Assembly: GCF_003688725.1 (NCBI RefSeq)
Contig: NZ_REFP01000009.1
Span: 62,001 to 126,000 of the forward strand
From: Thermoactinomyces vulgaris
Lineage (GTDB): Bacteria > Bacillota > Bacilli > Thermoactinomycetales > Thermoactinomycetaceae
Length of the DNA: 64,000 nt
Reading direction: 5' to 3'
Below are positions 1 through 64,000 of the stretch, one piece after another; the first letter of the stretch is position 1, and each line of letters starts with the position of its first letter. The position numbers and the translations under genes are program-made. The notes beneath the pieces are model-generated. The model was not told the DNA's origin, did no database searches, and was given only the letters and a program-made list of their open reading frames with translations.

Positions 1-218
<218 letters not shown>

Positions 219-333
219 TTATGGATGTCTTCAACTGTGATCGTCATGGAAGGGGGGTTTCATTTTGCAAGAGAGAAAATCCCCCTTTTCCTCCCTCTTT
301 TATTATAATTGAATGGAAGCATTTGAAAAATAA

Positions 334-1575
334 TCAATCAAACCAACTTGAAATTTCATCCCCCACCGAGCGGAAAAAGAGGCGAATCCAGCTCCCTTCT
401 TCCACGGATTGAGAAGTGACCACATTGATTGGTTTGAAGCCTTCCATTTTCTTTCCATCATAAACGACATATGCTTTTCCGACAATGGTGCCTTTCTCCA
501 GAGGGGCTTTCACGTTGGAATCAAACTCCACTTTGATGGAATATTTGCCTTGTTCTCCTTTTTGAACCGGCAGCGACACGGCTTTTTCCACTTCCACCGG
601 GACGGTCCGTTCCACGCCGTTAGGCAATGTCAATGATTCTTGCCCTTTTACTTTTCCGTGTTCCGGGACCAAAGTGGTGAATGAAAATTGGTCAAATCCG
701 TAATCCAAAAGTTTTTTCGTTTCAGAAAAACGCCTTTGATCATTCGCGGTTCCCATCACGACCGAAACCAAGCGGTATCCGTTCCGTTGCGCGGTTCCCG
801 TGAAACAATAACCGGCGGCATTGGTATGTCCGGTCTTCATTCCGTCCACACCCGGATAGGCATACACAAAATCCGGAAGCATAAGGTTCCAGTTCGTCAC
901 CGTTTGTTCCCGGTTGGTTCCGGGCCGGACCTTATATTTCGCCGTCGCCGTTACCTTCAGAACTTCGGGGTGTCTTTGAATCAACGTCGAAGCAAGAATC
1001 GCCGTGTCCCGGGCCGACATCACGTGTTTCCCGGGCACCTTGGGCGGATCGGGATACAGATGCAGATCCAAACCGGAGGCTCCTTGAAAATGGGTGTTGT
1101 TCATCCCAATTTCTTTCGCTTTTTCATTCATCCGGTCGACAAATCCTTCTTCGCTTCCGCCCACATGTTCCGCCAAGGCCACGGTCGCATCATTGGCGGA
1201 ATAAATCAACATCGCTTCAAAAAGTTCCTTGACCGTGATCTTTTCGCCTTCGGTTAAATAAATTTGTGCTTCTTCCACATCGGCCGCCCGTTTGCTGACC
1301 GTCACCACATCATCCCAATGCAATTTTCCGTCCTGAATGTCATCCAAAACCACCAGGGCCGTCATCATTTTGGTCATGCTGGCCGGGGGATAAGGGGTTT
1401 CTTCATCTTTCGCGGCCAAAACCACCCCGGAATAAAAATCCATCAAAAAATAAGAACGCGCTTCCACTGGAGGAAGCTCTGCCTGCTCAGCCTGCACCGG
1501 AACCGGAAACATCCATATGAAAAAAGCAAACGCGCTTAAAAACAACCAAACTTTTTTGTCATGAAAATGATTCAT
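334..1575 (-). CDS. dacA: D-alanyl-D-alanine carboxypeptidase, PBP5 type
   Basis: A 413-residue low-molecular-weight penicillin-binding protein that trims the terminal D-Ala from peptidoglycan stem peptides outside the membrane. A Sec signal peptide covers residues 1-29, ending PVQA. The three active-site motifs of the SxxK peptidases are all present: S66-M-T-K69, S126-A-N128 and K247-T-G249. A PBP5_C beta domain follows, and the last 20 or so residues (WIRLFFRSVGDEISSWF) look like the amphipathic membrane anchor typical of PBP5. Length and motifs are normal, so it should be active. The start is an ATG with a weak AGGGAATGAG upstream. Gene order guaB-dacA-pdxS is as in B. subtilis. Confidence 0.96.
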   Translation of the reverse strand: MNHFHDKKVWLFLSAFAFFIWMFPVPVQAEQAELPPVEARSYFLMDFYSGVVLAAKDEETPYPPASMTKMMTALVVLDDIQDGKLHWDDVVTVSKRAADVEEAQIYLTEGEKITVKELFEAMLIYSANDATVALAEHVGGSEEGFVDRMNEKAKEIGMNNTHFQGASGLDLHLYPDPPKVPGKHVMSARDTAILASTLIQRHPEVLKVTATAKYKVRPGTNREQTVTNWNLMLPDFVYAYPGVDGMKTGHTNAAGYCFTGTAQRNGYRLVSVVMGTANDQRRFSETKKLLDYGFDQFSFTTLVPEHGKVKGQESLTLPNGVERTVPVEVEKAVSLPVQKGEQGKYSIKVEFDSNVKAPLEKGTIVGKAYVVYDGKKMEGFKPINVVTSQSVEEGSWIRLFFRSVGDEISSWFD

Positions 1576-1719
1576 CGTCGCTCATTCCCTACTTCCCTGT
1601 CTCTGTTTTGAAATCGTCCTCTACAACAACATTCGAAAAGGATGAAAAGGATGAGAATCATTTTACAAAATTGCAATAAAAAAAGAAATGGACAAGAAAA
1701 GAAAAATTTCGCATCACGA

Positions 1720-1755
1720 AGAAAAGCTGTTGACCGAATCAACGATCAACAGCTT
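1720..1755 (-). terminator. Rho-independent terminator of guaB
   Basis: AAGCTGTTGA (1724-1733) pairs perfectly with TCAACAGCTT (1746-1755). Read on the minus strand it lies 18 bases after the guaB stop and is followed by TTTTCTTC. Confidence 0.8.
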
Positions 1756-1772
1756 GCATTTTAACGGATGGA

Positions 1773-3295
<1,523 letters not shown>

Positions 3296-3329
3296 GATTT
3301 TTCAAGATCCAGCCATGGCTGTATTGTAT

Positions 3330-3385
3330 TTATCCATAGATTATCCACAAAAGCCTGTGGATAACTCACAAAGGCTTGTGGATAA
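3330..3385. promoter_or_regulatory. DnaA-box cluster outside oriC
   Basis: Three perfect 9-mers lie within 45 bases: TTATCCACA at 3341-3349, and TGTGGATAA (the reverse complement) at 3356-3364 and 3377-3385. A one-mismatch box TTATCCATA is at 3330-3338. The two inverted boxes are embedded in a longer direct repeat AARGCYTGTGGATAA with 21-base periodicity. The cluster sits just upstream of the guaB promoter and after the lipase-like gene, about 9 kb from dnaA. Facing copies can also fold into a hairpin that might end the lipase transcript. Confidence 0.75.
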
Positions 3386-3391
3386 ATGTGT

Positions 3392-4246
3392 TTAAGGCAA
3401 CAACTTGGATACAAATTCGGCAACCAGGGGGCTCTGGATCAACTGCAAATGGTTTAAATGCCAAAAAGTTTTCACATGGTAAGCGCCGGGAAGCGTGGCT
3501 TTTCCTTCTTCCACAACCCCGTCGCTGTCTGTATGATATTTCAGGGCCAGCAAGGTCCAACCGACGGCCAATTCCCCTTTCCATCCCCGGTCGCCCCAAC
3601 CGTCCGCATCCCCGGCAATCGTGTACAGTTTTCCGTTTTGATAAAACGGGCTTTTTTCCACCGGAAAGCGCCGGTTAAACCGGGCCACTGCTTCCGGCGT
3701 GACATCTTTGATCCCTTCCTGTCCGTTGACAAACATCCCCAGCCATTCATATTCTTTCGCAAGCGGTGTCCCTTGATGCGGAGTCCCGAGCGTCACCAGG
3801 TCCGCCACTTCCCCGGGCCGCATGTAAACCAAACGCCGGGCAACGAGTCCACCCATGCTGTGAGCCAAAATGTAGTAGTTTTTCCCGAGTCCGTGCCTTT
3901 CTTGGAGAATCGAAATTTTCTCGGAAATCACCCGGGCCTGCTTCTCAATGGAATCATTCCCGGCCTGATGGTTTTTCGCCCCCATCATGATCACCCGTTT
4001 TCCTTGCACCGGCATCGACCAGACTTTCATGGACGAATTGGAATACACCACATAAACATTCCCGGAGCCCCAATTCCGGGCCAAACAGTTTAAAAATTCA
4101 TACCCCCATTGATGGCGGTTGTTAAATCCGTGAATCAACACCAGATCATATTTTTTCGGAACCGTTGTCTTTCCGGAACCCGGAGGCGGCAACAGTCCAA
4201 ACACAAAAACCGACAACAGACAAAGGCATATAACCTTTCTTTTCAT
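3392..4246 (-). CDS. Secreted alpha/beta-hydrolase, lipase-like
   Basis: A 284-residue protein with an N-terminal signal sequence (MKRKVICLCLLSVFVFGLLP), so probably exported. The fold markers are the oxyanion-hole strand DLVLIHGFNN at about residues 34-43 and the nucleophile elbow A-H-S-M-G with Ser130. The elbow has Ala in place of the first Gly, as in Bacillus LipA-type lipases. A later HLNHLQLIQSP stretch near the C-terminus could supply the catalytic His. The substrate cannot be read from sequence; an esterase or lipase is most likely. The reading frame stays open far upstream, but the signal peptide and a GAGAGG motif fix the start at the ATG at 4246. It separates guaB from yaaC, which are adjacent in B. 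subtilis, so it is an insertion relative to that order. Confidence 0.8.
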   Translation of the reverse strand: MKRKVICLCLLSVFVFGLLPPPGSGKTTVPKKYDLVLIHGFNNRHQWGYEFLNCLARNWGSGNVYVVYSNSSMKVWSMPVQGKRVIMMGAKNHQAGNDSIEKQARVISEKISILQERHGLGKNYYILAHSMGGLVARRLVYMRPGEVADLVTLGTPHQGTPLAKEYEWLGMFVNGQEGIKDVTPEAVARFNRRFPVEKSPFYQNGKLYTIAGDADGWGDRGWKGELAVGWTLLALKYHTDSDGVVEEGKATLPGAYHVKTFWHLNHLQLIQSPLVAEFVSKLLP

Positions 4247-4341
4247 GGATGCTGCCTCTCTCCCATTGCTCTTTCTTGTTATAGCCCTTTTTATTTTGTC
4301 AAACAATAAAAAAAAAAGAAAGAAAAATCGAGGTGACGGGT

Positions 4342-5331
4342 GTGCCGTTTTGCTCAGACCCTTCTTCCCGTGATGGCTTCCATGCACCGGATCTTTTTTT
4401 AAAACTGCAAAATGAAGAATGGGCACGCAAATTTCTGCAGCAAAAATATCAGGATGCTTCTTTCGGGGAACCGGGAGTTTTGGCTTACAAAAATGTCCAA
4501 TCTTTTGCCGCTTACATTCGCCAAGCTTGCTCCCTGTTTCAAACAGCCCGGGCATGTGACAAATGGATGCAACCCCTTTTGCTCTATTATGGGATGATGG
4601 ATTTTTTCAAAGCCTGGATTTTAACCAAAGACCCCGATTATCCAAAGAACACGGCCGTGTTGCGACACGGGCTGTCGACCCGCAAACGGAAAAGGGAACC
4701 CTTTCGCTTTTCGCAGGACGAAATCCGGATCCAAAAAGAGGGACTGTTTCCGTATCTGGCTGAAATGATGAACCTTCCGGTATCTGCCGGCGATTCCTAT
4801 CGGATGAAGGAATTGCTCGGCTTTTTGCCTGAACTGCAGCCGACGTACTGGACGATCTTCGGTGAGTGCACTTGGTTTCCCGTGGATTGGATGCCTTCTT
4901 CCTCCCTTATGGTCATCCCTGAAAAAATTCTGGATCAATGCCACCTTGCTACCTCATCCTTTGTGGAAAAATTAAACGCACAAAGCAGGGAAATTCAGTT
5001 TTCATTGCACCATCAAGAGGAAGGAGCGCTTTACCTGAACTGTTCCGCCTCCGGCCCGCCGCACCGGCTTCATCCTTGGATTGAAAGAAACAAAAAGGGC
5101 GACCATTACCTGTATATCGGTAATCATCGCCCTGGTCCGCTTCCGCGGGTCATTTCCCTGATGATGCTGTGTTTTTCCATGAGTATGCTGTGCCGGTATG
5201 ATCCCCCCTTGTGGGAAGAAATCATGCTGGCGTCCGTTCATCAGGAACAGCTGATGTTAATCCATCTGACTGATCTGATTCTTTACGGGTTCCCCGGCTT
5301 TATGGCCCCGTTTTGGGATTGGCCGGATTAA
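4342..5331 (+). CDS. yaaC: YaaC-family protein of unknown function
   Basis: About 329 residues resembling the YaaC family found beside guaB and gyrA in Bacillales; its molecular role is not established. Recognisable stretches are [15 protein letters not shown] and the [14 protein letters not shown] basic patch that follows. No signal peptide or clear transmembrane segment is seen. Two in-frame GTG codons exist (4333 and 4342). The Shine-Dalgarno GAGGTGA at 4330-4336 is correctly spaced only for the GTG at 4342, which I take as the start. The gene is divergent from the lipase and convergent with gyrA; its stop codon overlaps the gyrA stop. Confidence 0.8.
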
Positions 5332-7784
5332 GCATCCGATTCTTTCTCTTCTTTTTCATCGTTTTCTTCCTCGGCATGCACCCGGGCCACCGCGGAAACT
5401 TCGTCTTCATCCACCCGAATCAGACGGACACCTTGGGCATACCGGCCCATGATGGAAATATCCGCGACTTTGATCCGGATCACAACACCCGATTGCGTGG
5501 CAATCATGAGATCTTCGTTTTCCGACACCACTTTGTGCGCAACCACTTCGCCTTTTTTCTCTGTCAGGCTTAACGTTTTAATCCCTTTGCCTCCACGCGA
5601 TTGAATCCGGTACTCATCGATCGGCGTCCGTTTTCCGTAGCCGTTTTCAGTCACGATCATGACGTAGCTGTCCGGAACCACAATATCCATGTCAATGATG
5701 CGGTCTCCTTCGCCCAGGGTGATTCCTTTTACCCCGGTGGCGGAACGTCCCATTTCACGGACATCGGATTCATGGAAACGAATGGACATGCCGTGCCGTG
5801 TGCCCATGATCACTTCCTGGTCCCCGTCGGTCAGACGCACGCCCACCAGATCGTCCCCGTCACGTAGATTGATGGCGAACAATCCGTTGCGGCGGATGTT
5901 TTCAAACTCGCTTAATGCGGTTTTCTTCACCACCCCTTCCGCCGTGACAAAGAAGAGGAATTGGTTCGGGGTGAACTCTTTGACCGGAATGACGGCTTCG
6001 ATCCGTTCCTCTTGATCAATTTGAATCAAATTGATCACCGGTGTCCCTTTCGCCGTCCGTCCCAGTTCCGGAACTTCATAAGCTTTCAGGCGATAAACCT
6101 TTCCTTTGTTTGAAAAGAAAAGCAGCGTGCTGTGTGAATGGGTGACAAACATGTGCTGAACGAGATCATCATCACGGGTTCCCATCCCCGTGATGCCTTT
6201 GCCGCCCCGTTTTTGCGCGCGGTAGGTGGAAAGCGGCACCCGCTTGATATACCCTCTTTGCGTCATCATGATGGAGACTTCATCTTCCGGGATCAGATCC
6301 TCAATGTCGATGTTGCCTTCTTCAATTTTGATCATTGTCCGGCGTTCGTCACCGTATTTTTCTTTGATTTCAATGATTTCCTTGCGCAACACACCCCGGA
6401 TTTTGTTCTCATCGGCAAGAATGGCACGCAATTTGGAGATCAGCTGTTGCAGCTCTTTATATTCGCTCTCGATTTTTTCCCGTTCCAAACCGGTTAAACG
6501 GTGCAGCCGCATATCGAGGATGGCTTGGGCTTGTTTTTCGGACAGGCCGAACCGTTCCATCAGGCCGGTTCTCGCTTCCTGCGTGGTTTTCGAGGAGCGG
6601 ATCAAATCAATCACTTCGTCAATCTGGTCCAAAGCGATTCGGAGCCCTTCCAAGATGTGCGCCCGGTCTTCCGCTTTGTTCAAATCATATTGAGTCCGGC
6701 GGCGAATCACTTCGATTTGATGGTCCACATAATGTTGGATCGTCTGCTTCAGATTTAACACGCGCGGTTGTCCGTCGACCAATGCCAGCATGTTGATGCC
6801 GAAACTGGTTTGTAAGTTGGTGAATTTGTACAGGTTGTTCAAAACCACCTGCGGATTCACATCTTTGCGGAGCTCAATCACCACACGCATTCCGTTGCGG
6901 TCGGATTCATCTCTTAAATCGGTGATTCCGTCGATCTTTTTATCCCGTACCAATTCGGCGATTTTTTCGATCAATTTCGCTTTATTGACTTGGAACGGAA
7001 GTTCGTCCACCACAATCCGCATTTTTCCGTTTCGGGCTTCTTCAATCCGCGTTTTAGCCCGGATTTGAATGCTTCCGCGACCGGTGCGGTACGCTTTGCG
7101 GATTCCGTCATAACCCAAAATAATGCCGCCGGTGGGGAAATCCGGCCCTTTGATCACTTTGATCAATTCCTCAACGGACACATCCTGATTTTCCAGCAAC
7201 AACAGGATGCCGTCGATCACTTCCCTCAAATTATGCGGAGGGATGTTGGTGGCCATCCCGACCGCAATCCCCGAAGCCCCGTTGACAAGGAGGTTCGGAA
7301 AACGGGAAGGGAGCACCACCGGCTCCTCTTGTTGCCCGTCGTAGTTGGGTGTGAAATCGATGGTGTCTTTTTGGATGTCGCGAAGCATTTCCAGATTGAT
7401 GGCAGCCATCCTTGCTTCGGTATAACGCATGGCCGCCGGCGGGTCCCCGTCCACGGATCCGAAGTTCCCGTGTCCGTCGACAAGCGGATAACGGTAAGTA
7501 AAGTCCTGTGCCATCCGCACCATGGAATCGTACACGGCCGCATCCCCGTGCGGGTGATAATTCGCCGTCACGTTTCCGACGAGACGGGAAGACTTTTTGT
7601 ACGGCTTATCCGGGGTCATCCCCAACTCGTAAAAGGTGTACAAAATCCGCCGGTGAACCGGTTTTAACCCGTCGCGGACATCCGGCAACGCCCGGCTCAC
7701 GATCACGCTCATCGCATAGTCCAGGAAAGAGGTTTTCATTTCCTTACTGATATTGACTTCTTGGATACGGTTCATTTCTTCCAT
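5328..7784 (-). CDS. gyrA: DNA gyrase subunit A
   Basis: An 818-residue subunit that breaks and rejoins DNA in the A2B2 gyrase, introducing negative supercoils. The catalytic tyrosine is Tyr121 in [11 protein letters not shown]. The gyrase-defining box is QKRGGKG at residues 524-530, followed by the beta-pinwheel C-terminal domain and an acidic tail ([11 protein letters not shown]). The position matching E. coli GyrA Ser83 is alanine ([11 protein letters not shown], Ala82); see the findings. The ATG follows GGAGAG. It lies 26 bases after gyrB and is probably cotranscribed. Its stop overlaps that of yaaC on the opposite strand, leaving no spacer for a terminator. Confidence 0.98.
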
Positions 7785-7810
7785 TGTTCATCTCTCCGTT
7801 CTACACTCGC

Positions 7811-9730
<1,920 letters not shown>

Positions 9731-9768
9731 TCACCTGCTTCCTTCTTCCATAACTGATAAACTCGGTT

Positions 9769-10020
9769 CTATATCTTTTGAGTCAGATCGGCCCGTTTTT
9801 TCAATGTGGTTGAAGAAATGGGCGATGCATAGATGTGATGTGTGGTGATCACATACGATTTGATTTCGTCAGGAGACAAATGTTCAATTTTCTTTTTCTG
9901 ATGGCAAGCGTTCAAAAACGGTGGCGTTGCACTCTTCGCAACATTGGCGTCCAATATGGCGATCACTTCGCGAATGCAAATCATCCGGCTTCCACCCAAG
10001 TGGATAAACACTTCTTTCAC
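9769..10020 (-). CDS. remB: RemB/YaaB-like DUF370 regulatory protein
   Basis: 83 residues matching in size and location the DUF370 protein RemB (YaaB), encoded between recF and gyrB in Bacillales. In B. subtilis the related RemA activates extracellular-matrix genes. The N-terminus MKEVFIHLGGSRMICIREVI and the SYVITTHHIYASPISSTTLKKR C-terminal part fit the family, the latter likely being the basic DNA-binding surface. The start is GTG and overlaps the recF stop as GTGA, so translation is coupled to recF. Confidence 0.85.
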   Translation of the reverse strand: MKEVFIHLGGSRMICIREVIAILDANVAKSATPPFLNACHQKKKIEHLSPDEIKSYVITTHHIYASPISSTTLKKRADLTQKI

Positions 10021-11135
10021 CCCGATTCCGTAATCTGTCCTTGCTTCACCTGATAGATTTTGGCTCCGGATAAGATATCCGGATGGATCCCGTCCAAACC
10101 GGTGGTGGTCACAAAAGTTTGGACACGTCCGGAAATGGCCTTCAATAAATGCGTTTTGCGCATGTCATCCAATTCGGACAACACATCATCCAATAATAAT
10201 ATGGGATAATAACCGATTTCCTGATGAATCAATTCGATTTCCGCCAGCTTGAGCGACAAGGCGGCGGTTCGTTGCTGTCCCTGGGAACCGTAATGATGAA
10301 GATCCATCTCTCCCAGAAACAACCGGATGTCATCCCGTTGCGGCCCGATGGCGGTACTTCCCCGCATCACTTCTTTTTGGCGGTTTTTTTTCAGTTCCGA
10401 CCGCAAAATCTCCGCCCATTCATCCGGCCCGGATGGTTCGGGCAAAGGAAAAGAAGGGCGGTACTTGATTACCAGCTCCTCCGGCTGTTGCGTAATGGCC
10501 TGATGAATTTCACGCGCCCATCGGGTGAGGGATTTTAAAAACTGTTTTCTTTTTTTCCATAAATGGACGGACAAAGCGGCAAATTGTTCATCCAATACCT
10601 CCAATAAAGGGGAATCCTCCTGCTTTTGCCGGGAAAGTTGTTTCAACAGGCTGTTTCTCTGCACGAGCAATTTGTTTAATTGCGACAAATCATGCACATA
10701 TTGAGGACTTACCTGGCCAATCTCCATATCTAAAAAACGGCGTCGAACCTGCGGGCTTCCTTTGACCAGCGCCAGATCCTCCGGCGCAAAGAGGACGGCA
10801 GGAAGCGAGCCGATATACTGACTCAACTTCCTTTGTTCAACCCCGTTCCGACTCACTTTTTTTCCTTTGTCCGATAAACTGATTTCCAGACGCTGGATCT
10901 CATTTCCTTTTTTTACTCTGCACTTGATGAACGATGCCTTTTGGCCGAAACGGATCAGTTCTTTATGAGTCCGTGTGCGGTGTGATTTGCCAAGCGCAAG
11001 GACATAAAGGGATTCGAGGATGTTGGTTTTCCCTTGGGCATTGGGGCCGACAAAGAAATGAAGCTCCTCCGGACAATGCAGATGAAGTTTCTCAATGTTT
11101 CGGTACTGTTTCAATTCCAGGGTTTGGACACGCAA
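10017..11135 (-). CDS. recF: DNA replication and repair protein RecF
   Basis: A 372-residue SMC-like ABC ATPase that with RecO and RecR loads RecA at gapped DNA. The Walker A motif is GPNAQGKTN at about residues 30-38; the signature/Walker B region near the C-terminus includes LLLDDVLSELD. The start is TTG (reads TTG CGT GTC), preceded by GGGAGG nine bases upstream. The 3' end overlaps remB by four bases. It lies 15 bases after yaaA in the dnaA-dnaN-yaaA-recF order. Confidence 0.97.
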   Translation of the reverse strand: MRVQTLELKQYRNIEKLHLHCPEELHFFVGPNAQGKTNILESLYVLALGKSHRTRTHKELIRFGQKASFIKCRVKKGNEIQRLEISLSDKGKKVSRNGVEQRKLSQYIGSLPAVLFAPEDLALVKGSPQVRRRFLDMEIGQVSPQYVHDLSQLNKLLVQRNSLLKQLSRQKQEDSPLLEVLDEQFAALSVHLWKKRKQFLKSLTRWAREIHQAITQQPEELVIKYRPSFPLPEPSGPDEWAEILRSELKKNRQKEVMRGSTAIGPQRDDIRLFLGEMDLHHYGSQGQQRTAALSLKLAEIELIHQEIGYYPILLLDDVLSELDDMRKTHLLKAISGRVQTFVTTTGLDGIHPDILSGAKIYQVKQGQITESG

Positions 11136-11150
11136 AACGAAGATCCTCCC

Positions 11151-11366
11151 TTACCGGTCCGACACGACCACGGACCCGAACCCGGAGATATCCACTTGAT
11201 CCCGGGGATAAATTTTTCTCCCCCGTCTCGTTTCCACTTCGCCGTTGACTTTTACCGTTTCCTCTTGCAAAAAGTACTTGGCTTGCCCGCCGCTGTCGAT
11301 CACATCCAGGCGTTTTAAGAGTTGCCCCAATGTGATGTACGGTGTGTCAATCTTGATGGATTCCAA
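11151..11366 (-). CDS. yaaA: S4-domain RNA-binding protein YaaA/RlbA
   Basis: 71 residues, essentially one S4 RNA-binding domain: LLKRLDVIDSGGQAKYFLQ then VKVNGEVETRRGRKIYPRD. The family gene sits between dnaN and recF in Bacillales and has been linked to ribosome assembly. Two TTG codons are possible. AAGGAGG ends only one base before the first (11372) but about seven before the second (11366), so the second is chosen. Confidence 0.88.
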   Translation of the reverse strand: MESIKIDTPYITLGQLLKRLDVIDSGGQAKYFLQEETVKVNGEVETRRGRKIYPRDQVDISGFGSVVVSDR

Positions 11367-11407
11367 TCCCAATCCTCCTTTTCGGGCGTCATCCGTGCCG
11401 GTCCGTC

Positions 11408-12541
11408 CTAACGGGTGCGGACCGGCACGATCAGATGGAGCGAGTCATCCCGGTCTGTCGGTTGGATCATAAACGGTGTCATCGCGCCTGTGAATTGAAT
11501 CCGGATTTCATCGCTTTCAATGGAGCGGAGAGCTTCCATCATGTAACGCGCATTAAAAGAGATGCTCATTTCCGGCCCGTTCACCTTGGCATTCACTTCT
11601 TCAGAGACGCTTCCAATATCCTGGGCGGTGGAGTGAACTTCCACTTTTCCGTCTTTTATAGTCCATTTTATCACATTATCCCGGCCATCCCGACTGATTA
11701 GGGATGCACGATCAACGGATTGTAACAATTCCTTGGTGGAGGAAACGAGTTCCGTCTCACCACGTTCGGGAATCACCCGGTTGGTGTCGGGATAGGTCCC
11801 GTCCAACAAACGGGAATAAAACGAGAATTCATCGGTTTTTACCAGAATTTGATTTTCCGCGATCAGGATATCCACATATCCGGAATAATCCCCCAGGGTC
11901 TTGGCCAATTCCGACAAGCTTTTGCCCGGGACAATCACATTTTTCAGTGTCACTTCCGGGGAAGCTTCCACTTGGGCCTGTTGTTTGGACAAACGGTGGC
12001 TGTCCGTGGCGATGCAAGTCAACACCCCATTTTCAAGTTGGAACAGCACTCCGGTCAATACGCCCCGCGCTTCTTTGGCGGCCACGGCAAATCCAGTTTG
12101 CCGGATCAGGGATTTGAGTGCATCGGCGGAAATACTGAACATCTGCTCTGTGGATAAGTGCGGCAAGCGCGGATATTCCACCGGATCCAGTCCGTTCAGT
12201 TGAAATTCCGCCATATCCGATCGGATGGTGGTTTGGAATTGATCATTGGTGATCCATTCCACTTCATCTCCGGGCAATTTGCGGACAAGCTCGCCAAAGA
12301 TGCGTCCGGGGAGTACGATACTACCTATTTTTTCCACGAACACCTGATCCAAGTCCTCTTTTTTGACGGGAACATGCACCTGAATGGTGATGTCCGAATT
12401 GCTTCCGGTCAGAGTGAGCCCATCTTCATCCACAGCAATTTTAATCCCGGTGAGAATGGGAATGGTTGTTTTGGAAGAAACCGCTTTGGATACTTGAGAA
12501 ACAGCATCAACCAATGCTGATTTGATGACACGGAATTTCAT
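11408..12541 (-). CDS. dnaN: DNA polymerase III beta subunit (sliding clamp)
   Basis: A 377-residue clamp that tethers the replicative polymerase to DNA and binds other replication and repair proteins. The sequence from MKFRVIKSALVDAVSQVSKA to the C-terminal APMT-like TGAMTPFMIQPT and LIVPVRTR is a complete three-domain beta clamp. The frame is open further upstream, but the ATG at 12541 has a perfect AAGGAGG and matches the family N-terminus. A perfect DnaA box (TGTGGATAA, 12149-12157) lies inside the coding sequence. Confidence 0.98.
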   Translation of the reverse strand: MKFRVIKSALVDAVSQVSKAVSSKTTIPILTGIKIAVDEDGLTLTGSNSDITIQVHVPVKKEDLDQVFVEKIGSIVLPGRIFGELVRKLPGDEVEWITNDQFQTTIRSDMAEFQLNGLDPVEYPRLPHLSTEQMFSISADALKSLIRQTGFAVAAKEARGVLTGVLFQLENGVLTCIATDSHRLSKQQAQVEASPEVTLKNVIVPGKSLSELAKTLGDYSGYVDILIAENQILVKTDEFSFYSRLLDGTYPDTNRVIPERGETELVSSTKELLQSVDRASLISRDGRDNVIKWTIKDGKVEVHSTAQDIGSVSEEVNAKVNGPEMSISFNARYMMEALRSIESDEIRIQFTGAMTPFMIQPTDRDDSLHLIVPVRTR

Positions 12542-12620
12542 ATCGATCCTCCTTGATGGTGATAGAACCAAAAATTGTTTTGGGAAAAACATGACAGGCA
12601 TGCATAAAGCAGGACGCTTG

Positions 12621-12760
12621 TACATATATTTATTTTTTAAAATTGCAGTAGCACTAGTAGTAGGGATTGTGGATAATGTGGAAAACCGGGTTTGGACCAG
12701 GTGTAAAGCGGATTGCCGGCTGTGGAGAAAGTGTGCATAAGCTTGTACACCTTATCCACA
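12621..12760. other. oriC unwinding region between dnaA and dnaN
   Basis: This is the likely DNA unwinding element. Reading rightward it has an AT-rich tract (about 12621-12645, with TATATTTATTTTTTAAAATT), then three DnaA-trio repeats TAG-TAG-TAG (12655-12663). A short G-rich spacer follows, then a perfect DnaA box TGTGGATAA (12668-12676) and another perfect box TTATCCACA (12752-12760). The order DUE, trios, GC spacer and DnaA box is the basal unwinding module described for B. subtilis, where it also lies between dnaA and dnaN. Confidence 0.8.
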
Positions 12761-12779
12761 GTTTCCACAGGCGTTGCTT

Positions 12780-14135
12780 TTAAGCTTTGCGTTGAAGTTG
12801 TTGTTTCAACTGCTTGATCACTTCTTTGACTTGGGGGTCTTCTTCGATCATGCGGCTGATTTTCTCATGTGCATGAATCACGGTTGTATGATCGCGCCCT
12901 CCAAAATCTTCCCCGATTTTCGGCAAAGAGAACTCTGTCATTTCCCGGCACAGATACATAGCGATCTGTCTTGGAAATGCCACCGACTTTGTTCGCTTTT
13001 TACTTTTCAAATCCTCTATGCGGAGACGGTAATAATCACAGACCGTCTGTTGAATAATATGAATGCTGAGCATTCTTGGCTTTGAATCGGGCATGATATC
13101 CTTCAGTGCCTCCAGTGCCAGATCGGGAGTGATGGGTTGATTCAAGAGAGCTGAATAAGCCACAACCCGGATTAACGCACCTTCCAGTTCACGAATGTTT
13201 GTATCCACGCGATCCGCGATAAATGCAAGGACTTCACTTGGAACATCTAAATTATCAGCTATTGCTTTCTTTCGCAAGATCGCGATCCGCGTTTCCAAAT
13301 CCGGCGGTTGCACATCGGTGATCAGACCCCATTCAAAGCGTGAGCGCAAACGGTCTTCCAGCGTGGGGATTTCCTTGGGCGGCCGGTCGCTGGAGATAAT
13401 GATTTGTTTATTGGCGTCATGCAAAGCGTTAAAGGTGTGGAAAAACTCTTCCTGGGTCTGTTCTTTTCCCGCCAAAAACTGAATGTCGTCGATCAACAAG
13501 ATATCCACGGAACGGTATTTGTTCCGGAATTGGATCGTTTTGTTATCCCGGATCGAATTGATAAATTCATTGGTGAATTTTTCGGATGAGATGTACACCA
13601 CCCGGCTGGACGGATCATGTTTCAGTACATAATGACCGATGGCATGCATCAAGTGTGTTTTTCCAAGGCCGACGCCACCGTAGATGAACAAAGGGTTGTA
13701 TGCTTTGGCAGGCGCTTCGGCCACAGCCAGGGAAGCCGCATGGGCAAACCGGTTCCCGGAACCGATGACAAATGTGTCAAAAGTGTACCTCGGATTCAGT
13801 TGGGAGCCGGGGTCTTTTTCGTCTTCCACGTTTTCCGCCGCCGGTTGTTGCGGTTCTTTTAAGGATTCATGATGGTTTTTTTCCTGGGTCTGGCTGACAA
13901 ATTTCACGCCAATTTTTGAACCGCCGGTCACTTCTTTCAAGGTGTCCCGCACCAAATCGGCATAGCGCGATTCCAGCCAGTCCCGGGCAAAATCATTGGG
14001 GGCACAAACGATCAGGATGTCATTTTCCATGTTGATGGCTTCAGTCGCCTTGAGCCAGGTTTCAAAACTGGGCTTGCTGATTTTGTTTTGGATGGAATCC
14101 AACGTTTGGGACCATAATTCTTGGATGTGAATCAC
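12780..14135 (-). CDS. dnaA: Chromosomal replication initiator protein DnaA
   Basis: A 451-residue AAA+ initiator that binds DnaA boxes and melts the origin. Domain I spans about residues 1-85 and a short linker runs to about 115. The AAA+ domain III has Walker [10 protein letters not shown] at 153-161 and Walker [10 protein letters not shown]. Domain IV carries the signature [14 protein letters not shown]. The start is GTG (GTG ATT CAC) preceded by AAGGAGG with an eight-base spacer. Flanked on both sides by DnaA boxes, it is probably autoregulated. Confidence 0.98.
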
Positions 14136-14173
14136 CCAAAGAACCTCCTTCCTGACAAAAAAATGAACAATAC

Positions 14174-14506
14174 TTATCCACAGTCAAAAGCGACGATGCA
14201 TCAGAGTCTATTGCATTTATTCACATTATCCACAGGCTGTGGATACTTTTTTCCACAACTTGTGGTTAAATGATCTCCCGGATTATCCACAACTGTGGAT
14301 ATTCACTGCTCCGCAACATATTTATCCACAGGAAAACAAGAATAGAATATCAAAATATACCAATATTTACAATGAAAAATAGTGAGTTATCCACAATTCA
14401 CAAAGCGGAAAAAACCTTGTTATCCACACCAGGGGATTTGTGGATAAATCGTGGATAATTTTGGGATTACGGGTGGATAATGAAAAATTTATCCACATGT
14501 GGATAA
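14174..14506. other. oriC DnaA-box array upstream of dnaA
   Basis: Nine perfect DnaA boxes lie in 333 bases: TTATCCACA at 14174, 14226, 14283, 14322, 14387, 14420 and 14489, and the reverse complement at 14439 and 14498. One-mismatch boxes start at 14238, 14249, 14261, 14294, 14450 and 14472. The last pair (14489-14506) is a perfect head-to-head inverted repeat. The array corresponds to the incA/incB part of a Bacillus-type bipartite origin and also covers the dnaA promoter region. No coding sequence is seen in 14136-14679. Confidence 0.92.
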
Positions 14507-14530
14507 TCAGGAGTGGATCCGGCCGGATTC

Positions 14531-14560
14531 TTGACAGTGATTGCCGATGCTGTCTATAAT
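14531..14560 (+). promoter_or_regulatory. Consensus sigma-A promoter of rpmH
   Basis: TTGACA (14531-14536), an 18-base spacer, and TATAAT (14555-14560); both hexamers are perfect. It drives rpmH and probably rnpA rightward, divergent from dnaA. Confidence 0.85.
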
Positions 14561-14601
14561 GATAGAGATTGTCCATCGGTTATTCACGGACTTGATTGAA
14601 A

Positions 14602-14676
14602 GAAGGGAGGTATCCTGGAACGCGGTCCTCAGCCGGCAAATTTGCCGTGGCTGAGTGATGGGGAACCAGGGGAATG
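14602..14676 (+). promoter_or_regulatory. Structured leader of rpmH with possible 20-codon leader ORF
   Basis: Between the promoter and rpmH there is an AAGGGAGG motif (about 14602-14610). A hairpin follows: CTCAGCC (14628-14634) pairs with GGCTGAG (14649-14655), enclosing the self-complementary GGCAAATTTGCC. From a CTG at 14615 an open frame runs through the hairpin to a TGA (14675-14677) just before the rpmH start. Whether this is translated is unknown. Confidence 0.35.
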
Positions 14677-14679
14677 AAA

Positions 14680-14814
14680 ATGAAACGCACATTTCAACCA
14701 AGTAACCGCAGACGTAAAAACAAGCACGGTTTTCGTGCACGCATGAGCACGAAAAACGGACGTCGTGTTCTTGCAAGACGCAGAAGAAAAGGAAGAAAAG
14801 TATTATCTGCTTAA
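14680..14814 (+). CDS. rpmH: 50S ribosomal protein L34
   Basis: 44 residues, [20 protein letters not shown] continuing with [20 protein letters not shown], the complete very basic L34 of the large subunit. An in-frame ATG six bases earlier (14674) would add Met-Lys. AGGGGA at 14668-14673 is properly spaced only for 14680, and the family N-terminus is MKRTFQP. It is the first gene rightward of oriC. Confidence 0.96.
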
Positions 14815-14822
14815 TAAATGCC

Positions 14823-14847
14823 GGCCACGTGTTTTGTGGCCTTTTTT
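14823..14847 (+). terminator. Terminator/attenuator after rpmH
   Basis: GGCCAC (14823-14828), loop, GTGGCC (14836-14841), then TTTTTT. It separates the abundant rpmH transcript from rnpA; some readthrough is expected as in related genomes. Confidence 0.75.
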
Positions 14848-14941
14848 CCTATTTAATTCACGTTGAAAGTGTTTAATCTGCTTCTTTTTGTTTTATAATG
14901 TGAAGAAAAAACGGGGATTTTAGCGAGGAAGGAGATTTTCA

Positions 14942-15295
14942 TTGCAGCGGGAATACCGTCTGAAGAAGAGAAAAGATTTTCGGAGGGTTTTTCAGGCCGG
15001 TCAATCTTTTGCCAATCGGCAATTTGTCGTGATCCAGTATGGCCGTTCTCCTTCCGGGCCACCGCGTATCGGCATCTCCGTGAGCAAAAAGGTCGGGAAT
15101 GCCGTGATACGCAACCGGTGCAAACGTTTGATCAAAGAGGTGGCGAGGCATTGGGTTTCCCATTTGAAACCCGGAACCGATTACGTTATCATCGCCCGAA
15201 ACCCCGTTGCCCAAATGGATTACAAACAGGTGAAATCCAGCCTTTTTCACGTGTTTCGCAAGGGAAAATGTTTTGTGTCAAAGCCTTCGGAATAG
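14942..15295 (+). CDS. rnpA: Ribonuclease P protein component
   Basis: A 117-residue basic protein partnering the RNase P RNA in 5' maturation of tRNA. The family RNR motif is present in GNAVIRNRCKRLIKEVAR, preceded by PRIGISVSKKVGNA. The start is TTG (TTG CAG CGG) with AAGGAG eight bases upstream. A TATAAT at about 14892 suggests its own promoter in addition to rpmH readthrough. It is followed 15 bases later by yidD. Confidence 0.96.
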   Translation: MQREYRLKKRKDFRRVFQAGQSFANRQFVVIQYGRSPSGPPRIGISVSKKVGNAVIRNRCKRLIKEVARHWVSHLKPGTDYVIIARNPVAQMDYKQVKSSLFHVFRKGKCFVSKPSE

Positions 15296-15310
15296 GGGAG
15301 GAGGAGTGGA

Positions 15311-15556
15311 ATGAAGTGGATTGCCATCGGTCTGATTCAATTTTATCGCTATGTCATCTCACCGCTTAAGCCCCCTGTCTGCCGCTTCGTTCCCACCTGC
15401 TCGGAATACGCTTTGATTGCCTTTCGGAGACACGGATTTGTTGTCGGGGGATGGTATACGTTGATCCGTCTGTTGAAATGCCATCCTTTTCATCCGGGCG
15501 GATTTGATGATGTGCCGGAAAAAAAGAAACCGCAAACAAATGGATTCAGAGACTGA
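15311..15556 (+). CDS. yidD: Membrane protein insertion efficiency factor YidD
   Basis: 81 residues with the conserved cysteine-rich core [20 protein letters not shown] and [12 protein letters not shown]. An amphipathic N-terminal helix ([14 protein letters not shown]) probably lies on the inner membrane face. YidD assists YidC-dependent insertion, and it sits between rnpA and yidC as usual. Strong GGAGGAG before the ATG. Confidence 0.94.
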
Positions 15557-15580
15557 AGAGAAGATGAGGAGGAGTTATCC

Positions 15581-16336
15581 TTGCAAAAACGGAGGCGCGG
15601 GATTGCTGTACTCTTGCTGATGATTATGGCTGTCACCATCCTTTCGGGGTGTGCCCCCGATCAAAACCGGTACAAGATCGATTACAACAATCCCAGCTTT
15701 TTTCAACAGATCTTGGTTATCCCGATGGTCAAATTGCTGGACATCTTTAAAGATGCTTTGGGAAATTACGGATTGTCGATTCTGGTGCTGACCTTTCTCG
15801 TCCGTCTGATCGTCTTTCCGCTTACCTGGAAACAGCAACAAAGCACCCAGCGGATGCAGGAAATTCAGCCGGAAATGATGAAGATCCGCAAAAAGTACGA
15901 GAAAAATCCGCAAAAAATGCAAGAAGAAACCATGAAGCTGTTTCAAAAGCACAACATCAACCCGATGGCCGGATGCTTGCCTTTATTGATTCAGATTCCC
16001 GTTTTGTTCGCTTTTTACCAAGCGATCATGGGAAATGAGCATATCAAGGAATCCAGTTTCCTTTACCTGCAATTGGGAAGTCCGGATCCTTATTTCATCC
16101 TGCCTTTGATCGCGGCGTTTACCACGTACTTGCAGTTTATTGTTACCGGAGCGCAAAGCAATCCGCAAATGAAAGTAATGGTCTGGATCATGCCGGTTAT
16201 GATCTTTTTCCTGGCCTATCAGTTCCCGTCCGCACTTTCTTTATACTGGGTATACGGGAACATCTTCACCATAGCCCAATCTCTCATTTTGCAGAAGCTG
16301 AATAAAAAAAATGAAGTAAAGGGTGCAACTCGTTGA
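15581..16336 (+). CDS. yidC: Membrane protein insertase YidC/SpoIIIJ
   Basis: A 251-residue Oxa1/YidC insertase made as a lipoprotein: the signal ends LSGC with Cys at about residue 23. About five transmembrane segments follow, including FLVRLIVFPLTW, PLLIQIPVLFAFYQAI, PLIAAFTTYLQFIV and VMIFFLAYQFPSALSLYWVY. Arg in the FLVRL segment is the conserved positive charge in the hydrophilic groove. It starts at TTG with AGGAGGAG upstream and overlaps jag by four bases (TTGA). In Bacillus this paralogue (SpoIIIJ) is also needed for sporulation. Confidence 0.95.
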   Translation: MQKRRRGIAVLLLMIMAVTILSGCAPDQNRYKIDYNNPSFFQQILVIPMVKLLDIFKDALGNYGLSILVLTFLVRLIVFPLTWKQQQSTQRMQEIQPEMMKIRKKYEKNPQKMQEETMKLFQKHNINPMAGCLPLLIQIPVLFAFYQAIMGNEHIKESSFLYLQLGSPDPYFILPLIAAFTTYLQFIVTGAQSNPQMKVMVWIMPVMIFFLAYQFPSALSLYWVYGNIFTIAQSLILQKLNKKNEVKGATR

Positions 16337-16965
16337 GCAAACGGATAGAGCGGGCCCGGTCCGTTGAATTGGCGATTGAAAAAGCATGTGATGCGTTACA
16401 GGTGTCACCCGGTGAAATTGGGTATGAAGTGATCCAACCGCCCAAAAAAGGATTCCTCGGTATTTTCGGGAGACGGGATGCCATCGTGGAAGTTTCCGTC
16501 ATCCGGAAGGAAAGCCCCGGGGAATATGCCTGTCAATTTTTGAAGGGGATCGTGGAGCGGATTGGTTGGCCGTGCCAAGTCGAAATGAAGGAAGAGCCGG
16601 CGGAGATTTCCTTTGTGTTGAAAGGAGAGGACTTGTCTCTTCTGATCGGAAAACACGGCCGGACGTTAAATGCAATTCAAACGTTGGTGCAAACCGTTGT
16701 CTGGCGGAAATACAATAACGGCATTCGCGTGACGGTGGATGCGGGAGATTACCGCCGTCGCCGGAAGGAGTCGTTAAAGCACCTGGCGGCGAAGATGATG
16801 GAAAAAGTCCGTGAAACGAAAAAAGAGGTGACCTTGCATCCGATGTCCGCAAGCGAACGGAAAATGATTCATCGCTTGGTACAGCGGGAAAAAGATTTAA
16901 CCACATACAGTGTCGGAAAAGAACCCCGGCGCTCTGTGGTGATTGATTTAAGAAAAAACCAATAG
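16333..16965 (+). CDS. jag: RNA-binding protein KhpB/Jag
   Basis: 210 residues: an N-terminal Jag domain (GYEVIQPPKKGFLGIFGRRD), a KH domain (LLIGKHGRTLNAIQTLVQ) and a C-terminal R3H domain (SASERKMIHRLVQREKDLTT). It is a cytoplasmic RNA-binding protein that pairs with KhpA in many Firmicutes and affects cell-wall growth control. The TTG start overlaps the yidC stop, indicating coupled translation. A terminator follows. Confidence 0.93.
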   Translation: MSKRIERARSVELAIEKACDALQVSPGEIGYEVIQPPKKGFLGIFGRRDAIVEVSVIRKESPGEYACQFLKGIVERIGWPCQVEMKEEPAEISFVLKGEDLSLLIGKHGRTLNAIQTLVQTVVWRKYNNGIRVTVDAGDYRRRRKESLKHLAAKMMEKVRETKKEVTLHPMSASERKMIHRLVQREKDLTTYSVGKEPRRSVVIDLRKNQ

Positions 16966-16981
16966 CAGACGGCGCCCGTAA

Positions 16982-17005
16982 ACTCCCCGTTCAGGGGGGT
17001 TTTTT
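16982..17005 (+). terminator. Terminator of the rnpA-jag operon
   Basis: ACTCCCC (16982-16988) pairs with GGGGGGT (16994-17000) with one G-U, loop GTTCA, followed by TTTTT. Confidence 0.8.
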
Positions 17006-17020
17006 GTTTCGGCGATTTTT

Positions 17021-17050
17021 TTGATTGAATGAATCGGATTATGCTAAGAT
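17021..17050 (+). promoter_or_regulatory. Predicted sigma-A promoter of mnmE
   Basis: TTGATT (17021-17026), an 18-base spacer, TAAGAT (17045-17050); it lies 33 bases before the chosen mnmE start. Confidence 0.5.
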
Positions 17051-17083
17051 TAAGTATTAGGAATCATGTTGGAGTGTGAAAAA

Positions 17084-18460
17084 ATGGAGACCGATACCAT
17101 TGCAGCGATTTCCACCCCCGTGGGGGAAGGGGGCATTTCGGTGATCCGTGTCAGCGGACCCGATGCCATTTCGATTGCAGATCAGATATATCAAGGAAAA
17201 AAATCTCTGGACAAGGTGCCTTCGCATACCGTCCATTACGGATATATCGTGGATCCGGAAGCGGGAGAGCGGGTCGATGAAGTGCTGGTGACCGTGATGC
17301 GCGCACCACGAACATTCACCCGGGAAGATGTGGTTGAAATCAGTTGTCATGGCGGGATGATTCCCGTTCAAAAAACGTTGGAAATCCTGTTGGATCATGG
17401 AGCAAGATTGGCGGAGCCTGGCGAGTTTACCAAACGGGCTTTTTTAAATGGCCGGATTGATTTGTCCCAGGCCGAAGCTGTCATGGATTTGATCCGCGCC
17501 AAAACGGACCGTGCCGCAAAAGTGGCTCTGTCCCAACATGACGGGAAACTTTCCCGTTTGATTCAACGGCTGAGAAGCGAAATTTTGGAAACCCTTGCCC
17601 ATCTTGCGGTCAATGTGGATTATCCGGAGTATGACGCCGAAGAGATGACGGCCGGATTTTTGCGTGAGCGCTGTGTTTACATTTCCGGTGAAATTGAACG
17701 GTTGCTTCAAACCGCCCGCCAAGGGAAAATTTACCGGGAGGGAATCAAAACGGCAATCGTGGGGCGTCCCAATGTCGGCAAGTCATCGCTGATGAATGCT
17801 TTGACCCATGAAAACAAGGCCATTGTGACCGACATCCCGGGAACCACACGGGATGTGATTGAGGAATTTGTCAATGTGCGGGGAATTCCCCTCAAACTGT
17901 TGGACACAGCCGGAATCCGCGAGACCGAGGATGTGGTGGAACGGATCGGGGTGGAACGTTCCCGCCAAGCATTGAAACAGGCGGATTTGGTGTTGCTTTT
18001 GTTAAATTACGCCGAACCCCTCACCCCGTTGGACCGGGAGCTGCTTTCGCTGATTAAGGAGCACAGTTCGATCATCATTGTGAACAAAACAGATTTGCCC
18101 CGGCAAATCGAATTGGATGAAGTGAAGCGCTTGGCCGGCGACGTTCCGATTATTTCCGCTTCCGTCAAAGAGGACCGGGGAATAGAGGATTTGGAAGAAG
18201 CCATTACCCGGCTGTTTCAGTTGGGAAAAGTGGAACTTGCCGATGCCACGTATGTCAGCAATTCCCGGCATATCCACTTGCTTCGCAGAGCTTTGACAAG
18301 TGTGAAAGATGTGATCGAAGGGATTGATTCGGGGGTTCCGCTGGATATGGTGGAGATTGATTTGAAAAATGCCTGGGAATCGTTGGGCGAAGTCATTGGG
18401 GACTCCGTCTCCGAAGATTTGATCGACCAGATTTTTTCGCAATTTTGCTTGGGCAAATAA
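17084..18460 (+). CDS. mnmE: tRNA uridine-5-carboxymethylaminomethyl modification GTPase MnmE
   Basis: A 458-residue GTPase that with MnmG modifies wobble U34 of several tRNAs. The N-terminal folate-binding domain begins [20 protein letters not shown]. The G domain has [24 protein letters not shown] and NKTDL, and the C-terminus ends in the catalytic FCLGK (CxGK) motif. An earlier ATG exists at 17066. The ATG at 17084 has GGAGTG at proper distance and matches the family N-terminus and length, so it is used. mnmG follows immediately. Confidence 0.96.
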
Positions 18461-18475
18461 AGAGAGGTGAGCAGG

Positions 18476-20380
18476 ATGAGGGATGCATCCCAATCCCAAA
18501 AATTTGACGTGATTGTAATCGGTGCCGGTCATGCCGGATGCGAAGCGGCCTTGGCCGCGGCCCGGATGGGTTGTTCCACACTGCTGTTGACCCTGAGTTT
18601 GGATACCATCGCTTACATGCCATGCAACCCTTCGATCGGGGGCCCGGCCAAAGGCCATGTGGTGCGTGAGATTGATGCGCTGGGTGGAGAAATGGGGAGA
18701 AATATTGACAAAACCCATATCCAGATGCGGATGTTAAATACGGGGAAAGGGCCGGCTGTTTATGCGTTAAGGGCACAAGCCGACAAAGTGCTGTATCAGC
18801 AAGAAATGAAGAAAACCCTGGAATCAACGCCCAATCTCCGTTTGCAGCAAGGAATGGTGGAAAAGCTGATTGTGGAAGACGGCGTGTGCAAAGGCGTCAT
18901 CACCCGGACCGGAACCCGCTATCTGTCCGAAACGGTGATTTTGACGACCGGAACCTATTTGCGCGGCAAAATCATCATCGGGGATATCAGTTATGAAAGC
19001 GGCCCGAATAACCAACAGCCTTCCATCCAACTGGCTTATCATTTGAAAGAACTCGGTTTTGAAATGGTCCGGTTTAAAACCGGCACCCCGCCCCGGGTGA
19101 ATAAACGATCCATTGACACCGGCAAGATGACCATTCAGCCGGGAGATGAGGAACCACGGGCTTTCTCCTATGAAACGACGGAATACATCACTGATCAACT
19201 GCCTTGCTGGCTGACATACACCAATGAAGAGACGCACCGTTACATCCGGGAAAATTTGCACCGCGCCCCCATGTATTCCGGGATGATTGAAGGGCGGGGG
19301 CCCCGTTATTGTCCGTCGATTGAAGACAAGATCGTCCGGTTCGCCGACAAAGGGCGGCACCAGATTTTTATCGAACCGGAGGGACGGGACACGGAAGAAA
19401 TGTATGTCCAAGGGCTTTCCACCAGCTTGCCGGAAGATGTCCAGTTAAAAGTGCTTCACACCATCAAAGGACTGGAAAAGGCAGAAATGCTCCGTACCGG
19501 CTATGCCATCGAATATGATGCCATCGTTCCGACGCAACTTTGGCCTTCGTTGGAGACAAAATTGGTGAAAAACTTGTTTACCGCGGGTCAATTGAACGGA
19601 ACTTCCGGTTATGAAGAAGCGGCCGCACAAGGCATCATGGCCGGAATCAATGCCGCACGAAAAGTGCAAGGCAAGGAACCCGTGATTTTGGACCGTTCGC
19701 TAGCTTACATCGGTGTTTTGATTGATGACCTGGTCACCAAAGGGACCAATGAACCGTACCGGCTGTTGACATCACGGGCGGAATACCGCTTGTTGCTCCG
19801 GCATGACAATGCGGATTTGCGTTTGACGGAATTGGGCTATGAAATCGGGTTGATTCCGGAAGAGCGTTATCAGCGGTTTGTCAAAAAGAAAGAATTGATC
19901 CAAAAGGAAATTCAACGCCTGAGGGAAACCAAAGTCCGGCCGAAACCGGAAGTCCAAGCGATCCTGAAGGAAATGGGAACCTCGGAGATCAACAATGCGG
20001 TGGAACTGGCAAACTTAATCAAACGCCCCGAATTGGGATATAAAGAAATTGCCAGCATGTCCCCGCCGCCTGAGCCGCTCCCGGCGGATGTCATGGAGCA
20101 AGTGGAAATTCAATTGAAATATGAAGGTTATATCAAAAAAGCGCTCCAGCAAGTTGAAAAAATGCGCCGTATGGAAGAAAAACGGATTCCCGATTGGGTG
20201 GATTATGACAAAATCTCGGGAATTTCTTCGGAAGCACGGGAAAAATTAAAAGAAGTACAGCCGGTTTCTTTGGGCCAGGCTTCGCGAATTTCCGGGGTGA
20301 ATCCTGCGGACATATCCATTTTGATGGTGCATATCGAGCAAGGCGGAAAAGCTTATGCCATATCGGAAAATCAAGCCTGA
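18476..20380 (+). CDS. mnmG: tRNA uridine-5-carboxymethylaminomethyl modification enzyme MnmG
   Basis: A 634-residue FAD enzyme, partner of MnmE. The dinucleotide-binding motif is [17 protein letters not shown] near the N-terminus, followed by the family block [20 protein letters not shown] and the C-terminal helical MnmE-binding domain. A GTG at 18467 is in frame but lies inside the Shine-Dalgarno AGGTGA; the ATG at 18476 is correctly spaced. The terminator hairpin begins within the last codons. Confidence 0.96.
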
Positions 20381-20400
20381 CAAGTTTGTCAGGCTTTTTT
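20373..20400 (+). terminator. Terminator overlapping the mnmG stop codon
   Basis: AAGCCTGAC (20373-20381) pairs with GTCAGGCTT (20388-20396) and runs into TTTTTT. The mnmG TGA lies in the left arm. Confidence 0.82.
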
Positions 20401-20417
20401 AAAGGAGGTTTCAGGGG

Positions 20418-21137
20418 ATGCATTGGGGGAGTTGGTTGCAACAAGAAACAGCGGAATGGGACATTTATCTGTCCCATGAACAGCTCCGGCAGTTCCACCG
20501 GTATTATGAGCTCTTGGTTGAAAAAAACAAAGTGATGAATTTAACGGCAATCACGGAAGAAAAGGAAGTCTACATCAAGCATTTTTATGATTCATTAACC
20601 TTGGCCCGCGTCATTCCGTTGAATCGTGTCCGGTCCGTGATCGATGTGGGGACTGGTGCCGGTTTCCCGGGATTGGCATTAAAGATTGCTTTTCCCCATT
20701 TGCAGGTGGTTTTGTTGGATTCGCTGAAAAAACGGGTCAACTTCTTAAACGAAATTGTGGGGGAATTGGGATTGACCCGGGTGGAATGCATTCATGGACG
20801 GGCTGAAGAGTTTGGAAAGAAAAAAGGATTCCGGCAAAGTTTTGATTTGGCCACGGCGCGTGCGGTCGCCCGGTTAAATGTATTGGCCGAATATTGCCTG
20901 CCGTTTGTCAAAGTGGGGGGGCATTTCATCGCCATGAAAGGGCCGGATGTGAGAGAGGAAATGGAAGAAGCGGGCAAGGCTTTGCACACCCTCGGGAAAA
21001 CGACGCTGGATGTGAAGCAGTTTCGTTTGCCGGAAGAGATGGGGACGCGCAGTCTGCTGTGGATGAAAAAGCGGGATCATACGCCCAAAGCTTATCCGCG
21101 GAAAGCAGGGACACCGGCCAAACAACCATTGGTTTAA
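20418..21137 (+). CDS. rsmG: 16S rRNA (guanine-527-N7)-methyltransferase
   Basis: A 239-residue SAM-dependent methyltransferase acting on G527 of 16S rRNA. The SAM motif VIDVGTGAGFPGLALKIAFP is at about residues 74-93, and the N-terminus has the typical KVMNLTAITEEKEVYIKHFY block. The ATG is preceded by AAAGGAGG ten bases upstream. It lies 37 bases after mnmG but beyond a terminator, so expression may depend on readthrough. It is followed by a bidirectional terminator. Confidence 0.95.
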   Translation: MHWGSWLQQETAEWDIYLSHEQLRQFHRYYELLVEKNKVMNLTAITEEKEVYIKHFYDSLTLARVIPLNRVRSVIDVGTGAGFPGLALKIAFPHLQVVLLDSLKKRVNFLNEIVGELGLTRVECIHGRAEEFGKKKGFRQSFDLATARAVARLNVLAEYCLPFVKVGGHFIAMKGPDVREEMEEAGKALHTLGKTTLDVKQFRLPEEMGTRSLLWMKKRDHTPKAYPRKAGTPAKQPLV

Positions 21138-21162
21138 AAAGTCTGTTTCATATATAAAAAGA

Positions 21163-21204
21163 AAGCCGAATGCTCTTGGAGTCAGGGAGTGATTCGGCTT
21201 CTTT
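21163..21204. terminator. Bidirectional terminator between rsmG and the disordered-protein gene
   Basis: AAGCCGAAT (21163-21171) pairs with ATTCGGCTT (21192-21200). An A-rich left flank and a T-containing right flank let it serve both convergent genes. Confidence 0.7.
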
Positions 21205-21206
21205 AA

Positions 21207-22565
21207 TTAACCCATATTATTGATTAAATTGTGCAATCCACGCAAAGCGATTTTTCTCTTCTCAATTTTATCGATTTCTTGGCGCTTCCGGCTGTTTTGG
21301 GAATAAGGGGTCATGATTTCTTCCCACGAACTGTAGCCACCATAAGCATCTTCAAACTCAATGTCATCCCGTTTCAAACTGGATGCAGATTCTTCACTTT
21401 CATTCGTTTGAAAAGCGGAAACCGGTTGTTGCGCCTCGATCTTGTCTTCAATCCCGAAGGATTGGACACCGGATGAACCGTTGGGAAAGATGGGGTGCTT
21501 TTCATGGGTGGCGTGTTCTTCTGAAAACAGCATTGACTGGTTTCCTTGTTGTTGATGGTTTTCCGTCAATGATTGGTTTGTTTTTTCCGCAAGTGCTCCC
21601 CGCTTTTTTTGCAATCGGCTTCGCTTTCCCTGGCGGACCCGGCGGCGCGGCGAAAAAGGCTCAAACGGGACGAGTTCGTTTGACGGGTTGTCTTTGCTTT
21701 GTTCATTTGGTTTGAAATAATCCGATGGAAGGTTATTGTCGGACTCCGCATCGAATCCGTTCGAATAAAAATCAGGGAACGAGTCGGAAGAAAACGGGTC
21801 ATCCGAAGTTCCGTACGTTTCCGGCGAAAAAGAGGAACGGTCTGATTGCATCGGCGATTCCTCGGCATCCTGGTTGAATGAATGGATCCACTGATTGTTT
21901 GTCCGTTTTTTGCGAAGTTTTGGTTCCCTTTCCAGAAGCATCTCTTCTTGTTTTTCCTGATCTTCGTCGATAAAAGGCGGATTCCAGGGATCTTCCCCGT
22001 GGTTGCTTGATTCTTCCTCTTCCCCCAACTGAACCCGTTCCAAGTGGTATACCGGATATTCATCCCCTGTTTCCGATGGTTCCTGGAAATTCAACTTTTG
22101 TTTACGGCGCAAAGTTTTTTTGCGTAAAGGGCCGCGATTGGTGAAAAAAGAATAGTGGGGAGGCGCATATTCCACTTTTTGAGCTTCGATGATCTCCATG
22201 TCTTTGGCGCTGGAGCTTTGGTCGGCCTGAGACGATTCATCATAAAAAGAGTCGGTTTGATAAGAAAAATCTTCAACCGGTTTGCTTTGGAATGTATATG
22301 TGTTGGTTTCAAGATGATTAGTATGTAAGGTTTGCTTTTGTACAAAGATTTCCCCGTTTCCATGCGTATCTGTTCGTGAGGAGGGGTCGCTTGATCCGGT
22401 GGATTGCCCGACTGCTTGTTGACTGATTAACGTTGCAATCATCTCGGGTTTCAATTCGATATACAGTGCGTTTTTCCCCTTTTCTTTGAGTGCATCGGCA
22501 GCCGCTTTTCCCGAATTGCCCGTACCGATAAGAATGCAATCGAATTGGGATTCAAATTGTGACAT
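21207..22565 (-). CDS. Unknown protein: Rossmann-like N-terminus fused to a long disordered tail
   Basis: 452 residues, not recognised. The first 45 look like the opening beta-alpha-beta of a dinucleotide-binding fold: FDCILIGTGNSGKAAADALK (a GxGxxGxxxA pattern) then KNALYIE with an acidic end. After about residue 50 the sequence becomes rich in Ser, Glu, Gln, Asn and Asp, with no hydrophobic core or membrane segment and with basic clusters (RKKTLRRKQK, RRRVRQGKRSRLQKKR). A short, more ordered C-terminal helix (KIEKRKIALRGLHNLINNMG) ends the protein. The domain is too short to be a complete oxidoreductase, so a role as scaffold, spore-associated or nucleoid-associated protein is possible but unproven. 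The ATG has GGAGGG eight bases upstream. It lies between rsmG and the actin homologue on the same strand as the latter. Confidence 0.6.
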   Translation of the reverse strand: MSQFESQFDCILIGTGNSGKAAADALKEKGKNALYIELKPEMIATLISQQAVGQSTGSSDPSSRTDTHGNGEIFVQKQTLHTNHLETNTYTFQSKPVEDFSYQTDSFYDESSQADQSSSAKDMEIIEAQKVEYAPPHYSFFTNRGPLRKKTLRRKQKLNFQEPSETGDEYPVYHLERVQLGEEEESSNHGEDPWNPPFIDEDQEKQEEMLLEREPKLRKKRTNNQWIHSFNQDAEESPMQSDRSSFSPETYGTSDDPFSSDSFPDFYSNGFDAESDNNLPSDYFKPNEQSKDNPSNELVPFEPFSPRRRVRQGKRSRLQKKRGALAEKTNQSLTENHQQQGNQSMLFSEEHATHEKHPIFPNGSSGVQSFGIEDKIEAQQPVSAFQTNESEESASSLKRDDIEFEDAYGGYSSWEEIMTPYSQNSRKRQEIDKIEKRKIALRGLHNLINNMG

Positions 22566-22703
22566 CTACTCCACCCTCCTTATAGTCGCCTGATCCCTTC
22601 CAACCTTCTTTCTCAATTATTATCTCTTTTTTCAGCGACAATCTCTATAATTTTTTTTGTTTATTTGACAAATTTCCTCAATGGAAAGCCCATGAAAAGT
22701 TTT

Positions 22704-22725
22704 CCCCCAAGGATTTCCTTGGGGG
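22704..22725 (-). terminator. Hairpin after the ParM-like gene
   Basis: CCCCCAAGG (22704-22712) pairs with CCTTGGGGG (22717-22725) over a four-base loop. On the minus strand it lies 13 bases after the ParM-like stop; the T-tract behind it is weak (AAAACTTTT). Confidence 0.6.
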
Positions 22726-22738
22726 GTGAATCGCTTTT

Positions 22739-23929
22739 TTATTTTTTCCCGGATTTCCGATCTTTCTTTTGCTGGGTGTCCCCGAATTTATCAGGAACGT
22801 TAAACTCTTGGTGAATGGAGGCTGCCGCTTCCATCATTTCTTTGGATGATGCGGTGCGCGCTTTGGATTGGGCAAATTTGCACAATCCGAAGCCGTTGGC
22901 AAATTGGGCTTCGATTCCATAGTCTTCGGAGAAGATCAGTTTATCGCCGAAGCGTTCCCGGTAAAATGGTTTGAACGGAATCGAAGCTCCGCCGGTGAGG
23001 ATGATATAAGTGATGTCGTCACCATAATCCAGGCGGTGCCAGACTTCATCCACCAAAGCTTCGCCCACTTCCTTGATCGATTCCTGAACGATGGCACTGA
23101 CATCATATGATTTTCCTTTGAAACTGATTTCGCCGGAACGGACGATCCTAGGCAGGCTCCATAACGGATACTCTTTTCCGTTTCCGTCTTTATCCGCGTT
23201 CCGGGTGAATTCAAGCAAGCGCTTCGTCAGGTTTTGGTAAACGCCCAACATAGCATGGCGGGAGGTGAAGCTTTGGCGTTTGATGATCGTTTCCCCGTGC
23301 AGGGTTTCGATGTCCGAAGTACCAAAGCCCAAATCGTTGATGCTCACTTTTTGGATAAACAAGTCTTCATTGAGCAGTTTTCCTTCGCGGTCCAAGGCGA
23401 TGTGGAACAAGGTTGCCATGGGTTGACTGATAACGAAAAGGTTTTCCTGTTTAATTTCAAACTCGATTTTGCGCCAAGGTAAGTTCCCTTGTTTCACTTC
23501 AAAACTGTGTTTCCCGATGAGACGGCGTTTCAATTCATCTTTGTAATCGATGTAGTTGTCCGTCGGCAGGGCCACCGCAACGACCGGTTCCGTCGATCCT
23601 TGCAGCATGAGGCCGGTGCTGACACGGAACATGATCAAGTATTCTTGTTCCCGGAACCAGGTCGGGCTGAAGAGACGACGTTTGTGTGAATCGAAAAGTT
23701 CGTCATCCCCGGCTTGCTCAATGGCCAGCTTTCCGCAGAACCATTCGCGGTCCCCTTCATGTTCCCGATACATGATGTTATGGGGATCGTTGTTATAGGT
23801 GATTTCTCCCACACGGTTTGGCACAACCATGTTCCGGATGAACATTTTATAAAACTTTCCATTCGCCCGGGTCACAACTTTGGTACCATAGTATCCTTGG
23901 TCATTTCCTATGTATACAGGTACGCTCAT
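22739..23929 (-). CDS. ParM/StbA-family actin-like ATPase encoded on the chromosome
   Basis: A 396-residue protein with the actin/Hsp70-type nucleotide-binding motifs. Phosphate-1 is YIGNDQGYYGTK (6-17), phosphate-2 is NDLGFGTSDIETL (198-210), and the adenosine motif is YIILTGGASIPF (308-319). The C-terminal 40 residues are charged and basic (DTQQKKDRKSGKK). This is the family of plasmid-segregating ParM/Alp actins, which polymerise with ATP and push plasmids bound through ParR at centromere repeats. No plasmid, ParR gene or iteron array is adjacent here. The neighbours are noc, parA and parB, with parS 290 bases upstream. Start ATG with GAGGAGG upstream, own promoter at 23975-24004, own terminator. 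The cellular role is unknown; see findings. Confidence 0.8.
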   Translation of the reverse strand: MSVPVYIGNDQGYYGTKVVTRANGKFYKMFIRNMVVPNRVGEITYNNDPHNIMYREHEGDREWFCGKLAIEQAGDDELFDSHKRRLFSPTWFREQEYLIMFRVSTGLMLQGSTEPVVAVALPTDNYIDYKDELKRRLIGKHSFEVKQGNLPWRKIEFEIKQENLFVISQPMATLFHIALDREGKLLNEDLFIQKVSINDLGFGTSDIETLHGETIIKRQSFTSRHAMLGVYQNLTKRLLEFTRNADKDGNGKEYPLWSLPRIVRSGEISFKGKSYDVSAIVQESIKEVGEALVDEVWHRLDYGDDITYIILTGGASIPFKPFYRERFGDKLIFSEDYGIEAQFANGFGLCKFAQSKARTASSKEMMEAAASIHQEFNVPDKFGDTQQKKDRKSGKK

Positions 23930-23974
23930 TTTTGAAATATCCTCCTCAAGTGATGAAATCCCCTTCTTCCCACG

Positions 23975-24004
23975 ATTCTATCAATTGTGAAGGTAAAGGG
24001 TCAA
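23975..24004 (-). promoter_or_regulatory. Predicted sigma-A promoter of the ParM-like gene
   Basis: On the minus strand, TTGACC (24004-23999), an 18-base spacer, and TAGAAT (23980-23975), 45 bases before the ATG. Confidence 0.6.
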
Positions 24005-24074
24005 CAGAATAAAGTGAATCTTCATCAGCTTATAACGGGTTTTTTAGATTTGTAAATTCTTTTATATCGAAAGG

Positions 24075-24150
24075 CAGGGGGAGAAGGTTTGCGTCAATGT
24101 ATCAGACCTTTCATTCCGTGATAAAGTTTCCGGATTCTCCCCTGTTTTTT
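24075..24150 (+). ncRNA. Long hairpin with T-tract in the parM-noc intergenic region, possible small RNA
   Basis: The 420-base gap 23930-24349 contains no plausible gene. CAGGGG(G)AGAA (24075-24085) pairs with TTCTCCCCTG (24135-24144), followed directly by TTTTTT. The 49-base interior can form a smaller stem. No gene upstream on the plus strand needs a terminator here, so a short independent transcript is possible; a promoter was not confidently found. Confidence 0.3.
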
Positions 24151-24220
24151 AACCAAATGGTGAAAGGAACGGGTTGGCCATGATAAACTTCCCTCTCATA
24201 TCATACAACGAAACCGGTCA

Positions 24221-24236
24221 TGTTCCACGTGGAACA
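24221..24236. promoter_or_regulatory. parS site upstream of noc
   Basis: TGTTCCACGTGGAACA is a perfect 16-base palindrome matching the Firmicute parS consensus TGTTNCACGTGNAACA, the centromere bound by ParB/Spo0J. Confidence 0.92.
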
Positions 24237-24349
24237 TGTGAATCTTTTTCTATAATGTTTCGGCAAAGAAGGGGGTTGAACGATCAAAGCGAAAAGGTAT
24301 ATTAGGTGATTCCGTGACCTGAGTTGACCGTAAGGTGGTGTCTGTGTCC

Positions 24350-25180
24350 ATGAGACAGTCTTTCACGAGATTATTCGGTCTGAAAGAGAAAGAACAAGAA
24401 CAAGAGGTTCATCCGGATCAAGTCATGCAGATTCCCGTAAATGAAATTGAACCCAGTCCCTATCAACCCCGCACGATTTTTGATGAGGAACGAATTGATG
24501 AATTGTGCCAAACCATCCGTATGCACGGGGTTATTCAGCCTGTCGTGGTGCGCCGCACCGAACGCTGTTATGAGTTGGTTGCAGGCGAACGCAGATTGCG
24601 TGCGGTAAAAAAATTGGGGCTGGACCGGATTCCTGCAGTGATTCGGGAGATGGATGATCATCAAGCGGCGGCGGCTTCCCTCATTGAAAATTTGCAGCGT
24701 GAGGAATTGACAGCCATTGAAGAAGCACATGCATATCAACGGTTGATGGAGGTTCACCAGTTGACACAGGAAGGCCTCGCGCAAAAGTTGGGAAAAGGGC
24801 AGTCGACCATCGCCAACAAATTGAGGCTTTTGCAGTTGCCGGCCGAAGTGCAGGAAGCATTGCAGAAACGGATGATCACTGAACGTCATGCACGGGCGCT
24901 CCTTCCGTTAAAAGAGGGGTTTTTACAACAACAAGTCCTGGAAGAGATTTTGGCCAAAGGGTGGAATGTAAAGCAAACGGAAGAACGGGTCAAAAAGCTT
25001 CTGGTCAAAGAAACCAATAAACAGCAAGCCAAACGAAAGTCGGTCACGCGTGATTTTCGCATTGCCATGAACACCATCCGCCAATCGGTGGATCTGGTGA
25101 AGAAAACAGGCATGGATGTCATGGTGGATGAGCGGGAACATGAAAATTTTGTTGAAGTGATCATCCGCCTTCCCAAGTGA
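24350..25180 (+). CDS. noc: Nucleoid occlusion protein Noc
   Basis: A 276-residue ParB paralogue that binds its own DNA sites and blocks FtsZ assembly over the nucleoid. The N-terminal amphipathic helix MRQSFTRLFGLKEKEQEQEV is the membrane-targeting segment typical of Noc and absent from ParB. The ParB/Srx-type CTPase part follows (EIEPSPYQPRTIFDEERID, GERRLRAVKKLG, IENLQREELTAIEEA), then the HTH (LTQEGLAQKLGKGQSTIANK). GTG codons at 24335 and 24338 are part of the Shine-Dalgarno AAGGTGGTG; the ATG at 24350 gives the family N-terminus. A parS lies 114 bases upstream. Confidence 0.93.
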   Translation: MRQSFTRLFGLKEKEQEQEVHPDQVMQIPVNEIEPSPYQPRTIFDEERIDELCQTIRMHGVIQPVVVRRTERCYELVAGERRLRAVKKLGLDRIPAVIREMDDHQAAAASLIENLQREELTAIEEAHAYQRLMEVHQLTQEGLAQKLGKGQSTIANKLRLLQLPAEVQEALQKRMITERHARALLPLKEGFLQQQVLEEILAKGWNVKQTEERVKKLLVKETNKQQAKRKSVTRDFRIAMNTIRQSVDLVKKTGMDVMVDEREHENFVEVIIRLPK

Positions 25181-25263
25181 CGGAAAACGGGTTTCTGAAT
25201 TTGATTTTATCTTTTTTTCTTTCTTTTTTATCATTAAAATAAGAGGAGAAATGGATGGGTCTG

Positions 25264-25291
25264 TGAGGCAATGATTCGCCTCATTTTCTTT
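25264..25291 (+). terminator. Terminator after noc
   Basis: TGAGGC (25264-25269) pairs with GCCTCA (25278-25283), followed by TTTTCTTTT. It ends the noc transcript before parA. Confidence 0.6.
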
Positions 25292-25355
25292 TCGTACATA
25301 GGCTGGTTCGGCGGTGTGGTTCGGAAAACAAAAAGTCCGAAAATGAGGTGGGATA

Positions 25356-26126
25356 ATGGGCAAAGTAATTGCAATCGCAAACCAAAAGGGGGGCGTTGGG
25401 AAAACGACAACCTCAGTCAATCTGGCGGCAAGCCTTGCGGCGATGGGGAAAAAGGTTTTACTGGTGGATATTGATCCGCAGGGGAACTCGACCAGTGGAC
25501 TCGGGATCAACAAAGCGGACGTGAAGCAGTGTGTATATGACATTTTGGTGGATGAAGTTCCGGCAGAAAAGGTGGTTTTGCCCACTGAGGTTGAGAATTT
25601 ATCGATTATTCCCGCAACCATTCAGTTGGCAGGGGTTGAAATTGAACTGTCTCAGGCCATCTCACGGGAATTGCGGTTAAAAAGAGCATTGAAAAATGCA
25701 GCCCAACATTATCATTACATTTTTATTGATTGTCCTCCGTCGTTGGGGATCATTACGCTGAATGCGTTAACAGCTGCCAAATCTGTCCTGATTCCCATCC
25801 AATGCGAGTTTTATGCTTTGGAAGGATTGGGACAACTATTAAATACAATTCGCATCGTACAAAAACATTTGAACAAGGGACTGGAAATTGAAGGTGTGTT
25901 GTTGACCATGTTTGACGGGCGCACCAATCTGTCAGTCCAAGTGATGGAAGAAGTGAAAAAGTATTTTCAACAAAAAGTTTATGAAACGGTGATTCCGCGG
26001 AATGTCCGGCTGAGTGAGGCTCCCAGCCATGGCAAGCCGATCACGATTTATGATGCCCGCTCCCGGGGTGCGGAATGTTATAATCAACTGGCCAGAGAAG
26101 TGGTGATGAATAATGAGCAATTCTAA
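25356..26126 (+). CDS. parA: Chromosome partitioning ATPase ParA/Soj
   Basis: A 256-residue deviant-Walker ATPase that binds DNA nonspecifically and moves ParB-parS complexes; in Bacillus it also regulates DnaA. Motifs: [18 protein letters not shown] with the signature lysine (residues 11-17), [14 protein letters not shown], and [16 protein letters not shown]. The ATG follows GAGGTGGG. The 3' end overlaps parB by 14 bases, so the two are cotranscribed and translationally linked. Confidence 0.96.
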
Positions 26127-26982
26127 AGGTTTGGGACGGGGATTGGGTGCGCTGTTTCAACCGATTGATGTGGAGGACGGGGATGAAACCGTTCATGAAG
26201 CGGAGATTTCCGAGTTGCGCGCCAACCCTTATCAGCCTCGTAAAGAGTTTGATCCCGACTCCCTGCAGGAATTGGCAGAGTCCATTAAGCAACACGGGGT
26301 TGTCCAACCGTTAATCGTAAGAAAAAGCATTCGCGGATATGAAATTGTGGCGGGAGAGCGTCGTTTCCGGGCTGCCCAAGAAGTCGGGCTGGAACGGGTT
26401 CCGGTGGTGGTGCGCGATTTTACCGATGAACAGATGATGGAAATCGCTTTGGTTGAAAATGTTCAGAGGGAGGACTTGAATCCCATTGAGATGGCGCGTG
26501 CCTATCAAAAATTGATGGAGCATTTATCCATCACGCAGGAAGAGTTGGCGGCGCGGGTTGGAAAAAGCCGGCCTCATGTCGCGAATTTCCTTCGTTTGCT
26601 TCAACTGCCGCCGGAGATTCAGGAGGATGTTTCACGTGGAACATTGTCCATGGGGCATGCCCGGGCATTATTGGGGATCAAAGACCGTGATTTAATGAAG
26701 AAACTGGCGGAAAAAGCAAAAAAAGAAAAGCCCAGTGTCCGCCAACTGGAGGAATGGGTGCAGCAATTGAATCAATCCGTTCCGAAAAAGGAAAAGAAAA
26801 AGAAGAAAGCGGCAGATCCTTTTATCAAACAATATGAAAACATGTTACAGCAAGTGTTCAGCACGCCGGTGCGCATTAAACACGGAAAGAAAAAAGGAAA
26901 AATTGAAATCGAATATTATTCCGAACGGGAACTGGAACGTTTAATTGAAATGTTAAACCGGGATCAGGTGATGACGGATTAA
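26113..26982 (+). CDS. parB: Chromosome partitioning protein ParB/Spo0J
   Basis: A 289-residue CTP-dependent DNA clamp that loads at parS and spreads. The conserved N-terminal motif [20 protein letters not shown], the CTP-binding [13 protein letters not shown] and [16 protein letters not shown], and the [23 protein letters not shown] are all present, with a basic linker and a C-terminal dimerisation domain. It starts with ATG inside parA. A second parS is embedded in its coding sequence (26628-26643), as in B. subtilis spo0J. Confidence 0.96.
26628..26643. promoter_or_regulatory. parS site inside parB
   Basis: TGTTTCACGTGGAACA matches the parS consensus. It lies within the coding sequence at the position corresponding to a helix after the HTH. 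Confidence 0.9.
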
Positions 26983-27003
26983 CAGTCAAAGGAGAAACGA
27001 ACC

Positions 27004-28143
27004 ATGATTTATTTTGACAATGCGGCTTCCAGCTGGCCGAAACCTCCGGAAGTGGCGGAAGCTGTGCAACAAGCGATCATGCATGCGGGAGCCAATCCCG
27101 GGCGCGGCGGGCATCAACTGGCCCGAAAAGCGGAAGACATCATTGAAGGGACGCGGGGACGATTGTCTGAATTGCTGGGGGTTCATGATCCACAGCATCT
27201 GTTGTTTTGTTTCAACACCACCCATGCCATCAATCTGGCGTTGAAAGGATTATTGAAAGAAGGGGACCATTTGGTGATCACGGGATGGGAACATAATGCC
27301 GTGGCACGCCCCGCCTTTTGGTTGCAGGATCATCACGGAATCGGTGTGAGTGTGGTGGATGTGGATGCCAATGGCGATTGGGTTTCGGCGATCAAACAAG
27401 AGATTCGTCCAAATACCCGCTTGTTGGTCACCATCCATGGATCCAATGTAACGGGAGAATGCCTGCCGGTGTTGGAAATCGGAGAGTTCGCCCGTGAACA
27501 GGGGATTTATTATCTGGTGGATGCAGCCCAAACCGCCGGTTTGTTTCCGTACCAACTCGATCAAATGCCCATTGACATGCTGGCATTTCCCGGACACAAA
27601 AGCTTATTGGGACCGCAAGGAACGGGAGGTTTATATGTGGCCCCGAATGTTCCGTTAACTCCCTGGATGCAAGGGGGAACCGGGACGAAATCGGAAGAGA
27701 TGGAACAGCCGCAAATCCGTCCGACGGGTTTTGAAAGCGGCACTCCCAATACCCCCGGAGTTGCGGGATTGGGAAAAGGGGTTGATTTTTTATTAAAAAC
27801 CGGTGTCGAGGCGGTCTGTGAGCATGAACAAGCTTTGACCCGGCAGCTTTGGGAAGGATTGAGGGGGATCGACGGGGTGGAACTGGTGACGGACGCCCCG
27901 CCCGCTTTGCCTGTGATTTCATTTAATGTTCAGGGTGTGGACAGTCATGAAGTGGCCATGATCTTGGATCAGCATTATCAAATGGCGGTGCGCGCGGGTT
28001 TTCATTGTGCGGCACTGAAACATCGCGGTCTGAAGACGAAAACAGGAACGGTACGGGTGAGCCCGGGGTATTTCAACACCGGGGATGAAGTGGATCAACT
28101 GCTTGCTGCGGTGCGGGACATCAGTAAGGCCTATTCCCTGTAA
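27004..28143 (+). CDS. Cysteine desulfurase-family aminotransferase class V
   Basis: A 379-residue PLP enzyme of the NifS/SufS-like group. MIYFDNAASSWPKPPEVAEA at the N-terminus and the PLP-lysine loop FPGHKSLLGPQGTGG (Lys at about 199) are typical; the substrate-binding C-terminal part has AGFHCAALKHRGLKTKTGTV, with a conserved cysteine. It probably releases sulfur from cysteine for Fe-S or thio-cofactor synthesis, though the physiological acceptor is not shown. RBS AAAGGAG. It lies 21 bases after parB and may be cotranscribed; it is not in this position in B. subtilis. Confidence 0.85.
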   Translation: MIYFDNAASSWPKPPEVAEAVQQAIMHAGANPGRGGHQLARKAEDIIEGTRGRLSELLGVHDPQHLLFCFNTTHAINLALKGLLKEGDHLVITGWEHNAVARPAFWLQDHHGIGVSVVDVDANGDWVSAIKQEIRPNTRLLVTIHGSNVTGECLPVLEIGEFAREQGIYYLVDAAQTAGLFPYQLDQMPIDMLAFPGHKSLLGPQGTGGLYVAPNVPLTPWMQGGTGTKSEEMEQPQIRPTGFESGTPNTPGVAGLGKGVDFLLKTGVEAVCEHEQALTRQLWEGLRGIDGVELVTDAPPALPVISFNVQGVDSHEVAMILDQHYQMAVRAGFHCAALKHRGLKTKTGTVRVSPGYFNTGDEVDQLLAAVRDISKAYSL

Positions 28144-28216
28144 ATCTCCAAAAGTTTTGCCGTCCTGCCGCAAGAGTGTTCCGGCTGTTTTGGGAAAGGA
28201 CTTTCCCACGCGTCAT

Positions 28217-28239
28217 GCGCCGAAAAAGGCGCCTTTTTT
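28217..28239. terminator. Terminator shared by the desulfurase gene and yyaC
   Basis: GCGCC (28217-28221) pairs with GGCGC (28228-28232) over a GAAAAA loop, then CTTTTTT. The A-tract in the loop side and convergent genes suggest use from both directions. Confidence 0.7.
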
Positions 28240-28843
28240 ATGGTTGCAAATACACAGGTTTTTCTTCCGACAGATTGCACACGGCTCGTCTGATGGATGA
28301 GGAAATCAGCTCGGCCATTTTCATGACCAGATTCAGCCTCGTGTTCTGCAGGACAAAGTATTCCATAAATCCTGCCACGTTGACGATGCCGGTGATATGA
28401 ATCTGGCCCACTTCCGGCAATTTTTTATGGACGCCGGCCCCGGGTTTCACAGGCCCCGGCCCCGCTTGAATCCAACCCACGTTTTTCATTTGTCCGAGAC
28501 ACGCATCGATGCCAATGATCAGTGCATGAGGGTGAGCGTCTTTAATCTTTGAAAGGGTTTGTTTCAAATTGAGTGCATGAACGGGCGCATCCAGTGTTCC
28601 GTACACCGAAAGTGAATCGGGAAGATCTTTCTCCAAAAGGGAGCCGACCAGCGGACCCAACGCATCCCCCGTGGAACGGTCCGTCCCGATGGAGACACAG
28701 ACGACTTCTTCAAATGGAAAAAAAACAGACATTAATTTTTGCAATTGGCTTGAAAATTGATGTGGAGCATACGGATCACTGTATTCCACCCGAAAAAGGC
28801 CGGGGGGTTTCGCGCTGAACCGCGGAGGCATCGTTTCTCGCAT
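28238..28843 (-). CDS. yyaC: YyaC-family spore protein (DUF1256)
   Basis: A 201-residue protein of the YyaC family, related in fold to the spore germination protease GPR and encoded next to spo0J in sporeformers. Family-type stretches are VVCVSIGTDRSTGDALGPLV, YGTLDAPVHALNL, IIGIDACLGQMKNVGWI and GPGPVKPGAGVHKKLPEVG. It supports the view that the organism forms endospores. The ATG follows AAGGAAGGG. The first 35 residues are poorly conserved. Confidence 0.88.
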   Translation of the reverse strand: MRETMPPRFSAKPPGLFRVEYSDPYAPHQFSSQLQKLMSVFFPFEEVVCVSIGTDRSTGDALGPLVGSLLEKDLPDSLSVYGTLDAPVHALNLKQTLSKIKDAHPHALIIGIDACLGQMKNVGWIQAGPGPVKPGAGVHKKLPEVGQIHITGIVNVAGFMEYFVLQNTRLNLVMKMAELISSSIRRAVCNLSEEKPVYLQP

Positions 28844-28989
28844 TCGAGGGATCCCTTCCTTTACTCTGAAATCTCAAATTCAGTATACGGCTGGAGAGAA
28901 GAAAATATACATGCCGAAAAGTCCCACAGGCGTAAAATAAGGCGGATTCTTTTAAAATGAAATATAAATAGATTCAGAGGAAAAGAAGA

Positions 28990-29121
28990 ATGGATCGCTG
29001 CAAGCTTCATCGCAAGCTTTTGTTTGCCGGTCCAGCGGCCGGTTCATTTGGGATCCGGTTCCGGGAAACCGGTCTTGTCAAAAGAGGCGGGGAGCCTCCG
29101 GAATGTCCGGTTGAATTTTAA
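28990..29121 (+). CDS. Possible 43-codon ORF of unknown function
   Basis: The 329-base gap 28844-29172 has no recognisable gene. An ATG-started frame here would encode MDRCKLHRKLLFAGPAAGSF and 23 further residues. A GAGG lies about 12 bases upstream, and an AT-rich stretch precedes it. The region also contains GC-rich inverted repeats (around CCGGTTCCGGGAAACCGG, 29056-29073), so structure rather than coding may explain it. No family is recognised. Confidence 0.2.
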   Translation: MDRCKLHRKLLFAGPAAGSFGIRFRETGLVKRGGEPPECPVEF

Positions 29122-29139
29122 CGGGTCTCTTTCTATAAT
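29111..29139 (+). promoter_or_regulatory. Sigma-A promoter of the DUF951 gene
   Basis: TTGAAT (29111-29116), a 17-base spacer, TATAAT (29134-29139). Confidence 0.7.
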
Positions 29140-29172
29140 GAAGCAATAAAATAGTAAAGAGAGTGATTCCGA

Positions 29173-29376
29173 TTGCAGAGGAAGGAATTTGGCTTAGGGG
29201 ACATTGTGGAGATGAAAAAACCTCATCCATGCGGAACAAATGCCTGGAAAGTGATTCGCATGGGCGCAGATATCCGGATGAAATGCACCGGCTGTGACCA
29301 TAGTGTCTTGTTGCCGCGCAGCCGGTTTGAAAGAAGAATGAAGCGGGTTTTGGTTTCGGCAAAAGACTCGGAATAA
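29173..29376 (+). CDS. DUF951 family small protein
   Basis: 67 residues with the family pattern GDIVEMKKPHPCGTNAWKV and IRMKCTGCDHSVLLPRSRFE. Three cysteines (CG, CTGC) suggest a small metal-binding, possibly nucleic-acid-binding SH3-like barrel. Such genes lie between yyaC and ychF in Bacillales (YyzM type). The start is TTG, since no ATG precedes the conserved region; the Shine-Dalgarno is a weak AGAGAGTGA. A strong terminator follows. Confidence 0.85.
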   Translation: MQRKEFGLGDIVEMKKPHPCGTNAWKVIRMGADIRMKCTGCDHSVLLPRSRFERRMKRVLVSAKDSE

Positions 29377-29379
29377 GAG

Positions 29380-29422
29380 AACCTCTCTCCCTGAATCGGC
29401 CCGGGAGGGAGGTTTTCTTTTT
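29380..29422 (+). terminator. Terminator of the DUF951 gene
   Basis: A twelve-base stem: AACCTCTCTCCC (29380-29391) with GGGAGGGAGGTT (29403-29414), then TTCTTTTT. Confidence 0.85.
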
Positions 29423-29527
29423 GCGGATGGAAGAGACCTCCCGTTTTACGCTATAATGGACGAGGATTGACGGGGCATAAAAATCCGGTGCGAAAAACCA
29501 TTTTATAAATAGCAAGGAGGAGCCGAT

Positions 29528-30628
29528 GTGGCGTTAGCAACAGGAATCGTCGGACTTCCCAATGTGGGGAAATCCACTCTATTTAATGCCATCACCCAAG
29601 CAGGGGCTGAATCAGCCAACTACCCGTTTTGCACCATTGACCCGAATGTGGGCGTGGTTGACGTTCCGGACGAACGACTGGAGAAAATCGCAGAAATTGT
29701 GGGTCCGCAAAAAGTCATACCCACCTCCTTTCAATTTGTCGACATTGCCGGGTTGGTCAAAGGAGCCAGCCGCGGGGAGGGATTGGGAAACAAGTTTTTG
29801 TCCCACATCCGCGAGGTGGATGCGATTATCCACGTGGTTCGCTGTTTTGAAAATGAAAACATCACGCATGTCGCGGGAAAAGTGGATCCGGCCGGTGACA
29901 TTGAGACGATCAATCTGGAGCTGGTATTGGCGGATTTGGAAACCGTGGAAAAGCGGCTGGACCGCGTGGCACGCATCAAGAAAAGCGGAGATAAAGAAGC
30001 GGTTTTGGAATTTGACATCCTGACGCGTTTAAAAGAGGCGTTGGCAGAGGGAAAACCGGCCCGCACGGTGGAATTGGACGCGGATGAGAAAAAAATGATC
30101 AAAAGCTTAAACCTGCTGACCATGAAAAATATGCTGTATGCAGCCAACGTGAACGAGTCGGATATCGCCGATCCGGAGAATAACGAATATGTCCGGGTGG
30201 TCAAAGAGATTGCAGCTGCGGAAGGGGCTGAAGTGGTTCCGATCAGTGCGCAGGTGGAAGCAGAAATCGCCGAGTTGGATCAGGAAGAGCGGCAATTATT
30301 CCTGGAAGAGCTGGGACTCCGTTCTTCCGGAATGGACCGGTTGATTGCGGCGGCCTACCGCCTGTTGGGATTGATGACCTACTTTACGGCGGGGGAAAAA
30401 GAAGTGCGCGCCTGGACCATCCGCAAAGGAACGAAAGCGCCGCAAGCCGCCGGGGTGATCCACTCCGATTTTGAGCGCGGGTTTATCCGTGCGGAGGTTT
30501 TGTCCTATGAGGATTTGATCCGCTCCGGATCCCTGGCCAATGCCCGGGAGAAAGGATTGCTCCGGTTGGAAGGAAAAGATTATATCGTCCAGGACGGCGA
30601 CATTATCACTTTCCGTTTTAATGTTTAA
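29528..30628 (+). CDS. ychF: Redox-responsive P-loop NTPase YchF/Ola1
   Basis: A 366-residue Obg-related NTPase that in this subfamily prefers ATP and binds ribosomes. The G1 motif is [15 protein letters not shown] (residues 9-23), G3 is [17 protein letters not shown], and the C-terminal TGS-like domain has [20 protein letters not shown] and [13 protein letters not shown]. The start is GTG after GGAGGAG. Complete and typical; in B. subtilis (yyaF) it also precedes rpsF. Confidence 0.96.
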
Positions 30629-30683
30629 GGTTGAGAAAACCGGAAAGGGCAAAAATTTCAATGCCGGATGCGCATCCCCCGTA

Positions 30684-30712
30684 TTGATTTATGACGGTGG
30701 CTTTGTTAGAAT
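30684..30712 (+). promoter_or_regulatory. Predicted promoter of rpsF-ssb-rpsR
   Basis: TTGATT (30684-30689), a 17-base spacer, TAGAAT (30707-30712), 87 bases before rpsF. Confidence 0.55.
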
Positions 30713-30751
30713 TAAATATCGTATTGTACATGGGCGATGATACGCTCCTTG

Positions 30752-30773
30752 CTCTGCCGGGAAGGCAGGGCCG
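30752..30773 (+). promoter_or_regulatory. Hairpin in the rpsF leader, possible S6:S18 binding element
   Basis: CTCTGCC (30752-30758) pairs with GGCAGGG (30764-30770) over GGGAA, followed by CCG. rpsF leaders in many bacteria carry an S6:S18-binding hairpin with a conserved CCG. The match here is only suggestive. Confidence 0.3.
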
Positions 30774-30798
30774 AAAGTCCAGAAGGAGGTGGAAAGAG

Positions 30799-31095
30799 AT
30801 GCAACACAGCTATGAAATGATGTATATTGTTCGTCCGGATGTGGATGAAGAAACATTGCAGGCAACCCGTGATAAAGTGGCGCAAACCATCAAAGCAAAC
30901 AAAGGTGAAATCACCGATACCGATGACATGGGAAAACGCCGCTTTGCTTACGAGATCAATCACTATCGCGAAGGCTATTACACCGTTGTGAACTTCCAAG
31001 CGGATGCCGAAGTGATTGACGAGCTTGATTACACGATCCGGATCAATGACAACATTTTGCGTCATTTGATCATCAATGTGGACGAGAAAAAATAA
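30799..31095 (+). CDS. rpsF: 30S ribosomal protein S6
   Basis: 98 residues, complete S6: MQHSYEMMYIVRPDVDEETL, the GKRRFAYEINHYREGYYTVV core and IRINDNILRHLIINVDEKK end. It binds the small subunit together with S18. The frame is open upstream, but the ATG at 30799 has AAGGAGG nine bases before it. First gene of the rpsF-ssb-rpsR operon. Confidence 0.97.
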   Translation: MQHSYEMMYIVRPDVDEETLQATRDKVAQTIKANKGEITDTDDMGKRRFAYEINHYREGYYTVVNFQADAEVIDELDYTIRINDNILRHLIINVDEKK

Positions 31096-31149
31096 TTGGA
31101 ACGTTGGAATAGATTCAAAGGTTGATCACGGGAAAGGGAGAGGTTTGTC

Positions 31150-31614
31150 ATGATAAATCGGGTCATCCTGGTCGGGCGTTTGACGCGGGATCCGGAGCTT
31201 CGTTACACTCCGAGCGGTATCGCCGTGGTGCGATTCAATGTTGCGGTGAACCGGAATTACTTGAATCAGCGCGGCGAACGTGAAGCAGATTTTATCAATA
31301 TTGTCGCTTGGCGGAATTTGGCGGAAAACTGTGCCAACTATTTGCGGAAAGGTTCGTTGGTAGGGATTGACGGACGTTTGCAAACCGGAAAATATGAGAA
31401 CCAGGAAGGACGGACGGTCTATACAACCGATGTCGTCGCGGAAGATGTCCGGTTCTTGGAACCGCGCAACCGGAATGCGGAATCCGGCGGTGCTTTTGGA
31501 GCTTCTGACAACAGTCGGAACGGAAACAGTTACAGCCAGAACACGCCGTTGGATGACCCCTTTGCCGATGACGGACAACCGATTGATATCTCTGACGATG
31601 ATCTTCCTTTCTGA
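31150..31614 (+). CDS. ssb: Single-stranded DNA-binding protein
   Basis: 154 residues: an OB fold ([40 protein letters not shown]) through about residue 110. A Gly/Ser/Asn/Asp-rich linker follows, and then the conserved acidic tip ending DDDLPF, which recruits replication and repair partners. Between the S6 and S18 genes as in B. subtilis. RBS GGGAGAGG. Confidence 0.97.
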
Positions 31615-31649
31615 GCACAAAAACGGTTTAAGGGAGGAGGGATGGTCTC

Positions 31650-31877
31650 ATGGCACGCCGTCGTGGGAATAAGCGCCGTAAAGTTTGCTACTTTACAGCG
31701 AATAAAATCGAATACATCGATTACAAAGATGTTGATTTGCTGCGCAAGTTCATCAGCGAACGCGGCAAAATTTTACCCCGTCGTGTAACGGGAACCAGTT
31801 CTAAATATCAACGCCAGTTGACACGTGCGATCAAACGTGCACGTCAAATGGCTCTGTTGCCATATACCAATGATTGA
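31650..31877 (+). CDS. rpsR: 30S ribosomal protein S18
   Basis: 75 residues, [20 protein letters not shown] to [13 protein letters not shown]. Only one cysteine is seen in the N-terminal region, so it is not the zinc-binding four-cysteine form. RBS GGAGGAGG. Last gene of the operon before a terminator. Confidence 0.97.
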
Positions 31878-31884
31878 TCGAGAG

Positions 31885-31911
31885 CAGGGGTGGATGACGC
31901 CCCTGTTTTTC
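31885..31911 (+). terminator. Terminator of rpsF-ssb-rpsR
   Basis: CAGGGG (31885-31890) pairs with CCCCTG (31900-31905), followed by TTTTT. Confidence 0.8.
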
Positions 31912-31987
31912 ATATAAAAAGCAGGAAAACGCGAATCATCTGTGGAAACTTCTCCTAAATATGTTGGGTTTTGGAGGAGTGCAACCA

Positions 31988-32299
31988 ATGAGTCGGCCTG
32001 AGCGGGGGTTACAATTCGCAAAGAGCATAAAGATTGTGGATTGGTTGAAGACAGAAATCCTGGATCAAATTGCCGCTTTGTTCCGGGCGATTTATTCAGC
32101 CAATCAGCATTTGATGATAGACAGTTTGTCCAGCTTGGTGATTTCGGTGTATGTATTGGCACGGAGAATGGGTTTTTCTTTCAGTGAATTGGATCAATCG
32201 GTTTCGCAAAAGTTGCGTGAACACGCCCGGGACGGGCACCAGCTGGAGAAATGGTATGGTGATTTGTCAAAACTGGACGAGTATCTAAACAAGAGGTGA
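31988..32299 (+). CDS. MazG-like family protein
   Basis: 103 residues resembling the MazG-like helical family found near rpsR/yybS in Bacillales (KIVDWLKTEILDQIAALFRA, SLVISVYVLARRMGFSFSEL, LREHARDGHQLEKWYGDLSK). True MazG proteins hydrolyse NTPs through an ExxE...ExxD motif; that motif is not evident, so activity is uncertain. The frame opens earlier, but GGAGGAG lies eight bases before the ATG at 31988. Its stop TGA forms part of the Shine-Dalgarno of the next gene. Confidence 0.7.
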   Translation: MSRPERGLQFAKSIKIVDWLKTEILDQIAALFRAIYSANQHLMIDSLSSLVISVYVLARRMGFSFSELDQSVSQKLREHARDGHQLEKWYGDLSKLDEYLNKR

Positions 32300-32306
32300 C
32301 GGATAT

Positions 32307-33218
32307 TTGCCGCAAATGGACAAAGGTTGGATAAAAGACAGCTTCCTGTACACAGGGCTGTTTCTCTTCTTGCTGGCCTCCATTCACATTCCTTTTATCC
32401 AATGGCTTGCATTGTGGATCATTCCTTTTCCTTTTTTTATGTTGCGCGTGAAACAGCCGGTCAGTGCAATGGTTGTTCCGCTATTGGGCCTCTTCATCAT
32501 GTTTCTCATCGGCATTCCGCTTTGGTACATCCTGCTCGGTGTTTCGGCCGGGTGCGTCGGCGTGGTGATGGGAAGCTTATACGCCCAAACCAGGATGACC
32601 GGAACCGATGTGGTATTGGGCGGATTGGTCAGCGGATTGATCGTCTCCGTCATGACCATGAGTGTGATGCAATGGGCCTTCGGGTTCTTTGACCGGTTAA
32701 ATGCCCTGTGGTTGAATGAATGGCATCAGGCCCAAAAAATTTTGCAAGAATCGGGAGTGTCGGTGCCCGGGGAAATCATCCCGCCGTTGGAAGCTTTTGT
32801 GCTCATCTTTTTGTTGATGGCTTTATTGCCCATGGTATTGATAACGTTTGCGGTCGCCAAAAGACGGCTCGTATCCAAAGGATATGAAAGCAAATCGCTC
32901 CCTCCGTTTTATGAGTGGCGTTTGCCGAAGGTATTCTTTTATTTTTTTGTCATTGTGTTGCTGTTGCAGTGGCTTGCGGTCACGGAGGAGTACGGGGAAA
33001 ATTTCCATTGGATCATCAGCGCCCTGCTGATTTTGCATGTCTTGTTTTTTATCCAAGGCTTGTCATTGATTGCGTTTTTGCTGAAACAAAAAAGAAAAAG
33101 CATGGTGTGGCTGGCACCGGCGGTTTTGTTGGCGTGGTTTCCCCCGGTTTCCTTTGTTATTTTGCTGATGGGGATGATTGATACAGGAACACCCTTGCGG
33201 AAAAGAATGCAGAAATGA
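32307..33218 (+). CDS. yybS: YybS-family integral membrane protein (DUF2232)
   Basis: 303 residues, very hydrophobic, with about eight predicted membrane segments (for example LFLFLLASIHIPFIQWLALW, MVVPLLGLFIMFLIGIPLWY, FFYFFVIVLLLQWLAV). The function is not established; the family resembles small-molecule transporter membrane subunits and lies upstream of gdpP in Bacillales. The start is TTG, seven bases after AGAGGTGA, which overlaps the preceding gene's stop. Confidence 0.85.
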   Translation: MPQMDKGWIKDSFLYTGLFLFLLASIHIPFIQWLALWIIPFPFFMLRVKQPVSAMVVPLLGLFIMFLIGIPLWYILLGVSAGCVGVVMGSLYAQTRMTGTDVVLGGLVSGLIVSVMTMSVMQWAFGFFDRLNALWLNEWHQAQKILQESGVSVPGEIIPPLEAFVLIFLLMALLPMVLITFAVAKRRLVSKGYESKSLPPFYEWRLPKVFFYFFVIVLLLQWLAVTEEYGENFHWIISALLILHVLFFIQGLSLIAFLLKQKRKSMVWLAPAVLLAWFPPVSFVILLMGMIDTGTPLRKRMQK

Positions 33219-33260
33219 CAACAGGTACTTTATGGAACCGCGGATGTTTCACAAGGGGAG

Positions 33261-33288
33261 TTGCTCCTTGTGTCAACTAGGGTAAAAT
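33261..33288 (+). promoter_or_regulatory. Possible promoter of gdpP
   Basis: TTGCTC (33261-33266), a 16-base spacer, TAAAAT (33283-33288). An ACAAGGGGAG...CTCCTTGT hairpin overlaps its -35 end. Confidence 0.4.
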
Positions 33289-33344
33289 AAGAAGGAGAAA
33301 CGGTTGCATATTGTGATGCATCGGATAGTTTGAGGGTGTATAGG

Positions 33345-35321
33345 ATGCCGAAGTTTGTAATACAAAGATGGCATGGCTATCACATGGTTTTTGCCATGTG
33401 TTTCAGCCTGATTTTGATTGCGCTTTTATCGACGTACAAATGGATCTATGGAGTGATCGGTCTCGTTTTTTTTACGGTGTTGGCATGGGTCTTGTACCGG
33501 GCCGAGCGTGCCTTTCGCAAGGATTTTACCGAGTATGTGCTGACGCTTGGAAACCGGGTGAAGAACGCGGGACAGACGGCGGTGGATGAGTTGCCGCTGG
33601 GGATCCTGCTTTATGACCGGGACGGAAAAATCGAGTGGCATAACACCTTTGTCGAGCGCATGACAGGGCTTGACCGAATGGTGGGCAAGGAAATTGGTGA
33701 AGTGCTTCCCTCCTTGAAACAACATGCTTCGGAAAAAGAGGGGAGCTTTACCATGGAGCTGGGGGAGCATATCTATCAAGTCACTCCCCAGTCGGAAGAA
33801 CGGTTGTACTTCTTCTGGGATGTCACCGAGTTGAGCCGTTTGAAAAAGCAGTTGCATGATGACAGGGCCGTTTTGGGATTTATTCACTTGGATAACTTTG
33901 ATGAAGCCGGTCAAGGTTTGACGGATCAGGAAAGTACCTTGCTGTTGTCAAACGTGACGAGTGCGATCTCAAAATGGGCACTGGAATATGATATCGCCCT
34001 CAAACGAATTGAAACGGATAAAATGTTCTTTGTCACTCAACAGAAATCCTTGGAGAAGTTGATGAAATCCCGTTTTGGAATTTTGGATGTTGTCCGGGAA
34101 ATGACCCGTCAAAATAAAATTCCGATTACGTTGAGCATTGGGGCAGCCAGTGTCGGCCAAACCATGGCGGAAAGAGTCCAGAATGCACAGGCGGCATTGG
34201 ACATCACGCTGGCGCGGGGAGGCGATCAAGCAGCAGTCCACGCGGGAGAGCAGATTACCTTTTATGGAGGAAAGACCAATGCGGTTGAAAAACGGACCCG
34301 CGTCCGGGCAAGGGTGATTTCCCATGCCATGAGCAATTTGTTTCGCGACAGCAAACGGGTTCTGGTGATGGGACATAAGCGCCCGGATATGGATGTGCTC
34401 GGAGCGGCCGTCGGTGTGGTCAAATTTGCCACCCTCCATGATTGTGAAGCGGCGATCGTATTGGATGAGGATGAAGACAACCTTTCCATTCAACGCTTGC
34501 TGATGGCCTTGAAAAATCATGAGTACCTGAAAGATCATTTGATTTCTCCCGAAAAAGCGATGCATTGGCTGGATGATCCGGACACTTTGTTGATTCTGGT
34601 GGATACGCATAAACCTTCGCTCGTGATGGAACCCCGTTTGTTGGATAAGGCCAAACGGGTCGTGGTTATCGATCATCACCGGCGGGGGGAAGATTTTGTT
34701 TCGGATCCGGTGCTGGTGTATTTGGAACCCTATGCTTCTTCCACTTGTGAATTGGTGACGGAGCTGCTGCAATACCAAGATGGCCGCCTGCCCATGGATA
34801 CGCTGGAAGCGACCGCTTTGTTGTCCGGTATTGTGGTGGATACGAAAAATTTTGCTTTTCGTGCCGGGTCCCGCACTTTTGAAGCGGCTTCGTTCTTGCG
34901 GCGCCACGGGGCGGACCTGATGATGGTGCAGTCTCTGCTCAAGGAAGATTTGGGGCATTATGTGAAAAGAGCGGAAATCATAAAAAACACCGAAATTTAT
35001 TTTGAAAACATTGCCGTGGCTCTCGGAAAGGAAGATGAGGAATATCATCAATTGCTGATTGCCCAGGCGGCGGATACTTTGCTCAATATGCAGGGAATCC
35101 GCGCTTCATTTGTGATTGGCAAAAGAGAAGACGGATTGGTTTCCATCAGTGCACGGTCTCAAGGAGAAATCAATGTCCAGGTGGTCATGGAGAAAATGGG
35201 GGGCGGTGGCCATATGACCAATGCGGCTTGCCAACTGGAACAGGTCTCTTTGGCGGAAGCGAAAGAAAAGTTGCTGAATGTGTTGAATGAAATCTTGGAG
35301 AGTGGGGGAGTGAACAGATGA
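33345..35321 (+). CDS. gdpP: Cyclic-di-AMP phosphodiesterase GdpP
   Basis: 658 residues. Two N-terminal transmembrane helices ([32 protein letters not shown]) are followed by a PAS-like domain ([20 protein letters not shown]), a degenerate GGDEF domain and the DHH/DHHA1 hydrolase. The catalytic D443-H444-H445 is in [13 protein letters not shown], and [11 protein letters not shown] is the DHHA1 end. It hydrolyses c-di-AMP and so affects cell-wall and osmotic homeostasis. The ATG at 33345 is preceded by GAGGGTG; it gives the family MPKF start and a normal length, so the upstream TTG (33330) is rejected. rplI overlaps its stop (ATGA). Confidence 0.95.
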
Positions 35322-35764
35322 AAGTAATCTTGCTGAAAGATGTGAAAGGTACCGGAAAAAAAGGGGAAGTCAAAGAGGTTGCAGAAGGGTACGCCCGAAA
35401 TTTCCTGATTCCGCGGAAAATGGCGGTGGCGGCCACACAGGGAAACATGAATGCATTGAAAGACCAAAAACAAAGAGAACAAAGGCGCAAAGAGGAAGAA
35501 CGGAAAGAGGCAGAGGCTTTGGCAGAAAAGCTGAACAAGATGAAGGTTTCTATCTCCATGAAATTGGGGAAAGACGGAAGGACTTTCGGTTCCATCACTT
35601 CCAAACAAATCAGCGAGATATTGAAGAAACAGCATCAAATGAATGTGGATAAGAGAAAGATCCAATTGGATCAGCCCATCCGTTCGCTTGGAGTTACGAA
35701 AGTTCCCGTGAAACTTCATCCGGAAGTGACGGCGACACTCGCCGTGCATGTGGTTGAAGAATGA
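35318..35764 (+). CDS. rplI: 50S ribosomal protein L9
   Basis: 148 residues: the N-terminal rRNA-binding domain [20 protein letters not shown] with NFLIPRKMA, a long helix rich in Lys/Glu/Arg, and the C-terminal domain. It overlaps gdpP by four bases. A perfect DnaA-box sequence (TGTGGATAA, 35644-35652) occurs in the coding region, probably by chance. A strong terminator follows. Confidence 0.97.
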
Positions 35765-35770
35765 GCGGAA

Positions 35771-35798
35771 GCACTCCATTGATCTGGAGTGCTTTTTT
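35771..35798 (+). terminator. Terminator after rplI
   Basis: GCACTCCA (35771-35778) pairs with TGGAGTGC (35785-35792), followed by TTTTTT. It ends 21 bases before the helicase start. Confidence 0.88.
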
Positions 35799-35818
35799 AT
35801 GGATCGGAGGGATGTATC

Positions 35819-37168
35819 ATGAGTGATCTTTTCGCGGACCGGCTCCCCCCTCACAACCAGGAAGCGGAACAAGCCGTGTTGGGAGCGGTTTTACTGGACC
35901 CCTCTGTGTTAACAACCGTGAATGAGCGATTAAAGCCGGGGGACTTTTATCGCCAGGCTCATCAAAAACTGTTTCAAGTGATGAATGAACTGGACGAAAA
36001 AGGTGAACCGGTTGATCTGGTGACGTTAACGGCTGAATTGAATGACCGGAAACTGCTCGACGAAATCGGCGGCGTTCCTTATTTGAACGAATTGGCCAAT
36101 GCCGTGCCCACCGCGGCGAATGTGGAGTATTACGCCAAAATCGTGGAAGAAAAGGCCATTTTGCGGCGGTTGATTCGCACAGCCACGCAAATTGCCGCGT
36201 CCGGTTATTCGGGCCAAGCCGAATTGACTCAAATTTTGAATGAAGCAGAGAGAAAGATTTTGGAGATTTCACAGCGGACGGTTCGTGGGGAGGATTTTGT
36301 TTCGATCCACGATGCCTTGATGGAATCCTATGAACAGATTGAGACGCTTCATTTCAACAAGGGCGGGATCAGCGGGATTCCGACCGGTTTTGTCGATTTT
36401 GACCGGATGACTTCCGGGCTGAAAGGTTCGGAGCTGATCATTCTGGCTGCGCGTCCCAGTATGGGAAAAACGGCATTTGCACTGAACCTGGCACAAAATG
36501 TGGGGGTGCGAAGCGGAAAGACCGTGGCGATTTTCAGCCTGGAGATGTCGGCTTCCCAACTGGTGACCCGGATGTTGGCGGCGGAAGGGAATATCGATGC
36601 CCAAGCATTTAGGACCGGTAATTTGAATGAGGAAGATTGGGAAAAACTAACCATGGCGATGAGCACGCTGAGCGAAGCACCGATTTTTATTGATGATACG
36701 CCGGGGGTGACGGTGTATGATATCCGGGCGAAACTCCGGCGGTTAAAAGCCGAACACGGTTTGGGGCTCGTGGTGATCGACTATCTGCAACTGATTTCCG
36801 GCCGGGGCGGAGACAGCCGCCAACAGGAAATTTCGGAGATCTCCCGTTCCTTGAAGTTGCTGGCCCGCGAGTTTGATGTTCCGGTGATCGCTTTGTCGCA
36901 ATTATCCCGTGCCGTGGAACAACGTCAGGATAAAAGGCCGATGTTATCCGATCTTCGGGAATCCGGGTCGATTGAGCAGGATGCCGATGTGGTGACCTTT
37001 TTGTATCGCGATGATTACTACAACGAGGAATCCGAAAAGCAAAATATCGCAGAGCTGATCATCGGCAAACAGCGGAATGGTCCGGTCGGAAAAGTGGAGC
37101 TCTTGTTTTTGAAGAACTATAACAAGTTTTTAAGCTTGGAAATGAACAAAACGCCAATTCCCGAATGA
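35819..37168 (+). CDS. dnaC: Replicative DNA helicase (DnaB-type; dnaC in Bacillus naming)
   Basis: A 449-residue hexameric helicase unwinding DNA at the fork. The N-terminal primase-interacting domain begins RLPPHNQEAEQAVLGAVLLD. The RecA-like motor has Walker A ARPSMGKTAFALN and Walker B LVVIDYLQLI, with SQLSRAVEQR and the arginine-finger region later. The ATG is preceded by GGAGGG. No intein or insertion is seen. In B. subtilis it has the same neighbours rplI and purA. Confidence 0.96.
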   Translation: MSDLFADRLPPHNQEAEQAVLGAVLLDPSVLTTVNERLKPGDFYRQAHQKLFQVMNELDEKGEPVDLVTLTAELNDRKLLDEIGGVPYLNELANAVPTAANVEYYAKIVEEKAILRRLIRTATQIAASGYSGQAELTQILNEAERKILEISQRTVRGEDFVSIHDALMESYEQIETLHFNKGGISGIPTGFVDFDRMTSGLKGSELIILAARPSMGKTAFALNLAQNVGVRSGKTVAIFSLEMSASQLVTRMLAAEGNIDAQAFRTGNLNEEDWEKLTMAMSTLSEAPIFIDDTPGVTVYDIRAKLRRLKAEHGLGLVVIDYLQLISGRGGDSRQQEISEISRSLKLLAREFDVPVIALSQLSRAVEQRQDKRPMLSDLRESGSIEQDADVVTFLYRDDYYNEESEKQNIAELIIGKQRNGPVGKVELLFLKNYNKFLSLEMNKTPIPE

Positions 37169-37203
37169 TATTTATTTTTTATTTATCAATGTTCGACTTT
37201 TGT

Positions 37204-37233
37204 TTGACTCTTTTTACAGGATATTGATAAAAT
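37204..37233 (+). promoter_or_regulatory. Predicted promoter of purA
   Basis: TTGACT (37204-37209), an 18-base spacer, TAAAAT (37228-37233). Just upstream, ATGTTCGACTTT is an imperfect match to one PurR half-box (about 11 of 13 positions); no convincing second box was found. Confidence 0.6.
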
Positions 37234-37282
37234 GTGCTTGTGCTAAAGCGATACAAAACCTCGTTTCAGGAGGAACGATAAG

Positions 37283-38569
37283 ATGTCTACAGTGGTTGTC
37301 GTAGGTACCCAATGGGGAGATGAAGGAAAAGGGAAAATCACCGACTATCTCGCGGAAAAAGCGGAAGTCGTAGCCCGTTATCAAGGTGGAAACAACGCGG
37401 GACACACCATTGTTTTCAACGGAACCCGCTATAAATTGCACCTGATTCCCTCCGGGATTTTTTACAAAGAAAAAATCTGTGTACTTGGAAACGGGATGGT
37501 GATTCATCCCCAGGCGCTTGTCGAAGAACTGGATTATTTACACCAACATGGTGTTTCTACCGATAATCTCAGAATTTCAGACCGTGCCCATGTAATCATG
37601 CCGTATCATCTGCGTTTGGATCTGGCGAGCGAGAAACTGAAAGGGAACGAAAAAATCGGAACCACCGGAAAAGGAATCGGACCGGCGTATATGGACAAAG
37701 CCGCACGGGTGGGAATCCGCATCAGCGATTTACTGGATCCGGAACAATTTAAACAAAAATTAAAAAGAAATTTGGAAGAGAAAAACCGTTTGTTGGAACA
37801 GATTTATCAAACGGATGGATTCACATTTGAGGAAATCTACGAGTCGTATTTGGCCTGTGCCGACCGTTTCCGTCAATATGTCACCGATACCTCAGTGGTG
37901 TTAAATGATGCGATCGATCAAGGAAAACGGGTATTATTTGAAGGGGCGCAAGGCGTCATGCTCGATATCGACCAAGGAACTTATCCGTTTGTCACTTCTT
38001 CCAATCCGGTGGCCGGAGGCGTTTGCATCGGGTCCGGAGTCGGCCCGACCAAAATCCATCATGTCATTGGGGTTGCAAAATCTTACACGACGCGGGTCGG
38101 AGACGGACCGTTCCCGACGGAATTGCATGATGAAATTGGTGACCAAATTCGCGAAATCGGGCGGGAATATGGAACCACCACCGGTCGTCCGAGACGGGTC
38201 GGATGGTTTGACTCCGTCGTGGTCCGGCATGCCCGCCGGGTCAGCGGCATCACGGGCTTGTCTTTGAATTCACTCGATGTGTTAACCGGGCTGGATACGG
38301 TCAAAATTTGTGTCGCCTATGAAGTGGATGGCAAACGGATTGAAAATTACCCGGCCAATTTGTCCCTTCTTGAAAGATGCAAACCAGTCTATGAAGAATT
38401 GCCCGGATGGAAACAAGACATCACCGGCGTTCGCAGCATTCATGAACTGCCGGAGGAAACGCGGCATTATATCGAACGGGTGTCCCAATTGACCGGGATT
38501 CCGGTGACCACTTTCTCTGTCGGACCCGGCAGGGATCAAACGGTTCAAGTCCGTCCGGTTTATGCTTAA
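37283..38569 (+). CDS. purA: Adenylosuccinate synthetase
   Basis: A 428-residue GTP-dependent ligase joining IMP and aspartate, first step from IMP to AMP. N-terminal [15 protein letters not shown] holds the catalytic Asp and P-loop-like glycines; [22 protein letters not shown] and the C-terminal [12 protein letters not shown] are all normal. RBS AGGAGG. Monocistronic between its own promoter and terminator. Confidence 0.97.
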
Positions 38570-38609
38570 AAGACGGATCTTTGTGAAGACAGGCATATGG
38601 AACAATCAA

Positions 38610-38637
38610 GGACATTACATCATGTAATGTCCTTTTT
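38610..38637 (+). terminator. Terminator of purA
   Basis: GGACATTACAT (38610-38620) pairs with ATGTAATGTCC (38622-38632) around a single base, so the effective loop opens the inner pairs; followed by TTTTT. Confidence 0.85.
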
Positions 38638-38651
38638 GCTTTTTTTGTATT

Positions 38652-38865
38652 TTACTTTGATATGATTTCTATTTTAAACCCGCTAGGTACTTTTACATAG
38701 AAAGTATATCCGTGGGATTTTACGGGAGGAGTCATTTTTCAAGCGCTCACGGATTTGGTCCACTTTTTCCCTGCTTTCTTGTGGAAACCCGATATGAAAC
38801 GTTTTTGGATACCGGATCTCTTTTCCTTTCATCAATGTGAGGACAAATTGGTCATCATCGAACAA
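38652..38865 (-). pseudogene. Decayed VOC/glyoxalase-family gene
   Basis: On the minus strand, FDDDQFVLTLMKGKEIRYPK then TFHIGFPQESREKVDQIRER reads like the middle of a VOC metalloenzyme (glyoxalase/bleomycin-resistance fold). After LKND the frame breaks. In another frame the family C-terminus continues as PPVKSHGYTFYVKVPSGFKI and ends EIISK at a stop (38652-38654). The N-terminal third, expected right of 38865, is missing and that frame has a stop there. A 5' truncation plus at least one frameshift make a functional product unlikely. It is not part of the usual purA-rlmH neighbourhood. Confidence 0.7.
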
Positions 38866-38918
38866 TTGAGAGGATTATTTTCATACCATCCCTGTATGTC
38901 ATTAAATTTCTCTTTTGT

Positions 38919-39398
38919 TTATTTGTGATAGGTTTCTCCCCGGTTGATTTTAAAGGCCCGGTAGATTTGTTCCAGCAAGAAGACGCGGATCAGCTGATGG
39001 GGAAAAGTCATCTTTGAAAAAGAAAGGGAAAGATCAGACCGTTTCAGCACCTCGGGCGACAAACCGTAGGATCCGCCGATCACAAAGAGGATGCGGCTTT
39101 TCCCGTAGGTGGCCAGCTGATCCAGTTTCCGGGCGAATTCGGTGGATGTAAAAGCTTTTCCTTCGATGGCCAGTGCGATGAGAAAGGCATCCGCCGGACA
39201 GTGGCGCAAGATCCGTTGCCCTTCCTTCTCCAAAATTTGCTCTTTTTGTGCCGGATGAACCGGGTCACTCGCCCTTTCCTCCGCCACTTCAATGATTTCC
39301 GTTTTGGCATAGGGGGTTAATCGTTTCAAGTATTCTTTGCAAGCTTGTTGTAAGTATTTTTCTTTCATCTTTCCCACTGTGATGATTTGAATTTTCAT
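38919..39398 (-). CDS. rlmH: 23S rRNA (pseudouridine-1915-N3)-methyltransferase
   Basis: A 159-residue SPOUT methyltransferase acting on mature 70S ribosomes. Family blocks: MKIQIITVGKMKEKY at the N-terminus, ILFVIGGSYGLSPEVLKRSD (SAM knot) and the C-terminal MTFPHQLIRVFLLEQIYRAF and GETYHK. The ATG overlaps the stop of the upstream CxxH/CxxC gene (ATGA). B. subtilis yydA is its counterpart in the same place. Confidence 0.97.
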   Translation of the reverse strand: MKIQIITVGKMKEKYLQQACKEYLKRLTPYAKTEIIEVAEERASDPVHPAQKEQILEKEGQRILRHCPADAFLIALAIEGKAFTSTEFARKLDQLATYGKSRILFVIGGSYGLSPEVLKRSDLSLSFSKMTFPHQLIRVFLLEQIYRAFKINRGETYHK

Positions 39399-39586
39399 AA
39401 GATCTCCTGCTTTTGAATTTCAAACTGATATTTCGGTTTTTCCCCGCACCATTTGCATCGCGCCCCGGCTTGTTGCGTGTCGCATGGTTCCATGACCGGC
39501 GGGGCTTGGTAAGTATCGATGAAATCTTCCATGACGATCTCTGTGTGTTCTTCACAAGCATACCAGACGATTTTTTCTCCGTCCAA
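39395..39586 (-). CDS. CxxH/CxxC small protein (YyzF type)
   Basis: 63 residues with CEEH near the N-terminus and CKWC in GARCKWCGEKPKYQFEI, the pattern of a small family that probably binds zinc; another cysteine (EPCD) lies between. It is encoded just upstream of rlmH and overlaps it by four bases, as in related Bacillales. The start is TTG, with AAGGAGG seven bases upstream. Function unknown. Confidence 0.82.
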   Translation of the reverse strand: MDGEKIVWYACEEHTEIVMEDFIDTYQAPPVMEPCDTQQAGARCKWCGEKPKYQFEIQKQEIL

Positions 39587-39657
39587 AACCTTTCCTCCTT
39601 TCGACCATCGGATGAAATGAAAAATGAAACGAGTGTTTCACCCGTTTCATTTAAACA

Positions 39658-40848
39658 TCATGGTTGGAATGATTTCGGGGCTTCCCCCAGGGCAATGGAT
39701 GCGGTTTGTTTTTCGCCGTGGCGATAGTAAGTAACGTTGACTTTTTGATGAATCTCTTTTTTCGTGTACAAATACTTCCGAAGCTCGGAACTGCTCGAGA
39801 TTTCCTGGCCATCCAAAGCGACGATCACATCCCGCGGCTGGAGTCCGGCTTGGTCGGCTGGGCTGCTTGGAACCACTTCGGCCACAGCCACGCCTTCACG
39901 CACGGAACCGGGCAATCTCAATTCCTCAAGGACATAAACCGGAAGGTTGGAGAGGTCAATCAGACTGAGTCCCAAATAAGGGCGTTGGACTTTTCCGTCT
40001 TTGACCAGGCTTTCAATGACCGGACGTGCTTCATTGACGGGGATGGCAAATCCCAGTCCTTCCACACCCTGGTCGGAAATTTTCAACGTGTTGATTCCGA
40101 TCACCTGGCCGGCAACATTGACCAGAGCACCGCCACTGTTCCCCGGATTGATGGCGGCATCCGTTTGAATGACATCGGTCGCCATATTTGAACTGACTTC
40201 GATCGTTCGTTTCGGGGAACTGATGACTCCGACGGTAATGGAACGCCCGAGTCCCAGCGGATTGCCGATGGCAATGGCGGGTTCCCCGGCTTTCAGCGAA
40301 TCGGAGTTGCCGAATTCGGCCACTTTGGTGACATATTTATCATCAATCTCCAAAACGGCAAGATCTGTATATTGATCGCTGCCAAGCAGTTTGGCATCCA
40401 CTTCATGATGGTCGCCGTCTTCGCTGGAGATGTTGACTTTAAAGCTGGATCCGCCTTCGATGACATGGTTGTTGGTTACAATGAGCGCTTTGCCGTTGGC
40501 TTTTTGAAAGATGATTCCCGATCCGGTTCCTTGTTGGACTTGTTCGGTACTGAAGAAATCTCCCGAAGTTTTTAAATTAATTACGGATACAACAGCCGGC
40601 CCCACTTTGTTGACGGCTTCCGTCACTTCGGAATTGACACGGTAACTGGCTGTTTTGGAGTCGCCAAATATAGGTTCCTGTTGTTTGGAATACTCGGGAA
40701 TGATTCCTTTTCCCATCAAAAAAGTAGACAGGAACAATACAACGAGCCCGCCGATGATGGCCGAAACGAGCGGAACCCATATGGTTGACGGGGAAAATTT
40801 TTTCTTCGGCGGTGGATTTTGAACATCGGATTCATCATAAAATCCCAT
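39658..40848 (-). CDS. htrA: Membrane-anchored HtrA/DegP-type serine protease
   Basis: 396 residues. A short cytoplasmic N-terminus is followed by one transmembrane anchor (WVPLVSAIIGGLVVLFLSTF, 24-43). The extracytoplasmic trypsin-like domain has the triad His128 (VTNNHVIEGG), Asp162 (YTDLAVLEID) and Ser238 (NPGNSGGALVN). One C-terminal PDZ domain (RPYLGLSLIDL to the end) probably recognises misfolded substrates at the cell surface. The corresponding B. subtilis gene (htrC/yyxA) follows walJ directly; here two foreign genes lie between. RBS AGGAGGG. Confidence 0.95.
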   Translation of the reverse strand: MGFYDESDVQNPPPKKKFSPSTIWVPLVSAIIGGLVVLFLSTFLMGKGIIPEYSKQQEPIFGDSKTASYRVNSEVTEAVNKVGPAVVSVINLKTSGDFFSTEQVQQGTGSGIIFQKANGKALIVTNNHVIEGGSSFKVNISSEDGDHHEVDAKLLGSDQYTDLAVLEIDDKYVTKVAEFGNSDSLKAGEPAIAIGNPLGLGRSITVGVISSPKRTIEVSSNMATDVIQTDAAINPGNSGGALVNVAGQVIGINTLKISDQGVEGLGFAIPVNEARPVIESLVKDGKVQRPYLGLSLIDLSNLPVYVLEELRLPGSVREGVAVAEVVPSSPADQAGLQPRDVIVALDGQEISSSSELRKYLYTKKEIHQKVNVTYYRHGEKQTASIALGEAPKSFQP

Positions 40849-41110
40849 GGCGTTCCCTCCTGCAAGTTAATATACCCAAAATGTTCTTTTTTTTAAACGG
40901 CAGTTTGCAAGATTTTCCTGTGTTTCATGGTGTTTCTGTTTTCATTCTACCGGACTTGTGTGTAGTTCATGTGAAAAAGATCAATCAAATCTGGGAACAT
41001 CAGGTTCCTTCCCACGCCTGGAATTCGCCAAAATCAAAGAGGAAAACGTATGGGATGAATGGAATAGGTTTGTAAAGATTAAAAAACATTCTAAAAGTGA
41101 AGGGGAGTGT

Positions 41111-42337
41111 TTGGATATTAAAAACCAACGGCTTTTCCGTCGGGCTGTCACAGGGTGGATCCTTTCACTTGTTTTGGTTTGCGGTTTCCCTGTCCCGCCC
41201 GTATTTTCCGAAGAGGAACCGATGGCTCCCGTCAGTACGAAACCGTTTGTTCTCACCCGCACCGCGACGAATTTACCCGGTGAGGTGAGTAAGCTGGAAG
41301 GGGAGCTCAAAAAAAGCGGCATTCAAAAATTGCTGGATGAGGCCAATCGTGAGGCAACGCGGGGATGCAGTTCCCCGGCGCTGAACCAAGTGTCGGGTAT
41401 TCTGGACAACTGGTGCTTCAACAGCGGGGACAATCAGACGTCCGAATGGTATCCGCAAGGAGTGACGGGAACCGGCGATGCCCAAGCCGATGATTATCGG
41501 GGAAGCAAACAGGCGATTTTGGTCAGCTGGTACCATTCCCAAAAAGGGGTCCGGATCAGTTTTCTGGATACGGATACGGGAAAATACCGTCATGTCTTGT
41601 TGGTTGAACCTTACACCAACTCGTATGGAAATCCGAGCTACCGGGCAGTGAAAATTCATGCCGGCGGGATCGTATGGTATGGAAACTATTTGTATGTCGT
41701 GGATACGAAAAAAGGGTTTCGCGTTTTTGACATGAGGTATGTGTTTGATTTGGGGACCAGTTCAAACGGCGATACCTCCAACAAAGATTTAATCGGGCGG
41801 CAAAACGGGGTTTATTACGGCCACGGTTACCGGTATGTGATGCCCCAGATCGGTGCCTGGACAGTTTCCGGAGACCAAACAAAAGACAATTGTGAACCTT
41901 CGGGTCCTCCCCGGTTCAGTTTTGTCGGACTGGATCGCAGTACTGTGCCTGATTCGCTGATTACCGGTGAATATTGCAATCCTCCCAATCCGGAAGAGGA
42001 CCGCACATTATACGGGCGGGTGGCAAGATGGCCGCTCGATGCCTCGACCGGGCAACTGAAAACGGCAGAGGACGGGAAAGTTTATGCAAGTGAAGCATAT
42101 CGTCTGCCCAAAGCCCATGCACAAGGGGCCCTGGCTTTAAACGGCAATTGGTATGCGATGACCAGTGCCGGAGAGACCAAAAACGGGAAATTGTACAAAG
42201 GAACCCCGGGGAATGCACCTTCTTCCCGTGTTGCGGGGATCGGACCGGAAGATCTGTATTACTGGCCAAATCGCGATCAGCTATGGACGGTGACCGAGCA
42301 TCCCGGAAAGCGCGTGTTGTATGCCGTCCGGCCTTAA
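41111..42337 (+). CDS. Secreted protein of actinomycete type, function unknown
   Basis: About 408 residues. After a basic start (DIKNQRLFRRAVTGW) comes a signal peptide core ILSLVLVCGFPVPPV, then a mature domain of roughly 370 residues. Distinct blocks are SKQAILVSWYHSQKGVRISF, LDTDTGKYRHVLLVEPY, HAGGIVWYGNYLYVVDT and GFRVFDMRYVF. The repeated beta-strand/Gly pattern suggests a beta-propeller-like fold. From memory the blocks resemble a secreted family common in Streptomyces; that is unverified. Five cysteines are visible in the mature part. The frame opens at 40958, but the hydrophobic signal and AAGGGGAG point to the TTG at 41111. It is inserted between walJ and htrA, on the opposite strand to both, with its own terminator. 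Confidence 0.6.
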   Translation: MDIKNQRLFRRAVTGWILSLVLVCGFPVPPVFSEEEPMAPVSTKPFVLTRTATNLPGEVSKLEGELKKSGIQKLLDEANREATRGCSSPALNQVSGILDNWCFNSGDNQTSEWYPQGVTGTGDAQADDYRGSKQAILVSWYHSQKGVRISFLDTDTGKYRHVLLVEPYTNSYGNPSYRAVKIHAGGIVWYGNYLYVVDTKKGFRVFDMRYVFDLGTSSNGDTSNKDLIGRQNGVYYGHGYRYVMPQIGAWTVSGDQTKDNCEPSGPPRFSFVGLDRSTVPDSLITGEYCNPPNPEEDRTLYGRVARWPLDASTGQLKTAEDGKVYASEAYRLPKAHAQGALALNGNWYAMTSAGETKNGKLYKGTPGNAPSSRVAGIGPEDLYYWPNRDQLWTVTEHPGKRVLYAVRP

Positions 42338-42350
42338 AGGAGATACGTTG

Positions 42351-42379
42351 ACCCCATCGGTATGAGGATGGGGTTTTTT
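42351..42379 (+). terminator. Terminator of the secreted-protein gene
   Basis: ACCCCATC (42351-42358) pairs with GATGGGGT (42367-42374), followed by TTTTT. Confidence 0.82.
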
Positions 42380-42510
42380 GTATGACACAAAGCTCTTTAG
42401 GAACATTCACTTCCTGATCACAATTTTCTTACTTTGACTATATAAAATAGGAAAAAAGAGGAGATGAATAGAAAAAGTAAATATGCCAGGACAGATTAGG
42501 AGTTGAGAAT

Positions 42511-42765
42511 ATGGATCAACACAGACCCAAACGGGCGAAATTTTCAGGCTCGTTGGATTCGGTTGACAAATTGGACTTGGCAGGCCAGTTGGCAGAATTG
42601 AAATTAAGCTTTTACCAGCAAAGTGTGCTGTTATCCGCGATGATGGATTTGCTGATTGAAAAAGATTTACTGCAAAAAGAAGAAATAGCTCGTATGGCGA
42701 TGAAAATAGATATGGAATTGGCAAAAGATCTGTATCCCCTGGAACAAAAGCCGACCGAAGAATAA
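42511..42765 (+). CDS. Small helical protein of unknown function
   Basis: 84 residues, not recognised. Mostly alpha-helical and charged: a basic N-terminus (MDQHRPKRAKF), then LDLAGQLAELKLSFYQQSVL, LSAMMDLLIEKDLLQKEEIA and RMAMKIDMELAKDL, with heptad-like leucines suggesting a coiled coil or dimer. No signal peptide. The ATG has AGGAG about eight bases upstream, and the ORF is tightly followed by a strong terminator, which supports it being real. It lies next to the other inserted gene. Confidence 0.6.
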   Translation: MDQHRPKRAKFSGSLDSVDKLDLAGQLAELKLSFYQQSVLLSAMMDLLIEKDLLQKEEIARMAMKIDMELAKDLYPLEQKPTEE

Positions 42766-42798
42766 CAGGGCAGCCATTCACCGGCTGCCCTGTTTTGT
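42766..42798. terminator. Bidirectional terminator between the small gene and walJ
   Basis: CAGGGCAGCC (42766-42775) pairs perfectly with GGCTGCCCTG (42783-42792); T-rich on the right (TTTTGTT). It lies just after the walJ stop on the minus strand. Confidence 0.82.
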
Positions 42799-42803
42799 TG
42801 CGC

Positions 42804-43595
42804 TTATTTCACTTCCCGTAAAGGGGTGGGACGATCATCGTAGGTTGTCCACAAATGGACATCCCGGCCGGTTTTGAGTCCGGTCTCTTCCAAAATGTTT
42901 TTTACGGTCAGATGGGCCAGTTCACTTAAATTGTTATCTTTGCTCAGATGAGCGAGATAAACATTTTCCCCCATCCCCTTTAAAATTTCCGCCAACGCTT
43001 CTCCGGCGTCTTCGTTGGACAAATGGCCGGTGTCGCTTAAAATGCGCCGTTTGACATTCCAAGGGTAAGAACCCATCCGGAGCATTTCCACATCGTGATT
43101 GCTTTCCCAAATCAATGTATCCACGCCTTGCAAAAAGTCGATGATGCGGGAGCTGACATAACCCAGATCCGTGACGGTTGCCAGCTTTTCCTTGCCGTGG
43201 TGAATCTGGTATCCCACGGGTTCGGCCGCATCGTGGGATACCGGGATGGATTCGATGAGCAGGTCTTTAAATTCCAAAGACGCTCCTGTTTCCATCACAT
43301 TTTTTAAAGGCTCCGGAATTTCGCCCACACTGGACGGCAAATGTCGCCAGGTCGGTTCGTTCATATAAACGGGAATTTGCAGTCGGCGTGCCAACACGCC
43401 CAATCCTTTCACATGATCGATATGTTCATGGGTGACAAAAATCGCCTGGATGGTCGATGCGTCAACGTCCAGTTGTTGCAGGCGCATGGTCAGTTGTTTG
43501 GCGCTGATTCCGGCATCCACCAGAATCCTTGTTTGTTCCGACTCGATATATAAGGCATTGCCTGTGCTTCCGCTTGCGAGTACACTGAATTTCAT
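42804..43595 (-). CDS. walJ: Metallo-beta-lactamase-fold exonuclease WalJ/YycJ
   Basis: 263 residues with the metal-binding motif FVTHEHIDHVKG (HxHxDH) at about residues 54-65, an N-terminal MKFSVLASGSTGNALYIES, and later conserved SHDAAEPVGYQI and LSDTGHLSNEDAGEAL segments supplying the other metal ligands. WalJ homologues are 5'-3' exonucleases linked to mismatch repair and to the coordination of replication with cell-wall growth. Last gene of the wal operon. Confidence 0.93.
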   Translation of the reverse strand: MKFSVLASGSTGNALYIESEQTRILVDAGISAKQLTMRLQQLDVDASTIQAIFVTHEHIDHVKGLGVLARRLQIPVYMNEPTWRHLPSSVGEIPEPLKNVMETGASLEFKDLLIESIPVSHDAAEPVGYQIHHGKEKLATVTDLGYVSSRIIDFLQGVDTLIWESNHDVEMLRMGSYPWNVKRRILSDTGHLSNEDAGEALAEILKGMGENVYLAHLSKDNNLSELAHLTVKNILEETGLKTGRDVHLWTTYDDRPTPLREVK

Positions 43596-43598
43596 GAT

Positions 43599-44375
43599 TC
43601 ATTCGTTCCCTTGCTTTATTGGTATTTTTTCAACCCCTTCATTTTGTCCGCGGTTGTTTGCCTGAATGAGGAGATAATCCGATCCCACTTCAAAGTACCA
43701 ATAGGGAAGCAGGATATGTTCGTTGTTGACGCTGTTGTACAGTTTGGACCGGTAAGCGATGTTTGCGCCATTGATTGTCGCATTGTTGTTGAATTCCCAA
43801 TTGGTGATCAGGCGGTACAAGGCCGTGCGCAGATTGACCGCGGAGATTGAAGACAGCTTTTCCAAGTGATTAAAATGCAGCACACGAATCGCTTCAATTT
43901 GTTTTCCGTTTAAATGGACTTCCACTTTTCCGTTGAAAAGTGGGATTTGGTTCACCACTTGGACATAGACACGCTTTTTGTCTGATGAAAATGCTTTGGA
44001 GTAACGGAAGTCCTGAAAAAACGGAATTTGTTGATTTAAAATCCGCTCCAAATCTTGTTCATTTTTAAACTCAAGCCCCGGGGAAAAGGTTTGGATGTAG
44101 CTTCCTTGTTTTTCTTTGACCCAGGGGTTCCCCAGTTCGGAAATCATCGCTTTGTACACCGTCAGTTGCCCGGGATAATCTTTTTGTTCCAGTTGGTCCA
44201 ACTTTGCGTTTACATGGACCTGATCCAGCAACTGCTCAATCTGTTTGCGGTTGATTTGGTCTTCGCGGATGATTTTGGATTGTGTTTGCATCATTTGGCT
44301 TAATTGCAAGCCGAGAAAAAGATCGAGTATAAAAAAGGTGGCGATCAGGATACTTTTGGCCCGACTCCAATCCAT
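43599..44375 (-). CDS. walI: WalK regulatory membrane protein WalI/YycI
   Basis: 258 residues with an N-terminal transmembrane helix (ARAKSILIATFFILDLFLGL region, residues 4-24) and an extracytoplasmic YycI domain including ISELGNPWVKEKQ and a C-terminal YWYFEVGSDYLLIQANNR. In Bacillus, YycH and YycI bind WalK in the membrane and hold down its activity. Position four of the walR-K-H-I-J operon. RBS GGAGGAA. Confidence 0.9.
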   Translation of the reverse strand: MDWSRAKSILIATFFILDLFLGLQLSQMMQTQSKIIREDQINRKQIEQLLDQVHVNAKLDQLEQKDYPGQLTVYKAMISELGNPWVKEKQGSYIQTFSPGLEFKNEQDLERILNQQIPFFQDFRYSKAFSSDKKRVYVQVVNQIPLFNGKVEVHLNGKQIEAIRVLHFNHLEKLSSISAVNLRTALYRLITNWEFNNNATINGANIAYRSKLYNSVNNEHILLPYWYFEVGSDYLLIQANNRGQNEGVEKIPIKQGNE

Positions 44376-44390
44376 TTGGGTTCCTCCCTG

Positions 44391-45770
44391 TCATGGAGAA
44401 CTAATCCATACTTGCTGTCCGGATGTGGTTTTGACCACCCAGACGGGTGTCAACCGGACTTGTTGGTTGGTTGTGACAGCCTGATATCCCGGATGGATCC
44501 GTTTCACGTTGGAAAGGGAAAGATTCTGCCTGGACATTTGTTTGATCAGGGTCTCTTTATCCGGCAAGGCTGCCTGTTTTTGTTGCGGTTCTCCTGTGAG
44601 ATAAAAGAGAGAACGCTCGTATTTATTGACATTGACTGCATTTTCAACCGGATTGGTTTGTAATTTGATTTCATCAGGGTGAATAAAATTCCTGTCTTTC
44701 CAATAAACCGGGTAGCCGTTCATGTAAAGACGGAATGTGAATTCGCTAAAAGCATTCTCTTTGTCTTCCACCTGATCGAGCAGATAATTGCCGGTCCATC
44801 CATGCGGCCGTTGCACAAAGTTGTTCACAGCCGACAAACGTTGTTCCACCGGCTGGATTTCTCCGGGGGACTCTTCCACGGCTTCGCTGTAGACCATAAA
44901 CCGGTTGCTTTTGTTGACGGTCATCATTTGTTCGTCATACATGTACAGATCTTCATTTTTATTGATCGGGATCGGGCGAACCTCGGGATCTTTAAATAAC
45001 CAGTCAATCATCGCATCCGCAGAGATGTCTTCCAACGGATAGGTTTTTTCGCTCAGAGAGACCGGTTGGGCCGGAAGGTAAAACATCCGCGGAAAAGGTT
45101 CGTCTTGATTGGCCGGATCCCACGGTGCTTTTCCGGTTGCAGGCACCGCCTCAAGAGACGGGGACAACGGATGTTTCATCTTTGAAAGCAGGTTTTCCAA
45201 GTCAATATCCGTTTTGGCTTGGATGATCTGCTGGTCTTGATCCGAAATAAACCAGACATAGTTTTGCTTTTTTTCCGGGTTGGAAAAGAACCAGATCCGG
45301 CTCACCGAGGAAAGGTGCGATATGGAATAATGTTGGGACAAAGATTCCTGGAAAAAGATGTCGGCGTATTCCAGGGAAACATCATCCGGAAAATAAAGTT
45401 CAACCCCCGTAAACCGGGTGAACATGTTTCTCCATGTGTCCGGGCTCACCTTCCCTATTTTTTCTATGTCACTGACAGACATGGATTGCATGGATCTTAA
45501 TAATTGTTCATAACCGGCTTCCTCCGGCAGCAACCAATAATGGGCTCCCTTCCGGTGGACAATCATTTGGTTGGGAGCGGCCAGTTGATAAATTTTCCGG
45601 TCGTTGTATTTTTCGTCGTAAATCGGATTGATGGTGTAAGCATCGAGCGGATTGTAGGACCGCTTTTCCCCGGGTTGATTCAACCACAACAAGCCGGTCA
45701 GCAGGAAGCTGGCGAGGACCAGGGCAATGAGGAGCCCCGTTTTGATGTGCTCCACCCATTTTTCACTCAT
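44391..45770 (-). CDS. walH: WalK regulatory membrane protein WalH/YycH
   Basis: 459 residues: a single N-terminal membrane segment (TGLLIALVLASFLLTGLLWL, about 12-31) and a large extracytoplasmic part with the YycH patterns VSRIWFFSNPEKKQNYVWFI and HGWTGNYLLDQVEDKENAFS. It acts with WalI on the kinase WalK. Its first eight bases overlap the end of walK, indicating translational coupling. Confidence 0.9.
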   Translation of the reverse strand: MSEKWVEHIKTGLLIALVLASFLLTGLLWLNQPGEKRSYNPLDAYTINPIYDEKYNDRKIYQLAAPNQMIVHRKGAHYWLLPEEAGYEQLLRSMQSMSVSDIEKIGKVSPDTWRNMFTRFTGVELYFPDDVSLEYADIFFQESLSQHYSISHLSSVSRIWFFSNPEKKQNYVWFISDQDQQIIQAKTDIDLENLLSKMKHPLSPSLEAVPATGKAPWDPANQDEPFPRMFYLPAQPVSLSEKTYPLEDISADAMIDWLFKDPEVRPIPINKNEDLYMYDEQMMTVNKSNRFMVYSEAVEESPGEIQPVEQRLSAVNNFVQRPHGWTGNYLLDQVEDKENAFSEFTFRLYMNGYPVYWKDRNFIHPDEIKLQTNPVENAVNVNKYERSLFYLTGEPQQKQAALPDKETLIKQMSRQNLSLSNVKRIHPGYQAVTTNQQVRLTPVWVVKTTSGQQVWISSP

Positions 45771-47580
45771 CGTTTTTCCCTCCTGTGACAGGGGGCAAGG
45801 TAAAGGTGACTAAAGTCCCTTTTTGGTAAACACTGTCAATCTCGATTTCGCCTTCGTGATGATGAACAATCTCTTGGGCGATGGCCAGTCCCAATCCCGT
45901 TCCCCCCAAGCTGCGGGAGCGCGCTTTGTCCACGCGATAAAACCGTTCAAAAATTCTTCCCAGGTCTTTTTTGGGAATCCCGATCCCCGTGTCGGCCACT
46001 CCGACTTCCACCATTCCTTGGCGGTTGGTTTGCAGCACCAAGGCGACCGATCCTCCGTCCGGTGTGTATTTCACGGCATTGGAGACCAGATTGTCCAAAA
46101 CCTGATTCAGTTTGTCCTTGTCGGCGTAGACATTGGGAACCGGCGGATGAATGGACAAAGTGAAAGAAATGTTTCTTTCTTCGCATTGTAAACGGAAACG
46201 GTCGGCCACTTCCTCAAGCAAAGGTTCCAGAGAAATGGACTGTTTGTTGAAGGTCGCCTTTCTGGAATCCAAATGGGAAAGGTGCAACAGATCCTGAATC
46301 AGACGTGTCATCCGGTCGGCTTCCTGCAGGGACACTTTCAAGAAGCGACGGGCAAGTTCGGGCTCTTCCACCGCTCCATCTTCCAGTGCTTCCAGATAAC
46401 TTTTGATCGTGGTCAAGGGTGTCCGCAGCTCGTGGGAAACATTGGCCACAAAATCTTTTCGTTGTTGATCCAGTCTTTTTTGCTCGGTGACGTCCCCCAA
46501 AACGGTCACCGTTCCGTACACGTTTTCTCCCTTCAGCTTGACCGGGGTGAAAGTGGCCCGCAAAATCACGGGATCTTCCGAATCCTGCTGACGGATCTCC
46601 AAATAAGTTTGCCACTCTTGGGCGAGCGGTTTGTCCAGGGGTTGATCCAGCGGGAGAATGTGATCGATTTTTTCCCCGATCGGAATCGGACGATCCAACA
46701 GTTTTTCCGCCCATTCGTTTTTCACAATCACTTTTCCTGCGCTGTCAAAAGCGATCACACCGTCGCTCATGTTGGAAAGGACCGATTCCAGCTTCTCTTT
46801 TTCTTCTTCTTTTTCAGCCAGAGCATTTCTGAGATGGGCTGCCAAATGATTGAAGGCGTGAGCCAGTTGCCCGATCTCGTCGTGACTGCGGACGTCCACT
46901 TTCCGGTCAAAATCCCCCGCTGCCATCAACGTGGCTTGTTCGGTGATCTCTTTCACCGGAGAGGTGATGGTGCGGGCCAGAATGACAATCAAAATGCAAG
47001 TGACCACCAGCGAGATCATGGTGATCTGAACCAGGATCACACTGATGTCTTTGATGTTTTCATAAGTTTGTTTTAAAGGCGCCTCAACATAAATCATTCC
47101 CACATAGTTGCCGGCATGGGACAGGCGTTCGGTGTAGAATTGATAATCCTGGTTTGTGGCCGGGTTGGTGCGTTTCAGCACTTCCGTGGGCTGTTGGGGC
47201 AAATTATAGGTGAACGGCCGCTTTTTCAGTTTGGATTGGTTGGGCTCCGTCGAAGCGATGATAAAATTGTTTTCGTCAATGATGTGAATGGTGATGTCGG
47301 ATTGTTTCAATGACGGAGCCAGTTTGCCAAGCAACGTGTTCAGGTGATTGGAGCGCTCTTCGTCATTTTGTCCTTTCGCCAATTCTTCCGTGACGCCCAT
47401 TTTCTTTAAGACCTCGGCTTGGGTGCGAAGGGTCTGATTTAAACTGCTCGTAAAATGATTTTCCAGCTGACGGAAGAAATAGACCCCGATCAGCTGCATG
47501 GCCATGATAATCATCAGCAAATAGATCACGACCAGTTTCCACTGGATACTGTTAGCAAGTTGTTTCCATCTTTTCAACAT
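45763..47580 (-). CDS. walK: Essential cell-wall sensor histidine kinase WalK
   Basis: 605 residues: TM1 (LVVIYLLMIIMAMQLIGVYF), an extracytoplasmic Cache/PAS-like sensor, TM2 (ISVILVQITMISLVVTCILI), HAMP (ARTITSPVKEITEQATLMAA), a cytoplasmic PAS (LSNMSDGVIAFDSAGKVIVK), HisKA with His383 in NVSHELRTPLTTI, and HATPase with DNLVSNAVKYTPDGG, ADTGIGIPKKDLGRIFERF and GGTGLGLAIA. It phosphorylates WalR to control autolysins and wall turnover. Starts 11 bases after walR. Confidence 0.96.
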   Translation of the reverse strand: MLKRWKQLANSIQWKLVVIYLLMIIMAMQLIGVYFFRQLENHFTSSLNQTLRTQAEVLKKMGVTEELAKGQNDEERSNHLNTLLGKLAPSLKQSDITIHIIDENNFIIASTEPNQSKLKKRPFTYNLPQQPTEVLKRTNPATNQDYQFYTERLSHAGNYVGMIYVEAPLKQTYENIKDISVILVQITMISLVVTCILIVILARTITSPVKEITEQATLMAAGDFDRKVDVRSHDEIGQLAHAFNHLAAHLRNALAEKEEEKEKLESVLSNMSDGVIAFDSAGKVIVKNEWAEKLLDRPIPIGEKIDHILPLDQPLDKPLAQEWQTYLEIRQQDSEDPVILRATFTPVKLKGENVYGTVTVLGDVTEQKRLDQQRKDFVANVSHELRTPLTTIKSYLEALEDGAVEEPELARRFLKVSLQEADRMTRLIQDLLHLSHLDSRKATFNKQSISLEPLLEEVADRFRLQCEERNISFTLSIHPPVPNVYADKDKLNQVLDNLVSNAVKYTPDGGSVALVLQTNRQGMVEVGVADTGIGIPKKDLGRIFERFYRVDKARSRSLGGTGLGLAIAQEIVHHHEGEIEIDSVYQKGTLVTFTLPPVTGGKNDE

Positions 47581-47591
47581 CCATCACCCGG

Positions 47592-48305
47592 CTACTGTTT
47601 CGAATAAGGATCCCGGATCGTGTAACCGATCCCGCGGCGCGTGATGATATATTGGGGAGCGCCCGGATCATCTTCAATCTTCTCCCTCAACCGCCGGATC
47701 GTCACATCCACCGTGCGTACATCCCCGAAGTAATCATATCCCCACACGGATTGCAAAAGATGCTCCCGGGTCAAAACCTGATTGACGTGTTTGGTCAGGT
47801 AAAGGAGCAACTCAAATTCCCGATGGGTCAAATCCACGGTTTGCCCTTTTTTGGTGACGACAAAGCTGTTGGGGTCAATCGAAATTTCCCCGACATTTAA
47901 TGTGCCTTTCTTTTCTTCTTCGGCATTTGCCTGCTTCAGCGTTTGCGTCCGCCGCAAATTGGCTTTGATCCGGGCTAAAAGTTCCCGGTTGCTGAAAGGC
48001 TTGGTGACATAATCATCCGCGCCCATTTCCAGTCCGAGCACTTTGTCCAATTCCGAATCTTTGGCGGTGAGCATGATGATGGGAAATTGATAACGCTGTC
48101 GCACCTGCCGGCAAACTTCAATGCCGTCGGCGCCCGGCAGCATCAGATCCAAAAGCATGAGATCCGGAGGTGAGGACAAAGCTTTTTGAATGGCTTCACT
48201 GCCATCATGAATGCATTCCACGCTGTATCCTTCTTTTTCCAGATTGAACTGGATGATGTCTGCAATCGGTTTTTCATCTTCGACGACATAAATTTTGGCG
48301 CTCAA
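47592..48305 (-). CDS. walR: Essential response regulator WalR
   Basis: 237 residues: an OmpR-type receiver with phospho-acceptor Asp53 ([12 protein letters not shown]) and acidic E9-D10, and a C-terminal winged helix ([40 protein letters not shown]). GGGAGGG ends directly at an ATG (48311), which is too close. It is six bases before the TTG at 48305, which reproduces the family start ([13 protein letters not shown]), so the TTG is chosen. First gene of the wal operon. Confidence 0.95.
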
Positions 48306-48595
48306 GCCCATCCCTCCCAAGGTTTTCAGGAATCGGAGAATTTATGGTCATCCACTGGTTTCAGAAACAAAAAAGAAAAAAGTTAAAACCATTTTCCCAC
48401 AATTGCCTTCATGTGTACAATTTGTTTTTATGTCTTATTTTAACATCGGAATTCAGAGAAAACAGACGAAAAGATGGAAATCCACGGAACCTTAAAAAAT
48501 CTCCCGGAGACCGGTTTTACGAAAATTGGGCTTTTTATTCCTGATCCATGCGACTTTCTTTGGAATAGGATACAAAAAAAAGGGGGGGAGCGCCA

Positions 48596-49345
48596 TTGAA
48601 ACCATTGCCGTATCAGCAAGTTGCCAGCAAAAGATTGAAGACCATGGTCCTGATGAAAAACCAACGGATCCGGCCCTACATTCCGGAAACAAGACTTTTC
48701 AGTCCCCGGAACCTGATCCGGATGCTCGGCCGCCACACTTCTTTGTTTCTCAAACCGGATAAAGGAGGAGGCGGTGCAGGGGCGGTCCGGTTGTTACAAA
48801 GAGGTTGGGGGCAAATTGAGATCCGCACTTTGAACCGCAAAAAAGTGATTGAGATCCGGAAGCTTTTCCATTATTTAAACCAATGCATGCACCCCGGGAA
48901 AAACTATATCATCCAACAGGGAATCGATCTGGGGGAAATCGGCGGACGCCCGTTTGATTTGCGGGTTCATCTGCAAAAGCCTTTTCATCGTTGGCACATC
49001 ACCGGAGTTTGCGCCAAGGTGGCCGCTCCCGGCAAGATTGTCACCAACCATTGCAAGGGAGGATTGCCGGTGGAAGCAAAACATGCGTTGTGTCAGGTGG
49101 CGGGGCATCCAAGCCGGACGATTCATTTAATGAATGAGATCCAGGCGCTTTCCAAAGAGACGGCCCGCACATTAAATGCGGCTTTCCCCGGTTTAAAAGA
49201 GTTGGGCATTGATCTGGGGGTGGATAAAGATTTGCGGATCTGGATTTTTGAAGTCAACACCCGTCCGGACTTTAAAATGTTCCGATCTTTGAATAATCCC
49301 CGGATGTACCGTCGAATTTTGAAAAACCATGCCATGATCGTTTAA
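48596..49345 (+). CDS. YheC/YheD-like ATP-grasp protein (spore coat-associated family)
   Basis: 249 residues resembling the YheC/YheD family of sporeformers. Features: YIPETRLFSPRNLIRMLGRH, a glycine-rich nucleotide loop SLFLKPDKGGGGAGAVRL, FDLRVHLQKPFHRWHITGVC, and IWIFEVNTRPDFKMFRSL with the metal-binding Glu-x-Asn of ATP-grasp ligases. It is shorter than typical YheC/D (about 360-450 residues), lacking the N-terminal region. Start TTG after GGGGGGAG. It probably acts in the mother cell on spore coat assembly; the substrate is unknown. Terminator follows at 49399. Confidence 0.7.
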   Translation: MKPLPYQQVASKRLKTMVLMKNQRIRPYIPETRLFSPRNLIRMLGRHTSLFLKPDKGGGGAGAVRLLQRGWGQIEIRTLNRKKVIEIRKLFHYLNQCMHPGKNYIIQQGIDLGEIGGRPFDLRVHLQKPFHRWHITGVCAKVAAPGKIVTNHCKGGLPVEAKHALCQVAGHPSRTIHLMNEIQALSKETARTLNAAFPGLKELGIDLGVDKDLRIWIFEVNTRPDFKMFRSLNNPRMYRRILKNHAMIV

Positions 49346-49398
49346 AAATTTAAGAAGAAAAATTATCACGCAAACCATTGCGGGTTAAATGATTTGTA

Positions 49399-49420
49399 CA
49401 TGCGCAAAGCATGTTTTTTT
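49399..49420 (+). terminator. Terminator of the ATP-grasp gene
   Basis: CATGC (49399-49403), loop GCAAA, GCATG (49409-49413), then TTTTTTT. Confidence 0.72.
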
Positions 49421-49444
49421 CGTTTTCGAAAATATATAACATGT

Positions 49445-49453
49445 TTCGACAAA
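49445..49453 (-). promoter_or_regulatory. Spo0A-like box upstream of the tandem-RHH gene
   Basis: TTCGACAAA, reverse complement TTTGTCGAA, matches the Spo0A box core TGNCGAA. It lies 10 bases upstream of a putative -35 element. Confidence 0.45.
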
Positions 49454-49462
49454 GTCTTCCCG

Positions 49463-49492
49463 TTGACGTTCTTGTATAACACCTGTTACCAT
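49463..49492 (+). promoter_or_regulatory. Possible promoter of the tandem-RHH gene
   Basis: TTGACG (49463-49468), an 18-base spacer, TACCAT (49487-49492), 54 bases before the ATG. Confidence 0.4.
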
Positions 49493-49546
49493 TAATATTA
49501 ATTCTAGGTATTTAAAATTTTTTAACGATTTTTTGGAGGTGTATTT

Positions 49547-50113
49547 ATGTCTTCCATTACGGTTGGCGTATATCTGGGGAAAAAGGACCGGTTGGTTCGT
49601 TATTGGTACGAAATTTTGCCGAAAGGCCAATTCCCGATGTTGGTCAAATACTGCATCCAGTCTTATCTGAGAAACAACTATTTCCCGTTGCAATCCATTT
49701 GTGATGCAAGACAGTTGAAAGAGCAAATCCAAAAAAGAAGCGAGTATGTTCCCACCCAGCGGAATGTCACGTTCACCCCGGAAGACGGTCCGGTTTATCA
49801 ATGGATCAAAGGGCTGGAAAGCGGTTACCGCAGTGAGGAAATCAAAAACATTTTGAAGGAAACGGTGGTTCACACATTGCTGAATGAACAACCGCAATAT
49901 CCGCAACGTATGATGGGACAAGTCCCTTACGGCGGCATGGAGGCCCATGAAGCCCAAGGCATGTACCGCCCTTATCCGGACGACACGCAAAAATTGACCC
50001 TGCTCAAACGGGAACAGATCGCGATGGAAGAACCGTACCCGACCGAAGGGGATGCAGAGGGGAAGGATAAAGCCACCAAAGGATTCAGCCATTTGGTCAA
50101 CTATCTGGGATGA
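49547..50113 (+). CDS. Putative tandem ribbon-helix-helix DNA-binding protein (ParR-like)
   Basis: 188 residues with no confidently recognised family. Two segments each show the strand-helix-helix pattern of RHH regulators. The first is 4-42: strand ITVGVYLGKKD, then RLVRYWYEIL and FPMLVKYCIQSYLR. The second is 72-112: strand RNVTFTPED, then GPVYQWIKGL and SGYRSEEIKNILKETVV. The second, with its RSEEIKxxL turn, is close to plasmid ParR/CopG-type domains. The tail from 113 is polar and proline/tyrosine-rich and ends FSHLVNYLG. AT-rich upstream DNA holds a Spo0A-like box, and a terminator follows. RBS GGAGGTG. It could be a DNA-binding partner of the actin homologue at 22739-23929, but this is inference. 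Confidence 0.55.
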   Translation: MSSITVGVYLGKKDRLVRYWYEILPKGQFPMLVKYCIQSYLRNNYFPLQSICDARQLKEQIQKRSEYVPTQRNVTFTPEDGPVYQWIKGLESGYRSEEIKNILKETVVHTLLNEQPQYPQRMMGQVPYGGMEAHEAQGMYRPYPDDTQKLTLLKREQIAMEEPYPTEGDAEGKDKATKGFSHLVNYLG

Positions 50114-50216
50114 CAAGCGGGTTTGATGACGGAAAGATAAATGCACACAAAGATGAACGACATCATGGGAAAAAGAGGAATGACAGTGTGGAGGAAAATC
50201 AGGCAGAAGGAATGAA

Positions 50217-50255
50217 AGAGTCCGTTTACTGTTGAGTGCGGGCTCTATTTTATTT
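50217..50255 (+). terminator. Terminator after the tandem-RHH gene
   Basis: AGAGTCCG (50217-50224) pairs with CGGGCTCT (50239-50246, one G-U), followed by ATTTTATTT. The 312-base gap 50114-50425 otherwise holds the Spo0A-like box and an AT-rich promoter zone. Confidence 0.6.
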
Positions 50256-50292
50256 GGCTTGATTTCAGACAGAGGATCGAAGTTTGACAATT

Positions 50293-50301
50293 TTTGTCGA
50301 A
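50293..50301 (+). promoter_or_regulatory. Spo0A-like box upstream of the GGDEF-kinase gene
   Basis: TTTGTCGAA matches the Spo0A box. With TTTGACA at 50283-50289 it forms an imperfect inverted repeat; it lies 125 bases before the kinase start. Confidence 0.4.
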
Positions 50302-50425
50302 TAAAACAAGGTTTGAAGGATTATTTTATTTGCAAGTGGAAGAAATCAACGAAGAATAATTGCACTGGATGTAGATAAAGAATGAATTTTGACAAAATAT
50401 AGCAACTAAGGGAGTGCGGATCATC

Positions 50426-52480
50426 GTGTTGGATTATTATGCACTGGCAGAAAAGGGTTTTTTCTATTATGAAATCCAAAAATTATTTTCGGCCTACCCC
50501 TTTTTGCATTGGATGAGTGTCGGATTGGTCACGGGATTGTTGATCTTTTTGTTATTGATTCCGAAAAAAACGATGGAACGGTTTCCGCGCTACGGATATA
50601 TGGCTTCCGTTTTGTTGACCATTGCATTATTGGATTTATTTACTTTATCCATCCCGATTTTAACTGTTTACCTGATTGTATTGGGATATGTCCTGTTTCG
50701 GTCCAATGAGGAAAAAAGCTATAAAGTGGCGGTTGCCTTTTTGTCTGTGTATTTGGTCATCTCGGCGTTGACGGTTTGGAACCGGTTGATGATCATTGAG
50801 CTGATCAGCCACGGGCTTTTATTTATATGGGTCACCTGGATGGCAAATCATGTGCGGGATATATTTTTTGAATTGCAAAAACAAAGGGAAAAAATCCGTT
50901 TCCTCGTTGATCAAAAGAATGAGGCAAATCAGCGTCTCCGGGATTTCCAGCGGGAACTGGATGAGACGTATCTCCGGGATTCGCTCACGGGACTGTATAA
51001 CTTTCACGGTTTTCAGGAGCAGGTGATTCGCAGTTTGTCGCGGTTTTGGCCGGAAACGGCCTATCACGTGATTTGCATTGATTTGAATTCGTTCAGGCAA
51101 ATCAACATTGAAGAAGGCATTGAGACGGGCGACCGCATTCTTGTGCAGATTGCCCGTCAACTGAAAAAACATCTTCCTCCTTCTGCCAAGCTGGCCCGCT
51201 ATGACGGGGATCAGTATGCGATCGGATTGATGGGGGACGAATCGGTGTTGCGTCGTCTTTTGGAGACCATTGAAGCGATCATGGCCGGCATCCGCACCGA
51301 GCAAAGCATCATTCAATATTGCGTCGGGTTTGCCAGTTATCCGCGGGAAGCCAGCACCGGAGGGGAATTGATCCGCTTGGCTGAGGAAAGGTTGCGGATT
51401 GAACAGAACCGGATTCGCCACAAAGAGGAGGAGCAAAGAAGGCATATGGAAAAATTGTCGGCGGTCGGCCAACTGGCTGCGGGGCTGGCGCATGAAATCC
51501 GCAATCCGTTGACGTCGATCCGGGGATTTGTGCAGATATCGGCGGCGGAATCGGAAGCCGTGAAAAAATGGGAGTCCATCATTTTGCCGGAGATTGACCG
51601 GATCAACGATCTTTTGAAACAGTTTTTGAACCTGAGTGAATCCAAGCCGAAACAAGTGACGCGCTTTTCTTTAAATCAGTTGATGAGTGACGTGTTAAGC
51701 TTATTGGAACCCAAATCGTTGTTGATGGGGCATGAATTGAAACAAGATCCGCCGGAGGAAGACATGGAGATCGAGGCGGATCCGGAACAAATCAAACAAG
51801 TTTTGATCAACCTGATCCAAAACGGGTTGGAAGCCCTGAACGAAAAAGGAAGGGTGGAAGTGGGCTGGAAGCGGGTAAACCAGTATGTCCTGCTCACTGT
51901 CAAAGATAATGGAAACGGAATCAATCCGGAAGATTTCTCCCGGATTTTCGATCCTTTTTTCACCACCAAAGGCGATGGAACCGGCATGGGGCTTTCCATT
52001 TGTCAGCGCATTATTTCGGAGCATGGCGGGCAAATCACGGTGAACAGCCGTCCGGGCCGTGGGACCACTTTCCAGATTTATCTGCCACTTAAACAAGCAA
52101 GCTTGTGCCAAGAAGTTGATGAAGGCCAAAACCACCATCTGGAGGCGGATCCCGATCCGGGGGCACCGGAAAGAAACGTCGTTTCCGTTCAAAAGGCGGA
52201 ACCGAGGAAAGAGGAGCAAAAACAGGGGGAAGTTGCCGTGTTACAGAAGCCGGCAGCCGGCGGAAAAAAAGTCTCGATCAGCCCGGAAGTGTCCCGGAAA
52301 ATTGCCGCCATGATGCAAAAAGCGGAACGCACCATCGCCTTGAAATGGAAGGAGGAAGCAAAGGTAAGCCCGATCACCGGCCATAAGCGCCTGAAAGAAG
52401 AAAACAGGGCGGATCGAAAAGGGTTATCCGAAAAAAAGAAAACCGATTTTGCCCATCGGGCTGAACGTGCTGTAAAATAA
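50426..52480 (+). CDS. Membrane histidine kinase with a degenerate GGDEF domain
   Basis: About 684 residues. Five or six N-terminal membrane segments (including LHWMSVGLVTGLLIFLLLIP and MASVLLTIALLDLFTLSIPI) and a short coiled coil (QKQREKIRFLVDQKNEANQR) precede a GGDEF-like domain (RDSLTGLYNFHGF). The signature has become Y259-DGDQY264, so cyclase activity is unlikely. Then come HisKA with His356 (GLAHEIRNPLTSIRGF) and HATPase (NLIQNGLEALNEKG, VKDNGNGINPEDFSRIFDPF, TGMGLSICQRI). After about residue 560 there is a 120-residue basic, disordered tail. The kinase part resembles sporulation kinases that feed the Spo0A phosphorelay; no response regulator is adjacent. The GTG at 50426 is nine bases after AGGGAGTG; the frame also opens at a GTG inside that motif. 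Confidence 0.75.
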   Translation: MLDYYALAEKGFFYYEIQKLFSAYPFLHWMSVGLVTGLLIFLLLIPKKTMERFPRYGYMASVLLTIALLDLFTLSIPILTVYLIVLGYVLFRSNEEKSYKVAVAFLSVYLVISALTVWNRLMIIELISHGLLFIWVTWMANHVRDIFFELQKQREKIRFLVDQKNEANQRLRDFQRELDETYLRDSLTGLYNFHGFQEQVIRSLSRFWPETAYHVICIDLNSFRQINIEEGIETGDRILVQIARQLKKHLPPSAKLARYDGDQYAIGLMGDESVLRRLLETIEAIMAGIRTEQSIIQYCVGFASYPREASTGGELIRLAEERLRIEQNRIRHKEEEQRRHMEKLSAVGQLAAGLAHEIRNPLTSIRGFVQISAAESEAVKKWESIILPEIDRINDLLKQFLNLSESKPKQVTRFSLNQLMSDVLSLLEPKSLLMGHELKQDPPEEDMEIEADPEQIKQVLINLIQNGLEALNEKGRVEVGWKRVNQYVLLTVKDNGNGINPEDFSRIFDPFFTTKGDGTGMGLSICQRIISEHGGQITVNSRPGRGTTFQIYLPLKQASLCQEVDEGQNHHLEADPDPGAPERNVVSVQKAEPRKEEQKQGEVAVLQKPAAGGKKVSISPEVSRKIAAMMQKAERTIALKWKEEAKVSPITGHKRLKEENRADRKGLSEKKKTDFAHRAERAVK

Positions 52481-52498
52481 AAGGAAGGAGGATGAAGA

Positions 52499-52999
52499 AT
52501 GGCAGACAAAAAGAAGACGCAATTTCAGATTCTCGGTAACACATCCAACAGCATCCACGGCAGTTACTATACCGGAACTTTGAATCTCAGCAATTTGTCC
52601 TCACTTCTGATTGACGGGGATGAAGTAAAAATCGATTTGGGGCTTCTTCATGCCAAAAGTGCGGTGGAGCGCGGCATCAAATTTACGGCCAATCCGGAAG
52701 AAGTTCCGGAAGGAAAGGACTATTGGGTTATCTGGGTGGCCGCCGACCGGAGCGAAAAAGGGCCTTACTATGCAGGCGTTACCGCTTGTCCGATGCGCAT
52801 TGACCGGGAAAAGCGGAAAGGGTGGAAAAATCTGGCCTTTCACGTGAACCGGATGGATGATGCCCTGAAGCGCAAAATCAAAATCAACGAGTTGGGCGGC
52901 CGGGAGAGAGAAGCCCTGAAGGAATTTTTGATCCGGCATAATAAGGAAATGTGGGAAAACAGTGGGGATGAGTTGAAGGAACAATTGTCCAAAAAGTGA
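52499..52999 (+). CDS. ywhD: YwhD-family protein
   Basis: 166 residues matching the YwhD family of Bacillales, encoded near the class A PBP and spermidine genes; role unknown. Recognisable parts are FQILGNTSNSIHGSYYTGTL and DYWVIWVAADRSEKGPYYAG. Soluble, no signal sequence. The ATG has GGAAGGAGG upstream, 18 bases after the kinase stop, so it may be cotranscribed with the kinase. Terminator at 53098. Confidence 0.85.
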   Translation: MADKKKTQFQILGNTSNSIHGSYYTGTLNLSNLSSLLIDGDEVKIDLGLLHAKSAVERGIKFTANPEEVPEGKDYWVIWVAADRSEKGPYYAGVTACPMRIDREKRKGWKNLAFHVNRMDDALKRKIKINELGGREREALKEFLIRHNKEMWENSGDELKEQLSKK

Positions 53000-53097
53000 A
53001 CGGTTCGTGAACAAATCAACATATATCTTGCCGGGGTTGACCGGCAGGGGTACACTTGATTTGTGGTTTCGGAATCTTTTGCTAGGACACGGAAATG

Positions 53098-53123
53098 GCG
53101 AGCATACCCGCTCGCTGTTTTTT
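53098..53123 (+). terminator. Terminator after ywhD
   Basis: GCGAGC (53098-53103) pairs with GCTCGC (53110-53115), followed by TGTTTTTT. Confidence 0.75.
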
Positions 53124-53189
53124 ATTTGGAAATGGATGATATTTTCGTCTCCTTTGAGTCAACATAAATGGCAAAGGAGGCGTTTTTTC

Positions 53190-53420
53190 ATGCGTGATTT
53201 CAATTCGGTCGATCTTTTTGCCAAACACGGGGGAGTCCATTACCGGGCCAATGTCCCCAAGCAACAAATCAACTTATATGTCCGGTCCTTGCCGGAACAC
53301 AAAAGACAAAGCATGTTCCAAGTGATGCAAGAATTGGAATCAGCAGGGATGATCACCATCTACAATGACGGTTTGTTTGCCGATGGAGAGGGAGAAGTGG
53401 GAGGAAGCCAAGATTGTTGA
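53190..53420 (+). CDS. Small protein of unknown function
   Basis: 76 residues, MRDFNSVDLFAKHGGVHYRA onward, with a helix-turn-helix-like middle (QINLYVRSLPEHKRQSMFQV) and MQELESAGMITIYNDGLFAD reminiscent of a small winged-helix wing. No family recognised. The frame opens earlier, but AAAGGAGG ten bases before the ATG at 53190 fixes the start. It has a strong terminator shared with the PBP gene. Confidence 0.6.
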   Translation: MRDFNSVDLFAKHGGVHYRANVPKQQINLYVRSLPEHKRQSMFQVMQELESAGMITIYNDGLFADGEGEVGGSQDC

Positions 53421-53430
53421 AAATACGGGA

Positions 53431-53466
53431 ACACCCCGGCATCCATAAAGCCGGGGTGTTTTTTTA
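53431..53466. terminator. Bidirectional terminator between the small gene and the PBP gene
   Basis: ACACCCCGGC (53431-53440) pairs perfectly with GCCGGGGTGT (53450-53459), then TTTTTT. It overlaps the PBP stop region on the minus strand. Confidence 0.85.
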
Positions 53467-55509
53467 TCCGTGTTTCCACCAGCGGAGGAAACGTTCCAGC
53501 ATGGAAGGCTTTTTCTTCCGGGGGATATGAGACGGAGTGCAGGACACGACCGGTTCGGTGCCGGCCACAAAATACTCCAAATATGCTTGTTTACCCATGC
53601 ACCCGGGGGCGGCGATGTTCCCTTCTTCCGGATTCACATAGACGGCCTTTACACCGGACGGCATGGCGAAGATACGGGCCGGTTGCTTTCCGGTTGCCTT
53701 ATTCATGTACTCGGCCCAAATGTTTTGAGCGAGACGCGCTTTGTGATAAGGAAGCTTTTTCCCTTGGTCATAACCCACCCACACTGTTGTGACCAAATTC
53801 GGTGTGTATCCGGACAACCATCCGTCCCAATCGGTGGTTCCGGTTTTTCCTGCCGCGGGCTGATGGAACAGATGTCCTGCCCGGTAACCGGTGCCACCCG
53901 GTTTCAACACATTTTCCAGCAGTTTTGTCAGCACAAAGGTGTGTGCCGGAGAAGCCACCCGCTCGGGTGCGGTCTTTTCTTCGACCAGGACCCGTCCAAA
54001 CGGATCGACGATTTTGGTAATCCCGATTAGCGGTTTTTTGATGCCGCCGGCTGCCAGAGTGGCATATGCTTGCGCCATTTCAAACGGGGAAACGGGATAG
54101 CTTCCCAAGGCCAGCGAAGGGGTCGCTTGAATCGGGCTTTTGATCCCGAGCCGGCGGGCGGTTTCGATCACCGGTTCGGTGCCGATTTTGGCCAGCGTTC
54201 CAACGGCATAAACGTTATCCGAACGGGCAATCGCCTCTCTCAACGTGATCAGCCGGTTCGCATAGTGCTGATGAAAATTGCGGGGCGTGTAAGTGTCCCC
54301 GCCGAATTGAAAAATGGTGGGACGGCTCATGATTTTGGACAGGGGGGTAAAACCGTTTTCCAATGCACTTAAATAGACGACGGGTTTGAAGGACGAACCG
54401 GGTTGTCTCCGGGCAAAAACCCGGTTGTATTGAGATTGTTGATAATCCTTCCCCCCCACCATGGCTTTAATGTGACCGGTCGCCGGATCCACGGAGATCA
54501 GGGCTCCTTGCAGGTCTTTGTCATTTTGGGTATGGTTTTGCACCGCTTTTTCCGCCGCTTTTTGCATGTCTGCATTCAAGGTGGTGTAGATTTTAAGCCC
54601 GCCGCTTCTGACCAGCGATTCGTCCAGCCCGTACCGGGTGACCGCGGTTTGGATAATGTAATCGCGGAAATAACTGGCTTTGGCCGGCTTGGACCGGGAC
54701 AAGGGATGCATGCTGACGGCCTGGTTCTTGGCAGCTTCGGCCTCTTCCGGAGAGATGAACCGGTTTTTCACCATGAGATCCAGGATGTGATGTTGCCGCT
54801 TTTTGGCCCGGTTGAGATGGCGGTAAGGGGAATAATAATAAGGCCCGCGGGGAATCCCTGCCAAGAGGGCGGATTCAGCCAAACTCAATTCTTCCGGCTT
54901 TTTGTTGAAATACATTTTGGAGGCCCGTCCGATTCCGTAAGCCCCGTGGCCGTAATAGATCTCATTGAAATACAGTTCCAGGATTTCATCTTTTGTGTAA
55001 TGCAACTCCAATTGCAACGTATAGATCGCTTCTTTCAGTTTCCGGGTCCAGGTCCGGTCATGCGTCAAATAAAGGTTTCGGGCCAATTGTTGGGTGATGG
55101 TGCTGGCCCCTTGCACCACCCCGCCCGCTTTTAAGTTGGCGAGAACGGCCCGCACGATTCCGGAAACGGAAAATCCGTGATGGCGGTAAAAATCTTTATC
55201 CTCGGCCGCCAAGGTGGCATGGATCAAAGATTTGGGAAGTTGATTCAAACGGATGATGTCCCGGGGTTCCCCGTGATCCAAAGAGCCGATCACCCTTCCA
55301 CGGTCATCCAGCATCATGGAACTGGCGTATGTATCGGGAGGAGGGAGCGGGCGCCCTTTCAGGTACAGTAAGGCAAGCCCGCAGAAAAGGGAAAAAAGGA
55401 TGACGCTGATGAATGCCAATTTAATCATGCGTGCAAGACGCAGGATGATTTTCGCAAGGCGGGGGACATGCCCGGGTTGGACACCGGTTGGGAAATCCTG
55501 TTTATTCAC
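53464..55509 (-). CDS. pbpG: Class A penicillin-binding protein (transglycosylase/transpeptidase)
   Basis: About 681 residues. An N-terminal membrane anchor (IKLAFISVILFSLFCGLALL) leads to a GT51 glycosyltransferase with catalytic Glu103 in AAEDKDFYRHHGF and the GASTITQQLARNLYL motif. The penicillin-binding domain has S372-S-F-K375, SDN (in REAIARSDNVYAVG) and K555-T-G-T. It polymerises and crosslinks peptidoglycan. Beside ywhD, speE and speB it corresponds to pbpG (ywhE), which in B. subtilis acts in spore wall synthesis. The GTG at 55509 has AAGGAGC eight bases upstream; the TTG at 55533 would lie before that site. Confidence 0.93.
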   Translation of the reverse strand: MNKQDFPTGVQPGHVPRLAKIILRLARMIKLAFISVILFSLFCGLALLYLKGRPLPPPDTYASSMMLDDRGRVIGSLDHGEPRDIIRLNQLPKSLIHATLAAEDKDFYRHHGFSVSGIVRAVLANLKAGGVVQGASTITQQLARNLYLTHDRTWTRKLKEAIYTLQLELHYTKDEILELYFNEIYYGHGAYGIGRASKMYFNKKPEELSLAESALLAGIPRGPYYYSPYRHLNRAKKRQHHILDLMVKNRFISPEEAEAAKNQAVSMHPLSRSKPAKASYFRDYIIQTAVTRYGLDESLVRSGGLKIYTTLNADMQKAAEKAVQNHTQNDKDLQGALISVDPATGHIKAMVGGKDYQQSQYNRVFARRQPGSSFKPVVYLSALENGFTPLSKIMSRPTIFQFGGDTYTPRNFHQHYANRLITLREAIARSDNVYAVGTLAKIGTEPVIETARRLGIKSPIQATPSLALGSYPVSPFEMAQAYATLAAGGIKKPLIGITKIVDPFGRVLVEEKTAPERVASPAHTFVLTKLLENVLKPGGTGYRAGHLFHQPAAGKTGTTDWDGWLSGYTPNLVTTVWVGYDQGKKLPYHKARLAQNIWAEYMNKATGKQPARIFAMPSGVKAVYVNPEEGNIAAPGCMGKQAYLEYFVAGTEPVVSCTPSHIPRKKKPSMLERFLRWWKHG

Positions 55510-55696
55510 AAATAGGCTCCTTCCTTCCAACAAGTTGACAAAGGGTATTATGCGGAGCCATCAGGAAAAATATACCTGAAAAAATTATGTTTGTATTTCC
55601 CGGGAAAAATGATTGTAACCACTTAAAACATGCATTATTCTTAGTATGTTATGGATCTGGTCAGTGTGGACAGGATGAAAGGAGATTGGATGGAAG

Positions 55697-56554
55697 ATGG
55701 ACATGGAATTGTGGTATACGGAAAAACAAACCAAAAACCACGGAATTACCACAAAAATTAAGCAAACCTTATATCACGACAAATCAGAGTATCAATCTTT
55801 GGATGTCATAGATACCATAGAATTCGGCAAGATGCTGGTTTTGGACGGAATGGTGATGACCACCGACCGCGATGAATTTGTTTATCATGAAATGATCAGC
55901 CATGTGGCCATGAACACGCATCCAAAGCCGAAACATGTTTTGATTGTCGGTGGCGGAGACGGAGGCGTCGTCCGCGAAGTTTTGCGCCATCCTTCCGTCG
56001 AAAAAGTGGTTTTGGCTGAGATCGACGGAAAAGTGATTGAAACCTCCAAAAAATATTTCCCGCAAATTGCCGGCAAGTTGAACGATGAGCGGGTGGACAT
56101 CCAAGTGACGGACGGCGTGCGCCATATTCAGGAGAATAAAGGAAAATACGATGTGATTATTGTGGATTCCACCGAACCGGTCGGGCCGGCGGTGGGACTG
56201 TTCCAAAAACCGTTTTATGAAGGGATTTACGAAGCTTTGAAAGAAGATGGGATCATGGTTGCCCAAACGGAATCCCCGTGGTTTAACCGGCCGCTGATCC
56301 GCCAGGTGTTCCGGGACATTTCCCAAACGTTCCCGATCGCCCGCCTTTATACGGCCAGCATTCCCACCTATCCCAGCGGATTGTGGAGCTTTACCATCGG
56401 GTCCAAAAAATATGATCCGCTCGATGTGGATGAACAGTCCATTCGCGATTTGGACACCCGTTATTATCATCCGAAAATGCATCATGCTTTGTTCGATTTG
56501 CCCCGGTTTGTTGAGGAGCTGTTAGAGGATGGGGAGGAAAACGATGCGCTTTGA
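55697..56554 (+). CDS. speE: Polyamine aminopropyltransferase (spermidine synthase)
   Basis: A 285-residue enzyme adding the aminopropyl group of decarboxylated SAM to putrescine. Motifs: [19 protein letters not shown] (cofactor site), [12 protein letters not shown], and [17 protein letters not shown] with the catalytic Asp. AAAGGAG lies 12 bases upstream and GGAAG directly before the ATG. Its end overlaps speB by 11 bases, so they form an operon. Confidence 0.96.
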
Positions 56555-57419
56555 CGAGAAGTATTCCGGAAACGTGTTTATCGGAGCAAGCGATGATTTT
56601 GACCGGGCTCAAGCCGTGATTTATGGCATGCCGATGGACTGGACCGTCAGCTTTCGCCCGGGTTCCCGCTTTGGCCCGGCGAGGATCCGGGAAAGCTCCC
56701 TGGTTCATGAGGAATACAGCCACTATTTAAAACGCGAGTTGTCGGAAGTGGTTTATTTTGATGCCGGGGACATTCCCCTTCCTTTCGGGAATGCGGAAAA
56801 AAGCTTGCAGTGTATCAGGCAGTTCGTGAGAAAAGTTCTGGATGCCGGGAAATTCCCCTTGGGGCTCGGAGGGGAACATTTGGTGACCTGGCCGGTGGTG
56901 GAGGAAGTTTATCGGGCTTATCCCGACCTGGCGGTGATCCATATCGATGCCCATGCCGATTTGCGTACCGATTATGAAGGGGAAATTTATTCCCATGCCA
57001 CCCCTTTGCGCAAAATCGCCGAGCGGATCGGGGGAGAAAATCTTTATCAGTTTGGCATCCGCTCCATGACCAAAGAAGAAGTGATGTATACCGGGGAGGC
57101 CGGGATTCATTTTTATCCGTTTGATGTGGTGGAGCCGTTGAATCAATGCCTGCCGGAACTAAAAGGGCGTCCGGTGTATGTCACCATCGATATCGATGCG
57201 TTGGATCCTGCGCACGCTCCGGGAACGGGAACGCCGGAACCGGGGGGAATCACGACGCGGGAAATGTTGCAGGCCATCCATGCGATCGCCCGGTCGGAAG
57301 TGCGTGTGGTCGGTGCCGATTTGGTCGAAGTGGCGCCTTGCTACGATCACAGTGAGCAAACCCCCATTTTGGCGGCGAAACTGGTTCGCGAAATGCTGCT
57401 CGGTTTTGTAAAATCGTAA
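56544..57419 (+). CDS. speB: Agmatinase
   Basis: A 291-residue ureohydrolase converting agmatine to putrescine and urea, which feeds SpeE. The binuclear manganese ligands are in [26 protein letters not shown] and [20 protein letters not shown]. An upstream ATG (56529) is possible, but GGGGAGG is six bases before the ATG at 56544. That ATG also gives the family N-terminus MRFDEKYSG. Terminator follows. Confidence 0.96.
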
Positions 57420-57444
57420 AAAAACGTCACGTCCGGTGCCGTTT

Positions 57445-57467
57445 CCCCCTTATAAAGGGGGTTTTTT
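57445..57467 (+). terminator. Terminator of speE-speB
   Basis: CCCCC (57445-57449), loop TTATAAA, GGGGG (57457-57461), then TTTTTT. Confidence 0.8.
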
Positions 57468-57541
57468 CATATGCTGCCTTCAAGATTGGCAAACGGCAAA
57501 AACCAGTGATAAGATACTAATATTAGACAGAAAGGGGCAGG

Positions 57542-57985
57542 ATGATGATTCCGGTCAAGATCTATATTGAATCGGTCATTCAATCGGAACCGGACCAGGA
57601 ACCGGATGTGATCAAACAAGAAGTGAACGGCCGCTTTCAAGAAAAGGAAAACGGAGAGTGGATCCTGAAATACGAGGAAAACAGCGGAACCCGGGAGGAA
57701 GTGAAAACCTCCGTCAAGTCCATGCCGGAAAGAGTCACGATCATCCGGCAAGGCGCTGTTTCCTACCGGCAAAGTTACGAACCGGGGAAGACGTTGGGAA
57801 GCGTGGTTCACACACCTGCCGGGACCACGGAAATGGAAGTCACCACGTTGGCGTATGAGCGGAAACTTAAAGGGCAGGAAGGATGGATTGATTTTTCCTT
57901 TTTATTACATATGGGTCAACAAAATTTAGGAAAATACCAGTTGAGTTTACGGTGGATGGGAGGATCATGGAATGAGTCTGCTTGA
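57542..57985 (+). CDS. ywiB: YwiB-family beta-barrel protein (DUF1934)
   Basis: 147 residues with the lipocalin-like barrel pattern of the DUF1934 family: PVKIYIESVIQSEPDQEPDV, WILKYEENSGTREEVKTSVK, VTIIRQGAVSYRQSY, and a final YQLSLRWM strand. Function unknown; it is conserved directly before argS in Bacillales. Two adjacent ATG codons (57542, 57545) are equally plausible; AAAGGGG lies four or seven bases upstream. It overlaps argS by 14 bases. Confidence 0.85.
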   Translation: MMIPVKIYIESVIQSEPDQEPDVIKQEVNGRFQEKENGEWILKYEENSGTREEVKTSVKSMPERVTIIRQGAVSYRQSYEPGKTLGSVVHTPAGTTEMEVTTLAYERKLKGQEGWIDFSFLLHMGQQNLGKYQLSLRWMGGSWNESA

Positions 57986-59642
57986 GCAGAAAAAAGAGAC
58001 GTTGAAACAGGAACTGAAACAAGCGGTGATTCAGTCCGGACTTGCTGAAGAAAAAGAGATTCCGGAGATTTTGCTGGAAGTGCCGAGGGAAAAAGAGCAC
58101 GGGGATTGGGCCACCAACCTTGCCATGCAACTGACCAAAGTGGCACGCAGAAATCCGCGTGAAATCGCGGCCAAAATTGTGGAACACTTGGACAAAGAGA
58201 AGAATCACATTGAAAAAATCGAGATCGCAGGCCCCGGGTTCATCAATTTCTTCTTGGACCGCAGCTTTTTGGTCGATGTTTTGGATGAGATCGACCGCCA
58301 AAAAGAAAATTACGGACAATCCCCGGCCGGGAAGAACGAAAAAGTAAATGTCGAGTTTTGTTCCGCCAACCCGACCGGTTCCCTTCATTTGGGCCATGCC
58401 AGAGGCTCGGCGGTGGGCGATGCCTTGTGCAATCTGTTGGAAGCTGCCGGATATGATGTCACCCGTGAATATTACATCAATGATGCCGGAAACCAAATCC
58501 AAATGTTGGCTTTGTCGCTGGAAGCCCGTTATCTGGAACAGCTGGGGCAGCCCGTTTCCTTCCCGGAAAACGGTTATCGCGGGCAAGATATCGTCGACCT
58601 GGCCAAAGAGCTGGTGGAGAAAGAAGGCGACCGCCTGTTAAAGATCGACCGGGAAGAACGGATTCAAAAATTGCGTGAATACGGGAAAAAGCGCCTGCTT
58701 GACAAAATCCGGGAAGATTTGGCCAAATACCGTGTGGAATTTGACGTCTGGTTCAGCGAAACCTCGCTTTATGAATCGGGTGCCGTGGAAGAAACCCTGG
58801 AGGCGTTGAAGGAACGGGGTTACACCTATGAAAAGGACGGGGCTTTGTGGCTGAAGTCCACGGAATTTGGGGATGACAAAGACCGTGTCCTGATCAAAAA
58901 AGACGGTTCTTACACGTATTTAACCCCGGATATCGCTTATCACCGCAATAAATTCCACCGGGGATTCGACCGGTTGATCAATGTTTGGGGAGCCGACCAC
59001 CATGGCTATATCGCCCGGATGAAAGCAGCGCTGGCTTCCTTGGGTTATAACCCGAATCAATTGGAAATCGTGATTACGCAAATGGTGAAATTGTTCCAAA
59101 ACGGTGAACTGGTCAAGATGTCCAAACGGACCGGCAAAGCCGTGACACTTGTCGATTTGATGGAAGAAGTGGGAACGGACGCCGCCCGGTATTTCTTTGT
59201 CATGAGAAGTCCGGACACGCATTTGGATTTTGACATGGATTTGGCGGTTTCCAAGTCCAATGAAAACCCGGTTTACTATGTCCAATATGCCCATGCCCGG
59301 ATGATGAGCGTGTTTCGCCAGGCGGAGGCAAAAGGCATCACTCCTTCCAGAGACCGCGAAGATTTGAAATTGCTCCGGGAGGAACAGGAATACGACTTGT
59401 TGGAGAAATTGGGAAGTTTTCCGGGCGAGATTGCTTCCTCGGCCGCACAGCTGGCCCCCCACAAGTTGGTTCGTTATCTGTATGAGTTGGCTTCCGACTT
59501 CCATCGTTATTACAACGCCCATCGCGTCATCAGCGATGATGTCAACCTGTCGCGGGCCAGACTGGCTTTGCTTCAAGGCATTGCCCAAGTGATCCGGAAC
59601 GGATTAAATTTGATCGCAGTGGACGCACCGGAGCAAATGTAA
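57972..59642 (+). CDS. argS: Arginyl-tRNA synthetase
   Basis: A 556-residue class I synthetase. An N-terminal Add-1 domain is followed by the HIGH-type motif HLGHARGSAVGDALCN, the KMSK-type loop VKMSKRTGKAVTL and an alpha-helical anticodon-binding domain (LVRYLYELASDFHRYYNAHR). The ATG lies within the ywiB end, indicating coupling. Complete and typical. Confidence 0.97.
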   Translation: MSLLEQKKETLKQELKQAVIQSGLAEEKEIPEILLEVPREKEHGDWATNLAMQLTKVARRNPREIAAKIVEHLDKEKNHIEKIEIAGPGFINFFLDRSFLVDVLDEIDRQKENYGQSPAGKNEKVNVEFCSANPTGSLHLGHARGSAVGDALCNLLEAAGYDVTREYYINDAGNQIQMLALSLEARYLEQLGQPVSFPENGYRGQDIVDLAKELVEKEGDRLLKIDREERIQKLREYGKKRLLDKIREDLAKYRVEFDVWFSETSLYESGAVEETLEALKERGYTYEKDGALWLKSTEFGDDKDRVLIKKDGSYTYLTPDIAYHRNKFHRGFDRLINVWGADHHGYIARMKAALASLGYNPNQLEIVITQMVKLFQNGELVKMSKRTGKAVTLVDLMEEVGTDAARYFFVMRSPDTHLDFDMDLAVSKSNENPVYYVQYAHARMMSVFRQAEAKGITPSRDREDLKLLREEQEYDLLEKLGSFPGEIASSAAQLAPHKLVRYLYELASDFHRYYNAHRVISDDVNLSRARLALLQGIAQVIRNGLNLIAVDAPEQM

Positions 59643-59652
59643 TGTTATACTA

Positions 59653-59684
59653 GCTAGAGGGGGAAATCCCTTCTGGCTTTTTTT
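59653..59684 (+). terminator. Terminator after argS
   Basis: GCTAGAGGGG (59653-59662) pairs with CCCTTCTGGC (59668-59677) with two G-U pairs, followed by TTTTTTT. Confidence 0.75.
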
Positions 59685-59715
59685 ATGCCATCATCACAGG
59701 GGTATTTTTCACATG

Positions 59716-59744
59716 TTGAATGAATGTTTGAAAAAATGTAACAT
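59716..59744 (+). promoter_or_regulatory. Possible promoter of the Ser/Thr kinase gene
   Basis: TTGAAT (59716-59721), a 17-base spacer, TAACAT (59739-59744). Confidence 0.45.
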
Positions 59745-59850
59745 TCTATCGCTGAAAACCGAGTTTTAATAGAGATGCTCAGACCTTTTTTCGTGGCTTG
59801 GGAATGAAAGAAATGATTTGGATAATAAACACTGCGATTAAGGAGATAGA

Positions 59851-61323
59851 ATGATTATGGAAGGAATGAAGCTGGCGGAGAGATATGAGATCCTTCACTC
59901 TCTGGGCGGGGGCGGCATGGCGGTTGTATACAAGGCAAAGGACCTGGTGATTGACCGGTATGTTGCGATCAAAGTGATGAACAATTCGCTGATTCATGAC
60001 CAGGATTTTGTCCGGCGCTTTATCCGGGAGGCGAAAGCGGCCGGCAGTTTGTCCCATCCCAATATTGTCAGTGTCTATGATGTGGGGCGGGAAGGTTCCA
60101 TCTATTACATGGTGATGGAGTATGTGGACGGTCCGTCGTTGATTGACCTCATTAAAAAAGAAGGTCCTTTCCCGCCGGAAAAAGCGGTGAAAATTGCTTC
60201 ACAGATATGTGACGGTTTGTCTCATGCCCATCGTCACGGGATTATTCACCGTGACATCAAACCGCACAATATTCTGGTCGGTTCCGACCAACGTTACAAG
60301 CTGACCGATTTCGGGATTTCGCATTTGCCCAGTGCCGCCACCGTCAAAACCAAAACTGGTTATGTCATGGGATCTGTTCATTATTTCTCCCCGGAACAAG
60401 CTTCAGGGAGAAAGGTGGACTACTCTTCGGATTTATATTCATTGGGAATCGTGATTTATGAGATGTTGACCAAAAAAGTTCCTTTTAACGGGGACAGTTC
60501 CATCTCCATTGCCTTGAAACATTTGCACGATCCGGTTCCGGACCCGACAACTTACAATCCGGATATTTCTGAATCGATGCGGCAAGTGCTGATGCGGGCG
60601 TTGGAAAAGGATCCGGAAAAACGGTACCAAACGGCAGTGGAATTGAAACACGCTTTGCAACAAGCCCTGGAAAAGCCGGATGCTTATATGTTGCCGGTGG
60701 ACCGGCCGAAGAAGAAAAAATCAACCAAATTCAGCCCCAAAAAAATCGGGATCTTGTCCGGTGTGGCGGTTGTCGGACTTTTCCTGCTGACATTCGGCAT
60801 CAAAATGATCGGGGAAACCAAGCAGGAAAAAAAGCCGGATCCTCCTTCATCCTCCCCGACGGTTTCGCAAACACCGGCAAACGAGTCGCGGCCTGAATGG
60901 AACCATAAATGGTGGAAGGAAATACCCAAAGAAGAAAAGACCGAAAGCAAAATGTTTCGTGATTTTGAGGTGAAGGGAGCCGACGGCGAGTACGAGGTGA
61001 CCCTCAAAGTCAACAATGACCTTAAGGGACGGACTTTTTATTATGATATTTATGTGGTGGATGGATTCAGTTCTCGGTCGGTGTTAAACGGCCGTTCGGT
61101 CACCTTTCACAAAGACAAGGATCAAGATTTTACAACGGTGGATTTTGAAGTCAACATTCCCAAAGAAGCGATCATGCCCATATCGGGTGAGGGAATTGCC
61201 AAAATCACCATATACAGTCTCGACAAGAAATCAGAGAACCGGAAAGAAAAATACACCATCGACAATTTATTGCAGATGTGGGGAACGGTCCCCGAATCTG
61301 AAGGAGAGAAAAAATCCGATTGA
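59851..61323 (+). CDS. Membrane-anchored Ser/Thr protein kinase without PASTA repeats
   Basis: 490 residues. A Hanks-type kinase occupies about 10-275: glycine loop LGGGGMAVVYKA, ATP-binding Lys41 (VAIKV), catalytic loop HRDIKPHN (Asp135), DFG at 153-155, and the activation segment TGYVMGSVHYFSPEQA. A basic juxtamembrane stretch (RPKKKKSTKFSPKK) leads to one membrane helix (ILSGVAVVGLFLLTFGI). About 170 extracytoplasmic residues begin with a Ser/Pro linker. This part lacks the PASTA repeats of PrkC and resembles a small beta-sandwich of unknown ligand. No cognate phosphatase gene is adjacent. AAGGAG fixes the ATG at 59851. Confidence 0.88.
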   Translation: MIMEGMKLAERYEILHSLGGGGMAVVYKAKDLVIDRYVAIKVMNNSLIHDQDFVRRFIREAKAAGSLSHPNIVSVYDVGREGSIYYMVMEYVDGPSLIDLIKKEGPFPPEKAVKIASQICDGLSHAHRHGIIHRDIKPHNILVGSDQRYKLTDFGISHLPSAATVKTKTGYVMGSVHYFSPEQASGRKVDYSSDLYSLGIVIYEMLTKKVPFNGDSSISIALKHLHDPVPDPTTYNPDISESMRQVLMRALEKDPEKRYQTAVELKHALQQALEKPDAYMLPVDRPKKKKSTKFSPKKIGILSGVAVVGLFLLTFGIKMIGETKQEKKPDPPSSSPTVSQTPANESRPEWNHKWWKEIPKEEKTESKMFRDFEVKGADGEYEVTLKVNNDLKGRTFYYDIYVVDGFSSRSVLNGRSVTFHKDKDQDFTTVDFEVNIPKEAIMPISGEGIAKITIYSLDKKSENRKEKYTIDNLLQMWGTVPESEGEKKSD

Positions 61324-61350
61324 CAGGAGGGAAATCCCCTCCTGTTTTTT
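61323..61350 (+). terminator. Terminator after the Ser/Thr kinase
   Basis: ACAGGAGG (61323-61330) pairs with CCTCCTGT (61338-61345), followed by TTTTT; the stem starts at the stop codon. Confidence 0.85.
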
Positions 61351-61440
61351 GTCCGGATAATGCGGTACAATGGATAGTGATGAATTTTAAGCACAATTCT
61401 GATTATTTTTAAGCACCAACCGCGGAAGGAGGAATTTGGT

Positions 61441-62847
61441 CTGATTCATACCCGCTTGTCCAAAAAAATGATTTGCCGGTTTCTGGATTGTTTGAATGAA
61501 GGGGTGCATATCGTGGATGCCCGGGGAATGACGGTCTTTTACAACAAAGCGGCTTCCAAGCTGGACGGGATGGAGATTGACGAAGTCATGGGCGTCCATG
61601 TGCTTGAGGCATTTCCCTCGTTGACACAGAAAACGAGTACACTTTTGAACGTGCTGCAAACGGGAAAATCCATCGAAGAAAAACAGCAGTCGTTTATGAA
61701 CCGGAGAGGACAGAGGGTGCTGACCGTCAACCGCACCATTCCGCTCCGGGTCCGTGGGGAAGTGGTGGGAGCTGCTGAAATTTCGCGCGACATCACGCAG
61801 GTCAAGGAATTGTCCGACCAGGTGATTCACTTGCAAGAAAAAATGAACCCGACGCCTCGCCGCTTAACTTCAAAAAAACAATCCTTTTACCAGTTTGCCG
61901 ATATTGTGACGCAAAACCCGGTTATGCTGAAGGAAATCGAGAAAGCCAAGCGGGCTGCGCAAACCAAATCTCCCGTTTTGGTGGTCGGTGAGACTGGAAC
62001 CGGAAAGGAATTGTTTGTCCAATCGATTCACAGTGCCTCCGGTCGTGTGAAGGGGCCGTTCATTGTGCAAAATTGCGCGGCGATTCCGTCAACTTTGCTG
62101 GAGGGGATCTTATTTGGCACGGTGAAAGGAGCGTTTACAGGTTCCGAAGATCGCCCGGGATTATTCGAATTGGCAGATGGAGGAACGTTGTTCCTGGATG
62201 AAATCCAATCGATGCCGATTGAGTTGCAGGCCAAATTATTGCGGGCACTCGAGGAAGGCGGTGTCCGGCGCGTCGGGGATGCGAGATTCCGTTCGGTGGA
62301 TGTGCGGATAATTGTGGCGACCAACGAAGATCTGCTCATCAGCATGCAAAAAGGAAAGTTGAGAAAAGACTTGTACTACCGCATCCATGTGGTGGGAATT
62401 CATCTTCCTCCTTTGCGGGAGCGAAAAGACGACATCCCATGTTTGACCCGTTATTTTTTCAGGAAGTTAAAGGCCGAAATCGATTCGCCGGCCGGAGAAA
62501 TCGACGATGAAGTGTTCCGGCTGTTCCATCAGTACCATTGGCCCGGAAATGTCAGGGAGTTGGCACATACCATTGAAGGGGCTTTGACGTTGGCGACCGA
62601 AAAAAAACTGAGCGTCGACCATCTGCCCGCCCATTTCAAAAACAGAAAATCCGATGCCGGGATCCAATTATCAACTTTATTCAAAGAAAACAGCAAGTCG
62701 CTGCGGGAAGTGGTGAGAGAAGTGGAGACCCGGTTGATCCGGCAGGCGATGAAAGAAACCGGAGGCAATGTGTTAAAAGCAGCCCGCCGGTTGGGGATTC
62801 CGCGCCAGACCCTGCAATACAAATTGAAGAAAATCAACTCGGTTTAA
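61441..62847 (+). CDS. kamR: Sigma-54-dependent activator with PAS domain, KamR type
   Basis: About 468 residues. A PAS domain spans roughly 10-115 (NEGVHIVDARGMTVFYNKAA). The AAA+ sigma-54-interacting domain has Walker A GETGTGKE (183-190), the sigma-54-contact loop GAFTG (230-234) and Walker B GGTLFLDEI. A Fis-type HTH closes the protein (GGNVLKAARRLGIPRQTLQY). It should activate the -24/-12 promoter 62 bases downstream of its stop and hence kdd; lysine-fermentation clusters of Bacillus carry a comparable regulator. Start problem: the perfect AAGGAGG (61426-61432) is eight bases before a CTG (61441). The first ordinary start, TTG at 61456, is 23 bases away. I list the CTG; initiation at TTG is the alternative. 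Confidence 0.8.
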   Translation: MIHTRLSKKMICRFLDCLNEGVHIVDARGMTVFYNKAASKLDGMEIDEVMGVHVLEAFPSLTQKTSTLLNVLQTGKSIEEKQQSFMNRRGQRVLTVNRTIPLRVRGEVVGAAEISRDITQVKELSDQVIHLQEKMNPTPRRLTSKKQSFYQFADIVTQNPVMLKEIEKAKRAAQTKSPVLVVGETGTGKELFVQSIHSASGRVKGPFIVQNCAAIPSTLLEGILFGTVKGAFTGSEDRPGLFELADGGTLFLDEIQSMPIELQAKLLRALEEGGVRRVGDARFRSVDVRIIVATNEDLLISMQKGKLRKDLYYRIHVVGIHLPPLRERKDDIPCLTRYFFRKLKAEIDSPAGEIDDEVFRLFHQYHWPGNVRELAHTIEGALTLATEKKLSVDHLPAHFKNRKSDAGIQLSTLFKENSKSLREVVREVETRLIRQAMKETGGNVLKAARRLGIPRQTLQYKLKKINSV

Positions 62848-62852
62848 AAAGT

Positions 62853-62874
62853 GCCCAAAAATGGGCTTTTTTTT
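62853..62874 (+). terminator. Terminator of kamR
   Basis: GCCCA (62853-62857), loop AAAA, TGGGC (62862-62866), then eight T. Confidence 0.78.
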
Positions 62875-62908
62875 ATGTTAAAAAACCCGGGATGCCCCGT
62901 GTTTTCGG

Positions 62909-62925
62909 TTGGCACCGGATTTGCA
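62909..62925 (+). promoter_or_regulatory. Sigma-54 (-24/-12) promoter of kdd
   Basis: TTGGCACCGGATTTGCA: TGGCAC, five bases, TTGCA, an excellent match to the sigma-54 consensus, 29 bases before the kdd start. Confidence 0.85.
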
Positions 62926-62953
62926 TGAATAAAGGGCGAGAGGAGGGAACGAC

Positions 62954-63994
62954 TTGATTTATCCGAAAGGCCACCCCTATGGTTTGCATCGTGTGATGGA
63001 ACCGGCCGGCGCGTTGCCGCAACCGGCTTGGAAGCTGAATGCGGATCCGATGGTTTATGACAATGAACTGCTGATTGAAGTGGATTGCTTAAACATTGAT
63101 TCCGCTTCTTTTCAGCAATTGAAAGAAGAAGCACGCCATGACGCCGGCAAGGTGGAAGAACAGATTTTGTCCATTGTTTCCCGACGCGGTAAAATGCACA
63201 ATCCGGTGACGGGATCCGGCGGCATGTTGATCGGCACGGTGCAAGAGGCCGGCCCCCGTTTTCCATCCCGTGACGTCAAAAAAGGGATGAAAATTGCCAC
63301 CTTGGTATCCCTGACACTGACGCCGCTTCACATCGAAAAAATCAAAAAAATACACATGGATACCGGTCAAGTCGAAATCAAGGGGCGGGCCGTCCTGTTT
63401 GCAAGCGGACCATTTGCCCTTTTGCCGGATGACATCCCGGAAAAAGTGGCACTGGCTGTGTTGGATGTATGTGGTGCCCCTGCCCAAACGGCCCGTCTGG
63501 TCCGGCCGCAGGACCGGGTGGTGGTGCTGGGAGCCGGCGGAAAGTCGGGGATGCTCAGTTTGTATCAGGCATGGAAAAAAGCGGGCAAGTCCGGGCAAGT
63601 GATCGCCATTGAGGCCAGCGAAAAGGCATGTCGGGAAATCCGTTCCCTTGGGCTGGTCCATGAAGTGATCCGGTTGAATGCCACGGATCCGATGGCGGTT
63701 TATGAGGCGGTTCACAAAGCCACCTGCGGGAAGCTGGCTGATTTGACCATCAACTGTGTCAACGCTTGTGATACGGAGCTTTCCTCCATTTTGGCCACCC
63801 GGGATCAAGGATTGGTTTATTTCTTCAGCATGGCGGTACAGTTTACCAAAGCAGCTTTGGGAGCCGAAGGAATGGGCAAGGACGTGCAAATGATGATTGG
63901 AAACGGCTATGCTCCCGGGCACGCAACGTTGGCTTTTCAGTCTCTTCGGGAATGTGACCGGTTGTTTCAAGCTTTTGCCAAACGCTATCAATGA
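62954..63994 (+). CDS. kdd: L-erythro-3,5-diaminohexanoate dehydrogenase
   Basis: 346 residues. The enzyme oxidatively deaminates 3,5-diaminohexanoate to 5-amino-3-oxohexanoate in the lysine fermentation pathway that begins with lysine 2,3-aminomutase. Features: N-terminal YPKGHPYGLHRVMEPAGALP, LNIDSASFQQL, a medium-chain-dehydrogenase-like NAD site VVVLGAGGKSGMLSLYQAWK, and CGAPAQTARLV. The start is TTG, preceded by AGGAGGG six bases upstream. The gene is complete; AAAGGGG after its stop looks like the ribosome site of the next gene, beyond the edge. Under a sigma-54 promoter with KamR-type control. Confidence 0.85.
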   Translation: MIYPKGHPYGLHRVMEPAGALPQPAWKLNADPMVYDNELLIEVDCLNIDSASFQQLKEEARHDAGKVEEQILSIVSRRGKMHNPVTGSGGMLIGTVQEAGPRFPSRDVKKGMKIATLVSLTLTPLHIEKIKKIHMDTGQVEIKGRAVLFASGPFALLPDDIPEKVALAVLDVCGAPAQTARLVRPQDRVVVLGAGGKSGMLSLYQAWKKAGKSGQVIAIEASEKACREIRSLGLVHEVIRLNATDPMAVYEAVHKATCGKLADLTINCVNACDTELSSILATRDQGLVYFFSMAVQFTKAALGAEGMGKDVQMMIGNGYAPGHATLAFQSLRECDRLFQAFAKRYQ

Positions 63995-64000
63995 AAGGGG

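Follow-up and report, generated by a model that had tools for sequence, protein, structure and literature searches.

Near the replication origin, the chromosomes of the Thermoactinomycetales probably carry a fixed ParM-ParR machine whose genes are split, which has a second filament ligand and which may be tied to sporulation. What we observe is conservation, co-occurrence, a tail shared by two of the proteins, homology to ParR and promoter boxes. The three genes concerned all lie in the window, that is, the whole stretch of 64,000 nucleotides that was analysed (Table 1), and encode an actin-like protein (ALP), a partner protein and a ParR-like protein, the last two of which were missed in the preliminary description.

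Table 1. Position of the features discussed in the text, within the window
Feature	Position	Strand	Remarks
dnaA	12780-14135		
Nine exact DnaA boxes beside dnaA	14174-14506		likely oriC
Partner protein	21207..22565	-	452 aa; start similar to MnmG, middle long and variable, C-terminal tail conserved
Partner tail	21210..21377	-	last 56 residues; presumed filament-docking motif, common to the ParR-like protein
ALP, ParM-class actin-like protein	22739..23929	-	complete ORF, ATG to stop, 396 aa
Sigma-A-like promoter of ALP	23975..24004	-	TTGACC-18-TAGAAT
Perfect parS-type palindrome	24221-24236		
noc	24335-25180		NCBIfam nucleoid_noc, 7e-107
Conserved block TTTCGAAAATATATAACA	49424..49441	+	candidate ParR operator or centromere
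Perfect Spo0A box TTCGACA	49445..49451	+	ahead of the promoter in the next row
Promoter of the ParR-like gene	49463..49492	+	conserved, TTGACG-18 bases-TACCAT; hexamers by eye
ParR-like protein	49547..50113	+	188 aa; near-invariant core (residues 1 to ~112), variable linker and tail
Tail of the ParR-like protein	50003..50110	+	joint tail profile

Judged by its sequence, ALP is a ParM-class actin-like protein encoded by a real and intact gene, as had been proposed. It passes the curated Pfam cut-offs for ALP_N (E 2e-10) and MreB-like_C (E 7.7e-7), and its residues 6-357 match PHROG 691, a 'partition protein' (E 4e-34), but it stays under the cut-off of Alp7A_like_C (14.3 bits for 22 needed) and far under those of the NCBIfam models for ParM (45 of 417 bits) and PRTRC_D (55 of 215 bits). 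The original label of ParM/StbA type is therefore kept for its first half only, StbA_N (PF06406) being absent among the matches of ALP at E≤1. The actin-fold nucleotide motifs that had been read at residues 6-17, 198-210 and 308-319 are present, and all of their residues stand in columns that an alignment of 19 rows shows to be invariant or nearly so. Matches to PDB sequences are weak, be it S. aureus ParM (3js6, E 0.006) or Dh-cParM1 (8x1i, phmmer E 0.019), the latter denoting distant kinship only, and the profile built from the 19 rows finds none at E 0.1. An AlphaFold model, for which these near-identical rows were the input, has a mean pLDDT of 44.9 and is unreliable. In f2 genomes, the ALP frame ends a few residues before the end of the match (one TGA in each). 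The same T. vulgaris genome encodes a second actin-like ORF of 264 aa outside the window (L047:6915-7709, minus strand; contig C3, ~133 kb; ALP_N 1.6e-29), flanked by lysine-5,6-aminomutase-like genes on one side and a 4Fe-4S oxidoreductase on the other, both identified by eye.

Conservation in related genomes, which was checked, is order-wide. ALP is found in 22 of the 23 genomes of its own family and in 38/42 genomes of the order, at 77-91% identity and across five families, which amounts to 38 of the 40 genomes that are at least 90% complete. Genera among its holders (18 loci) are Thermoactinomyces, Laceyella, Hazenella, Polycladospora, Paenactinomyces and Shimazuella, together with Lihuaxuella, Seinonella, Croceifilum, Thermoflavimicrobium and Baia. 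It was not found in two incomplete genomes (G005 and G025, 68% and 67% complete) and is missing from G040 and G041, both 100% complete and both of the sister family f6. Relatives outside the order are distant: four matches at E 1e-10 in a class sample of 398 genomes (24-27% identity), eight at E 1e-18 in a phylum sample of 398 genomes, the own genome not counted (27-30%), and 209 plasmid records that are all below 60% identity, the 30 listed being at 22-26%. The nearest plasmid relative by E-value is an Alkaliphilus ParM (1e-17), none of the matches listed outside the order exceeds 30% identity, and a search of viral_contigs with exact peptide seeds, whose reach is close relatives, found none. 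Some genomes carry extra, distant ParM-like genes (G003, contigs C19, ~90 kb, and C44, ~125 kb; G032, contig C5, ~132 kb; 22-28% identity) with short ORFs behind them that resemble ParR by eye; these are ordinary plasmid-type cassettes.

At 38 loci, the mean pairwise identity of ALP (83.6%) is the highest of eight block proteins compared, ahead of MnmG (81.3%), YchF (79.9%, 18 loci only), ParA (77.1%), MnmE (72.4%), ParB (68.4%), Noc (66.9%, the 'noc' of locus L046 being a match on parB and not a true noc) and RsmG (58.2%). ALP is more identical than MnmG in 487/666 pairs, and its identities climb with those of MnmG (Spearman 0.70), a pattern as in vertical descent. In L046, which belongs to a divergent family member (G010), ALP is 77% identical to that of the window, though MnmG is at just 63%. 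Rough dN/dS values of ALP are 0.025-0.030 in three comparisons, with dS of 1.7-2.8 and some not computable; synonymous sites are thus saturated and the ratio is useful for ranking only. Together, these figures indicate that ALP is under strong purifying selection.

The gene order mnmE-mnmG-rsmG-partner-ALP-noc-parA-parB, with partner and ALP on the minus strand, occurs in 36 of 38 loci (the window plus 37 from relatives), and the stretch from partner to parB in 37/38 (36/37 relatives). In L063 the contig stops before rsmG, and in L046 ALP lies behind rsmG but not beside noc, no noc being seen next to it. The neighbours are thus as first claimed, although rsmG, parA and parB in the window are named from sequence and order and not by profile. 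In both f6 genomes, noc follows rsmG after ~160-195 bases with nothing in between. The ORF list of the window has no mobile genes adjoining ALP, in keeping with the earlier remark that plasmid genes are not nearby; far from being confined to one strain with plasmid or phage neighbours, the gene is chromosomal and order-wide. Its own promoter is borne out, since a regular expression for it matches upstream of 35/38 orthologues, but the terminator that had been assigned to it is not, the four terminator-like sites found being all on the plus strand. The perfect parS does exist, and one lies between rsmG and noc in 35/38 loci with ALP, but it is also there in both genomes without ALP; parS therefore goes with noc, and its closeness was rejected as evidence for a role of ALP. 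A second perfect parS-type site lies inside parB (26628-26643). As for the origin, ALP is ~8 kb from the DnaA-box cluster of the window, and in four single-contig genomes it lies 10-12 kb from the contig end (dnaA at the record start was confirmed in two of them, G017 and G037); in these four, two of the three genes are within 40 kb of oriC. Three more DnaA boxes were seen at 3341-3385.

The gene adjoining ALP encodes not a ParR but a partner with an MnmG-like start. Its ORF is directly downstream of ALP on the same strand at every locus, varies between 227 and 871 aa in the 38 compared, and in 37 of them ends in the strict C-terminal motif E[KR]RKxALRGLxxLIxxxG. The exception is L046, where the partner ends in ...AERELSNLINSLG and is without the MnmG-like start. 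The first 50-60 residues of partners resemble the start of MnmG (at best 55% identity across 58 residues, E 2e-15), a likeness that extends over roughly the first 60-97 residues only and thus falls short of a full-length FAD enzyme. In the f2 locus L061, NCBIfam MnmG (TIGR00136) comes first (1.8e-5, positions 1-94 of 616) and the next family at 0.003. On the MnmG profile, 21/38 partners are above the inclusion line, the window's own copy scores 0.0024, and those below the line are too far diverged. With such a start, and mnmG two genes away, the partner gene probably arose when part of mnmG was copied; alternatively, the diverged copies may descend from another FAD protein.

The ParR-like gene, 26 kb from ALP, was found first via a search with the partner tail, which hit a protein with a similar tail in G037 (E 0.008). 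Orthologues are present in 40/42 genomes of the order at E≤0.1 (38/40 well-assembled ones), and the protein is absent from the same two good genomes as ALP (G040 and G041). No stretch seen is more constant than its core, with ~96-99% identity when genera within one family are compared. The protein matched no family in Pfam (RHH included), NCBIfam, PHROG or PDB, has no relative in plasmids at E≤1 and one alone in phages, in a cyanophage (E 0.5); none was found in viral_contigs by exact peptide seeds, which reach close relatives. By eye, it may hold two ribbon-helix-helix units, and the fold of a single-sequence AlphaFold model is unreadable (mean pLDDT 47). A profile of the core was run against the 262 ORFs of 14 loci that surround distant ParMs of plasmids, phages and chromosomes, and its top five were all directly downstream of a ParM: in an Alkaliphilus plasmid (E 1.9e-5), three chromosomal loci (0.009, 0.009 and 0.023) and a Ruminococcus plasmid (0.031). 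BLASTP against the ParR of the nearest plasmid ParM gave 3e-6 in one comparison, and hhalign against plasmid ParRs was weak (55.9% and 2.7% probability). We take the protein for a ParR that is no longer encoded beside its ParM, and its co-occurrence with ALP supports the earlier idea of filament-based DNA positioning beside ParABS. Lihuaxuella (G008) has three further ParR-like copies with equal scores on contigs C14, C31 and C38, as open frames of 159 aa that are 62-66% identical to the queries; a mobile element may carry such a gene.

The partner and ParR-like proteins share a C-terminal tail with the consensus LK-[RK]-[DE]...E-[DE]-P-Y..., followed by a short amphipathic end, L-[VI]-N-x-[LM]-G. 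The link holds both ways. Used as a query at E≤0.1, the ParR-like protein picks up the tail of the partner in 19/42 genomes. Conversely, when 871 frames of the window are ranked by a profile of 37 partner tails, the ParR-like ORF comes second to the partner itself, at an E of 0.2 only, and the same profile takes 9/30 ParR-like proteins past the inclusion line (best 5e-7; the own copy is twice in this set). With a joint tail profile, the own genome yields two proteins and G040 and G041 none, and the ParR-like tail is recovered in 6/11 genomes with the system, several of these six having supplied rows to the profile. The tail motif ends 27 of the 30 ParR-like copies (the three exceptions are all f3), and in part of the order the tail is degenerate or undetected. 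Short hydrophobic ends, e.g. SFGV, also occur in the ParRs from the plasmid and chromosomal loci of the core-profile test. ParR tails bind ParM filaments. The genome of T. vulgaris thus holds a ParR homologue with a C-terminal tail, and by analogy this tail and that of the partner would bind ALP.

The ParR-like gene may be under developmental control. In 29/30 upstream regions, TTCGACA lies 8-10 bases before TTG[AC]C, and its complement, TGTCGAA, has been published as the core of Spo0A boxes (PMC3485338, PMC10782996). This 7-mer is rare in the window (3 found, 12 expected), and of the three copies one is upstream of the ParR-like gene and another just behind it. Upstream of ALP there is a box in all ten f3 genomes, which are related by descent and cannot be counted as ten separate events, and none in 28/38 loci. 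The boxes give the suggested tie to sporulation indirect support; the ALP loci without a box count against it, and Spo0A controls much besides sporulation (PMC3485338). The conserved block next to the box has one copy per genome at 0-1 mismatches in nine genomes, further copies at 2 mismatches being no more numerous there than in a backward-read control. No parC-like repeats were seen at ALP or the ParR-like gene (gene region and tandem repeats of the window), parS alone stood out among 11-mers common to the 38 ALP loci, and no dispersed candidate centromere sites were seen.

In the mechanism that we infer – which involves polymerisation, DNA binding, contact between tails and filament, and a role in sporulation – ALP would form nucleotide-driven filaments, while the ParR-like protein would bind DNA via its near-invariant core, most likely at its own upstream region ~35 kb from oriC, and dock on the filament by its C-terminal tail, as plasmid ParR does. 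The partner carries a tail of this kind too, borne on a long disordered arm; it would therefore be expected to bind where the ParR-like protein does on the filament, either tethering the filament to some other element or controlling its ends. The Spo0A boxes suggest that the DNA-linking half, i.e. the ParR-like protein, is switched on or off when sporulation starts, and the filaments would then hold or move the origin-proximal region while the prespore chromosome is placed. In Bacillus, it is RacA that places the prespore chromosome. Holding or moving the origin-proximal chromosome, perhaps in sporulation, is thus the most likely work of the system. As for its history, the ParM-ParR pair is probably of plasmid or phage origin and, in our reading, entered the chromosome after the split from f6 or was lost in f6; it would then have become a core system to which the second ligand was added. 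What counts against a split ParM-ParR is that the gene adjoining ALP is not a ParR and that the ParR-like gene is 26 kb off, and we know of no ParMR cassette with its ParR gene that far away.

The chief rival, which we regard as unlikely but worth keeping in sight, is a general cytoskeletal role, in which ALP would be a domesticated ParM acting e.g. in hyphal growth or polarity, with the partner as the main scaffold and the ParR-like protein mainly as a regulator of transcription or filament length. It would fit with the partner being the ALP-linked gene and having the more constant of the two tails (strict motif in 37/38), with the decay of the ParR-like tail in some genomes, with the repeated DNA sites that were not found, and with the named holders of ALP being mostly filamentous genera (Thermoactinomyces mirandus, for instance, is described as forming a mycelium). 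However, the most constant stretch of all is the ParR-like core, as expected of a DNA-binding or dimer core, and Spo0A boxes suit development better than growth. Moreover, Shimazuella soli, reported to be without mycelium (PMC11810901), has ALP (L084), which speaks against a strict link to mycelium, so that the tie to mycelial growth evoked in the preliminary description is weak and now leans on the largely filamentous habit of the order.

The two other alternatives bring the system back to mobile DNA. The chromosomal pair might act in trans, keeping resident plasmids or interfering with incoming ParMRC plasmids, and the nearest relatives of ALP outside the order are indeed, among the matches listed, plasmid, phage and chromosomal ParMs (~22-30% identity). 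This is improbable in view of the universal vertical pattern at one locus and the strong constraint, and the authors who raise the same idea for their own chromosomal systems also doubt it (PMC12270681). Least credible, to the point that we hardly entertain it, is that a partition cassette of plasmid or phage origin was inserted recently: the absence of ALP from f6, with rsmG next to noc, does mean that it was inserted or lost at some point, but presence in five families at 77-91% identity and in one gene order contradicts a recent event, as do the mobile genes lacking next to ALP in the window and the relatives lacking in viral_contigs (at the reach of exact peptide seeds).

Plasmid ParMRC is a cassette with an adjacent ParR and a repeated parC. 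The pSK41-type systems and that of Alkaliphilus pB6464 resemble ours in the homology of ALP over most of its length (~25% identity), in the C-terminal tails and, for the ParR downstream in pB6464, in the core homology of the ParR-like protein, but here the genes are split and repeats were not found. RacA of Bacillus subtilis, a Spo0A-linked DNA-binding protein that acts near the origin and has no known actin-like partner, is a model for how the system might work, and no homology is claimed. AlpC-AlpA of the Corynebacterium prophage CGP3 is described as a chromosomally located actin-like protein with a DNA-binding adapter for viral DNA; that is a prophage system, whereas ALP is a core gene of an order. 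Closest are the cParMs, Dh-cParM1 in Desulfitobacterium and Cb-cParM in Clostridium, which are chromosomal, strongly conserved and found where ParABS is also present (PMC12270681). ALP shares these three properties, but it is near-universal in an order, while conservation of cParMs was shown within genera; its ParR-like gene is 26 kb away, while cParR lies up- or downstream of cParM (PMC12270681); and it has a second tail-bearing protein linked to it and a Spo0A box at the ParR-like promoter. Thermoactinomyc- is not mentioned in the main text of that 2025 paper (PMC12270681), no paper joining ParM, chromosomal, actin-like and Thermoactinomyc- was found in a search with subscription papers largely outside its reach, and among the matches listed for the names of the family, ParM does not occur in the parts of the sources covered. 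Against the background of the cParMs, this is a variant of chromosomal ParM, not a new kind of system.

In conclusion, the fullest version of our reading – an actin-filament positioning machine that works beside ParABS in the whole order bar one family, with two alternative tail-bearing ligands for a single filament, one that binds DNA and one derived from part of a tRNA-modification enzyme, and that has been recruited by Spo0A to place the origin in sporulation – is offered tentatively, as a whole that has somewhat less than an even chance of being right. This conserved case lets the question be put directly, since there are three named genes, a tail to mutate and a promoter box to break, and sister genomes without the system are available for comparison. 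It would also show how a chromosome can adopt a plasmid machine as part of its core, with a second ligand made out of a piece of the mnmG gene nearby.
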